In this document: positions 1 to 38,565 of the stretch, piece after piece
How positions within the stretch are numbered: the stretch's first letter is position 1
Layout: every line of letters starts with the position of its first letter
Assembly (NCBI GenBank): GCA_013335175.1
Contig: JAAXWC010000013.1
Location: 1 to 38,565, forward strand
Source of the DNA: Candidatus Roizmanbacteria bacterium
GTDB taxonomy: Bacteria > Patescibacteriota > Microgenomatia > UBA1406 > GWC2-37-13
DNA length: 38,565 bases
Direction: 5' to 3'
Position numbers and translations under genes: made by a program
Notes under the pieces: model-generated
What the model was told of the DNA's origin: nothing
Database searches by the model: none
The model's input: the letters and a program-made list of their open reading frames with translations, nothing else

Positions 1-59
1 CACCTTTGGAAAAGTGTGAAGAATTACTCAAAAGCAAAAACGAATTAACAATTTCGTGA
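1..59 (+). CDS. C-terminal fragment of an unidentified protein (truncated by window edge)
   Basis: A reading frame open from the first complete codon at position 3 ends at the TGA at 57-59 and encodes only the last 18 residues (PLEKCEELLKSKNELTIS). The stop overlaps the GTG start of the next gene in a GTGA configuration, the usual sign of translational coupling, and this is the main reason for treating it as a real gene end. The visible peptide is charged and probably helical. It is too short to assign a family. Confidence 0.4.
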   Translation, partial: PLEKCEELLKSKNELTIS

Positions 60-280
60 AGCACGTTTCTCGTTTACATCGTAGCTATTTAGAGATACTA
101 CTGGTACAGAGAATGGGGTGCATTTCCCTCGAAGTAGAACTTAATTTAATTAATAAGGATCTCACTGGTGATAATAATAATCCTATAAAAATCTCTACAG
201 AATTTAACATAGAGAATGTTGATAATTACTTGAAGATGCGGTATACTAAGGAAGATATCTGTTTATTTATTCAATCATAA
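56..280 (+). CDS. Hypothetical 74-residue protein, GTG start
   Basis: The frame starts at GTG, overlapping the stop of the preceding truncated gene by 4 nt (GTGA), and ends in TAA at 278-280. No ATG lies upstream in this frame before the TGA at 17-19. The product has no membrane segment or signal peptide. It has a mixed helical N-terminal part (HRSYLEILLVQRMG) and an acidic, Asn-rich C-terminal part. I recognise no domain. The next small gene follows 10 nt downstream, so the three left-edge genes probably form one transcript. Confidence 0.5.
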   Translation: MKHVSRLHRSYLEILLVQRMGCISLEVELNLINKDLTGDNNNPIKISTEFNIENVDNYLKMRYTKEDICLFIQS

Positions 281-290
281 AGCCCTAAAT

Positions 291-452
291 ATGAAATTTT
301 TATTTTCTAATAAGCGAGTTCATTCCACCAGTTTTTTCGATTTATCCTCTAGAGACAAGAAGAAGATTATAAAAAAAGCTGTTGAGGAATCTACAGAAGA
401 ACAAATCAAGCTATTGAAAAGAAATGGTTTCTCCTTCTCTGGTCTCAAATAA
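291..452 (+). CDS. Hypothetical 53-residue basic protein
   Basis: An ATG at 291 opens 53 codons ending in TAA at 450-452. The product is small and strongly charged: a basic N-terminus (MKFLFSNKRV), a Ser-rich turn (FFDLSS), then a long predicted helix of alternating Lys and Glu (RDKKKIIKKAVEEST...). The composition is that of a structured soluble peptide, not random translation, and the spacing of 10 nt to the gene before it suits an operon. A short DNA- or protein-binding helix is possible, but no family is recognised. Confidence 0.5.
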   Translation: MKFLFSNKRVHSTSFFDLSSRDKKKIIKKAVEESTEEQIKLLKRNGFSFSGLK

Positions 453-553
453 ACTTTTCTTTTGGTGTAGAGTACCCTTCATTTCGTATATAGCAAAGCG
501 TTTCACACTTCTCGTATTAGCGCATTACATTCGCATTTTCTCGGCTTTTGTAT

Positions 554-559
554 TAAAAT
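554..559 (+). promoter_or_regulatory. Probable -10 element (TAAAAT) before the 251-aa gene
   Basis: TAAAAT ends 9 nt before the ATG at 569, placing the expected transcription start within about 3 nt of the start codon. No purine-rich Shine-Dalgarno sequence lies in the intervening bases. Apart from this element, the gap 453-568 holds nothing I recognise. Confidence 0.4.
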
Positions 560-568
560 AAAACTCCC

Positions 569-1324
569 ATGGCAGAAAAAAAACCTTACTATAATTTTAT
601 TTCGTATGATTCATATAAATATCCTTTCGGAATGGCGTTATGGGGGAATCACTCAGATAAAACAACGGTATTCCGTGTAGGCAATGAACAATTTGGGGAA
701 TTTAAAATTACGTCCCATCCCTCTGTGCACGATCGTCTGCCGTCTGTAGAGTTTGTCTATGACTGTAATTCAAAATTAGCGTGTATTGAAAATACTATTG
801 ACTTTGCACGTGATACAACCCGTCCCGATCAAAAAGATGGGATACATATATCAGTTCCGCTGAACTGTACTGTTTCTCAAGATTACGTTGCTCTTCAATT
901 TGGAGATACGCAAGTTCGCATACTTATAAGACCTGCACCAAATAATGAATCATATCGTGAACACGTATTTTGGATTGATAAAGCAGATCGCGGGTATTTA
1001 CCTGTTGGTAACCAAGTGAAGACCACTATGGGTGCTCTCGTTTCCGGTCTGGACGAGATGGAGCATTATGTGCAGTTTATTTCGAAGATACCTAGCTCCG
1101 GTAAAGAAACTGAGGCAACCGACAGAAAGCTTGTTACTGGCATCCTTTTTGACCCAGATCGTATCATGTTTCTCATGAGGAATATAGAAATTTTTAACAA
1201 TGAAAGAACGAAAAAGAGTGCGTACTTTACATTTGTAAATAGTATTACGTCTTATACGAAAAAAACAAACACGCAAGGTGAAAGCCTGGATCCTTTTTTC
1301 CGATTGTATGCGTCTGTTATTTAA
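569..1324 (+). CDS. Hypothetical protein, 251 aa
   Basis: A complete ORF from ATG to TAA. The product is soluble: no signal peptide, no hydrophobic segment, Tyr- and Phe-rich, with alternating beta-like stretches (KTTVFRVGNEQFGEFKI, DYVALQFGDTQVRILIRP) suggesting a beta-rich fold, then a helical C-terminal third. No catalytic motif or known domain is recognised. It lies 44 nt upstream of another unrecognised gene of similar size and the same orientation. Both proteins start with an aromatic-Ser-[Tyr/Phe]-Asp stretch, so distant paralogy is possible but unproven. Confidence 0.7.
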   Translation: MAEKKPYYNFISYDSYKYPFGMALWGNHSDKTTVFRVGNEQFGEFKITSHPSVHDRLPSVEFVYDCNSKLACIENTIDFARDTTRPDQKDGIHISVPLNCTVSQDYVALQFGDTQVRILIRPAPNNESYREHVFWIDKADRGYLPVGNQVKTTMGALVSGLDEMEHYVQFISKIPSSGKETEATDRKLVTGILFDPDRIMFLMRNIEIFNNERTKKSAYFTFVNSITSYTKKTNTQGESLDPFFRLYASVI

Positions 1325-1354
1325 ATATGTTTCCATTTTTTCGTATTATTTTTG

Positions 1355-1360
1355 TATAAT
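1355..1360 (+). promoter_or_regulatory. -10 element (TATAAT) before the 239-aa gene
   Basis: A perfect TATAAT hexamer preceded by TG lies 8 nt before the ATG at 1369. Transcription starting about 7 nt downstream would give an mRNA beginning within a base or two of the start codon. No Shine-Dalgarno is present. Confidence 0.6.
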
Positions 1361-1368
1361 ATTTTCCC

Positions 1369-2088
1369 ATGTCTTTTCCTGAATCACATGTCCCAACAAG
1401 GTATTTATCTTTCGATGGCCCCAAACCAGTAGGACTAGACATAACTGATACCATATCATTTGATAAGGAGTCAATGTTTGACATTCTCTTTTCTTTATCT
1501 TTGTCTACTACTGGAGTAAAAAGAGAAAATCCGCTCAATATAGGAGCATCGTTGATGGTCAATATTAATCCTGATAAATCTTTTCGTTTATACTATGCAG
1601 CGCAACAAACTTCCTCTTCTCCAGAAAATAAGGGAAGATCTCCAAATTCTTTATCCTGTGCAATTAATTCACACGGATTATATGTATATTATCCGAACTT
1701 GACTGCTCAAGTATTATTTTGGCAATCTGATAACAATTCATATGATATGCAATCTGTAATCATCGATTTGTTTACAGAAAATGTAATGCTACTCCAGCTT
1801 GGAAAAACTCAACAAGTTGGAAACGAGTGGTACCAATTTACTAATTCTGAGGAAATGAACACAATAACTCGGGTACAGTGCATGCAAGATGATTATATTA
1901 GAACGGGGGTACGGTTTCACTCTAAAACGGTATTCTCCATAATTCATCAATTACGCTTAGTTGAAGATTATGCTACTTCTGCAAATCTAGATAAAAATAA
2001 TTTATATAATATGATGAATTGGGTTAATGACTATTTGGTTCAGGCAGAAAAACAGAACAATTTTATCAGATTTTTTCCTTTCGGTTAA
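1369..2088 (+). CDS. Hypothetical protein, 239 aa
   Basis: A complete ORF starting just downstream of a TATAAT element and ending at TAA 2086-2088. The product is soluble, rich in Ser, Asn and aromatic residues, with predicted beta strands through the middle (SFRLYYAAQQ, GLYVYYPNL) and a helical C-terminus (TVFSIIHQLRLVEDYA). There is no signal peptide, membrane segment or recognisable motif. It follows the 251-aa unknown and precedes the Mg2+-type operon by 52 nt, but its own -10 and that of the next gene argue for separate transcription units. Confidence 0.7.
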   Translation: MSFPESHVPTRYLSFDGPKPVGLDITDTISFDKESMFDILFSLSLSTTGVKRENPLNIGASLMVNINPDKSFRLYYAAQQTSSSPENKGRSPNSLSCAINSHGLYVYYPNLTAQVLFWQSDNNSYDMQSVIIDLFTENVMLLQLGKTQQVGNEWYQFTNSEEMNTITRVQCMQDDYIRTGVRFHSKTVFSIIHQLRLVEDYATSANLDKNNLYNMMNWVNDYLVQAEKQNNFIRFFPFG

Positions 2089-2128
2089 CTTCAAAATAAT
2101 TCACCCAGGTTTTTATACATTTATTATG

Positions 2129-2134
2129 TATAAT
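2129..2134 (+). promoter_or_regulatory. -10 element (TATAAT) of the Mg2+-type operon
   Basis: TATAAT lies 6 nt before the ATG at 2141, so the expected transcription start coincides with the start codon (leaderless mRNA). This decides the start of the downstream gene: an in-frame upstream start at 2027 would lie inside the previous gene and add 38 unrelated residues. Confidence 0.65.
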
Positions 2135-2140
2135 ACGTTC

Positions 2141-3343
2141 ATGCTGTATTTTGCCGATTTAAAAAACCGGAAGGTCTATACAGAGGATAATGTGTTAGTT
2201 GGGAATCTCCACGATTTATTTTTTAAAGCTTCCGAAAAGTCGGTTATCACAAAACTGGTTGTTCGGGACAGTAAAAAACAACTCCTGGTTGTCCCCTTGG
2301 AATATGTCAAAAAGACAGCTCCTTTTGTCCTCTCAAAGAGCTTTGAAACTGTCGAGCCCACTGAGCAGGAGGTTTCTGTGGTCCGAAACCTTTTGGATAA
2401 ACAAATCATTGATATCAAAGGAAATAAGATTGTACGGGTAAATGACGTAGCCTTTCATGAAAAGCCAAAGCTTTTAGTTGCCGGCGTCGATATTGGTATT
2501 GTCGGCATTCTTCGCTGGTTCCAATTGGAAGATATCTTGCTGAAAACAACTTCTTTTTTGAAACTACGGATTACTTCTCATTTTCTTTCGTGGGGAGATA
2601 TTCAGCCGCTTGAGCTGACTCGTGGAAAAGTAGTTATTAAGACCATTGAAGAAAAATTAGAGCGGATTCATCCAGAAGATTTAGCAGACCATCTGGAAAA
2701 AACAACTATTTTGAATGCACGGAAGATTTTAAATAGTCTGGATGAGGAATATGCGGCAGAGGTTATTGGCAATCTTAATATTAATTACCAGACCGCGTTG
2801 TTTAAAAATTTTCACGCTTCGACTGCTAGTAAAGTATTAGAACTCATTGATCCAGACGAGGCAGTAGATATTCTTCTTACTCTTTCTCCTCGAAGACGTC
2901 GACATATAATCAGCCTTATTTCTCCAGAACAGCGCCAGGAACTAGAACATCTTTTGAAGTATTCAAAAACCCCAATTGGAGGCCTCCTTACCACTGAATA
3001 TGTAACGGTAACGAGTGATAAATCGGTGCGTGAGGTGATTGATAAAATAAAGCGAGAAACTAAAGATTTCTCAGCGGTGCACTACGTGTATGTACTCAAC
3101 AAGGCGGGTGAACTGACTGGGGTCTTTAGTTTGCATGAAATGATTCTTCAGTCTCTTGATACTCGTGTATTCAAATTCATGGTGAACGATGTGATCGTGG
3201 TTCATCTGACGACACCGAAGGAACTTGTTGTTAAAAAAATGTTGAAGTATCGATTTATGGCGCTGCCGGTTATTGATAAGCAAAAAAAGATTATTGGAGT
3301 GGTTACGTTTGACGATGTCAGTGAAGAGATGGGAAGGGAGTAA
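2141..3343 (+). CDS. PRC-barrel / MgtE_N / CBS-domain protein (soluble, probable Mg2+ sensor partner)
   Basis: A 400-residue cytoplasmic protein with two PRC-barrel-like beta modules (about 1-60 and 85-145), an MgtE intracellular N domain of superhelical repeats (about 165-275, including HPEDLADHLE and DPDEAVDILLTLSP), and a CBS pair (about 280-397, including MALPVIDKQKKIIGVVTFDD). In MgtE channels the N and CBS domains sense intracellular Mg2+ and gate the pore. Here the transmembrane pore domain is absent, and the gene is followed by an Nramp-type transporter. I infer that the protein gates or regulates that transporter. The start at 2141 is chosen from the adjacent -10 element. Domain assignment is good; the partnership is inferred from order. 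Confidence 0.85.
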   Translation: MLYFADLKNRKVYTEDNVLVGNLHDLFFKASEKSVITKLVVRDSKKQLLVVPLEYVKKTAPFVLSKSFETVEPTEQEVSVVRNLLDKQIIDIKGNKIVRVNDVAFHEKPKLLVAGVDIGIVGILRWFQLEDILLKTTSFLKLRITSHFLSWGDIQPLELTRGKVVIKTIEEKLERIHPEDLADHLEKTTILNARKILNSLDEEYAAEVIGNLNINYQTALFKNFHASTASKVLELIDPDEAVDILLTLSPRRRRHIISLISPEQRQELEHLLKYSKTPIGGLLTTEYVTVTSDKSVREVIDKIKRETKDFSAVHYVYVLNKAGELTGVFSLHEMILQSLDTRVFKFMVNDVIVVHLTTPKELVVKKMLKYRFMALPVIDKQKKIIGVVTFDDVSEEMGRE

Positions 3344-3497
3344 GGAGGGAACGTCGTCTTTGTCATTCCGGACAGCGAATGGAATGAGCGTGATCCGGAA
3401 TCGTTGTGAATTATCAATAACTGTAACTACGACTCCCGACAAGCGGGAGTGACGGGAAAGCAGATGGGGATGACGATATACATAACAGTAAAAAATT
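3344..3497. repeat. Degenerate paired palindromic repeat between the MgtE_N/CBS and Nramp genes
   Basis: A left half at 3362-3403 begins GTCATTCCGGA and closes with TCCGGAATCG. A right half at 3430-3454 has the arms ACTCCCG and CGGGAGT and continues into GACGG. The halves face each other and are separated by 26 bp, the same outward-pointing GTCA...TGAC polarity as the inverted palindromes around the GIY-YIG gene at 6.0-6.4 kb. No ORF is visible here. The remaining bases up to the next promoter are A/T-rich. Confidence 0.7.
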
Positions 3498-3503
3498 TAA
3501 AAT
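3498..3503 (+). promoter_or_regulatory. Possible -10 element (TAAAAT) before the Nramp-type gene
   Basis: TAAAAT lies 6 nt before the ATG at 3510 in an A-rich tract. The spacing matches the other leaderless-type starts in this window, but the low complexity makes chance occurrence likely. Read-through from 2141 is the alternative. Confidence 0.35.
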
Positions 3504-3509
3504 AAAAAA

Positions 3510-4757
3510 ATGAATAAACTAACTATCTATCTTGCTCGTTTTGCACCAGTACTTTCTGTATTTGGCCCTGCAACCATTGCAGCGATTGCTGATAACGATG
3601 CTGCTGGTGTGGCCACATATTCTCTGGCGGGAGCGCAGTTTGGGTATTCGATCCTTTTTGTTTTATTTCTTACTACGCTACTTCTGGGACTTACTCAGGA
3701 AATGGGCGCGCGAATTGGGCTTGTTTCAGGGAAAGGATTGGGAGATCTTATTCGTGAACGGTATGGGATACGGTGGTCGGTTTTAGTTTTTGGATGTCTT
3801 ATGATTGCCAATATGGGTACTATTTTGGCTGATTTTGCTGCTCTAAAATCTGTTTCGAGCCTTTTCCATTTTCCGGCTGTACCGCTTATAATTGCAACCA
3901 TAATTATCGCTTTCCTGTTTGTATCTCGCGGGAATTATAAAATCAATCAGAAACTTTTTTTGTTCGGTACCTTCCTTTATTTCGCATATGTTTTTTCTGC
4001 ATTTAAAAGCTCTCCGAACTGGGCACTTGCGTTTAAAAGTGTTTTTATCCCTACCGATATTCACTTCAGCCCTCAGTTTTTGATTGGTTCGATTGCGGTT
4101 TTGGGAACCACAATTACGCCGTGGGGTCAGTTTTTTATTCAAAGTTTTGTTATTGATAAAAAATCTTCAGTAGAAAAAATTAAATTTACCCAGATAGAGA
4201 CATATTTCGGGGCATTTCTCACAAATTTCTTTTCATTTTTCATGATCGTCGCGACTGCTGCTACTTTACACGCACATAATATTATTCTTTTTTCCGGAGA
4301 GCAGGCTGCAATTGCGATCCGTCCGTTTGCGGGGGATTTAGCAGCACTTCTGTTTGGCATCGGTCTTTTAAATGCTGCATTCATGGGGATTGTTATTATT
4401 GCTCTTTCAACCGCCTATGCTTTTTCAGAATTTTTTGGTTTTGAAGGAAGTTTGGATGTGCCGTTCGAACGAGGGAAATTGTTTTACGGCATCTTTTTGT
4501 TTCAACTGATAATCTGTGGAGTTATCGTAATACTTCCCTCTATTTCGTTGTTTAAGATTGTGTTTTATACCCAATCGTTAAATGGATTATTGTTGCCGAT
4601 TATTTTCTTCTTTTTACTTAAAATTGCCAATGATAAAGAATTGATGGGGAAATTTAAGAATAAAAAATGGTACAATTATGCTGCTGTTTTTGCGACTATT
4701 ATTATAATTTTGGCATCTAGTTTCGCCATTGTTAGTTCATTTATACCTAATCCATGA
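3510..4757 (+). CDS. Nramp-related divalent cation transporter (possible Mg2+ transporter, NRMT-like)
   Basis: A 415-residue integral membrane protein with about 11 hydrophobic segments and Nramp order: TM1 with GPATIAAIADNDAAG (unwound metal site at D28-N29-D30-A31) and TM6 with TTITPWGQFF (about 200-209). Canonical Mn/Fe Nramp proteins carry DPGN in TM1 and a Met-Pro-His motif in TM6. Here TM1 is altered and TM6 has no Met or His at the site. Loss of the TM6 methionine is a known feature of Nramp-related Mg2+ transporters. With an MgtE_N/CBS gene upstream and an Mg2+-dependent enzyme gene overlapping its end, Mg2+ uptake is the best guess. The substrate is not proven; Mn2+ remains possible. 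Confidence 0.85.
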   Translation: MNKLTIYLARFAPVLSVFGPATIAAIADNDAAGVATYSLAGAQFGYSILFVLFLTTLLLGLTQEMGARIGLVSGKGLGDLIRERYGIRWSVLVFGCLMIANMGTILADFAALKSVSSLFHFPAVPLIIATIIIAFLFVSRGNYKINQKLFLFGTFLYFAYVFSAFKSSPNWALAFKSVFIPTDIHFSPQFLIGSIAVLGTTITPWGQFFIQSFVIDKKSSVEKIKFTQIETYFGAFLTNFFSFFMIVATAATLHAHNIILFSGEQAAIAIRPFAGDLAALLFGIGLLNAAFMGIVIIALSTAYAFSEFFGFEGSLDVPFERGKLFYGIFLFQLIICGVIVILPSISLFKIVFYTQSLNGLLLPIIFFFLLKIANDKELMGKFKNKKWYNYAAVFATIIIILASSFAIVSSFIPNP

Positions 4758-5959
4758 GTATTATTACCTCCCAAGGTCATGTTCAAACCGCTGAAGTCGA
4801 GTTCGCCGGGCGTCATCCGGATATTTTTTCTAGTTATGTTGCTGCTGATTTTGTCAAACATTTGGCTGAAGCAGTCGGAAATGACGTAATAACTCAGCTT
4901 CGCGTAGATATCAATGTTCAATCTTTGGCGCAGATGTATCAGGAAGGAATCCCTACCCCAGTTATGGTAAATTTGGGAGGCCAGATTACCATTCCAGGAG
5001 AGGTAGATGTACACGAGATTGCGCATTTGAGCGTAGTCGAACAGCTGAAAGTTGCCGGGTATCTGAATCATATCGATTTTTCACTTGATAATATAGATGT
5101 CTCAAGCCATGGTGTAACGACGCAGTCGCCCAATCTTCACCAAACTACCCAGTCGAATCGGTTTGCCGATTCGTGTGTTTGCTACGGACATTATTTAGCG
5201 GATTCTGTTGGATTAAAGGGAACGTATCCGAGCCTTATTATTTCAAAGGAAATAGATCGAGTTTTACAGGAATATCGAGAAACAAAACTACCTGAACTTC
5301 GTCCTGACGGCAAGGTTCATGTAAGTATTGAATATCAGGAATCTGGTTTTGTGGTAACAGATATCTTCATCTCCGTTGCTCATGCTAAAGTTATAAGAGA
5401 AGATTGGCGCAACGAGCTAAAAGCTCATATTATCGCCTCACTCCCCCAGTTTCATTTGGAGCAAACTGAGTTTAAAATCAACGCAGGAGGAGATTTTAAT
5501 GTTTTCTTTTTACAAGCGGACGCAGGAGTTAGTAAAGCTAAAGACAATGTAATTGTTACCGGAGGGTTGCATCAACTCGGGACCGATGCCATGTGGGGAA
5601 AGTGTTTGTACAAGGCTTCTAGTTCGCTTATCCCGTATGCATTTGCACTCTCTCGTGCAGTATCTGAGGTTACGGGTGCCACGTACGCGAGTGTTTCTGC
5701 GTATGCGAAATATGGCCAATCGCAGGCGCAGCTCATACTTCAGGATATCGATCCAGCTTTTGAAGGAAAACGAAGAGAAATTAACAAGGCCCTTGCACAG
5801 GTGGTAAACGATCGGGATGGTGTCCGAGAGATTCTTGGAATGCCGGTATCGGTTGAAACCTACCAGACGTTCAATGATCCTCTGAACTTTCACGAATCTG
5901 AGAAGCCTTGGAAAAGGAACAATCAGGAACTCAATGAAATGCTAAAGAAGGGGATGTAA
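4754..5959 (+). CDS. metK: Divergent S-adenosylmethionine synthetase (MetK-like)
   Basis: A 401-residue protein resembling bacterial methionine adenosyltransferase: an N-terminal GRHPD segment (position of GHPDK), a central RPDGKVHVSIEY (family RPD-K-QVTVEY), then a QADAG segment (family GDAG/GDCG) and a GK-x3-K pair (WGKCLYK) where the family has SGKDPTK. Several usual active-site residues differ: the Lys after HPD is lost, the Arg-Lys of LTGRK is not conserved, and the glycine-rich HGGGAFSGKD loop is rewritten. It may be a fast-evolving MetK or an enzyme with altered function. The ATG overlaps the transporter stop (ATGA at 4754-4757), indicating coupled translation. MetK enzymes need Mg2+ and K+, which fits the operon. 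Confidence 0.75.
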   Translation: MSIITSQGHVQTAEVEFAGRHPDIFSSYVAADFVKHLAEAVGNDVITQLRVDINVQSLAQMYQEGIPTPVMVNLGGQITIPGEVDVHEIAHLSVVEQLKVAGYLNHIDFSLDNIDVSSHGVTTQSPNLHQTTQSNRFADSCVCYGHYLADSVGLKGTYPSLIISKEIDRVLQEYRETKLPELRPDGKVHVSIEYQESGFVVTDIFISVAHAKVIREDWRNELKAHIIASLPQFHLEQTEFKINAGGDFNVFFLQADAGVSKAKDNVIVTGGLHQLGTDAMWGKCLYKASSSLIPYAFALSRAVSEVTGATYASVSAYAKYGQSQAQLILQDIDPAFEGKRREINKALAQVVNDRDGVREILGMPVSVETYQTFNDPLNFHESEKPWKRNNQELNEMLKKGM

Positions 5960-6030
5960 TTTAATGTACGGTTTTATCACGGTTACCATCTCTGGCATGG
6001 GAGATGTGTAAATTGTTCTCAATTCTTACT

Positions 6031-6057
6031 GTCATCCTCGCGTACGCGAGGATCCAA
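6031..6057 (+). repeat. Left inverted palindrome of the GIY-YIG cassette
   Basis: Reads GTC, then ATCCTCGCG-TA-CGCGAGGAT, then CCAA; the self-complementary core is 20 bp. It is the inverted partner of 6381-6407, with a single difference at the centre. It also lies 71 bp after the metK stop and might act as a transcriptional stop hairpin, although no T-tract follows. Confidence 0.85.
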
Positions 6058-6065
6058 TGTAGCAA

Positions 6066-6359
6066 TTATTTTGTGATTTCCTCATATAAGTCACGCCATT
6101 GAGGATTTGCCTCGTTAATTAATTTTAATTTCCATAGGCGGTTCCAGTGTTTTAACTGTTTTTCTCGAGCTATTGCTTGACTGATATCAGTAAACATTTC
6201 GAAATACACCAGATTGTGTAGAGCATATTGCTGGGTGAACCCTTTAACTACATTATTTTTATGCTCCCAAATACGCTTTATCAGATTTGAGGTTACCCCA
6301 ATATATACAGTGCCGTTTATTGTATTGGAAACGATGTAAATATATGCAGGTTTTAGCAT
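6066..6359 (-). CDS. Single-domain GIY-YIG nuclease (YhbQ/UPF0213-like)
   Basis: A 97-residue protein consisting of one GIY-YIG domain. The first motif is Y6-I-Y8 in a YIYIV strand, the second Y19-I-G in VYIGVT. The catalytic Arg is R29 (LIKRIWEH), H33 follows, and the metal-binding Glu is E66 in REKQLKHW; all expected catalytic positions are kept. Such proteins nick or cleave DNA and are found as homing or repair-like nucleases. Stand-alone bacterial versions have little assigned function. Position between inverted palindromes suggests it acts on these repeats, as a transposase or nickase would. That role is inference. The ATG at 6359 is the natural start; no Shine-Dalgarno is visible. Confidence 0.9.
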   Translation of the reverse strand: MLKPAYIYIVSNTINGTVYIGVTSNLIKRIWEHKNNVVKGFTQQYALHNLVYFEMFTDISQAIAREKQLKHWNRLWKLKLINEANPQWRDLYEEITK

Positions 6360-6380
6360 AATATCAAGGTAAATTATTCG

Positions 6381-6407
6381 TTGGATCCTCGCGTTCGCGA
6401 GGATGAC
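6381..6407 (-). repeat. Right inverted palindrome of the GIY-YIG cassette
   Basis: Reads TTGG, then ATCCTCGCG-TT-CGCGAGGAT, then GAC: the reverse complement of the left end apart from one central base. The bases just inside it (6365-6388, AAGGTAAATTATTCGTTGG) reappear with a few differences in the gene-less 69-bp elements at 13951 and 14071. Confidence 0.85.
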
Positions 6408-6582
6408 ACCAGTGTACTATCATTTACTTAGTAGTCTATCGTTTATATGCCACAAAAAAAACGTTTTAGCTTGCTTAAACAATATATTTCTACGAATCAT
6501 GTATATATGAGGCTATGTCTGTGTGCACGTGCCAATAATTTCCATTGTAGAGGAGGGGTTTTCCCGACCTAATTTATTTCAC

Positions 6583-6609
6583 AAAAAAAAAGACACCCTT
6601 CTGGTGTCT
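6583..6609 (-). terminator. Intrinsic terminator of the 16S rRNA transcript
   Basis: On the minus strand the sequence reads AGACACC-AGAAG-GGTGTCT followed by a run of T. The 7-bp stem occupies 6591-6609 and the U-tract 6583-6590. It lies about 190 nt beyond the mature 16S 3' end and just past the 3' arm of the processing stem, so the transcript contains 16S rRNA only. Confidence 0.85.
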
Positions 6610-6777
6610 CGTTTTTCTGTTTAATGCAATAATCGGGTTAGGAAGTTCTGACACTTCCTTTTAAGATGTGTTGATGTATCCATTGTTACTAAAAGCAACA
6701 GAAGGATAACTATTTCTATACCGCCGTGCCTAGGCTATGGCGGTCATTTTTTTCTTAACTAAGAAAAAAATAAAAAG
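6610..6777 (-). other. 3' trailer of the 16S precursor with processing arm and two hairpins
   Basis: Going 3' from the mature end on the minus strand: a hairpin with arms 6739-6744 and 6720-6725 (GGCGGT/ACCGCC on the plus strand), a hairpin with arms 6641-6646 and 6653-6658 (GGAAGT/ACTTCC), then the processing arm 6617-6643. Bases 6628-6643 are perfectly complementary to 8315-8330 (16 bp), and 6617-6623 pairs with 8335-8341. The 6720-6744 hairpin is followed by T7 on the plus strand, so it could also stop plus-strand transcription. Confidence 0.7.
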
Positions 6778-8280
<1,503 letters not shown>

Positions 8281-8370
8281 ATTGTCAGGAAAGACCCCTG
8301 TCGGATGACAGGGCTCCTAACCCGATTATTAAACTAAACAGGCTGAAAATCGATATGTCAAAGAACAAGA
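8281..8370 (-). other. 5' leader of the 16S precursor with RNase III-type processing arm
   Basis: Between the promoter and mature 16S the leader holds the processing arm 8315-8341, complementary to the trailer arm at 6617-6643 (16 uninterrupted base pairs plus 7 more after a small internal loop). A leader hairpin has arms CCCTGT (8296-8301) and ACAGGG (8308-8313). Such flanking stems are the substrate of RNase III in pre-16S processing. Confidence 0.8.
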
Positions 8371-8376
8371 ATTCCA

Positions 8377-8405
8377 ATTGTATCTGACAATATATCTATT
8401 GTCAA
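8377..8405 (-). promoter_or_regulatory. 16S rRNA promoter (TTGACA-17-TACAAT)
   Basis: On the minus strand a perfect -35 TTGACA (8400-8405) is separated by 17 bp from -10 TACAAT (8377-8382), placing the start near 8370. It is the best sigma-70-type promoter in the window. The region upstream is A/T-rich (8406-8470), but I cannot demonstrate an UP element. Confidence 0.85.
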
Positions 8406-8558
8406 TGACAAAACATGGAGAAATATGAGGTAATCAAAAACAGGTTTTTTAAACAGTAGTTTTTACGTATAGAAAGTATACCCGATATCAGAAAAAATGC
8501 AACTGAATTTGGTGTCACTATTTGAGGGAATGCTGATGAAAAGAATATTCGTTTCCGT

Positions 8559-8564
8559 TATAAT
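8559..8564 (+). promoter_or_regulatory. -10 element (TATAAT) of the ABC exporter gene
   Basis: TATAAT lies 12 nt before the ATG at 8577; the expected leader is only about 5 nt and contains AAAAACCCCC, not a Shine-Dalgarno. It diverges from the 16S promoter about 155 bp away. The rest of 8406-8558 shows no gene. Confidence 0.6.
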
Positions 8565-8576
8565 CAAAAAACCCCC

Positions 8577-10349
8577 ATGAAACCAATCATTCGTTTTTAC
8601 CATGCAGTGTTCTGGCATCCACTCAGTTTCTGGGTTGGGACGGGCTGTATTGCTGTTTCATATATTTTATCTAACCTTCAGCCCCTCTTCATAAAATGGC
8701 TCACAGAGAGTGTCCAGAGCCAGCAGTTGGAACAGACCATTCCGCTCCTTTGTTGGTTTGGCATTATTTTGGTTGTGGGAAATATTATCTCCATGATTGG
8801 TTTTTATGTCAGCGATATTGGGATGGTTACCTCTTCTACCGATCTGATGAAAAAAATTGTTACCCATATTCACGACCTCGATTTTGCCTATCATACCGAA
8901 AAAAGTTCAGGAAAATTAATAAGTCTTTTGAAACGAGGTGATGAAGCATATTTTACCTACTATGACGGTCTTAATCGGCAAATGTTGAATGTAATAATCG
9001 GCTTTCTTGTAATGATGCTCGCTTTTACGAATCTTCGTCCGGCATATATTCTTCTCAGTTTAGGACTGCTTATTGTCACTATTCTGTGCTCCATCTATCT
9101 TATTAAGATAAACATTATAAAACGAATTGCTTTTAGCAAAGTGGACGATGATCTTTCTGCTGCAAAAGTAGATAATCTCATGAATTTTGACACAGTTAAG
9201 TACTTTGCAAAGGAAGAATTTGAGCAAAAACGAATTACTCACATTGCGAAACGGTGGAATGATGCCTTGAACGCCTATTTTTTTACCTTTCGTTATTTTG
9301 ATATCGTGGTTGGCAACGTGGTAAACGTGCTTATTTTAGGTTTAATAGGTATGGGAATTTATGATTTATTTCATAATGCAATAACGCTCGCAGATTTTTT
9401 ACTGATTATTACCTTTGCTATTACGCTTTCTCCCCGTCTCATGAATTTGCTTTTTATCCTTCGTGAGCTGGCTAAGCGCCATTACGATTTAGAAGAGTAT
9501 TTTAATCTTCTTGATGAAAAGATTGGAGTAAAAGATCCCGTTTCCCCGCTTACCATCGAAAATCCTGTGGGGAAAATTGAGTTTGCACACGTAACCTTTG
9601 CCTACGGGAAAAAACACGAGCCCGTTTTGACTGATTTTAGCCTTAGTATTGCTCCCGGCGAATCGGTCGCGTTTGTCGGCTACTCGGGGGCAGGAAAAAC
9701 AACGGTCACCAAGTTGCTGATGCGTATGTACGATCCCAAAGCTGGTACGATTACTATTGATGGAATCCGATTGCAAGATATGGAAAAAAGCTATTTGCGT
9801 ACGCTTATCGGCATTGTCCCGCAAGATCCTCTCATGTTCAATAACACCGTGTATTACAATATAGCCTATGCGAATCCAGAGGCGAGTCGTGAAGAGGTTG
9901 TTCGTGCTGCAAAAGCTGCGAAAGTTGACGAGTTTGTGCATCATTTACCTCAACAGTATGAAACCATGGTGGGAGAACGAGGGATCAAACTGTCTGGTGG
10001 TCAACGTCAGCGTCTGGCAATTGCCCGGGTAATGCTGGAAAAACCACCTATCGTTATTTTTGATGAAGCGACCAGTGCTCTCGATTCAGCATCGGAACGC
10101 GATATTCAGGAGGCTTTTTGGTCAACCGTTAAGAATCAGGAGCATCCTCGTACCAGTATTATTATTGCGCACCGCCTCTCGACCATTATGCGAGCAGATC
10201 GGATTGTGGTTATGGAAAAAGGGCGAATTGTAGAGATTGGTTCGCATAAACAACTGCTCAAAAACGAAAATGGAATTTATCATCGACTCTGGTCGCTTCA
10301 AAAAGATGGATTTATTGCGGATGAAGAAAAAGCGAGGAGCCCAGAATGA
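8577..10349 (+). CDS. ABC exporter, fused permease and ATPase (Atm1-like half-transporter)
   Basis: A 590-residue half-transporter that must dimerise. The N-terminal ~300 residues carry six hydrophobic segments, with the stretch NFDTVKYFAKEEFE (about 203-216), which resembles the Atm1/heavy-metal exporter group. The ATPase domain (about 330-575) has Walker A GYSGAGKTT (368-376), Q-loop VPQDP (Q416), signature LSGGQ (472-476), Walker B IVIFDE (492-497) and H-loop H532, all intact. Atm1 relatives export glutathione- or sulfur-containing compounds or metals, but substrate cannot be read from sequence; lipid or peptide export is also possible. It is monocistronic and followed by a repeat cluster. 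Confidence 0.93.
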   Translation: MKPIIRFYHAVFWHPLSFWVGTGCIAVSYILSNLQPLFIKWLTESVQSQQLEQTIPLLCWFGIILVVGNIISMIGFYVSDIGMVTSSTDLMKKIVTHIHDLDFAYHTEKSSGKLISLLKRGDEAYFTYYDGLNRQMLNVIIGFLVMMLAFTNLRPAYILLSLGLLIVTILCSIYLIKINIIKRIAFSKVDDDLSAAKVDNLMNFDTVKYFAKEEFEQKRITHIAKRWNDALNAYFFTFRYFDIVVGNVVNVLILGLIGMGIYDLFHNAITLADFLLIITFAITLSPRLMNLLFILRELAKRHYDLEEYFNLLDEKIGVKDPVSPLTIENPVGKIEFAHVTFAYGKKHEPVLTDFSLSIAPGESVAFVGYSGAGKTTVTKLLMRMYDPKAGTITIDGIRLQDMEKSYLRTLIGIVPQDPLMFNNTVYYNIAYANPEASREEVVRAAKAAKVDEFVHHLPQQYETMVGERGIKLSGGQRQRLAIARVMLEKPPIVIFDEATSALDSASERDIQEAFWSTVKNQEHPRTSIIIAHRLSTIMRADRIVVMEKGRIVEIGSHKQLLKNENGIYHRLWSLQKDGFIADEEKARSPE

Positions 10350-10356
10350 CACTGCT

Positions 10357-10583
10357 ACGTCATTCCGGCTCTCCCGTCATCCCCGCACCTACCAATCGGG
10401 CGGACACACGGGTCCGCCCCTACATGTCATTCCGGCTTGTCCGGAATCGTTGTTTTTTGTCATTGTCTTGAACAGACCCATTGGATTCTCCTGTTCAGGA
10501 GGATGACGCCCCTTTTTCACCCCACACCATCGACTCCTGACAAGCGGGAGTGACGGTGCTATCCCCCGTTCGCAGGAATGACG
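10357..10583. repeat. Palindromic repeat cluster between the ABC exporter and mreB-like genes
   Basis: This 239-bp gap has no credible gene. It contains several copies of the GTCAT...ATGAC palindrome family: GTCATTCCGG at 10363, a hairpin GGGCGGAC/GTCCGCCC around 10398-10419, GTCATTCCGGCTTGTCCGGAAT near 10426, a 72-bp unit at 10459-10530 shared with 18295-18366, and ACTCCTG...CGGGAGTGACGG near 10532-10556. Copies are degenerate and tightly packed, as if repeats had inserted into repeats. Their place between convergent genes means insertion there is tolerated. Confidence 0.75.
10459..10530 (+). repeat. 72-bp dispersed repeat, copy 1
   Basis: Shared with 18295-18366, differing at 5 of 72 positions. 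It starts GTCATTG, contains the hairpin CTCCTG-TT-CAGGAG followed by GATGACG, and continues with CCCCTTTTTCACCCCAC, a tail not found in the other palindromic copies. Copies 1 and 2 thus form a distinct subfamily. Confidence 0.85.
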
Positions 10584-10588
10584 TGCTC

Positions 10589-11650
10589 TCACCTTCCATT
10601 TCCCAGTTTAATGAAGTTCTGTGGAGATTTACCAAGGGCAATGAGGCCATAAATGGCGGCGTCTGCGTAGTGCGTGGGTACGTAGGTTTCGATCTTTAGC
10701 TCTGTGGCGATATAGTGATCTAATCCCTTAATTCCTGCCATATTACCGGTTACCGTAATGCCATATTTAAATACTTCATTTGCAATTTCCGGCGGAGAAA
10801 TTTCAATTAATTCTTTAACGCCATCCAAAATTTGGGTGAAGTTATTAATCAGTGCTTCTTTTACATCAGAGGACTTCATACGAATAGATTTTGGTAAACC
10901 GGTCTCCAAAGATTTCCCCCGTACGGTAAGCGCATCCTCTTCATCAGTGAAATTAAGGAGCGTTGTTTTGAGCTCTTCGCAGGTTGCTTCACCGAGCAAA
11001 ACGCCGTGTTTTAAATGGGTATAGTTTGCGATCAGTTTATTCATGTGGTCACCGGCGTTTTTAATGGTCTTTTGTACGACGATTCCCCCGCCCGAAATAA
11101 TGGCCAGTTCTATCAAGCCGGCGCCTGCATCTACAATAAAATGAGGCTGATGGGAGAAAACGTCAAACCCACACCCTGCCGCGGTTGCCAACGATTTTTC
11201 AACAGAATAGACGCGAGAACAACCCGTTTTCATGAGCACTTCCTGTACAGCCTTTTGTTCTATTTCGGTTGCCAGAGCGGGTATGCAGGTAAACCCAGTA
11301 AGCTGAGGTTTTATGAATTTGTAGGAAGAAAAATAGGGATAGATTCCCCGCTGGAGAAAATGGTGCATCAACGCGACCTCTGCATCAAAATCTGACAGAA
11401 TGCCGTTCACCATGGGACGGGAAATTTTGATAAAATCCGGTGTTTTCCCCAGAATTGTTTTTGCCTCTGTGCCGAAGAAAAGATACTCTCGAGAACGAGA
11501 ATTATACCCAATGTAGGAAGGTTCCCGGAGCACCACACCTTTATCTTTTATTGCAATTCTGGTAAGAGAAGTACCCAGATCGAAATATACATGAAGTGAT
11601 GATAAAAATGGGATGTGGATTTTTGAAAGTTTTTCGGTAAAATTAATCAT
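10589..11650 (-). CDS. mreB: MreB-like bacterial actin
   Basis: A 353-residue protein with an amphipathic N-terminus (MINFTEKLSKIHIPFL), phosphate-1 loop FDLGTSLTRIAI (about 23-34), an MreB-like stretch with KGVVLREPS and RPMVNGILSDFDAE, phosphate-2 region IVDAGAGLIELAI, and an adenosine segment VTGNMAGIKGLDHYI. Family members polymerise under the membrane and guide peptidoglycan synthesis in rod-shaped cells. The sequence is somewhat divergent: GGGALL of the adenosine loop is replaced by TGNMAG. I choose ATG at 11650 over the upstream in-frame TTG at 11677 because the latter lies inside the divergent neighbour. No mreC or mreD is in the window. Confidence 0.85.
   Translation of the reverse strand: MINFTEKLSKIHIPFLSSLHVYFDLGTSLTRIAIKDKGVVLREPSYIGYNSRSREYLFFGTEAKTILGKTPDFIKISRPMVNGILSDFDAEVALMHHFLQRGIYPYFSSYKFIKPQLTGFTCIPALATEIEQKAVQEVLMKTGCSRVYSVEKSLATAAGCGFDVFSHQPHFIVDAGAGLIELAIISGGGIVVQKTIKNAGDHMNKLIANYTHLKHGVLLGEATCEELKTTLLNFTDEEDALTVRGKSLETGLPKSIRMKSSDVKEALINNFTQILDGVKELIEISPPEIANEVFKYGITVTGNMAGIKGLDHYIATELKIETYVPTHYADAAIYGLIALGKSPQNFIKLGNGR
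11638..11643 (+). promoter_or_regulatory. Possible -10 element (TAAAAT) for the Wzy/WaaL-like gene
   Basis: TAAAAT lies 7 nt before the ATG at 11651. Because the two start codons of the divergent pair abut as CATATG, this element lies inside the first codons of the mreB-like gene. No clear -35 is seen. Confidence 0.35.
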
Positions 11651-13873
11651 ATGCTCAAGCTCACAAAATGTATTCAATGGTGTTTTTACGCTTTGTTTTT
11701 TCTTACTCCCCTCGTAATGTATCCGCGTACTTCTGAACTGTTTGAATTTAATAAAATGATCGTTATTTATCTTCTGGCACTTTTTATCCTTGGTGCTTGG
11801 AGCGTGGAGCTTATTGGTAAACGTTCCAAACTCATTTGGAATGTATTTCTTACGATCCCGTTTACTCTTTTTCTTGCCTCACAGACAATCTCCACCATCC
11901 TTTCGATCGATGTTCACACCTCCTTATTTGGCTATTATGGCCGGTTTAATGGAGGGTTACTATCCATTATAACCTACCTGTTTTTATTTTATGCATATAT
12001 AAATAATTTTTCATGGGAAAACACGAAAAAGGCACTCAAGTGGTCGCTATTTTCAGCCCTTCTCACGATCCTTTGGGCGCTTCCCGGTAAATTCGGCCAC
12101 GATATGTCTTGTTTGATTTTTTCAGGGGATTTTTCCAATTCCTGTTGGACAGATCAGTTCAGGCCAGCAGAACGAATGTTCTCTACTTTAGGTCAACCAA
12201 ACTGGATGGGAGCCTATTTGGCGATTCAATTTTTCATACTTCTTGGATTTTTGTTAAAATCGCCGTTTCCAAAAAAAGATAGGAAACAAATAGGAAAAAC
12301 GGTAGCGCTTTATGCCTTTGCAGCTCTTATGTTTGGTGCAATTCTCTTTACCCGATCGCGTTCTGCGTTTGGATCAGTAGGGATTGGACTTGTGCTCGTC
12401 CCATTTGCACTAACAGCAGTTTTTTTCAATAAGAAGGAGTATCTTTTACTCTATCTCAAGCGCTTTGCTATTTTGTTAGTCGTTCTCTTGCTTCCTTTAT
12501 TTTATGCGAAAACTGGTGTGAACGAGATAGACAAACTCCTTCGATTTGAACTGCAAAAACCAACGAGCGTCGTTCAGAAGCAAATTTCACAGAAGGCTGC
12601 ACCAGCCGTGATACCAATCCCAGAGTCTGGAGTGACAGAATCGTTTGATATCCGAAAAATTGTTTGGAAAGGAGCAGAAGAACTGGGCCATCAGTATCCG
12701 ATTTTTGGCACGGGTGTGGAAACTTTTGCCTATTCCTATTATTTTGTCCGACCAGTAGAGCATAACCTCACTTCTGAGTGGGATTATTTGTACAATAAGG
12801 CACACAACGAGTTTTTGAATTTCTTGGCGACAACAGGATATACCGGATTGACGCTCTATAGTGTTGTAATCGGCGCAACATTTCTCCTATTTATTCAGTT
12901 CTTGGCGAAGAAAAACATTCTTTTGCCTCAAGGAAGGCAGGCAAAAAATATAAAAGTGGACAATATTTTGCAAGAAGAACAAGAAACAAAACTCATGATT
13001 ATGAGTTTTGTTTTTGCCTATCTCACCATTCATATCACTAATTTTTTTGGGTTCTCTACAACAACAGTCAACATATTCTTTTATCTGCTACCAGCAATGG
13101 CGCTTACTGCTCTTCCGAAATCTGCGACTGAGACGATACAAAAGCGCGTAATTACTCAGGGCCAAAAAGTTGGTATGGGCGCGGTAGGTATAGCGATATG
13201 TTTTGGTGTCTTTTATATTTTTCAGTACTGGAGCGCAGATATCCATTATGCTATGTCGGATAATTATGTAAAAGTAGGAGAATATCAAAAGGCTGGTGTA
13301 GAGCTGCAAGAGGCACTCAAAGAGCATTATGAACATGCCTATGAAGACAAACTTTCTTATATTTTAGCAAATCTTGCCTACATCGCGTCTACCAGTAAAC
13401 AATCAGAAATTGCCAACCAGCTCGTGACGCTCTCCGATATGTATAACATACATTCTTTGCAGGAATCTCCACAAAATGTTTTGTACTGGAAGACAAAAGC
13501 CAAAAATGATTATCTTTTTTACCAGATTACGGTGAATTCTAAGTATTTGCAGCAGGGTTTGGAGGCACTTCAGGCAGCGAAGAAACTCTCTCCTACCGAT
13601 CCCAAAATATCTTATACGTATGCCCTTTACCTATCCCTTATGTTTGACGAAGAAAAGGACGCCAAAGCCAAGCTCACCTATCAACAAGCTTCGCTTCAGG
13701 AAATAGATAGATGTATCAAGCTAAAGGTAAATTATCGAGATGCATATATATTAAAAGGTCAGCTTCAAAAAAAATATGGGTTGAAAGCAGAGGCAAAAAA
13801 AACATTTGAGTATATTATCTCCGCTGTAGCAGTGAATGATCCTGAGGCAAAAAAGGAGTTGGAAGGGTTATAG
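11651..13873 (+). CDS. O-antigen ligase/polymerase-like membrane protein with C-terminal TPR region
   Basis: A 740-residue protein. Residues 1-510 contain about 11-12 membrane helices with a Wzy_C/WaaL-like core: MFSTLGQPNWMGAYLA before a TM, FTRSRSAFGS, a long extracytoplasmic loop (about 295-385), and HNEFLNFLATTGYTG at its end. Residues 530-740 form helical repeats resembling TPRs, probably outside the membrane. Proteins of this family transfer or polymerise undecaprenyl-linked glycans, or glycosylate proteins (PglL-type). In an organism with no sign of LPS the acceptor is more likely a surface protein, pilin or wall polymer. The start abuts the mreB-like start; the gene is followed by repeats. 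Confidence 0.8.
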   Translation: MLKLTKCIQWCFYALFFLTPLVMYPRTSELFEFNKMIVIYLLALFILGAWSVELIGKRSKLIWNVFLTIPFTLFLASQTISTILSIDVHTSLFGYYGRFNGGLLSIITYLFLFYAYINNFSWENTKKALKWSLFSALLTILWALPGKFGHDMSCLIFSGDFSNSCWTDQFRPAERMFSTLGQPNWMGAYLAIQFFILLGFLLKSPFPKKDRKQIGKTVALYAFAALMFGAILFTRSRSAFGSVGIGLVLVPFALTAVFFNKKEYLLLYLKRFAILLVVLLLPLFYAKTGVNEIDKLLRFELQKPTSVVQKQISQKAAPAVIPIPESGVTESFDIRKIVWKGAEELGHQYPIFGTGVETFAYSYYFVRPVEHNLTSEWDYLYNKAHNEFLNFLATTGYTGLTLYSVVIGATFLLFIQFLAKKNILLPQGRQAKNIKVDNILQEEQETKLMIMSFVFAYLTIHITNFFGFSTTTVNIFFYLLPAMALTALPKSATETIQKRVITQGQKVGMGAVGIAICFGVFYIFQYWSADIHYAMSDNYVKVGEYQKAGVELQEALKEHYEHAYEDKLSYILANLAYIASTSKQSEIANQLVTLSDMYNIHSLQESPQNVLYWKTKAKNDYLFYQITVNSKYLQQGLEALQAAKKLSPTDPKISYTYALYLSLMFDEEKDAKAKLTYQQASLQEIDRCIKLKVNYRDAYILKGQLQKKYGLKAEAKKTFEYIISAVAVNDPEAKKELEGL

Positions 13874-13950
13874 TATTACTCCGGCTTACGAAAGTACTAT
13901 TTCCCGTCATCCCCCGACCCTCTCCCGTCACATCCCCCGATCTCTCTCCC

Positions 13951-14019
13951 GTCATCCCCGCGAAGGCGGGGATCCAAGGTGTAATTATTCATTGGATCCT
14001 CGAGCGGGTCGAGGATGAC
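13951..14019. repeat. 69-bp paired inverted palindrome, copy 1 (REPIN-like)
   Basis: The left half starts GTCATCCCCGCG and closes GGGGATCCAA; the right half starts TTGGATCCTCGAG and ends GAGGATGAC. The spacer AAGGTGTAATTATTCATTGG matches the inner right end of the GIY-YIG cassette (6365-6384) with few changes. It looks like that cassette with the gene removed. Confidence 0.8.
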
Positions 14020-14070
14020 GGTGCTTCTTCCATCCATGGATCCCCGCATTCGCGAGGATGACACCACGTC

Positions 14071-14139
14071 GTCATTCCCTCGTTCGAGGGAATCCAAAGG
14101 ATAATTATTCATTGGATCCTCGAGCAGGTCGAGGATGAC
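14071..14139. repeat. 69-bp paired inverted palindrome, copy 2 (REPIN-like)
   Basis: The same layout and length as copy 1. The left half has a different stem (ATTCCCTCG/CGAGGGAAT) that is still fully self-complementary, and the right half differs from copy 1 at one base (GCAGGTC for GCGGGTC). Paired changes within arms suggest the hairpin is what is conserved. Confidence 0.8.
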
Positions 14140-14226
14140 GGTGCTTCTTCCATCCATGGATCCCCGCATTCGCGAGGATGACGGTGCTTTGTCATTGCCG
14201 CTTTTCGAGAGTGAAAGGTAAGGTAA

Positions 14227-14739
14227 TTAGGGAGTGGTATTGGGGCTCGAAATGCCAAACTTACAGGCACCACAGTGACAATCGGTTCCTGTGTAACCAG
14301 CAGAATCTTGTACTGGTTTGTTGTGTGCATCGAGAGTGGTTTTTACTCCCGGTCCTACATCTTGATCGTTTTCTATGCAGGAATAGAGTTTGTAGTATGT
14401 CCCATCCGACTCATAGACGTAGGTGTACGTAGAAATCGGGTCGTTGGGCGTGCGTTGCATATAGATTCGTCTTGCAGAAGAACAATTTGATGGATACACG
14501 TCGCAAAACTGAGTATTAAACGGAAAAGTGGCATATACAGGATATTTACGATAATCTTCATAAAAATTTTCAAGGGCTTTTTGAATCTCCGCAAGTTCCG
14601 ATTTTCGTCGTGCATCTCTCCCTTTTTTCATTGCTGACAAAAAACTACCGGTTGCCATAAGGGTAAGTAGCCCGATAATGCTCATTGCGATAAGAATTTC
14701 AATCAGGGTAAAGCCTCGTGAAGGTTTTATTTGTTGCAT
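14227..14739 (-). CDS. Type IV prepilin-like protein
   Basis: A 170-residue protein with a class III signal: a basic leader MQQIKPSRG, cleavage before F10, TLIE with Glu at mature position 5, then a hydrophobic helix to about residue 31. After the helix comes the basic KKGRDARRKSELAEIQ segment seen in several prepilins at 25.9-27.4 kb. The C-terminal half is Cys-containing (FCDVYPSNC, SCIEN, CHCGACKF), suggesting disulfides outside the cell. It lies 6 kb from the main pilus locus. A TACAAT element (14746-14751) 6 nt upstream suggests a leaderless transcript of its own. Confidence 0.9.
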   Translation of the reverse strand: MQQIKPSRGFTLIEILIAMSIIGLLTLMATGSFLSAMKKGRDARRKSELAEIQKALENFYEDYRKYPVYATFPFNTQFCDVYPSNCSSARRIYMQRTPNDPISTYTYVYESDGTYYKLYSCIENDQDVGPGVKTTLDAHNKPVQDSAGYTGTDCHCGACKFGISSPNTTP

Positions 14740-14745
14740 AGTTTT

Positions 14746-14768
14746 ATTGTAGAGAATTCACGTATAAT
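14746..14768. promoter_or_regulatory. Divergent -10 elements between the prepilin and GT87-like genes
   Basis: On the minus strand TACAAT (14746-14751) lies 6 nt before the prepilin ATG at 14739. On the plus strand TATAAT (14763-14768) lies 10 nt before the ATG at 14779. Both promoters fit into the 39-bp gap, so their -35 regions overlap the opposing units. Confidence 0.5.
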
Positions 14769-14778
14769 TGCAAATGGA

Positions 14779-16011
14779 ATGATACGAAAATTACTGAACA
14801 TATTACTATTTGCCTATTTTGGATATGAACTCGGGCGCATAGTATGGATCATATTTTTCCCCTGGCAACATATTCCTTTCGATTTTCGCATTTACATGAA
14901 TGCCTTTGCAGACGCACGTGCAAATCAGGATATCTATCATCGGTACTACTCAGATACGCTATTTACGTATCCCCCCAGTATTTTTATCTTTCTGATTCCT
15001 TTTGCACTGGTCCCTTCTGTAATAGGCGCAAAGATATGGCTCATTTTATCACTCATCTGTCTATTAGCAAGTTTCTTTTTGCTTTTTTGGCAGTGGTTGC
15101 CCCATCGTGCGCTTGCAGTTCAGTGTTTTATTATTGGTCTATTTTTGCAGTTATTTCCCACTTTGAACACATTTGAAATGGGACAAAATAATATATTTGT
15201 GCTTTTTTTCTGTGTACTAGCTTTAGTAATATCACAACGGGTGAAGCAAAATTCTTACAAATTGCAAATTGCGGCGGGAGTTTGTATTGGGATTGCAGGG
15301 GGGTTGAAACTTATTCCTTTGATTATTCTTGTCTATTTTGTACTAAAAAAACAATGGTTGAGTATGGGCACAGCGATAATCATCTTTTTAGCTATGAATT
15401 TTGGTTCAATTGTGGCAGGAATTCCGTTGCGCTATAGCGGAGAATATATACAGATTGTTCACCAATTTACAGCTCCGGCTATTGGTTCATGGGCATACAA
15501 AACGATGGCTATACAGTATGATCAGTCGTTTTACAGCTTTCTTACCCGCTATTTTCATATAGATACGCAGATAAAACTAACTATTTCCTATCTTATTTTT
15601 GTGGTATTGATCGCACTGGCGGTACTGAGGTGGTTTAAAAAACGAGAAGATGGTGAGTTGTTTTCATCTCTACTGGTAATCGGTGTACTCATACCGAAAA
15701 CACTGGTATGGCATCATCATTTAGTTTTGCTCTATCCAGCACTTTTTTTTATTATGTACCGCTTTTTTTCTACGCGAAAATTACTGTATTTCATTCTCTT
15801 TGGTTTCTTATATTTTTACTTATACATTACTCCGTTCGACATGGAGGGGAATTTACGATTCTTTTTTAACAGTTCAGACGTACCGATTTTTACTTTTCAC
15901 GGGCTTTTTGTGGGGCTCCTTATGCTCTGGGTTTTTCAACTGAAGTATGTGCCGCTGTCTCCTGGTATAATACCAAAATATGAAATGGAAGTATCCCCTG
16001 CTCATCGGTAG
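14779..16011 (+). CDS. GT87 / DUF2029-like polyprenyl-phosphate-dependent mannosyltransferase (GT-C fold)
   Basis: A 410-residue polytopic protein with about 10-11 membrane helices. The first loop has DFRIYMNAF, with the acidic residue that GT-C enzymes use as catalytic base, followed by FTYPP (family YPP motif), GQNN and GLKLIPLI further on, an order typical of the DUF2029/GT87 family. These enzymes add mannose or related sugars from polyprenyl-phosphate donors to envelope glycans. ATG at 14779 is preferred over an upstream in-frame codon at 14731 because it starts just before the first hydrophobic helix and follows TATAAT. The 3' end overlaps the next gene by 32 nt. Confidence 0.75.
   Translation: MIRKLLNILLFAYFGYELGRIVWIIFFPWQHIPFDFRIYMNAFADARANQDIYHRYYSDTLFTYPPSIFIFLIPFALVPSVIGAKIWLILSLICLLASFFLLFWQWLPHRALAVQCFIIGLFLQLFPTLNTFEMGQNNIFVLFFCVLALVISQRVKQNSYKLQIAAGVCIGIAGGLKLIPLIILVYFVLKKQWLSMGTAIIIFLAMNFGSIVAGIPLRYSGEYIQIVHQFTAPAIGSWAYKTMAIQYDQSFYSFLTRYFHIDTQIKLTISYLIFVVLIALAVLRWFKKREDGELFSSLLVIGVLIPKTLVWHHHLVLLYPALFFIMYRFFSTRKLLYFILFGFLYFYLYITPFDMEGNLRFFFNSSDVPIFTFHGLFVGLLMLWVFQLKYVPLSPGIIPKYEMEVSPAHR
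15966..15971 (+). promoter_or_regulatory. Internal -10 element (TATAAT) before the YfhO-like gene
   Basis: TATAAT lies within the last codons of the GT87-like gene, 8 nt before the ATG at 15980. It gives the downstream gene a possible independent leaderless transcript. Confidence 0.45.
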
Positions 16012-18172
16012 TTTAATTTTCTTTTTTTATGGAGGTTTGTTCTTTTTACTGAGAAATGTTCTTCTTTTTACTCCGGATTTTGGTGAATCGGACGCATATC
16101 ATTTAGGTTTATCTTTAAAATATTTATTATTTACTTCATTGCACGAAGGGCATCTTCCTTTTTGGACCAATGCATTGCAGGGTGGATTTCCCATTTTTGC
16201 TGAAAGTCAGATTGCTGCATTATTTATTCCCAACGTAGTAGTGTTATTGCTTCCCCAGTTTTCAACCGCGTATACTGCATTGTTCGTATTTACTCTTGCA
16301 AGTTTTACCATCGGAATGTATTTGCTACTTCGGGGTTACTCTGTCCCACGACTGATCGCGCTCATTCTCGGAGTTATTTTTACTTTTTCCGGAGTCATAA
16401 GTTTGCACTGGGTGCATCTGAATCTTATTCAGACATTCTCCGTCATTCCGTTCTTATTTTTTGCCGTGCAAAAATGGGTAGATACGCGGAAGATTCGATG
16501 GCTATTTGCGGTTTCTTTTTTGGTATTTCAGCTCATTTGCGCAGGCTTTGTACAGGTTGCTTTCATCGGTTTGCTGGCTGGTATGTTTTGGTTTGGAAGC
16601 ATTTGGTTTAGTCAGATTAAACAAGGAACTTTGAAGCTTTCAATACTTTTTCATCTTTTTGTTGCCGGCGTAGTTGGTTTTTTGCTTTCTTTTCCTCAGA
16701 TTCTTCCTGCGGTTACGCTTTCGCATTTTTCGAGTCGTTCAGTCGGATTGGATTATCAGACTGCTACATCGTTCCCTTTAACATTTTCTCATTTGCTTTC
16801 CTTTCTGTATCCGTATCCTTTTGGAAATCCTGTAGTAGGAACCTATCCACCTTTTTCACAAGATTGGGGCATTTTTTGGGAAAATACACCGTATCTATCT
16901 CTCCCATTTTTCTTTATGTTGGCCACACTGGCGTTTCTGCTTCGCAAAAAACTGAATCATATCCCCTACCTGGGGCGCACGCTGGTATTTATTTCATTAT
17001 TTATTCTCATGGCGTTGGGAAAAAGTTCCCCTCTTTATTTTTTGTTTAACTTCCCCCCGTTTAACTTTTTTCGTACTCCTTCTCGTTTTCTCCTCGGAGC
17101 CGTTTTTTTTCTGATTATTTTAGCGGGGCTCGCACTGAAAACGCTGGTACAAGAGAAAAAAATTCCGCATGTCGGAAAGACGATCACCTATATTTTGCTG
17201 TTCCTTACCATGGGAGAACTCGTTCGCTTTAGCTTTCAATACAACCTATTTGTCCCTACTTCAAAGGTTCTTCAACCACCAATTTTGGCATCGCATATAA
17301 AAGATCATCAGTACCTTACCTTAGGTCAACTAGAGGCTTGGAATACGGTATTTTTAACGAAAGGATGGCAAAGCAATCAGGAGGTTGAAAAATATTTGTA
17401 TCTAAAAAATTACCTGTACCCCGATTCAAATTTACTGTATGCAGGTAGAACAATGGGGATTAATACTGGGGGGATGAAACTCCGTCGTATTGGCTATTTA
17501 AACTCACTTTTTGAAGGGTATCTCGCTACATCTGGAGCTACACTGACGACAGATCCAAAGTTTGCAAAACTGCTTTCACTCTATGATATTGAAACGATTA
17601 TTTCTTCAAAGCCCATTGCTACAGATTCATTTCATCTTGTTCAGAAAGTAGATCGGTATTCGATGCCGATTTATCTCTATCAGCAACCTATAGACGGACC
17701 TGGTTGGTATATCCCGGACCATATAACTACCATTGCCTATACGAGCGATTTTGAACAGGTCTACGCAGATCAGGGGCTGAGTGAATCGGTAGGGTTGGTT
17801 GAACAAGGAGTTTCACAACAACAAGTGACACAAGCGAAAGTGAAAGAGAAAAAACATTCTGACTATCAAAAGGAATTCGTTTGGCAGGTGAATGCCCCGG
17901 TTGTGGCCGCATTAAAGACGAATTATTATCCCGACTGGAAACTCTACATAGATGGAAAGCGGACCCCAACGTTTCCCATTAATTTGGTGCACACAGGTTT
18001 TCACCTTCCATCGGGTACTCACCAGGTAGTCTTACGGTATGAAAACGACGATTTTAAAAAGGGAGTTTTGATTGCTGGGTTCGCTTTATTATTCCTTGGA
18101 GGATATACGTTTATTGTCGCTCTGAGAAGCCGTACGTCATCGCCTCCGGCGAGATCCCGCCAAAGGCGGTGA
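15980..18172 (+). CDS. YfhO-like polytopic membrane protein (putative GT-C glycosyltransferase)
   Basis: A 730-residue protein with 11-13 membrane helices in the first 460 residues and an extracytoplasmic region of about 220 residues before a final helix. The first loop contains PDFGESDAYHLGLSLKY and PFWTNALQGGFPIFAES, resembling the acidic first loop and P-W-N-P-x-GGxP motif of YfhO-family proteins. Gram-positive YfhO glycosylates lipoteichoic acid. The C-terminal domain (about 500-700) is beta-rich with a YYPDWKLYIDGK stretch, common in this family. The last ~15 residues (SRTSSPPARSRQRR) and the TGA stop are supplied by an intergenic palindromic repeat, so the original C-terminus has probably been replaced. 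Confidence 0.75.
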   Translation: MKWKYPLLIGSLIFFFYGGLFFLLRNVLLFTPDFGESDAYHLGLSLKYLLFTSLHEGHLPFWTNALQGGFPIFAESQIAALFIPNVVVLLLPQFSTAYTALFVFTLASFTIGMYLLLRGYSVPRLIALILGVIFTFSGVISLHWVHLNLIQTFSVIPFLFFAVQKWVDTRKIRWLFAVSFLVFQLICAGFVQVAFIGLLAGMFWFGSIWFSQIKQGTLKLSILFHLFVAGVVGFLLSFPQILPAVTLSHFSSRSVGLDYQTATSFPLTFSHLLSFLYPYPFGNPVVGTYPPFSQDWGIFWENTPYLSLPFFFMLATLAFLLRKKLNHIPYLGRTLVFISLFILMALGKSSPLYFLFNFPPFNFFRTPSRFLLGAVFFLIILAGLALKTLVQEKKIPHVGKTITYILLFLTMGELVRFSFQYNLFVPTSKVLQPPILASHIKDHQYLTLGQLEAWNTVFLTKGWQSNQEVEKYLYLKNYLYPDSNLLYAGRTMGINTGGMKLRRIGYLNSLFEGYLATSGATLTTDPKFAKLLSLYDIETIISSKPIATDSFHLVQKVDRYSMPIYLYQQPIDGPGWYIPDHITTIAYTSDFEQVYADQGLSESVGLVEQGVSQQQVTQAKVKEKKHSDYQKEFVWQVNAPVVAALKTNYYPDWKLYIDGKRTPTFPINLVHTGFHLPSGTHQVVLRYENDDFKKGVLIAGFALLFLGGYTFIVALRSRTSSPPARSRQRR

Positions 18173-18395
18173 CCTTTGCGGGACAGGTAGGGGCAGGGCT
18201 TGTCCCTGCCCGCATCAAGGGCGACCGCAAGAGGCCCCTCCCACAACGATTCCCGACGCGTCACATTCGTTCCTTGCGGGAATGACAATGCAACGTCATT
18301 GCCTTGAACAGACCCTTTGGATCCTCCTGTCCAGGAGGATGACGCCCCTTTTTCACCCCACGCCATAGATCCCGCCGTTTGCAAAAGGCGGGAAT
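18131..18395. repeat. Palindromic repeat cluster between convergent glycan genes
   Basis: The cluster begins inside the 3' end of the YfhO-like gene. It includes CGTCATCGCCTCCGGCGAG, a CCCGCC/GGCGG hairpin, GGGCAGGG-CTTGT-CCCTGCCC around 18191-18211, TTCCCG...GCGGGAATGAC, the 72-bp unit 18295-18366 and a final CCCGCC...GGCGGGAATGACG (about 18371-18399). The last hairpin may also help end transcripts of the convergent genes. No gene is seen in 18173-18406. Confidence 0.75.
18295..18366 (+). repeat. 72-bp dispersed repeat, copy 2
   Basis: The second copy of the unit at 10459-10530, in the same orientation. The hairpin loop reads TC instead of TT while the CTCCTG/CAGGAG arms are unchanged. Confidence 0.85.
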
Positions 18396-18406
18396 GACGA
18401 GAGAGG

Positions 18407-20434
18407 TTAAAATTGCTTTAAGGAAGTTTTTGTTTTTTTGAGGAGATTCATAACTTTATCCTGGATTCTTTTTTTGTCTGTTTCGTTAGAAAAACAGTCG
18501 GTAAGGTTGAGAAGTTGATTAATATACATTTTTTCCTGATTCAGCTGAAGCGCCAGATCAATGGTCTGCTCTGCCAGGGTACACTCCTTTTGTTTTTCAT
18601 GAAATATCGAAAAAAGGTACAGTGGATCGGCGTCTGTTGGATCGAGAACCTGAGCCGCTTCTAGATGAATGTAGGCTTCTTTATAACGATTTTGCTGCAA
18701 AAAATAGTAAGCGGAGTTTTGGTGCCCAATACTATATACTCTGGCTATATCGGAGGTGAAATAGTTTTTGAGAGCATTATCCTGCTTTTTGACCCGTTGT
18801 TCCAGGTCTTTATTTTTGCTTGTGTTCCAGTAGGTTTCCAGTGCATCTACATATTTCTGATCCTGAGCTTGGTCTTTCGGTACGAGACGGAATAGCATTC
18901 CCTGAGGTATCCACTCATATTCTGCCAGAGACGGAACTGAATAGCGTTCCGTTGAGTAAATTGCATAAGATCCAATATTATCGCGAATAAACTGATCTAT
19001 TCCAATACTCCCCTTTTTATTTACACTGATCTTTAGCTTGTTATAATGTTCCTTTAGAACATCGGGATAATAAATACTTTCCAGTTTACTAATATGTACC
19101 AAAATTTTGTCGTGCAATGGAACTAGTTTAGAGTAATATACATACTGTGTGTTAAATAACAGCGTGTCTTGAGCTAATAGAACAATCGAGTGGTCGGTTG
19201 CATTGTTAAGGATATCTTTTCCTAAGTTTTCTGCAGTTTTATCACTTCGCAATGCAAGAATACGGGGCGCATTTTTTTGAACGATGGCAAGGGGGTATAA
19301 GCACAGTAGGACCATAATGCCGGTTGTTGCAATTTTTTTAAGAAGCGGATTATGAATTCCTTTCGTAATAATAAACTCCCGAATAAGCTGGAAGCCATAC
19401 ACCAACCCAAAATATACCGAAAAGGCAAAAAAGAAATAAAAAAGGTGTAAAAATCGTTCCTGAGTAGCAAATAAAAAGTTTCCGGAAAGGGGAAAATTAG
19501 CGTAAAAAAAGAAGAATGGGCCGGTAAACATGAGCGTAAGGAACAAAGCGCGGAAGAGCGGTTTGTCCTTCTGAAAAGCATAACGAAAATAACCAACAAG
19601 AGCTAATACAAATAAAATAATTGCAAGAATTGTAAAATCGCCGGTTAGAAAGAGAAACAAATTTTTGAACTGCAACAAACGGTGCTCAGGAATATGAGAA
19701 ACAAACGAACCAACAACGAAACTTCCATATCCCTGTCTGCTCAGAAGCGCAAAAAAACCGGCAAATGACTTCAGAGAACCCCATATTACCTCGCCTTTTG
19801 TAACGAAGGCAATCCAAAGATACAGGAGCGGGAGTAATCCGAGTACAAGAGAGCCACTCATAAGGGTAACGGTTTTTCCGGTTAACGAAAGGTTCTTCCG
19901 AACCTGCCAAAGAAGGTAGACTACCCCCGGAAGGATGAGGACAAACGTATGATGATGTGCCACGCACAGACCGGAAAGGAATGCAATACCGTAGAGATAT
20001 CCAACTTTTTTTGTCTTATAACAACGGATTGCACAGTAAAAAATTCCAAGAGACAGGATCGTGTTCAGGGGGAATACTTCAGCTACGCTGCTATAAAGCC
20101 ACACTACGTAGTTACAAGCAAGGACCGTAAGTGTAATAGTAAGAAATACAGGGTGAACGCGCGGGGTAAACTCTCGCACAATTATTGTGAACAAATAAAG
20201 CGAGCCGATCGTCGCTAACGTAGAAATAAGGGTAATGCGTCCGGCAGCTGTTGGTTCAAGTGGTACGAGGTTTGCCAAAATCCCGAGGAACGTATATAAA
20301 CTGTATCCGGGAGGGTGTGCAAAACCGTGAGTAAGCACAGCTGAAACAACATCTCCGGAATCCCCGCCAAATATAGTATTGGCAATAGAAAGAAAATAAA
20401 CAACAGATATAAATCCCAAAAAAAAGAGTGGCAT
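18407..20434 (-). CDS. DUF2723-type GT-C membrane protein with C-terminal TPR-like repeats
   Basis: A 675-residue protein. The N-terminal loop carries GGDSGDVVSA and HGFAHPPGYSLY (about 23-47), the hallmark of DUF2723 proteins, which resemble protein O-mannosyltransferases. About 11 membrane helices follow up to residue ~385. Then comes a soluble region and a helical tail (about 560-640) with TPR-like pairs (YYFLQQNRYKEAYIHLEAAQ...DPTDADPLYLFSIFHE). The predicted role is transfer of sugar from a lipid-linked donor to surface proteins. It shares the membrane-plus-TPR layout with the protein at 11651-13873. A TATAAT element lies 10 nt upstream of the ATG. Confidence 0.8.
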   Translation of the reverse strand: MPLFFLGFISVVYFLSIANTIFGGDSGDVVSAVLTHGFAHPPGYSLYTFLGILANLVPLEPTAAGRITLISTLATIGSLYLFTIIVREFTPRVHPVFLTITLTVLACNYVVWLYSSVAEVFPLNTILSLGIFYCAIRCYKTKKVGYLYGIAFLSGLCVAHHHTFVLILPGVVYLLWQVRKNLSLTGKTVTLMSGSLVLGLLPLLYLWIAFVTKGEVIWGSLKSFAGFFALLSRQGYGSFVVGSFVSHIPEHRLLQFKNLFLFLTGDFTILAIILFVLALVGYFRYAFQKDKPLFRALFLTLMFTGPFFFFYANFPLSGNFLFATQERFLHLFYFFFAFSVYFGLVYGFQLIREFIITKGIHNPLLKKIATTGIMVLLCLYPLAIVQKNAPRILALRSDKTAENLGKDILNNATDHSIVLLAQDTLLFNTQYVYYSKLVPLHDKILVHISKLESIYYPDVLKEHYNKLKISVNKKGSIGIDQFIRDNIGSYAIYSTERYSVPSLAEYEWIPQGMLFRLVPKDQAQDQKYVDALETYWNTSKNKDLEQRVKKQDNALKNYFTSDIARVYSIGHQNSAYYFLQQNRYKEAYIHLEAAQVLDPTDADPLYLFSIFHEKQKECTLAEQTIDLALQLNQEKMYINQLLNLTDCFSNETDKKRIQDKVMNLLKKTKTSLKQF

Positions 20435-20444
20435 AGTTTCCGTT

Positions 20445-20450
20445 ATTATA
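20445..20450 (-). promoter_or_regulatory. -10 element (TATAAT) of the DUF2723-type gene
   Basis: On the minus strand TATAAT lies 10 nt before the ATG at 20434 and one base beyond the T-tract of the upstream gene's terminator, so terminator and promoter are packed end to end. Confidence 0.6.
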
Positions 20451-20451
20451 C

Positions 20452-20483
20452 AAAAAAAACCTCACGTTTCCGTGAGGTTTTTT
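20452..20483 (-). terminator. Intrinsic terminator after the 190-aa pilin gene
   Basis: Arms CCTCACG (20460-20466) and CGTGAGG (20471-20477) enclose a 4-nt loop; on the minus strand the stem is followed by eight T (20452-20459). T6 also follows on the plus strand, so it may work in both directions. The stop of the pilin gene lies 18 nt before the hairpin. Confidence 0.9.
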
Positions 20484-20501
20484 CGTATGTTCGTATTTGG
20501 T

Positions 20502-21074
20502 TTATTGGAAGCAAATGTAACAGTTTGGAGATGTCGCATTGGGACATGCGCTTCCAAGACTGGTTCCTCCAGAAATATCATATTTCGTGTTTGATTCGTT
20601 TCTGAATGCTTTTGATTCCGGCTGGTAACACACAACCACCTTATCTGAGCTCGGCCAGAAAAAGTTGATTTTAGCCATGTTCCCGGTGCCTCCTCCAAGA
20701 TTGTAAAAGTCTGCTTTCAGTTCTCCGGCCTGTGCCAAGGAACTAACAATTGCTGATCCAAGCTTGTTAACAGAATCGGCTGAACCTCCTAAGGTAAACG
20801 TTGTAAGTGCATTTGGCTGTGTGATTGGTACCGCACCAGCAGCAATCATATCGTCTGAAGCGCTCCATGGGAATGCTGTTCGCTGTGAATAGTAACGAAT
20901 AAGTGCGTTGTAAAACTCAGCAGCTGTGTTTCGGTTAGAAGTATCTCTTCCTTTTTTCAGCTGTTCAAACGGATCTACCGCCGCAAGAAGACCAACTGCT
21001 AAAGCACCCAACAGTGCAATAACGATAAGAAGTTCTATGAGGGTGAAGCCTCGTTTTGAGTTTGAAATTTTCAT
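20502..21074 (-). CDS. Type IV pilin (candidate major pilin)
   Basis: A 190-residue protein with leader MKISNSKRG, cleavage before FTLIELL (Glu at mature position 5) and a hydrophobic helix to about residue 33. The globular domain has Ala/Ser/Gly-rich stretches and a C-terminal Cys cluster (C-x6-C-x2-C). It differs from the other prepilins in sequence after the helix (DPFEQLKKGRDTSNRNTAAEFYNAL). It has the strongest promoter of the pilus genes (TTGACA-17-TACATT) and its own terminator, as expected for an abundant subunit. Major-pilin status is inferred from this expression layout; no direct proof exists in sequence. Confidence 0.9.
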   Translation of the reverse strand: MKISNSKRGFTLIELLIVIALLGALAVGLLAAVDPFEQLKKGRDTSNRNTAAEFYNALIRYYSQRTAFPWSASDDMIAAGAVPITQPNALTTFTLGGSADSVNKLGSAIVSSLAQAGELKADFYNLGGGTGNMAKINFFWPSSDKVVVCYQPESKAFRNESNTKYDISGGTSLGSACPNATSPNCYICFQ

Positions 21075-21082
21075 ATATTTTA

Positions 21083-21111
21083 AATGTAGATTGAAAGCAA
21101 ATAATTGTCAA
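21083..21111 (-). promoter_or_regulatory. Promoter of the candidate major pilin (TTGACA-17-TACATT)
   Basis: On the minus strand the -35 is a perfect TTGACA (21106-21111), the spacer 17 bp and the -10 TACATT (21083-21088). The -10 ends 8 nt before the ATG, so the leader is at most 1-2 nt. Confidence 0.75.
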
Positions 21112-21140
21112 GGGGAATTTTACTTTTTGTTGTTATAGTC

Positions 21141-22343
21141 CTAATTAAAGGAGTTGGTAAGGTTGTAAATAGGCGTAATAACTGCCATAACTAAAAATCC
21201 TACACCAACACCCAACACAACTAAGATAAGCGGCTCGATAAGGGTAGTCAGGGTCTTGACAGCAAGTTCCGACTCCATCTCAAAATAAACAGCAATGCGC
21301 ATGAGTGTATCGTCAAGATGTCCTGTCTGTTCTCCTACTGTGGTCATCTGTACCAAAATCGGGGGGAATACCCCCTCATTTGTCATTGCCTGCCCCAAGG
21401 AGACTCCCTTTTCTACCTGTTTATTAATGCTAATAAAAGCATCTTGAAAAATCACATTATTTGTTGTCTCTATGATAATAGCCATCGCCTCCAAAATAGA
21501 AACGCCCGAACCTATTAAAATAGAGAGTGTTCGGGTTGAATCTACCAACACAGACATTTTTATAACATTTTTTATGACCGGCGTCCGAAGTAAAAATTTA
21601 TCGAGCACGCGTTTTCCTGTCTTTGTAGCAAAATAGCGTTTTAGAAAGCCCATTCCCACAAATAAACTTGGAATATAAATGGGCCAAAACGTAAGCGAAA
21701 AGTTTGACACAAATATAAGAATTTTGGTGGGAAGCGGAAGATCAATATTAAAATCTTTATACAAGTCTAATAATTTTGGCACGACAAAAGTAACCATCAC
21801 AAACATAACAACAAACATACCTGCAATAACGATAACAGGATAAATAAGTGCTCCTTTAATTTTTCCCTGAAAAGCTCGTTGCTTCTCTAGATTGTCAGAA
21901 AGCTTTAAAAGAATGTCACTCATTTTTCCTGAAGCTTCTCCCGATTTAATCAAGGCAATGTACAAATTAGAAAAATACTGGTGATATTCGGATAAACTTT
22001 CGGACAAGCTTTTTCCACTTCGAATACTTTTATCAATATCGTCTACGAGTTTATATAAAGCGGGTTTAACGATCTGTTTTTTAAGAATGTCCAGACAGTC
22101 GATGAGAGTAAGTCCGGCATTTAACATAATGGCGAGCTGTCGGGTGAGATCTACAATATCGTTAAAGTTGACATGGTTAAAATAACTTCCGATTGAAAAA
22201 GACATGGCACGTTGGGCTTTTTTTATTTCAATGGGGAATAGATGCTTGCCTTTTAAGAGCTGTACCGCGTCTTTTTCAGAATTAGTTTCAATTTTCCCTG
22301 TTACGATCTGAGAATCTTTCAGTGCTTTATAAGTGAAAAACAT
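21141..22343 (-). CDS. pilC: Type IV pilus inner-membrane platform protein PilC
   Basis: A 400-residue protein with the two-fold T2SSF domain: repeat 1 at about 68-190, containing FTRQLAIMLNAG-like FNDIVDLTRQLAIMLNAGLT and IKSGEASGKM, and repeat 2 at about 270-395, containing TLSILIGSGVSILEAM and TTVGEQTGHLDDTL, with three membrane helices and a last hydrophobic segment near the C-terminus. PilC anchors the assembly and retraction ATPases to the membrane. It starts 3 nt after the pilT stop (TAG-TGT-ATG on the minus strand), so pilB-pilT-pilC are co-transcribed. The length is the family norm. Confidence 0.95.
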   Translation of the reverse strand: MFFTYKALKDSQIVTGKIETNSEKDAVQLLKGKHLFPIEIKKAQRAMSFSIGSYFNHVNFNDIVDLTRQLAIMLNAGLTLIDCLDILKKQIVKPALYKLVDDIDKSIRSGKSLSESLSEYHQYFSNLYIALIKSGEASGKMSDILLKLSDNLEKQRAFQGKIKGALIYPVIVIAGMFVVMFVMVTFVVPKLLDLYKDFNIDLPLPTKILIFVSNFSLTFWPIYIPSLFVGMGFLKRYFATKTGKRVLDKFLLRTPVIKNVIKMSVLVDSTRTLSILIGSGVSILEAMAIIIETTNNVIFQDAFISINKQVEKGVSLGQAMTNEGVFPPILVQMTTVGEQTGHLDDTLMRIAVYFEMESELAVKTLTTLIEPLILVVLGVGVGFLVMAVITPIYNLTNSFN

Positions 22344-22346
22344 ACA

Positions 22347-23402
22347 CTAGGTAAGTAATTTTTTAATTTCGTTCATTCGCAGCGCATAGGTAAGGGCCGT
22401 TTGTTTTGATATTTTTCCTTGCTCGTACAACTGTGTTAAGTATTTTTCAAACAGGATCATATCCTGGCGTTCCTCTGTTTCAAGAACATTATCTAACATA
22501 AATGTTTTTCCTTCTCGAATGATAGAGGCAACAGACGGAATATTAAAAAGAACCTCAACCGCGGGGACGCGCCCCGTATTTTCTGTATTAGGAAGAAGTC
22601 TTTGGCTTACGACAGCATACAAAACCGAGGCCAGTTGGGAACGAACCTGATTTTGTTGATGAGCAGGAAAGACATCGATAATGCGGTTAATAGCCTCGGG
22701 GGTAGAATTGGTATGCAGCGTTGAGAATACCAAATGGCCGGTTTCTGCAATAGTAAGCACCGCCTGGATGGTATCGTAATCTCGCATCTCCCCAACCAAT
22801 ACAACATCGGGATCTTCTCGCAGTACGGAGCGAAGTGCAATTGTCCATGAGAAGGTGTCCTGGTGAAGTTCTCGTTGGGAAAAGTAGGATTTACCGGCAG
22901 GGTATACATATTCAATGGGGTCTTCAATGGTAATGATATGGCGAGATTGGTTAAGGTTAATTTCGTTTATAATTGATGCGAGCGTCGTGGATTTCCCTTC
23001 TCCGGTAGGCCCCGTAAGCAGAATTAATCCCTGTTTGACATTCGCAAATTTATGAAAAGCTGACGGTAATCCTAACTCATCTATGGTACGAATGGTGGGA
23101 GGGATTAAGCGAAATGCAGCTGCCAGCGCGTTTTTTACGTAATATACATTAATACGAAACCGGTGGTTCCCATATTCGTAACCAAAATCAATTTCTTTAT
23201 TTGCCTGCAAATTTTCTCTTTGTTCATCGGAAAGTATACTAAAAACAAGGTTCTGAGTCTGCTGACCAGATAGTAATCCACCGGTCTCATAGGCATGCAA
23301 TTCATTGTTGATACGAAAAGCGGGGTAATATCCGCTAATAAGATGGATATCTGAAGCATTTCGTTCTATGGCAATAGTTAGTAGTTCTGTAAGTATGAGC
23401 AT
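22347..23402 (-). CDS. pilT: Type IV pilus retraction ATPase PilT
   Basis: A 351-residue secretion ATPase with Walker A GPTGEGKST (131-139), Asp box region IEDPIEYVY (159-167), Walker B VVLVGEMRD (200-208), His box TGHLVFSTLHTN, and a PilT-like C-terminus. It lacks the N-terminal extension and Cys4 zinc motif of PilB. PilT depolymerises pili, powering retraction and twitching or DNA uptake. A GGAG ribosome-binding site lies 8 nt before the ATG, one of the few clear ones in the window. It lies between pilB and pilC. Confidence 0.93.
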   Translation of the reverse strand: MLILTELLTIAIERNASDIHLISGYYPAFRINNELHAYETGGLLSGQQTQNLVFSILSDEQRENLQANKEIDFGYEYGNHRFRINVYYVKNALAAAFRLIPPTIRTIDELGLPSAFHKFANVKQGLILLTGPTGEGKSTTLASIINEINLNQSRHIITIEDPIEYVYPAGKSYFSQRELHQDTFSWTIALRSVLREDPDVVLVGEMRDYDTIQAVLTIAETGHLVFSTLHTNSTPEAINRIIDVFPAHQQNQVRSQLASVLYAVVSQRLLPNTENTGRVPAVEVLFNIPSVASIIREGKTFMLDNVLETEERQDMILFEKYLTQLYEQGKISKQTALTYALRMNEIKKLLT

Positions 23403-23444
23403 AAGTTGATCTCCGACATTGTGTAATTTGTAATGGTAAATTGT

Positions 23445-25157
23445 TTACACCTCTGCAACGCGTAATACCTCTTCAATCGTCGTAATACACTCAAGAGCTT
23501 TTAAATAGCCATCTTGTTTCATAATAATCAAACCTTCTTTACGTGCTTGTCCTTCAATATCTTTTGCAGACTGCTCTTGTAGGATCATCTTATTAATTGA
23601 AGGGGTAGTTTTCAATACCTCAAAAATAGCTATACGTCCAGAGTATCCAGTATTTCCGCATTCGCTACAGCCCTTGCCTCGAACGAGCTGAATAGGTTTC
23701 CCTTCTTTATAAGCCTTGGGAAGTAAGTCTCCGAGCACTTCAGCAATTTTTGTTTTAATTTCTTGGGGAGGTTCGTAGATCTCTTTACAGGACTGACAAA
23801 CTTTTCTCAGAATACGTTGTGCGATAGAAGCATTTAATACAGAGGCAATTAGGAATGGCTCTCCTCCCAGATCAATCAGACGGGGAATGGCCGTAGCAGC
23901 ATCGTTGGTGTGGAGAGTAGAAAAAACTAAATGACCGGTAAGCGCAGCCTGAATAGCAAGTTGCGTAGTTTCTTTATCTCGAATCTCTCCGACAAGGATA
24001 ATATTTGGATCTTGGCGCAAGAATGCTCTCAAACCGGTAGCAAAGGTCAGACCAGCCTGGACATTGATCTGTACCTGGTTAATTCCGGCAATTTGGTACT
24101 CCACAGGATCTTCAAGGGTCATGATATTTACACTTGGCCTATTGAGACGGCTCAAAACAGAATAAAGCGTGGTGGTTTTTCCTGAACCGGTAGGCCCGGT
24201 AACGAGAATAATTCCATACGGTTTTGAGATAGCGTTTTCCAAATCTTGAAACTGAGAGCCGCGCATCCCAAGATCGGTGATTGTGGGCATACCGCCTGTT
24301 TTTTTCAAAAGTCGCATTACGATTTTTTCACCATTTACTGTAGGTAGGGTGGAAACACGCAAGTCGACCTCCTCAGTACCCATATTAAAGCTAAAACGGC
24401 CGTCCTGAGGAACGCGTTTTTCATCAATTTTCATTTCAGATAATATTTTCACACGGGATACGAGAGACTCGTGAATGGATCGGGGTAGGGTTAGTTTTTC
24501 CTGCAAGATACCGTCGATACGGTAGCGAACACGGGTTTTTGTTTCTTCAGGCTCAATATGAATATCGGAGGTTTTACTCTTAACCGCAAATTCCAAAATC
24601 GTGGTTACGATTTTTGCGATAGGCGCCTCCTTAACGGTAGTTTGCTGTGCTGCTTTCTGAAGCGATGTTTCCTGTGGAGCTACTTCTTGGAGTGCTTCGT
24701 TTACTTCTGGGGAGAGACCTTGAGTATAGGAAAGTGAAATGGTTTTTAGAATGTCATCAAGAAAACCGAGCGCAAGAATAATTTTTTTTCCTGTTTTCTT
24801 TTCTAAAAAATCTGCTAGATTAAGGTTGATAGGATCGGCTGTTGCGATAGTAATGGTTTCATTTTTTGCATCGTAGGAAAAAGGTAAAATACTATAACGA
24901 CGGGCTACGGATTCAGGTATGAGCGCGAGCGCCTGCGGATCTACTGCGGCAGTGGCGATATCAGCATAGGGAACATTGAGAAAAGCTGCCTTTGTTTTAA
25001 GTAGTATATCTTTGTTTATATCCGAGTTAATCATCAAATATTCGTCTATAGGAATATTTTGTTGCAGAGCTGCAATCTCGTAACGGTCGGCAGTAGCTTG
25101 ATCGATCGTCCCGCTTTTGATAAGCTCAGTAAGATATTGTTTGGGAGAAATGGCCAT
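23445..25157 (-). CDS. pilB: Type IV pilus assembly ATPase PilB
   Basis: A 570-residue GspE/PilB ATPase. An N-terminal MshEN-like region (1-140) is followed by a Gln/Ala-rich linker, then the ATPase core: Walker A GPTGSGKTT (321-329), Walker B NIILVGEIRD (385-394), His box TGHLVFSTLHTN, and a zinc-binding tetracysteine C454-x2-C457...C497-x2-C500. It powers pilus extension. It is the first gene of the pilB-pilT-pilC operon and diverges from the delta'-like gene. A TATAGT element lies 7 nt before the ATG. All key residues are present. Confidence 0.97.
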   Translation of the reverse strand: MAISPKQYLTELIKSGTIDQATADRYEIAALQQNIPIDEYLMINSDINKDILLKTKAAFLNVPYADIATAAVDPQALALIPESVARRYSILPFSYDAKNETITIATADPINLNLADFLEKKTGKKIILALGFLDDILKTISLSYTQGLSPEVNEALQEVAPQETSLQKAAQQTTVKEAPIAKIVTTILEFAVKSKTSDIHIEPEETKTRVRYRIDGILQEKLTLPRSIHESLVSRVKILSEMKIDEKRVPQDGRFSFNMGTEEVDLRVSTLPTVNGEKIVMRLLKKTGGMPTITDLGMRGSQFQDLENAISKPYGIILVTGPTGSGKTTTLYSVLSRLNRPSVNIMTLEDPVEYQIAGINQVQINVQAGLTFATGLRAFLRQDPNIILVGEIRDKETTQLAIQAALTGHLVFSTLHTNDAATAIPRLIDLGGEPFLIASVLNASIAQRILRKVCQSCKEIYEPPQEIKTKIAEVLGDLLPKAYKEGKPIQLVRGKGCSECGNTGYSGRIAIFEVLKTTPSINKMILQEQSAKDIEGQARKEGLIIMKQDGYLKALECITTIEEVLRVAEV

Positions 25158-25164
25158 ACTTTAA

Positions 25165-25203
25165 ACTATAGCGATCTGCGAAAAAAAATGCAATAATATG
25201 GAG
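25165..25203. promoter_or_regulatory. Divergent start region of pilB and the delta'-like gene
   Basis: On the minus strand TATAGT (25165-25170) lies 7 nt before the pilB ATG. On the plus strand TAATAT (25194-25199) is followed by GGAG (25200-25203) 5 nt before the ATG at 25209. The delta'-like gene thus has a Shine-Dalgarno-type start while pilB has a leaderless-type start. Confidence 0.5.
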
Positions 25204-25208
25204 AAATT

Positions 25209-25856
25209 ATGATTCCAATTATTTTGTTAGCACAAACCAAAGAGGCGGCAAATGAGTATATTCAGCAGTTTACGAAAGAGCAGAGCTTTTCTCCGTTTAC
25301 CACAATTTCTCTTACACCTGAAAAAACAGAATACACGATTGAGCAAATCAGGACAATAAAAACTGAACTTATTGTGGTCTCCCCTACTCCTCGCTTATAT
25401 ATTTTGCACGACTTTGATCATTCATCTTTAGAAGCCCAAAATGCGTTTTTAAAAACCTTGGAGGAGCGTAAAAATACCCAGTTTATTCTGGTTGTTTCAC
25501 TTCTAGATCGTCTTATCCCTACGATCCAATCTCGGTGCCGTGTGGTGAAATTAGACCGACAGTCAGCCGTTCCTCGGGAAGGAATGAACACTGTTGTAGA
25601 TGCGGTACTTACTTCAGAAACGATGGCGTTTCTCTCTGATCCACTCATTTTAGGTATAAATCGAGAAGATGCACTTTTATTTCTTGATGAAGTGGTACAG
25701 ATCCTCGGTAAAAAAATAGACCGTGTAGGAACAACAACAGTATTACGGGATGCCCTGCATACTAAAAAATTACTCCAGAATAATAATCTGAATCCTCAGC
25801 TGGCAATAGATCGGTTTTTGATTGCTGCAAATCGCACCATGAAGAGCTCCTTATAA
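25209..25856 (+). CDS. holB: DNA polymerase III delta'-like subunit (short, no P-loop)
   Basis: A 215-residue protein matching the AAA+ core of clamp-loader subunits after the P-loop: YTIEQIRTIKTELIV, LYILHDFDHSSLEAQNAFLKTLEE (the delta' Walker B region, degenerate) and an SRC motif in IQSRCRVV. No Walker A is present, as in delta' of E. coli. The N-terminal nucleotide-binding segment is abbreviated and the C-terminal collar domain is reduced, so the protein is about two-thirds of the usual length. It probably acts in the clamp loader. It sits alone among pilus genes; tmk or other usual neighbours are not seen. Confidence 0.75.
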   Translation: MIPIILLAQTKEAANEYIQQFTKEQSFSPFTTISLTPEKTEYTIEQIRTIKTELIVVSPTPRLYILHDFDHSSLEAQNAFLKTLEERKNTQFILVVSLLDRLIPTIQSRCRVVKLDRQSAVPREGMNTVVDAVLTSETMAFLSDPLILGINREDALLFLDEVVQILGKKIDRVGTTTVLRDALHTKKLLQNNNLNPQLAIDRFLIAANRTMKSSL

Positions 25857-25862
25857 ACCCCA

Positions 25863-25892
25863 TTGACTTTGTTATCAATACATTAGTATAGT
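25863..25892 (+). promoter_or_regulatory. Promoter of the prepilin cluster (TTGACT-18-TATAGT)
   Basis: The -35 TTGACT (25863-25868) and -10 TATAGT (25887-25892) are separated by 18 bp. The -10 ends 9 nt before the ATG at 25902, so the mRNA would start within about 3 nt of the start codon. Confidence 0.7.
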
Positions 25893-25901
25893 AATGTACA
25901 T

Positions 25902-26378
25902 ATGGTGAAAAATAAACGAGGCTTCACTCTCATTGAATTGTTGGTTGTCATTGCCATAATCGGAATGCTTTCTGCGTTTTTAGTCTCCAATTATATGAAT
26001 GCTCGTGAAAAAGCGCGCGATGCCCAGCGGAAGAGCGATCTGCGACAAATAAAAACGGCTTTAGAAATGTATCGCCAGGATCAGCAAGGTGCAGTATACC
26101 CAACACGGCTTCCAACGCCGGGTAATTGCTGGACGCAGTCAGGACAGTCAGGAACGTGTCCATCTGGGACAGTGTATTACAACAAATTTCCCAAAGATCC
26201 GATCACTGCAAAAGGGTATGGTTTTGTGTTGACGAACAATGACACTTCATATGTTATTACCGCGTGTTTAGAAAATAAGGCGGATTCGGATGGAACCGGT
26301 TCAAGTTGCACTATGGCTGTTGGAACAGAAACAATTGGTTGTGATACGAATTGTTATACCGTGGGCAGTGATCAGTAA
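25902..26378 (+). CDS. Type IV prepilin-like protein (cluster member 1)
   Basis: A 158-residue protein with leader MVKNKRG, cleavage before FTLIELL, Glu at mature position 5 and a hydrophobic helix to about residue 28. It is followed by the charged segment [24 protein letters not shown], characteristic of the type II/IV pseudopilin family. The globular part has three Cys pairs and a C-terminal CDTNCYTVG. It heads the six-gene prepilin cluster. It is similar in layout to the prepilin at 14227-14739, which may be a paralog. Confidence 0.93.
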
Positions 26379-26427
26379 GAAGTGTTATAAAAATGGGCTT
26401 GTTAACGTTACTAGTTTATTAAGATAT

Positions 26428-26871
26428 ATGATGAAACCGAGTGTAAAACGGAAAAATGGATTTACATTATTGGAGATGTTGGTTGTTATTGGAATAATCG
26501 CAGTACTTATTGGTATGGGTGCTGTTGCTTATTCTGCAGCACAAAAAAAAGCCCGTGACGCAAAACGAAAAGGAGATTTGCATGCAATTCAGAGTGCTAT
26601 GGAGCAGTATTATTCATTGTGCGGATTTACGTATCCAACAGGAAATGGCGATCTGACAGGATCTCTTATCTGTGGATCCACAGGACAAGTATTTATAACC
26701 TACCCCTATAATCCTCTTGGAACAAACTCTCGATACAAAATTTCCAATGCCACTGATGGCTCTTCTTACCTGATATGTCCTCCGGTTGCCAACACCACAA
26801 CGGGTAGTTTTTTTGAGTCAGAAGATTGTCACGCGTCTGGCCCGCCTTGTTGTATTAGTAATAGTCAATAA
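26428..26871 (+). CDS. Type IV prepilin-like protein (cluster member 2)
   Basis: A 147-residue protein with leader MMKPSVKRKNG, cleavage before FTLLEML, then the helix and KKARDAKRKGDLHAIQSAMEQYY. The C-terminal part has paired Cys residues ending in CHASGPPCCISNS. Upstream in-frame codons from 26290 overlap the previous gene and would put 46 unrelated residues before the leader, so the ATG-ATG at 26428/26431 is taken as the start. Either ATG fits. The gap of 49 nt after member 1 holds no clear promoter. Confidence 0.9.
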   Translation: MMKPSVKRKNGFTLLEMLVVIGIIAVLIGMGAVAYSAAQKKARDAKRKGDLHAIQSAMEQYYSLCGFTYPTGNGDLTGSLICGSTGQVFITYPYNPLGTNSRYKISNATDGSSYLICPPVANTTTGSFFESEDCHASGPPCCISNSQ

Positions 26872-26877
26872 TTTGAT

Positions 26878-27405
26878 ATGTATATAAAACACAACCAGAA
26901 TTCTCATAGAGGATTTACCTTTATCGAGATCTTAGTCACGATAACGATTATTATTCTCCTGTCTTCAATGGCTGTCGTAACCTATCGACAGTTTACCGCA
27001 CAGTCCCGTGATGCTCGCCGTAAGGCAGATTTGGAAAGTGTTCGAGCAGCTTTAGAGATGTATAAAAGTGTCAATAACCTTTACCCGGGTATTGGCGCGG
27101 TAGCACCTGGGACAAGTAATACTTCTGCATTGGTCTCGAGTGTTTCGTTACTGTCTACGTATATGAGCTCTTTACCTACCGACCCTAAACCACCAACGGG
27201 CTGTGGCTATTTGTATGTGGTAGATAGCACTTGGAAATCATACACGTTGTTTACCAAATTGGAGACAACGACTTCTTCCGAAGTTACAAAGGTAAAACCT
27301 GCACCTCTTACAGTGGTTGGGAGTACCTCAGATAATATTACCTACACCGTAACGAGTGGAACCTGCAACGGACAGGTATTTAATTATTGGGTAAATAATC
27401 CATGA
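26878..27405 (+). CDS. Type IV prepilin-like protein (cluster member 3)
   Basis: A 175-residue protein with leader MYIKHNQNSHRG, cleavage before FTFIEIL (Phe in place of the usual Leu at mature position 3, Glu5 kept) and a hydrophobic helix. It is followed by SRDARRKADLESVRAALEMY, as in members 1 and 2. The C-terminal domain is Ser/Thr-rich with a few Cys. It begins 6 nt after member 2 and overlaps the next gene by the ATGA at 27402-27405, so translation is coupled. Confidence 0.92.
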   Translation: MYIKHNQNSHRGFTFIEILVTITIIILLSSMAVVTYRQFTAQSRDARRKADLESVRAALEMYKSVNNLYPGIGAVAPGTSNTSALVSSVSLLSTYMSSLPTDPKPPTGCGYLYVVDSTWKSYTLFTKLETTTSSEVTKVKPAPLTVVGSTSDNITYTVTSGTCNGQVFNYWVNNP

Positions 27406-27878
27406 AATTGTCAAAAAATGGATTTACTTTAGTGGAACTCATAATAACGGTATCCGTTCTTATGATGATGGTTGGTTTTTCTATTCCTATTTTTTCGAAA
27501 TTTACCCAATCAAAAACCTTAGAAAAGGAAACAGATAAATTGCTCGACTATTTCAATTTGGCTCGCACGCGTGCTCAATCTGCTCTTACGGATGCAACCT
27601 GTACGCAGCCATTTCAAGGATATCGTGTTTCTGTAAGTGCCAACAGGTATACGATTGATGAATGCTGTTCAGGCTCGTGTACCGTGGTTTCTACTATCGA
27701 GTTGTCGAATAATATTACCGTTACTCCTATTAATTCGTCGGTATTGTTTAAGGTACTAAGTGGTACTAATATTTCGAATGTGCAAACCTACAAAGTTACG
27801 AACTCCGATAATAATTCCTGTATGTATATTACGATTAATAGTATTGGATTAATATCTAAAAACACTTCATGCCCTTGA
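27402..27878 (+). CDS. GspH/FimT-like minor prepilin (cluster member 4)
   Basis: A 158-residue protein with leader MKLSKNG, cleavage before FTLVELI and a Met-rich hydrophobic helix. A GspH/FimT-like segment KLLDYFNLARTRAQSAL follows, then strands with Cys (DECCSGSC). GspH/FimT proteins are minor pilins that help start fibre assembly. The ATG overlaps the stop of member 3. A 6-bp hairpin (27868-27888) spans its stop codon and may weaken read-through to the next gene. Confidence 0.88.
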   Translation: MKLSKNGFTLVELIITVSVLMMMVGFSIPIFSKFTQSKTLEKETDKLLDYFNLARTRAQSALTDATCTQPFQGYRVSVSANRYTIDECCSGSCTVVSTIELSNNITVTPINSSVLFKVLSGTNISNVQTYKVTNSDNNSCMYITINSIGLISKNTSCP

Positions 27879-27888
27879 GAATGGCATG
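27868..27888 (+). terminator. Weak hairpin after prepilin 4
   Basis: CATGCC (27868-27873) pairs with GGCATG (27883-27888) across a 9-nt loop and is followed by TATTTTATTCTT. It could attenuate transcription. It contains an ATG in frame with the next gene, a reason to prefer the later start at 27907. Confidence 0.35.
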
Positions 27889-27906
27889 TATTTTATTCTT
27901 AACTAT

Positions 27907-28401
27907 ATGAATCTGTTTGTTCGCAATAAGAAAAAATTAAATATGCAGGAGGGGTTTTCTTTAGTAGAACTACTGGTGTTTGTGACAGTACTGAGTGTTT
28001 TTTTTGTCGTGGCTGCTTCATCAACTACTACCATTATGAAGTATCAGCAGATGAATTATCATAAGGTTTTTGCCTCGCGGTATGCAGAAGAGGCTTTGGA
28101 ATGGTTACGTGGAGTGAAGGAAGAAGATTGGGTAGGTTTTACGAATACCTACTCAGATAGTGGTGGAAGTACCTATTGTTTTAATTCGCTTCCTGGTTCT
28201 GATGCCATCGGGGGTGTTTGGTCAATGAATTTGGCCGATTGTGACAGTGTTGATAACTGGATTAACAAAACATATAAGCGAATCGTGACGCTTACTACTC
28301 AAGCAAATAATACTGTTATTGCGGACATATACGTGTACTGGTATGAAGGCAAAACACTGCTGTCCACGAAATTAAATGTTGTATTTTCTGTTTGGGAGTA
28401 A
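27907..28401 (+). CDS. PilV/GspI-like minor prepilin (cluster member 5)
   Basis: A 164-residue protein from the ATG at 27907: leader MNLFVRNKKKLNMQEG, cleavage before FSLVELL, and a hydrophobic helix to about residue 40. A helical segment with ASRYAEEALEWLRGVKEEDW, typical of PilV/GspI proteins, follows. An internal ATG at 27943 would give a 4-residue leader and is an alternative start; an upstream ATG at 27886 falls in a hairpin. The protein probably belongs to the pilus-tip complex with members 4 and 6. Confidence 0.85.
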   Translation: MNLFVRNKKKLNMQEGFSLVELLVFVTVLSVFFVVAASSTTTIMKYQQMNYHKVFASRYAEEALEWLRGVKEEDWVGFTNTYSDSGGSTYCFNSLPGSDAIGGVWSMNLADCDSVDNWINKTYKRIVTLTTQANNTVIADIYVYWYEGKTLLSTKLNVVFSVWE

Positions 28402-28405
28402 TCAT

Positions 28406-28936
28406 ATGAAAAGAACGAGAGGGTTTACTATGATTGAGTTATTGATCGTTATTGGTGTGTTGGCACTTACATTCCCGTTAATCTTTGCTGTTTTATTTCA
28501 AATTCTTCAGCAGCAGGCTCGAATATATCAACTGATCGAGGTAAAACGTGAAGGAGATTTTATCTTAAATTCCGTAGAATATATTTTAAAAAATCGTGTT
28601 GCAACGGTCTATAATTCTACTGGAGTTCAGGTTTGCACGACCGGTACTGGCGGAATTGCAGTAAGCGGTATTCATTTTAAAGATAAGGATAATACGGATA
28701 TCACCTACAGTTTAGTTACCTCAGGAAGTACTCATTTGTTTGCTTCCAACTCTGCAATCCTAACGACGGCGAAGACAAATGTTACAAATTTTAGCTTGAG
28801 TTGTACACGTACGAATACTTGGTCTCCTCCTCTGATTTCCGTTCGACTTGTATTGGAAAATTACCCCAAGTCTTCCCGAGAAAAGGAAAATATTTCACTT
28901 GATTATCGTACGAAGGTAAAGCTGAAATCGTATTAA
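28406..28936 (+). CDS. PilW/GspJ-like minor prepilin (cluster member 6)
   Basis: A 176-residue protein with leader MKRTRG, cleavage before FTMIELL and a helix to about residue 32. The segment RIYQLIEVKREGDFILNSVEYILKN follows, which resembles the PilW/GspJ pattern. The C-terminal domain is beta-rich with two Cys. GGGAG lies 8 nt upstream of the ATG, so a Shine-Dalgarno start is likely, and the gene begins 4 nt after the stop of member 5. Members 4-6 follow the GspH-I-J order of minor pseudopilins. Confidence 0.88.
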   Translation: MKRTRGFTMIELLIVIGVLALTFPLIFAVLFQILQQQARIYQLIEVKREGDFILNSVEYILKNRVATVYNSTGVQVCTTGTGGIAVSGIHFKDKDNTDITYSLVTSGSTHLFASNSAILTTAKTNVTNFSLSCTRTNTWSPPLISVRLVLENYPKSSREKENISLDYRTKVKLKSY

Positions 28937-29056
28937 TATTCCTTTCCGTTATCCTGATACCTGAGGTAGGAATCAGAATATATTAGATTTCTATATACCA
29001 ATGAGACAGATATACAAAATGGGTACCTCGAATGGGTATTCCGTAGTAACTCGCGC

Positions 29057-29085
29057 TTGACTTACACGCATTTTTTTTCCATACT
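29057..29085 (+). promoter_or_regulatory. Promoter of pilM-pilN-pilO (TTGACT-17-CATACT)
   Basis: The -35 TTGACT is at 29057-29062 and the -10 CATACT at 29080-29085, 7 nt before the ATG at 29093. The TTG of the -35 box opens the longer reading frame, so that upstream start should be discarded. Otherwise 28937-29056 shows only a short direct repeat of ATGGGTA (29018-29036). Confidence 0.6.
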
Positions 29086-29092
29086 AAAACAT

Positions 29093-30112
29093 ATGAGTGA
29101 TGCAGGATTTTGTATTGATCTTAACGATAAATTTACCCGCGTTTGTGATATTACGCAGAAGGGACCGAAAGTCGAACTGGATACGGTAGGGTATGCGGAA
29201 ACTGCGCCTCTTTTTTTTTCACAGGAGAGGAATAAGGTTATCGAAGATCAGGCCTTAGTTTTAACTAATCTTGTTACCAATCTTCGGATAAAGAAAAAAT
29301 TAGTCCATATCGTAATTCCGGATACCTATGCGTTTTCGCAAATAGTAGAGATGCCAAAACTAAAGGAAAAAGAATTGCTTGCAGCAATTCGCTATCAGGC
29401 CGATGAGTTTATCCCTATGGACATCGATGAAACGAGTATTGATTTGGAAATTTTGCGTGAAGATCCTGTTGCAAAAAAACTTCTTATTCTAATAGTCGCA
29501 TCCCCCAAAAAAATAATAGAAAAAATTGAAAAAGTGTGTGAAGCCGCTCATCTGATCCCCGATTCGCTGGAAACAGAAATCAGCGCGGCAGGACGGCTTT
29601 TTACATCTATTCTTTCGCTGAAAGGATCGAAAAGTGTAGTAATTAATTTTGGATATTATACGACTACTTTGTATTTAGTAGATCCTGAGAGTTCACTCAT
29701 TATTTTTTCTCGAACTTTTAAAATAGGGCTTGATCTTTTTGTGAAAGACATGCGGGCAAATCTGAGTTGGGAGGATAAAAAAATATATGAAGCATTGAAA
29801 TCGATTGGTTTTACACAAAACGCTTCAGTTGATCTTGGAAAGTTGTTTGCTCCCATTATGAAAGAATTTGCGAACGAATTGCAAAAGTTTTTAGTATTAG
29901 CTCGCGATCATTACAATATTTCTATCGAACAGCTATTTATTTACAATGCCGATACGTACATTAATCAACTTAATCAGGCTCTAACTACGTCAATTTCGCT
30001 GCCCGTTGGTGCACTTCCTATCCAAAATTATCTATTACCTACCCCGGCTACAACTGCGTTTCAAACAGAACTTTCATCACTTGTTTCCGGTATAGGAGGT
30101 GATTTGCAGTGA
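29093..30112 (+). CDS. pilM: Type IV pilus actin-like protein PilM
   Basis: A 339-residue soluble protein with the ATPase fold of PilM: an N-terminal DAGFCIDLNDKFTRVCDI (phosphate-1 equivalent), LKEKELLAAIRYQADEFIPMDIDE (the PilM hallmark region), SKSVVINFGYYTTTLYLVD (phosphate-2 equivalent) and a C-terminal QLFIYNADTYINQLNQAL. PilM is cytoplasmic, binds the N-terminus of PilN and links the platform to the ATPases. Its stop TGA overlaps the GTG start of pilN. PilM phosphate loops here are less Gly-rich than in Thermus PilM, but this is within family variation. Confidence 0.93.
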   Translation: MSDAGFCIDLNDKFTRVCDITQKGPKVELDTVGYAETAPLFFSQERNKVIEDQALVLTNLVTNLRIKKKLVHIVIPDTYAFSQIVEMPKLKEKELLAAIRYQADEFIPMDIDETSIDLEILREDPVAKKLLILIVASPKKIIEKIEKVCEAAHLIPDSLETEISAAGRLFTSILSLKGSKSVVINFGYYTTTLYLVDPESSLIIFSRTFKIGLDLFVKDMRANLSWEDKKIYEALKSIGFTQNASVDLGKLFAPIMKEFANELQKFLVLARDHYNISIEQLFIYNADTYINQLNQALTTSISLPVGALPIQNYLLPTPATTAFQTELSSLVSGIGGDLQ

Positions 30113-30696
30113 GTAAACGGATCAATTTGCTTGTTCATCGCAAAAAAGCCGGTATTTCCGGGCAGCTCGAACAAAGTATAAAAATGGGAGGAACAGCTTT
30201 GGGCATTTTATTGTTCCTTACATTTGTATATTTTGTTGTTGTACAGTTTTTTCTTGTACAGGAACATGAATCTTTACTGCGGCAAAAAGCAGATATTTTA
30301 GGATATATTAATGCAAACAGGGTTTTTGAAGGAAAAGTGTCGTTTATGAGCACTAAAATTAGTCAGCTAAAAACTGATTTAAAAGATGATGCAGAGTTTT
30401 TGCCCTATTACTATGTTTTAGATAATGCAGTCCGTTCAGCAAGTCGTGGAGCTTCGTTAGAGACAATGTCTATTGACAAGGACAAAAATACACAGTTTAC
30501 CTTGCGATTTAATGGATTGCCCACAGCATATCTCTTTATTAAATATGTTGAAACAGAAGAATTTCTCAATAATTTTAGCGAGCTAAAACTAAGTAATTTG
30601 TCACTGCTTCAGGCAGAAGGAGCGATTTCTAAAAATTATCAGTTGTCTTTTACCGGCAAGTTTAAACTACTCTCCAATGAAGAAACAACTCAATAA
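30109..30696 (+). CDS. pilN: Type IV pilus alignment protein PilN
   Basis: A 195-residue bitopic protein starting at GTG. The N-terminus SKRINLLVHRKK corresponds to the PilN INLLP motif, which binds PilM. A membrane helix spans about 24-45, a coiled coil about 47-90, and a small alpha-beta domain completes it. It forms heterodimers with PilO outside the membrane. The start overlaps pilM by 4 nt and the end overlaps pilO by 20 nt. The Pro of INLLP is not conserved (INLLVH). Confidence 0.88.
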   Translation: MSKRINLLVHRKKAGISGQLEQSIKMGGTALGILLFLTFVYFVVVQFFLVQEHESLLRQKADILGYINANRVFEGKVSFMSTKISQLKTDLKDDAEFLPYYYVLDNAVRSASRGASLETMSIDKDKNTQFTLRFNGLPTAYLFIKYVETEEFLNNFSELKLSNLSLLQAEGAISKNYQLSFTGKFKLLSNEETTQ

Positions 30697-31366
30697 TTTA
30701 CTTCAGGACCTTCCCTATTACTATGCTATGCGGGAGTCTTTTTCTACGGTAATTATCGTAGTAATCACGGTCATTTTAGCACTTATTACCTTGTTTTTTG
30801 CCCAGGGATATTTTGCAAGAAAGGATGAAGTTGAGAAGCTTGCCTCTGAAGTTACCACATTGCAGACCAATAAACAGACAGTAGAAAGCAATAAGAAAAT
30901 AGCGGAAAATGATATCGATGAATATAACGCGATTCTTACCCAGTTGATCCCTGAGTCAGAGGATTTTTTCTCTATTATTTTAGCATTGGAAAAAGTTTCG
31001 GAACAGACGGGGTTTCGAATCGCGGGGTACGGTGTAAATCCAAGTCTCACTTCGCAGGAACGGGTTACCATTAGTGTAAATGGGGATGGAGATGCCGATA
31101 CGTTTATTCGTTTTTTGAAGACGTACCAGTTTGGCGGAGGAAGACTGATGACCAATGAAAGCTATAATTACTCCCCAAATTCACAGGGAAAAATTAACAT
31201 GAGTTTGCATTTTTACAGTAAGAAAACGAGTCCATCCAGTTCTCTTGCTCGGATTTCATCCTCAGACTGGGAGTTACTCAACAAAGTAAAAAGTAAAACT
31301 CAGATCCTCATGAAGTCTGATAGCACAGCAGTAACGGACTATGCTACGAAAACGAATCCTTTCTAA
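30677..31366 (+). CDS. pilO: Type IV pilus alignment protein PilO-like
   Basis: A 229-residue bitopic protein: a short cytoplasmic N-terminus, a membrane helix at about 22-43, a coiled coil at 48-85 (ARKDEVEKLASEVTTLQTNK region) and a ferredoxin-like domain (ITISVNGDGDADTFIRFLKTY-type segment, about 128-180). A Ser-rich tail follows. Identity rests on topology and position after pilM-pilN; sequence motifs of PilO are weak. No pilP or pilQ follows, which fits a cell without an outer membrane. Confidence 0.82.
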   Translation: MKKQLNNLLQDLPYYYAMRESFSTVIIVVITVILALITLFFAQGYFARKDEVEKLASEVTTLQTNKQTVESNKKIAENDIDEYNAILTQLIPESEDFFSIILALEKVSEQTGFRIAGYGVNPSLTSQERVTISVNGDGDADTFIRFLKTYQFGGGRLMTNESYNYSPNSQGKINMSLHFYSKKTSPSSSLARISSSDWELLNKVKSKTQILMKSDSTAVTDYATKTNPF

Positions 31367-31392
31367 GATAGAAGTCAGTCAGGTAGGATATA

Positions 31393-31950
31393 TTACTGAA
31401 CTGAGATCGTTATTTCATTTCCAAGGGGTAAAAATGAATTGTTATCCTGATCGATAAACTGCGTTTTTGATTTATTGAGTGAAGGCATCACGGAAATAGT
31501 TTTTGCACCGTATGTTTTCGGAACAAAGTTTAATGCGATAAACGGTGTTGCACTTAATATTTCACCTTTTTTTTCTGCCAAAGAAAGTACACCCGTCAGA
31601 GTAACCCCCGTTTCCTTCTCAATTTTAAATAGATTAAAAGAAGGTAGTAAAGATTGAGCAGATACCAGGGTCAGCGTTTTTTTATCGTAAGATACAATTA
31701 CATCATATCCTGTAACAGCATGGTTTAAAGAAGAACCTACGATTTCAACTCGTATCGGAATTCCTACTGTTAGCTTTTGATCAGAATTTGCTACCTTTAA
31801 TTGTGCTTTTGCGAGCGGGACAGAGGGATTTATGTTACTAACTTTTTGAGGTGTACTATGTTGGTAGCGCGCAATAACGAACACAACTCCTCCGATTAAG
31901 ATCAGCAAAGCAAACAAAAAGATGGGAACGGCAATGATTGTTTTTTTCAT
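31393..31950 (-). CDS. Membrane-anchored cohesin-like domain protein
   Basis: A 185-residue protein with an N-terminal membrane helix (about 4-27) and a single extracytoplasmic beta-sandwich resembling a cohesin domain: VGIPIRVEIVGSSLN, VTGYDVIVSYDKKTLTLVSA, ILSATPFIALNFVPKTYG. Cohesins bind dockerins in cellulosomes and other cell-surface assemblies. It starts 3 nt after the stop of a dockerin-bearing gene and is probably co-transcribed. Related CBM- or bacterial-surface beta-sandwich folds are possible alternatives. It is convergent with pilO, with 26 bp between stops. Confidence 0.7.
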   Translation of the reverse strand: MKKTIIAVPIFLFALLILIGGVVFVIARYQHSTPQKVSNINPSVPLAKAQLKVANSDQKLTVGIPIRVEIVGSSLNHAVTGYDVIVSYDKKTLTLVSAQSLLPSFNLFKIEKETGVTLTGVLSLAEKKGEILSATPFIALNFVPKTYGAKTISVMPSLNKSKTQFIDQDNNSFLPLGNEITISVQ

Positions 31951-31953
31951 GGG

Positions 31954-33291
31954 TTATTCCTCGTCATTATAAACTGACAATGTGTGTAGCACCAAAGAAT
32001 AGTCTTGTGTGTCCACGACTCCATCAAGATTTAGATCTGCTAACGTAAGTGCTTCACTATCTGTATGACCAAAGTACTTTCGTACAGTGTTCAAATCAAG
32101 AGAATCCACAACTCCTCGCTGTGCTCCGTTATTAATCGCTAGGTCGCCTGGCAAAAGCGATACGGCACTAAAATCCATAGAATTTGCCCCAGATACAAGT
32201 GTGATTGAGGAATTTCCACACTGATACCACCCTGTTGAGTTTTGAACAGGATTGATAACACAGAATTTTTTCTGAAGGTGTTTAGATCCTTTCACCAGTA
32301 CTGTATAACCAGGGCCAGCCGTGGCGTCAAAATTTGTTGTACCGCTCCATATACCATTTGCATCAGATGTAAATGTAACAGTTTTTGTACTTGAGTAGGA
32401 GGTTCCGGATATCTTCTGTAGAGTTACCTTAACATCCGTAGTGTTACGACCATCCTGTGGTTTTGAGTTGATTCCAAAAAACTTGAGTTTTAAATTCATA
32501 GTTACTTTTGAATCAGATGTTGACGTGGGAGTTGGTGTAGATGTAGCCTTCGGTGTTGTCGTAGGAGTTCCCGATGAACTCGTTGGAATCGGGGTATTCG
32601 TTGGGACAGGTGTATTGGAGGGAGAGCTCGTTGGGGCATTTGTTTCTGTCGGATTACCCGATGTAGGAGATGTTTCTGGGCCAAAATCGATGGTTTTATT
32701 TGCAGAAATTGCGTATGCGTAACCGGGGATCGGACCTACCACTTGAGAATTACCAACATCAATACCGATATGTGAATCCGCGCTTCCTTTTTTATTCACT
32801 AAAATACTTACGTTGAGTACTATCATTTTGGGAAGGTCGCTGGTAGCCTTATTAATAACATACTTAACTGTGTTTATATTATCTCCCCCAACCTGGGTAA
32901 ACATGCTTGAGTTGGTATCTGTTACCGAATTTTGAGGTGTTACTTTTTGAATGACAAAATCATCTCCCGCGTTGTTGAGAGCGAGATCAAATCCTGATAT
33001 TGAATTTTGAGTATCAGTTGGTTGCAAGATAAAATAGGCGTTGACAGTCTGATTATCTGCATTACTAGGTACTACGCCAGAAACTAAAACAGATAATCCA
33101 GCTTGAGACGCTTTTGATTTGTACACGTATTTACTGACGTATAATGCACCAAGGCAAAACAACCCAAACGCGATTATCACGAGTATGACTGACTGAGGGC
33201 GAAAATTGTTTGAAAATCGGGTAGACACGCCATATACAACAGATGATGATACATCTTCTTTAACTTCAGTGTTTTTTTGTATGTCGCTCAT
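31954..33291 (-). CDS. Surface protein: cohesin-like domain, Thr/Pro linker, Ig-like domain and dockerin
   Basis: A 445-residue protein with a cytoplasmic N-terminus (1-33) and one membrane helix (about 35-53). A cohesin-like beta domain (about 65-200) is followed by a Thr/Pro/Ser linker (205-262), an Ig/CNA-B-like beta domain (262-378, one Cys pair) and a C-terminal type I dockerin-like region (381-440). The second dockerin loop has the full Ca2+ pattern D419-N421-D423-G424-V426-D430; the first (GDLAINNGAQRGVVDSLDLN) carries an insertion and may bind Ca2+ poorly. It may therefore carry both partners of a cohesin-dockerin pair. It is translated after the gene at 33311-34519, 19 nt downstream. 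Confidence 0.75.
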   Translation of the reverse strand: MSDIQKNTEVKEDVSSSVVYGVSTRFSNNFRPQSVILVIIAFGLFCLGALYVSKYVYKSKASQAGLSVLVSGVVPSNADNQTVNAYFILQPTDTQNSISGFDLALNNAGDDFVIQKVTPQNSVTDTNSSMFTQVGGDNINTVKYVINKATSDLPKMIVLNVSILVNKKGSADSHIGIDVGNSQVVGPIPGYAYAISANKTIDFGPETSPTSGNPTETNAPTSSPSNTPVPTNTPIPTSSSGTPTTTPKATSTPTPTSTSDSKVTMNLKLKFFGINSKPQDGRNTTDVKVTLQKISGTSYSSTKTVTFTSDANGIWSGTTNFDATAGPGYTVLVKGSKHLQKKFCVINPVQNSTGWYQCGNSSITLVSGANSMDFSAVSLLPGDLAINNGAQRGVVDSLDLNTVRKYFGHTDSEALTLADLNLDGVVDTQDYSLVLHTLSVYNDEE

Positions 33292-33310
33292 AGGTAAATA
33301 TAGTTATGGA

Positions 33311-34519
33311 TTAATGGAAAAATGATTCGCGCCAAATTTCAAAATCAATTAGGTCTATTTTTCCATCACAGTTAATATCTCCCTGACTTTGTAACGGGCA
33401 TGACCCGGTATCTGTTGGAGAGTTTACTTTTGTTGGTGTTGGTGATTTTGTTGGCGTCAGGGTAGATGTTACACTTTTAGTGGGCGTCGGAGTCGGTGTG
33501 AGAGTAGGTACCGTTGTAGGAGTTCCTGAAGCTGCACACTGAATCGTTTGCGGTGAGTTATCCAACAACTTTTTCTGTCCATTGGATCCGACGGCATACA
33601 GATAAATTTTGTGTACTTTCCCATCTCTTGCAGATGCCGGTATTCCTTTTCCCCATCCATGCAAGGCATCGTTACATTTTCCTGCCCCGACCGGAACCAC
33701 TCCATAATTAAGCGTCGCCGTGCCTTCAATGTACATCGTCGTATTGTCTAAATATGCTTGAATCGTTACCGGATTTGTTGAATTTGTGTCACATGCCCAC
33801 GCCCACGTACTTCCAGTACAAGCTGTCGAAACGTGTGTCCCGATAAGATTAGGAGCTGGAGTTGGCGTCGGTGTTCCTGGTTTAGAGGTTGGTATTGGTG
33901 TACTTGTTGGAGGTTTTTTCGTCGGCACTAAAGTCGCTGTGGGACTAACACAAGCTAATCCGTTAAGACGGAGACAAGTATCCCCGCCGTAGCACCAATA
34001 TTTACTACTAGCAGCCATTTGTAGAAAATTATTTGCAGTAGAGTCATTACTGTCGTTTGCACGAAATCTATTTGCGCAATCCAACCTTCCGACTCCATCA
34101 ATAGAGGTACATGATTGGTTACAAAGTACCCTCCAATAATGGCCAGCAGAATCAGTATACCCACCAAACGTATTACTACCTCCAGGGGTACATACAGGAG
34201 CAACTCCACTAGAAGGTGGTGAACCTACATATTCCATGCAGGCACCACCGTTACACCAAAAAGAATTTGCTACAGGATCATTGAATGCTACTGCGCAGTT
34301 AGCCCTATTTTGGGAATCTGTTCCCACTCCACACTTCGTTGAAGGTACCACCTTGTCCCACTGATAACCTGTGCCATAACAGGAATTTTCAGCTGCCCTT
34401 GTACTTGTTGATTTGGGTTTTTGATTTACGTAGATCGAACCAATTGCAGTAAAAATTGCCAATAAAATCACAGAAACTACAGCAACTATGCCGAGTACCT
34501 CTCCCCGCTTGTCATGCAT
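33311..34519 (-). CDS. Cys-rich surface protein with duplicated module, Thr/Pro linkers and terminal dockerin-like EF-hand
   Basis: A 402-residue protein: a membrane helix (about 8-31), two related Cys-rich modules (about 45-98 and 132-190; compare NSFWCNGGACMEY with SKYWCYGGDTCLRL), a Thr/Pro linker (192-222), a beta domain with WAWACDTNSTNPVTIQAYLD and DGKVHKIYLYAV (about 235-328, a type seen in diverse bacterial surface proteins), a second linker (332-370) and one EF-hand GDINCDGKIDLIDFEIW with D381-N383-D385-G386-I388-D392. A full dockerin has two such loops, so this is half of one. ATG at 34519 is chosen because it follows a perfect promoter; an upstream in-frame start at 34558 overlaps that promoter. 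Confidence 0.75.
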   Translation of the reverse strand: MHDKRGEVLGIVAVVSVILLAIFTAIGSIYVNQKPKSTSTRAAENSCYGTGYQWDKVVPSTKCGVGTDSQNRANCAVAFNDPVANSFWCNGGACMEYVGSPPSSGVAPVCTPGGSNTFGGYTDSAGHYWRVLCNQSCTSIDGVGRLDCANRFRANDSNDSTANNFLQMAASSKYWCYGGDTCLRLNGLACVSPTATLVPTKKPPTSTPIPTSKPGTPTPTPAPNLIGTHVSTACTGSTWAWACDTNSTNPVTIQAYLDNTTMYIEGTATLNYGVVPVGAGKCNDALHGWGKGIPASARDGKVHKIYLYAVGSNGQKKLLDNSPQTIQCAASGTPTTVPTLTPTPTPTKSVTSTLTPTKSPTPTKVNSPTDTGSCPLQSQGDINCDGKIDLIDFEIWRESFFH

Positions 34520-34528
34520 ATAGTTGAG

Positions 34529-34558
34529 ATTATAGTAGACATGAATTCTTGCTGTCAA
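34529..34558 (-). promoter_or_regulatory. Promoter of the surface-protein cluster (TTGACA-18-TATAAT)
   Basis: On the minus strand -35 TTGACA (34553-34558) and -10 TATAAT (34529-34534) are both perfect, with an 18-bp spacer. The expected leader before the ATG at 34519 is about 3-5 nt. This promoter probably serves the three surface genes down to 31393. Confidence 0.75.
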
Positions 34559-34694
34559 GTTGAGAAAACGAAATTAAAGATAAATTAGATAAAGACAATT
34601 ATATGTATATTATAAGTAATAGCCTATATAACAGCGCAGAGAGCCAGAGATACATAGGGAGTACGCATTAGTTGCATGTTTTATGAAATACCAC

Positions 34695-34727
34695 TTGCAA
34701 ATATTATAGGGTATTATATACTATACT
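34695..34727 (+). promoter_or_regulatory. Promoter of the putative lipoprotein gene (TTGCAA-16-TATACT)
   Basis: TTGCAA (34695-34700) is 16 bp from TATACT (34717-34722), 10 nt before the ATG at 34733; a second TATACT at 34722-34727 overlaps it. The remaining sequence 34559-34694 between the divergent genes shows nothing I recognise. Confidence 0.5.
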
Positions 34728-34732
34728 GTGAT

Positions 34733-36565
34733 ATGTCAAATCACGAAACTGGTTCAACAAACCCTAGTCAACTTGATCAACTCCAGATTACCGGGCCAAC
34801 GAGAGACAAAGTAGTATATCCTTCTCAAACAGACATTGATGCTGGGCGTAATGTTCCCACTGGTAAACCACATGATAGAGGACGATTTGGTAGTAAACTA
34901 CTAACAAGACTTTTTGGTTTTGGGCTTCCAATAATAGGTGGTACTGGGTTAGTTACCGCCTGTGGGGATAACCCACAACCCCAGGCCTCAACCGCTACAG
35001 TTGAAGTAGGTGCACGAGCAGATCAGACCCCCACTCTTCACGGGCAAACGGAAACGCCTCGCCTAGAAAACACGCTTACGCCGGACAACAACCAAAATAA
35101 AAAAGACGTCGCCCAGTTTACCGGTCTCCCCCCCGAAAAGATTACCATTGATTCGGTGGTTTCCGTAACGAGCCTTGATGGTTCAAACAGGCAAACTGTT
35201 TTAGAGAATCTTGTCCCCTTAATAACCGATACCTATCCCGATTTAGAAAAAAATGAAGCTTTGCTTGCAGAAATGAAAAATCAACTTTTTGTATTGCTCA
35301 ATACTATTCCTCATTTTGATCTTATAAACGCAACAGCAGGAAACCCGCCAAAGAAAGCGCTGATAGTTCGAGCAACTGATGACAAAATGTATACCGCCTG
35401 CCGGGTAGTATTTGTACCAGGGTCAGAAAAAGAAGGAGGCGTTGTTGTGTTGCAGGATCCTTCAGGCAACGAGACCTATGTAATAAAAGTCGGAAATACG
35501 TATAAAGTGGTTGCCAATGCTTCTCGCGGGACAAAAATTCCCGTTCTTATGAAAACAGCTACGCCTGTTGGAGTGAGTAAAGAAACTACACCAAGCGAGC
35601 AAAGCTATGTAACGGAAAATAGAAAAGCATATCAGGAAGTACAAAAAAATATTGATAATTTCGAAAAAAACGTAACAACTGAACAACTGCAAAAATTTGC
35701 ACGAGAAAATGCTTATATTCATTATTTATCAGGAACAGACGCTGCGAAAACGGGTCCTATAGTCAGAGCACCTGTAGATGGGATAAAATATTCTTATGAA
35801 TTTGAAGGATATCCGCAGGATTTGGGTCTGATTGAAACGATCTATCATACGGGTGACGTTCCGTCAGATACGGCAGTTCAAGGTATTAATTTAGGTGTAC
35901 TCGAACTAAAAGGGAAAGATGGCATGAAATTTGGGATCTTATTTTTGGGTTGTTTAGTAGGCGATGAAAAAGTAGTTATACCTGTTGCGGGAGCTAGTGA
36001 TGCAGAACCGGAGGATCCTCGATTTGCTCAGTTTTCCGCTTTGAAAACGAGTTTAAATCTTGTTGTTAAACCACAAGGGGACAGATTGGCATATGCGAAT
36101 GATAATATGAAATTAATGAGCCCGGGTGAAATAACGAAAATTTTAAGATCCAACGTGGGGAAATTAGTATCAGTAAAAGTTGGGCATGCACTTACTCCAG
36201 ATTCATTAGTCTCTGCAATAACGCAAAAACTCCCTTTCCTTGCAGAAAAACAAGAAAATGGAAGTATGGAACTACCAATATCATTAAGACAAAAAATCGT
36301 TGATGAGTATACTTATCAAGAAGGTTTACAAAAAATTCTAAATAAAAAGGTATTATCATTTGCAGTACGCAATAGTTTAGGTATAGCGAATTTTCCTGGG
36401 ACATCAGTTTCAGGAGTGTTGTCTCGTTTCGCTGATGCTGATCAGGATTATTTTAAAAAGCTAGAAGAAGTGATTGATAAGGCACAAGAGGACATATCAT
36501 ATGGTTTTACAATACCAGGAATGACTGATATAAGAATAGTGTCAAATGCAAAATTCCCTAACTAA
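34733..36565 (+). CDS. Putative lipoprotein or membrane-anchored protein of unknown function
   Basis: A 610-residue protein. Residues 1-55 are polar, then a basic stretch (HDRGRFGSKLLTRLF) leads into a short hydrophobic segment ending GGTGLVTACGDN, which fits a lipobox (VTA-C) at about residue 77. A lipoprotein signal preceded by a 50-residue cytoplasmic-type extension is unusual; it may instead be a tail-less membrane anchor. After a Pro/Thr-rich linker the remainder is a mixed alpha/beta domain with no motif I recognise. ATG at 34733 is preferred over an in-frame start at 34676 because the promoter lies between them. The last third is more A/T-rich and Asn/Lys-rich. Confidence 0.65.
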   Translation: MSNHETGSTNPSQLDQLQITGPTRDKVVYPSQTDIDAGRNVPTGKPHDRGRFGSKLLTRLFGFGLPIIGGTGLVTACGDNPQPQASTATVEVGARADQTPTLHGQTETPRLENTLTPDNNQNKKDVAQFTGLPPEKITIDSVVSVTSLDGSNRQTVLENLVPLITDTYPDLEKNEALLAEMKNQLFVLLNTIPHFDLINATAGNPPKKALIVRATDDKMYTACRVVFVPGSEKEGGVVVLQDPSGNETYVIKVGNTYKVVANASRGTKIPVLMKTATPVGVSKETTPSEQSYVTENRKAYQEVQKNIDNFEKNVTTEQLQKFARENAYIHYLSGTDAAKTGPIVRAPVDGIKYSYEFEGYPQDLGLIETIYHTGDVPSDTAVQGINLGVLELKGKDGMKFGILFLGCLVGDEKVVIPVAGASDAEPEDPRFAQFSALKTSLNLVVKPQGDRLAYANDNMKLMSPGEITKILRSNVGKLVSVKVGHALTPDSLVSAITQKLPFLAEKQENGSMELPISLRQKIVDEYTYQEGLQKILNKKVLSFAVRNSLGIANFPGTSVSGVLSRFADADQDYFKKLEEVIDKAQEDISYGFTIPGMTDIRIVSNAKFPN

Positions 36566-36600
36566 CGTAATACCGACTTGTTTTTTTAAAAAAAATAAGA

Positions 36601-36606
36601 TATACA
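36601..36606 (+). promoter_or_regulatory. Possible -10 element (TATACA) before the 208-aa gene
   Basis: TATACA lies 9 nt before the ATG at 36616, matching the leaderless-type spacing seen elsewhere. The bases between 36566 and 36600 include a T7A8 tract but no convincing terminator stem. Confidence 0.35.
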
Positions 36607-36615
36607 TAAGTAGGT

Positions 36616-37242
36616 ATGAAAAAGAAGGTATTTATTTTTGTTTTTGTGTCTTTCATCGTAGTGATCTTTTCAATATTCTCTCTTTATAATACGCAGAAAA
36701 CAATCACAGGTTGTAAATTATTTTCTAATGGGGAGAATACTATTTCCTGTGGGGTTGTAAATATTACAAAAAAAACAGTTTATCTGAGCATTTCTGCACG
36801 AATTATTGAAAAAAAAGAAATTAATGGAAAATATGTGCTGCTGTATGAGACGAAAAATAAGCGAGGTCAGTATGTGCAGGATGTGATTCAATTACCTCCA
36901 AAAGATATCAAAGTATATACGGGTGTAGTTTACAAGTCAAACTTTTTATCTGATAGAAACAAATGGGATCTTAAATGGGAGAAAAGTAGTACTATATTTG
37001 AAAAATTAGCTAACAATGATACTATAATTTTTTCTGTTCGTGATTTTTCAAAAAACGATGTTTCTATAGCAGTAAATAAATTTCCTCAATATGTAAAACA
37101 GATATCCTGCATGCAGTATCATAAAGACTATATTGCATATTTGTTAACGCCAAATTTACAAACATGGATTAATTATTTAAGGAATAAGTATCTTATTCGG
37201 TGCCCTGTATCAATTTCGGAGCTATTTTTCCATGAGAACTAA
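36616..37242 (+). CDS. Hypothetical membrane-anchored or secreted protein, 208 aa
   Basis: The N-terminus MKKKVFIFVFVSFIVVIFSI is a basic n-region plus a long hydrophobic segment: either an uncleaved anchor or a signal peptide without a clear cleavage site. The rest is an extracytoplasmic domain rich in Lys, Tyr and Asn, with about four Cys residues that could pair. No family is recognised. Its 3' end overlaps the next gene by 11 nt, so the two are probably made together. Confidence 0.6.
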   Translation: MKKKVFIFVFVSFIVVIFSIFSLYNTQKTITGCKLFSNGENTISCGVVNITKKTVYLSISARIIEKKEINGKYVLLYETKNKRGQYVQDVIQLPPKDIKVYTGVVYKSNFLSDRNKWDLKWEKSSTIFEKLANNDTIIFSVRDFSKNDVSIAVNKFPQYVKQISCMQYHKDYIAYLLTPNLQTWINYLRNKYLIRCPVSISELFFHEN

Positions 37243-38565
37243 TATTGTATTATTAGTATTATTTAGTCTTTTGTTATTTTTTTCGTTTGTTCCTTCTTCA
37301 TATGCTCAAATGTGTTCTGGTGGTGGACCATTAACAAATATCTCATATGCATGTTCTTGCGATCCGTATGGAGGTTGCCAATGCCTCGGATCAGAATCGT
37401 CAGGCGGCAATAGTTCATGCAGTTATAGTGTGGGATTTGGTTACTGTCGACGATATGATACGGCTTCGCTTGGAGGGTGTTATATTGATGCACAGGGTGG
37501 CTGTAATAACGATTCTTCAATGTCGGGTAGTACGGTTACAGATAGTGGATGTGGTCTTGTTTATCCGACCAATACCCCAACGCCGCGACCGACTGCAACG
37601 CCTGTTCCTACTAGTACGCCGGTCCCTACTACCCCCCCAAATCAGCCGACCAATACCCCGGCTCCCACGGCAGTTACTTGTCAATCGCCGGGGCAGTACT
37701 GCGATACCTGGACTTCTCCGAGTAGTCCCTTTTGTGTGCAAGTCACACATCCATATAATGCTTCTACTAATAGCTGTTCAGAAACATATACCCCGGGAGG
37801 ATCGTGTTGTGGAGCGGTAGCAACCCCTACTACACCTCCAACGCTAGGAGGAAGCTGTGGAGCAGCATGTACATTAAGTAACCAGTGTAGTGGAGACGCA
37901 AGCTGGTGTAATGGGGGCCATTGTGACGGATCGGCCTGTCATGGAGGCCCAGTGAGCCGTGGTTTGCGCTGTGATCAGTTTTATGCGGTATCATGGAATG
38001 GATATTGTCCCGATGGTAACTGTTGGAATTGTTATAGAGGATGCGGAGACGAGCGGCTCACCGGGGCTCAGTACCTCGATACCCTCAACTCGATGTATAG
38101 TGGGCAATCCGTATCTGCGATATCGTACTCCGACTATCTGAACGGTACTCCCATTCCTTCAATAGCTTTAAGTACCAACTTGTACTGGACAATGAGAAAC
38201 AATGGCGTAATCACCAACTGTCCCTATGCACAGACCTCGACATGGTATTCCGCAATTCCAGAGTCTACATTCAACCAGAATGTATCCAATAATTTATCTC
38301 CTCTGACTGGTAAAACTCAGATAGGACAGGTACGGGATGACATGCTAGCGTGGGATCCACGTGGCAATCAGATTATCAATGCGGTTCCTCTTACTGGCCT
38401 CTATTATGATCCCGGGCAATATTATTTCTCTGCGCCACTCAACATGGGAATACAGAATTTCATTCTCCAAGGTAGTAATAATGCGCCGAGTTGTTCGGAT
38501 GTGCCCGATCTAGATTCAAACCCATGCATAATAAAGCTTGTGATGGCTACACCCACCCCAACGCC
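37232..38565 (+). CDS. Secreted Cys-rich protein with Thr/Pro linkers (truncated by window end)
   Basis: The frame opens at ATG 37232 and stays open to the last base, giving 444 residues so far. A cleavable signal peptide (1-26, ending PSSYA) is followed by a Cys-rich region (27-105), a Thr/Pro linker (about 110-147), a second Cys-rich region (149-197), a short linker, a third Cys-rich part (205-275) and a longer domain with fewer Cys. The visible end is again Thr/Pro-rich (MATPTPTP), so another domain should follow. Linkers resemble those of the dockerin-bearing proteins at 31954-34519. No enzyme motif is seen; adhesion or matrix function is a guess. Confidence 0.75.
   Translation, partial: MRTNIVLLVLFSLLLFFSFVPSSYAQMCSGGGPLTNISYACSCDPYGGCQCLGSESSGGNSSCSYSVGFGYCRRYDTASLGGCYIDAQGGCNNDSSMSGSTVTDSGCGLVYPTNTPTPRPTATPVPTSTPVPTTPPNQPTNTPAPTAVTCQSPGQYCDTWTSPSSPFCVQVTHPYNASTNSCSETYTPGGSCCGAVATPTTPPTLGGSCGAACTLSNQCSGDASWCNGGHCDGSACHGGPVSRGLRCDQFYAVSWNGYCPDGNCWNCYRGCGDERLTGAQYLDTLNSMYSGQSVSAISYSDYLNGTPIPSIALSTNLYWTMRNNGVITNCPYAQTSTWYSAIPESTFNQNVSNNLSPLTGKTQIGQVRDDMLAWDPRGNQIINAVPLTGLYYDPGQYYFSAPLNMGIQNFILQGSNNAPSCSDVPDLDSNPCIIKLVMATPTPT

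Follow-up and report, generated by a model that had tools for sequence, protein, structure and literature searches.

The closest described relatives of the repeats treated here are the CGTC REPs (Di Nocera, De Gregorio and Rocco 2013, PMC3733652). They possess an unpaired terminal tag on one side (CGTC, or else TGTC or CCTC), an 8-9 bp stem starting from A-T and T-A, a loop of 4-5 nt and a CCA tail, occur mostly as head-to-head dimers, and include the neisserial dRS3 and the RPE-4/RPE-6 of Rickettsia (PMC3733652). They are among the commonest short bacterial repeats (in alphaproteobacteria, as dRS3 in Neisseria, and in Rickettsia), and a mover has been reported absent since 2013, when they were stated to "apparently lack a dedicated transposase" (PMC3733652). 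TnpA-REP, the enzyme of another REP system, depends on two parts of its REP, the palindrome and the GTAG tag (PMC8266576). Here we describe, from a window of 38,565 nucleotides (the whole stretch of DNA that was analysed) in a genome of 1.45 Mb in 46 contigs, a candidate nuclease-driven hairpin system. We consider it probable that two 69-bp elements of the window are the non-autonomous dimers of this system and that they arose from a cassette by loss of its gene.

The preliminary description of the window had reported two 69-bp paired palindromes with an A/T-rich spacer. A check of the sequence bears this out: the two elements, at 13951-14019 and 14071-14139, are exactly 69 bp long and lie exactly where reported, and their patterns are absent in reversed controls. 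Each is built of a 26-nt left unit, a 16-nt spacer and an inverted 27-nt right unit, and both are head-to-head dimers of the tagged hairpin GTCAT-stem-ATCCA. Element 1 consists of the left unit GTCATCCCCGCGAAGGCGGGGATCCA on the plus strand (13951-13976), the spacer AGGTGTAATTATTCAT (13977-13992) and the right unit, which reads GTCATCCTCGACCCGCTCGAGGATCCA on the minus strand (13993-14019). Its left unit is of a common type, found at no fewer than 12 distinct places in the own-genome stretches examined, which cover 100 of the 125 unit places. Element 2 has the left unit GTCATTCCCTCGTTCGAGGGAATCCA on the plus strand (14071-14096) and its right unit on the minus strand (14113-14139), and the right units of both elements are of the form with a 5-nt loop. 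The pair is flanked by two convergent genes.

Each element sits inside a 120-bp tandem unit, the first at 13950-14069 and the second at 14070-14189, and each tandem unit holds a third hairpin that had previously gone unseen, at 14037-14062 (GTCATCCTCGCGAATGCGGGGATCCA) and 14157-14182, both on the minus strand. The two tandem units are 87% identical and differ chiefly in the left unit: identity is 24/34 over this unit plus the first bases of the spacer, and 77/78 over the next 78 bases. This distribution indicates that the left unit was exchanged as a block. We had also considered stepwise compensation between the two elements and reject it in view of this block difference. Just upstream, at 13897-13950, there are short CCCGTCATCCCC repeats split by pyrimidine-rich stretches, which look like arrayed half units (tag plus one arm); the same is seen at two places on another contig of the genome (G000:C2, L164 and L165).

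In the whole genome the unit pattern is found at 125 places and its reversed control at none; matches to the exact dimer pattern number 18 forward and 15 reverse, against none for its control. Dimers occur in several lengths. About a dozen near-identical copies of an 80-bp dimer are present on many contigs, several of them with unrelated flanks; six, however, have longer flanks in common and may have spread inside larger repeats, so not all copies are independent insertions. Among the matches listed, which comprise 78 distinct own-genome units, the base immediately before the GTC tag is C in 79% and T in 17%, so that C or T precedes the tag in 96% of them, as it does in 93% of cassette ends. 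The window itself holds two further solo units of the same hairpin class, both on the minus strand, at 10482-10507 and 18318-18343. Each lies within one copy of a 75-bp repeat (10459-10533 and 18295-18369, 92% identical), in which the one hairpin unit is joined to a conserved tail, CGCCCCTTTTTCACCCCAC. A 27-nt inverted repeat (6617-6643 and 8315-8341, 89% complementary, 1.7 kb apart) is unrelated to the hairpins.

The same hairpins bound a gene. A complete cassette of 377 bp, running from tag to tag (GTCAT...ATGAC), occupies 6031-6407 on the minus strand and encodes a GIY-YIG nuclease of 97 aa (6066-6359, minus strand; Pfam PF01541, E=4.3e-15). At the 3' end of the gene lies an outward hairpin unit, GTCATCCTCGCGTACGCGAGGATCCA (6031-6056, plus strand), and at the 5' end another, GTCATCCTCGCGAACGCGAGGATCCA (6382-6407, minus strand). 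Between the latter and the ATG lies the 5' inner end of the cassette, ACGAATAATTTACCTTGATATT (6360-6381, minus strand), from which the spacer of the 69-bp elements would stem under the deletion model. Read in gene orientation, the cassette therefore starts with a unit followed by ACGAATAATTTACCTTGATATT and the ATG, and closes with TAA, TTGCTACAT and a unit. The residues Y8, Y19, G21, R29, E66 and N85 are invariant in 37 members, and the GIY-YIG catalytic set of two Tyr, Arg, Glu and Asn is present; this invariance suggests that the enzyme has been kept active. An AlphaFold2 model of the protein has a mean pLDDT of 94.8 (the rows of the structure prediction exclude five from plasmid records), and the folds nearest to the model are UPF0213 BH0048 (1zg2) and Slx1, at 18-24% identity.

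There are eleven GIY-YIG matches in the genome, four of which make up one subfamily of 96-97 aa, namely the window cassette (L046) and L047, L048 and L049. All four genes are bounded by outward hairpins, with some damage: in L047 and L048 the second arm of the 5' hairpin is broken by an insert of about 45 bp common to both copies, and the 3' hairpin of L049 is degenerate. The window cassette carries the ATCCA hairpin class and the other three carry another class (GTCATTCCGGCTTGCCCGGAATCGT), so that two nuclease lineages in one genome correspond to two hairpin classes. Being inside the window's own genome, these two classes are the cleanest control for separating host from nuclease lineage. The remaining GIY-YIG ORFs of the genome were considered as equal partners and rejected: 0/7 have outward units on both sides, and several are at tRNA genes. 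The latter belong to a second subfamily located in or at tRNA genes (L042, G000:C32:98303; L043, G000:C32:7075; L045 and L050, G000:C31:3436-3982), which is also present in relatives (L157, L161). At these ORFs part of the tRNA is duplicated on the opposite side, as if by homing that restores the 3' part of the tRNA. Elsewhere in the genome, a solitary left end, GTCATCCTCGCGAACGCGGGGATCCAATGAATAATTTAC, lies between cysS and a ligase-like gene (L006, G000:C45:71900); it comprises the hairpin and the 5' inner end of the cassette, without the gene or the right end.

Beyond this genome, we scanned species genomes with the four subfamily proteins and obtained 80 loci from many phyla, taking as control the remaining ORFs of these loci that encode 90 aa or more (834 in all). 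Outward units are present on both sides within 100 bp at 33 of the 80 nuclease loci and at 5 of the 834 control ORFs (p=4e-33), and on at least one side at 61/80 and 64/834, respectively. Within 50 bp of the gene, outward-strand units reach a density of 9.0-9.5 per kb, compared with 0-0.2 per kb at distances over 500 bp; the median gap is 17 bp from unit to start codon and 10 bp from stop codon to unit. The tagged hairpin is absent from both sides in 17 of 113 nuclease loci. For plasmids, the search query was a composed family-like protein, not taken from a record, and the matches were judged on their own DNA. One nuclease gene, in Neisseria gonorrhoeae (L218, NZ_CP119140.1, a record filed as a plasmid yet of chromosome length), is embedded in an array of units of the dRS3 type, which is the CGTC repeat of Neisseria. 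Moreover, three family members (L145, L130 and L226) are found with other widespread palindromes, of the GTCATTGCGAGG...GGCAATC and GTCATTCTGAG...GAAGAATC types, and the association may accordingly reach repeat classes beyond the four CGTC families.

Nuclease and repeats also occur together at the level of whole genomes. Among 57 relatives, genomes with the subfamily have a median of 35 units and those without it a median of 1 (p=3e-8, kinship ignored). Among 145 genomes drawn from across the phylum, again with kinship ignored, the medians are 25 in the 46 with the nuclease and 0 in the 99 without; when the own genome is excluded, p is 8.5e-17, and five or more units are found in 37/45 and 13/99, respectively, likewise without regard to kinship. 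Nine of the 99 phylum genomes without a detected nuclease nevertheless have at least 10 units, including one with 63, and few units are present in some genomes with the nuclease, so that the dependence of the repeats on the nuclease is strong but not absolute.

We then examined whether the stem is conserved as a structure. Units adjacent to the nuclease were selected on their ends alone, which left the stem pairs unselected. Of the 26-mers so picked, 65/65 have at least five of six unselected stem pairs, where 0.6 would be expected. In 34 distinct units 98.2% of stem cells are paired and 6/8 pairs have changes in both partners; their covariation score of 0.466 compares with 0.140 in shuffled data (reached in 0/500). 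The compensatory stem changes proposed as a check are thus found across genomes, where they support selection for the hairpin rather than for the sequence. The preliminary description had drawn the same conclusion from the differing but self-complementary left stems of the two window elements; that part fails, because a block swap accounts for the difference between these left units, and the pair does not itself show such selection. The hairpin class is moreover specific. Left and right arms are equal in 11/23 cassettes against 5.0 by permutation. When the classes are mapped onto a tree of 108 nuclease proteins, loop class needs 7 changes against 18.4 +/- 1.5 when shuffled (0/300), and tail class 12 against 19.3 (0/300). 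Hairpin class follows the nuclease tree, on a tree of few columns and many open forks in which host lineage is only partly separated from nuclease lineage.

Copies of the cassette show where the element ends. L047 and L048 are identical at 401/412 positions, exactly from GTCAT to ATGAC, and their flanks are unrelated (4/20 and 6/20); because identity stops at the tags, the tags are the ends of the mobile unit. By eye, no target-site duplication was seen at L047, L048, L049 or the 80-bp dimers. In Azospirillum lipoferum 4B the nuclease lies between two dimers and is inserted between sufB and sufC, and this cassette is absent from A. ramasamyi, whose flanks are 97.5% identical, and from three other Azospirillum records. 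In Sphingobium plasmids a cassette is next to fnrL in seven and absent in four; in two of these four, one hairpin with a tag at each end (CGTCACCCCGGGTCAAGCCCGGGGTGACG or a variant) lies exactly at the site and could be either a target or what a loss left behind. All loci examined together yielded three such doubly tagged hairpins, including L227 at 1046 (Sphingobium TomTYG64) and L229. A comparison in Sinorhizobium has the gene in both genomes with differing numbers of flanking dimers, and Rhizobium CIAT894 and Novosphingobium pNL2, compared for an empty site, gave no usable match across the site.

As for the origin of the 69-bp elements, the spacer had been said to correspond to the inner right end of the cassette, and this is correct: AATTATTCATTGGATCC agrees with AATTATTCGTTGGATCC at that end of 6031-6407 in 16/17 nt, the last 7 being hairpin tail. 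In the gene orientation of the cassette, the two spacers read AATGAATAATTACACCTT and AATGAATAATTATCCTTT, and that of element 1 matches the 5' inner end on the minus strand. Among the matches listed, the inner 22 nt of 7 of 76 other distinct inner ends match the 5' inner end of the cassette at a score of at least 8, compared with about 0.1 for shuffles and 1 each for inner ends of the other cassette class. Joining the cassette at two TTG microhomologies predicts a dimer of 67 bp, identical to the two elements at 57/69 (83%) and 53/69 (77%) positions, and the match continues through the spacer to the microhomology junction. The spacers of other dimers are unrelated, those of the 80-bp and 81-bp dimers scoring 14/30 and 13/30. 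The spacer match and the predicted dimer support derivation by deletion from the cassette, on sequence comparison, but do not prove it. The earlier claim that the elements are deletion derivatives is upheld in this likeness; the direction from cassette to dimer is one that we infer, and the gain of a gene by a dimer is the alternative. The two-sided architecture of cassettes across phyla suggests an old cassette and local dimers.

We propose that the autonomous form would be a GIY-YIG nuclease gene between two hairpins, with the outward GTC tags as its exact ends, and that the 69-bp elements would be its non-autonomous counterparts, head-to-head dimers of CGTC-type REP hairpins. By analogy with TnpA-REP, for which tag and palindrome are both needed, the nuclease may read its cognate hairpin through the stem-loop and the unpaired tag, in single-stranded or extruded DNA. 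It would cut at the tag, beside a pyrimidine and usually a C, and host repair or replication would copy the tag-to-tag segment to a new site, full cassettes in cis and gene-less dimers in trans. A cassette like that at 6031-6407 most likely lost its gene internally, plausibly between the two TTG microhomologies, giving a 69-bp dimer that may then have been altered by REP reshuffling and local tandem duplication. Where gene-less dimers and cassettes occur in clusters, recombination alone could have been the route of spread.

Other explanations deserve weighing. The GIY-YIG gene might be a homing-like parasite that inserts into existing CGTC dimers multiplied by other means, in which case the 69-bp elements would be empty sites. 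Insertion sequences that target REPs are indeed known (ISPpu9, PMC8450116), gene-less dimers are far more numerous than cassettes, and the two cassette-less Sphingobium plasmids with a doubly tagged hairpin at the site fit an unoccupied target as well as a loss. Such a parasite, however, should be missing from many repeat-rich genomes, whereas genomes without the nuclease are mostly without the repeats; it also does not account for a hairpin class that tracks the nuclease tree, with two classes and two nucleases in one genome, and spacers resembling the upstream region of the gene are confined to one subset of dimers. We regard this explanation as unlikely. We likewise doubt that the 69-bp elements are a chance juxtaposition or reshuffling of clustered REP units, with a spacer likeness due to AT-rich convergence or to a shared promoter-like sequence. 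The block-swapped left units, the third unit in what is a REP cluster, the shortness of the match outside the hairpin tail and the unrelated spacers of the 80-bp and 81-bp dimers would all suit it. Against it stand the seven matches at a score of at least 8, compared with 0.1 in composition-preserving shuffles and 1 for the other cassette class, and the run of the match through the spacer up to the junction.

It is still less probable, and in our view very unlikely, that the repeats are not mobile DNA and act for the host as RNA-level elements (terminators or mRNA stabilisers) or as protein-binding sites. According to Di Nocera 2013 (PMC3733652), most CGTC REPs are located downstream of genes and may be part of transcripts, and the window pair does lie between two convergent genes, but the nuclease association, the tag-to-tag copies with unrelated flanks and the presence or absence at orthologous sites would be left unexplained; such a role and mobility could also coexist. 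A RAYT/IS200-like Y1 (HUH) transposase as the mover, for which the genome offers five PF01797 matches, was considered and rejected as hardly credible: a GTCAT unit lies within 1.4 kb of 0/5 of these matches, the tag is not GTAG, and tyrosine transposases were found unflanked by CGTC units by Di Nocera 2013 (PMC3733652). The nuclease-driven system set out above is thus the reading that we prefer.

Compared with known systems, the units described here share these DNA features with CGTC REPs: an unpaired GTC tag at one end, usually after C, an 8-9 bp stem from A-T and T-A, a 4-5 nt loop and a CCA tail, and a mainly head-to-head dimeric arrangement, which both window elements have. Azospirillum lipoferum, Sinorhizobium meliloti and Neisseria, organisms of the 2013 study (PMC3733652), carry the nuclease here. 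That study reports no transposase and does not mention GIY-YIG, whereas here the units flank a GIY-YIG nuclease; the want of a dedicated mobility gene was a conclusion of PMC3733652 and not a defining feature of the DNA, and the nuclease-flanking units contradict it. The DNA repeats are already known, and the nuclease partner is the new part. In open-access full texts, preprints excluded, we found no literature joining GIY-YIG with CGTC REPs, dRS3, RPE or RAYT-type repeats, and nucleases of this kind go unmentioned in a MITE review of 2024. More tentatively, the system may be transposon-like and of a new type, with hairpin-ended elements spread in many bacterial phyla by a single-domain GIY-YIG nuclease, cognate pairs of nuclease and hairpin, and gene-less dimers as non-autonomous forms; the enzyme so far lacking for CGTC REPs, dRS3 and the rickettsial RPE-4/RPE-6 would then be this nuclease. 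A family that flanks itself with the repeats brings the question of the mover within reach of direct experiment, for which a protein of 97 aa and a hairpin of 26 nt would serve.

The nuclease shares its fold and catalytic residues with GIY-YIG homing endonucleases, and selfish mobility by cutting DNA is plausible for it as for them. It differs in that there is no intron or intein and no conserved target gene, the cassettes being intergenic in varied contexts, and in having cognate hairpins at both ends and high-copy gene-less derivatives. Slx1 and UPF0213 (YhbQ/YazA-like) provide the closest solved folds to the predicted model; unlike Slx1, the nuclease here lacks a RING domain and an Slx4 partner, at 18-24% identity. 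Slx1 cuts branched DNA, and hairpin or cruciform ends would provide such a substrate. Like the MITE of an insertion sequence, the 69-bp elements share their outward hairpin ends with an autonomous form, the cassette at 6031-6407. The nearest parallel in organisation is that of REPINs and RAYT / TnpA-REP (REPtrons), which likewise comprise high-copy head-to-head pairs of tagged hairpins, multiplied as pairs, and a nuclease gene, in a single or a few copies, that lies between hairpins of the same kind. There, however, the tag is GTAG and the flanked enzyme a Y1 HUH transposase, whereas here the tag is CGTC and the enzyme a 97-aa GIY-YIG nuclease, to which covalent tyrosine strand transfer would not be available. 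If the proposal is true, GIY-YIG mobility with hairpin ends would be an independent solution beside the HUH-based RAYT/REPIN.
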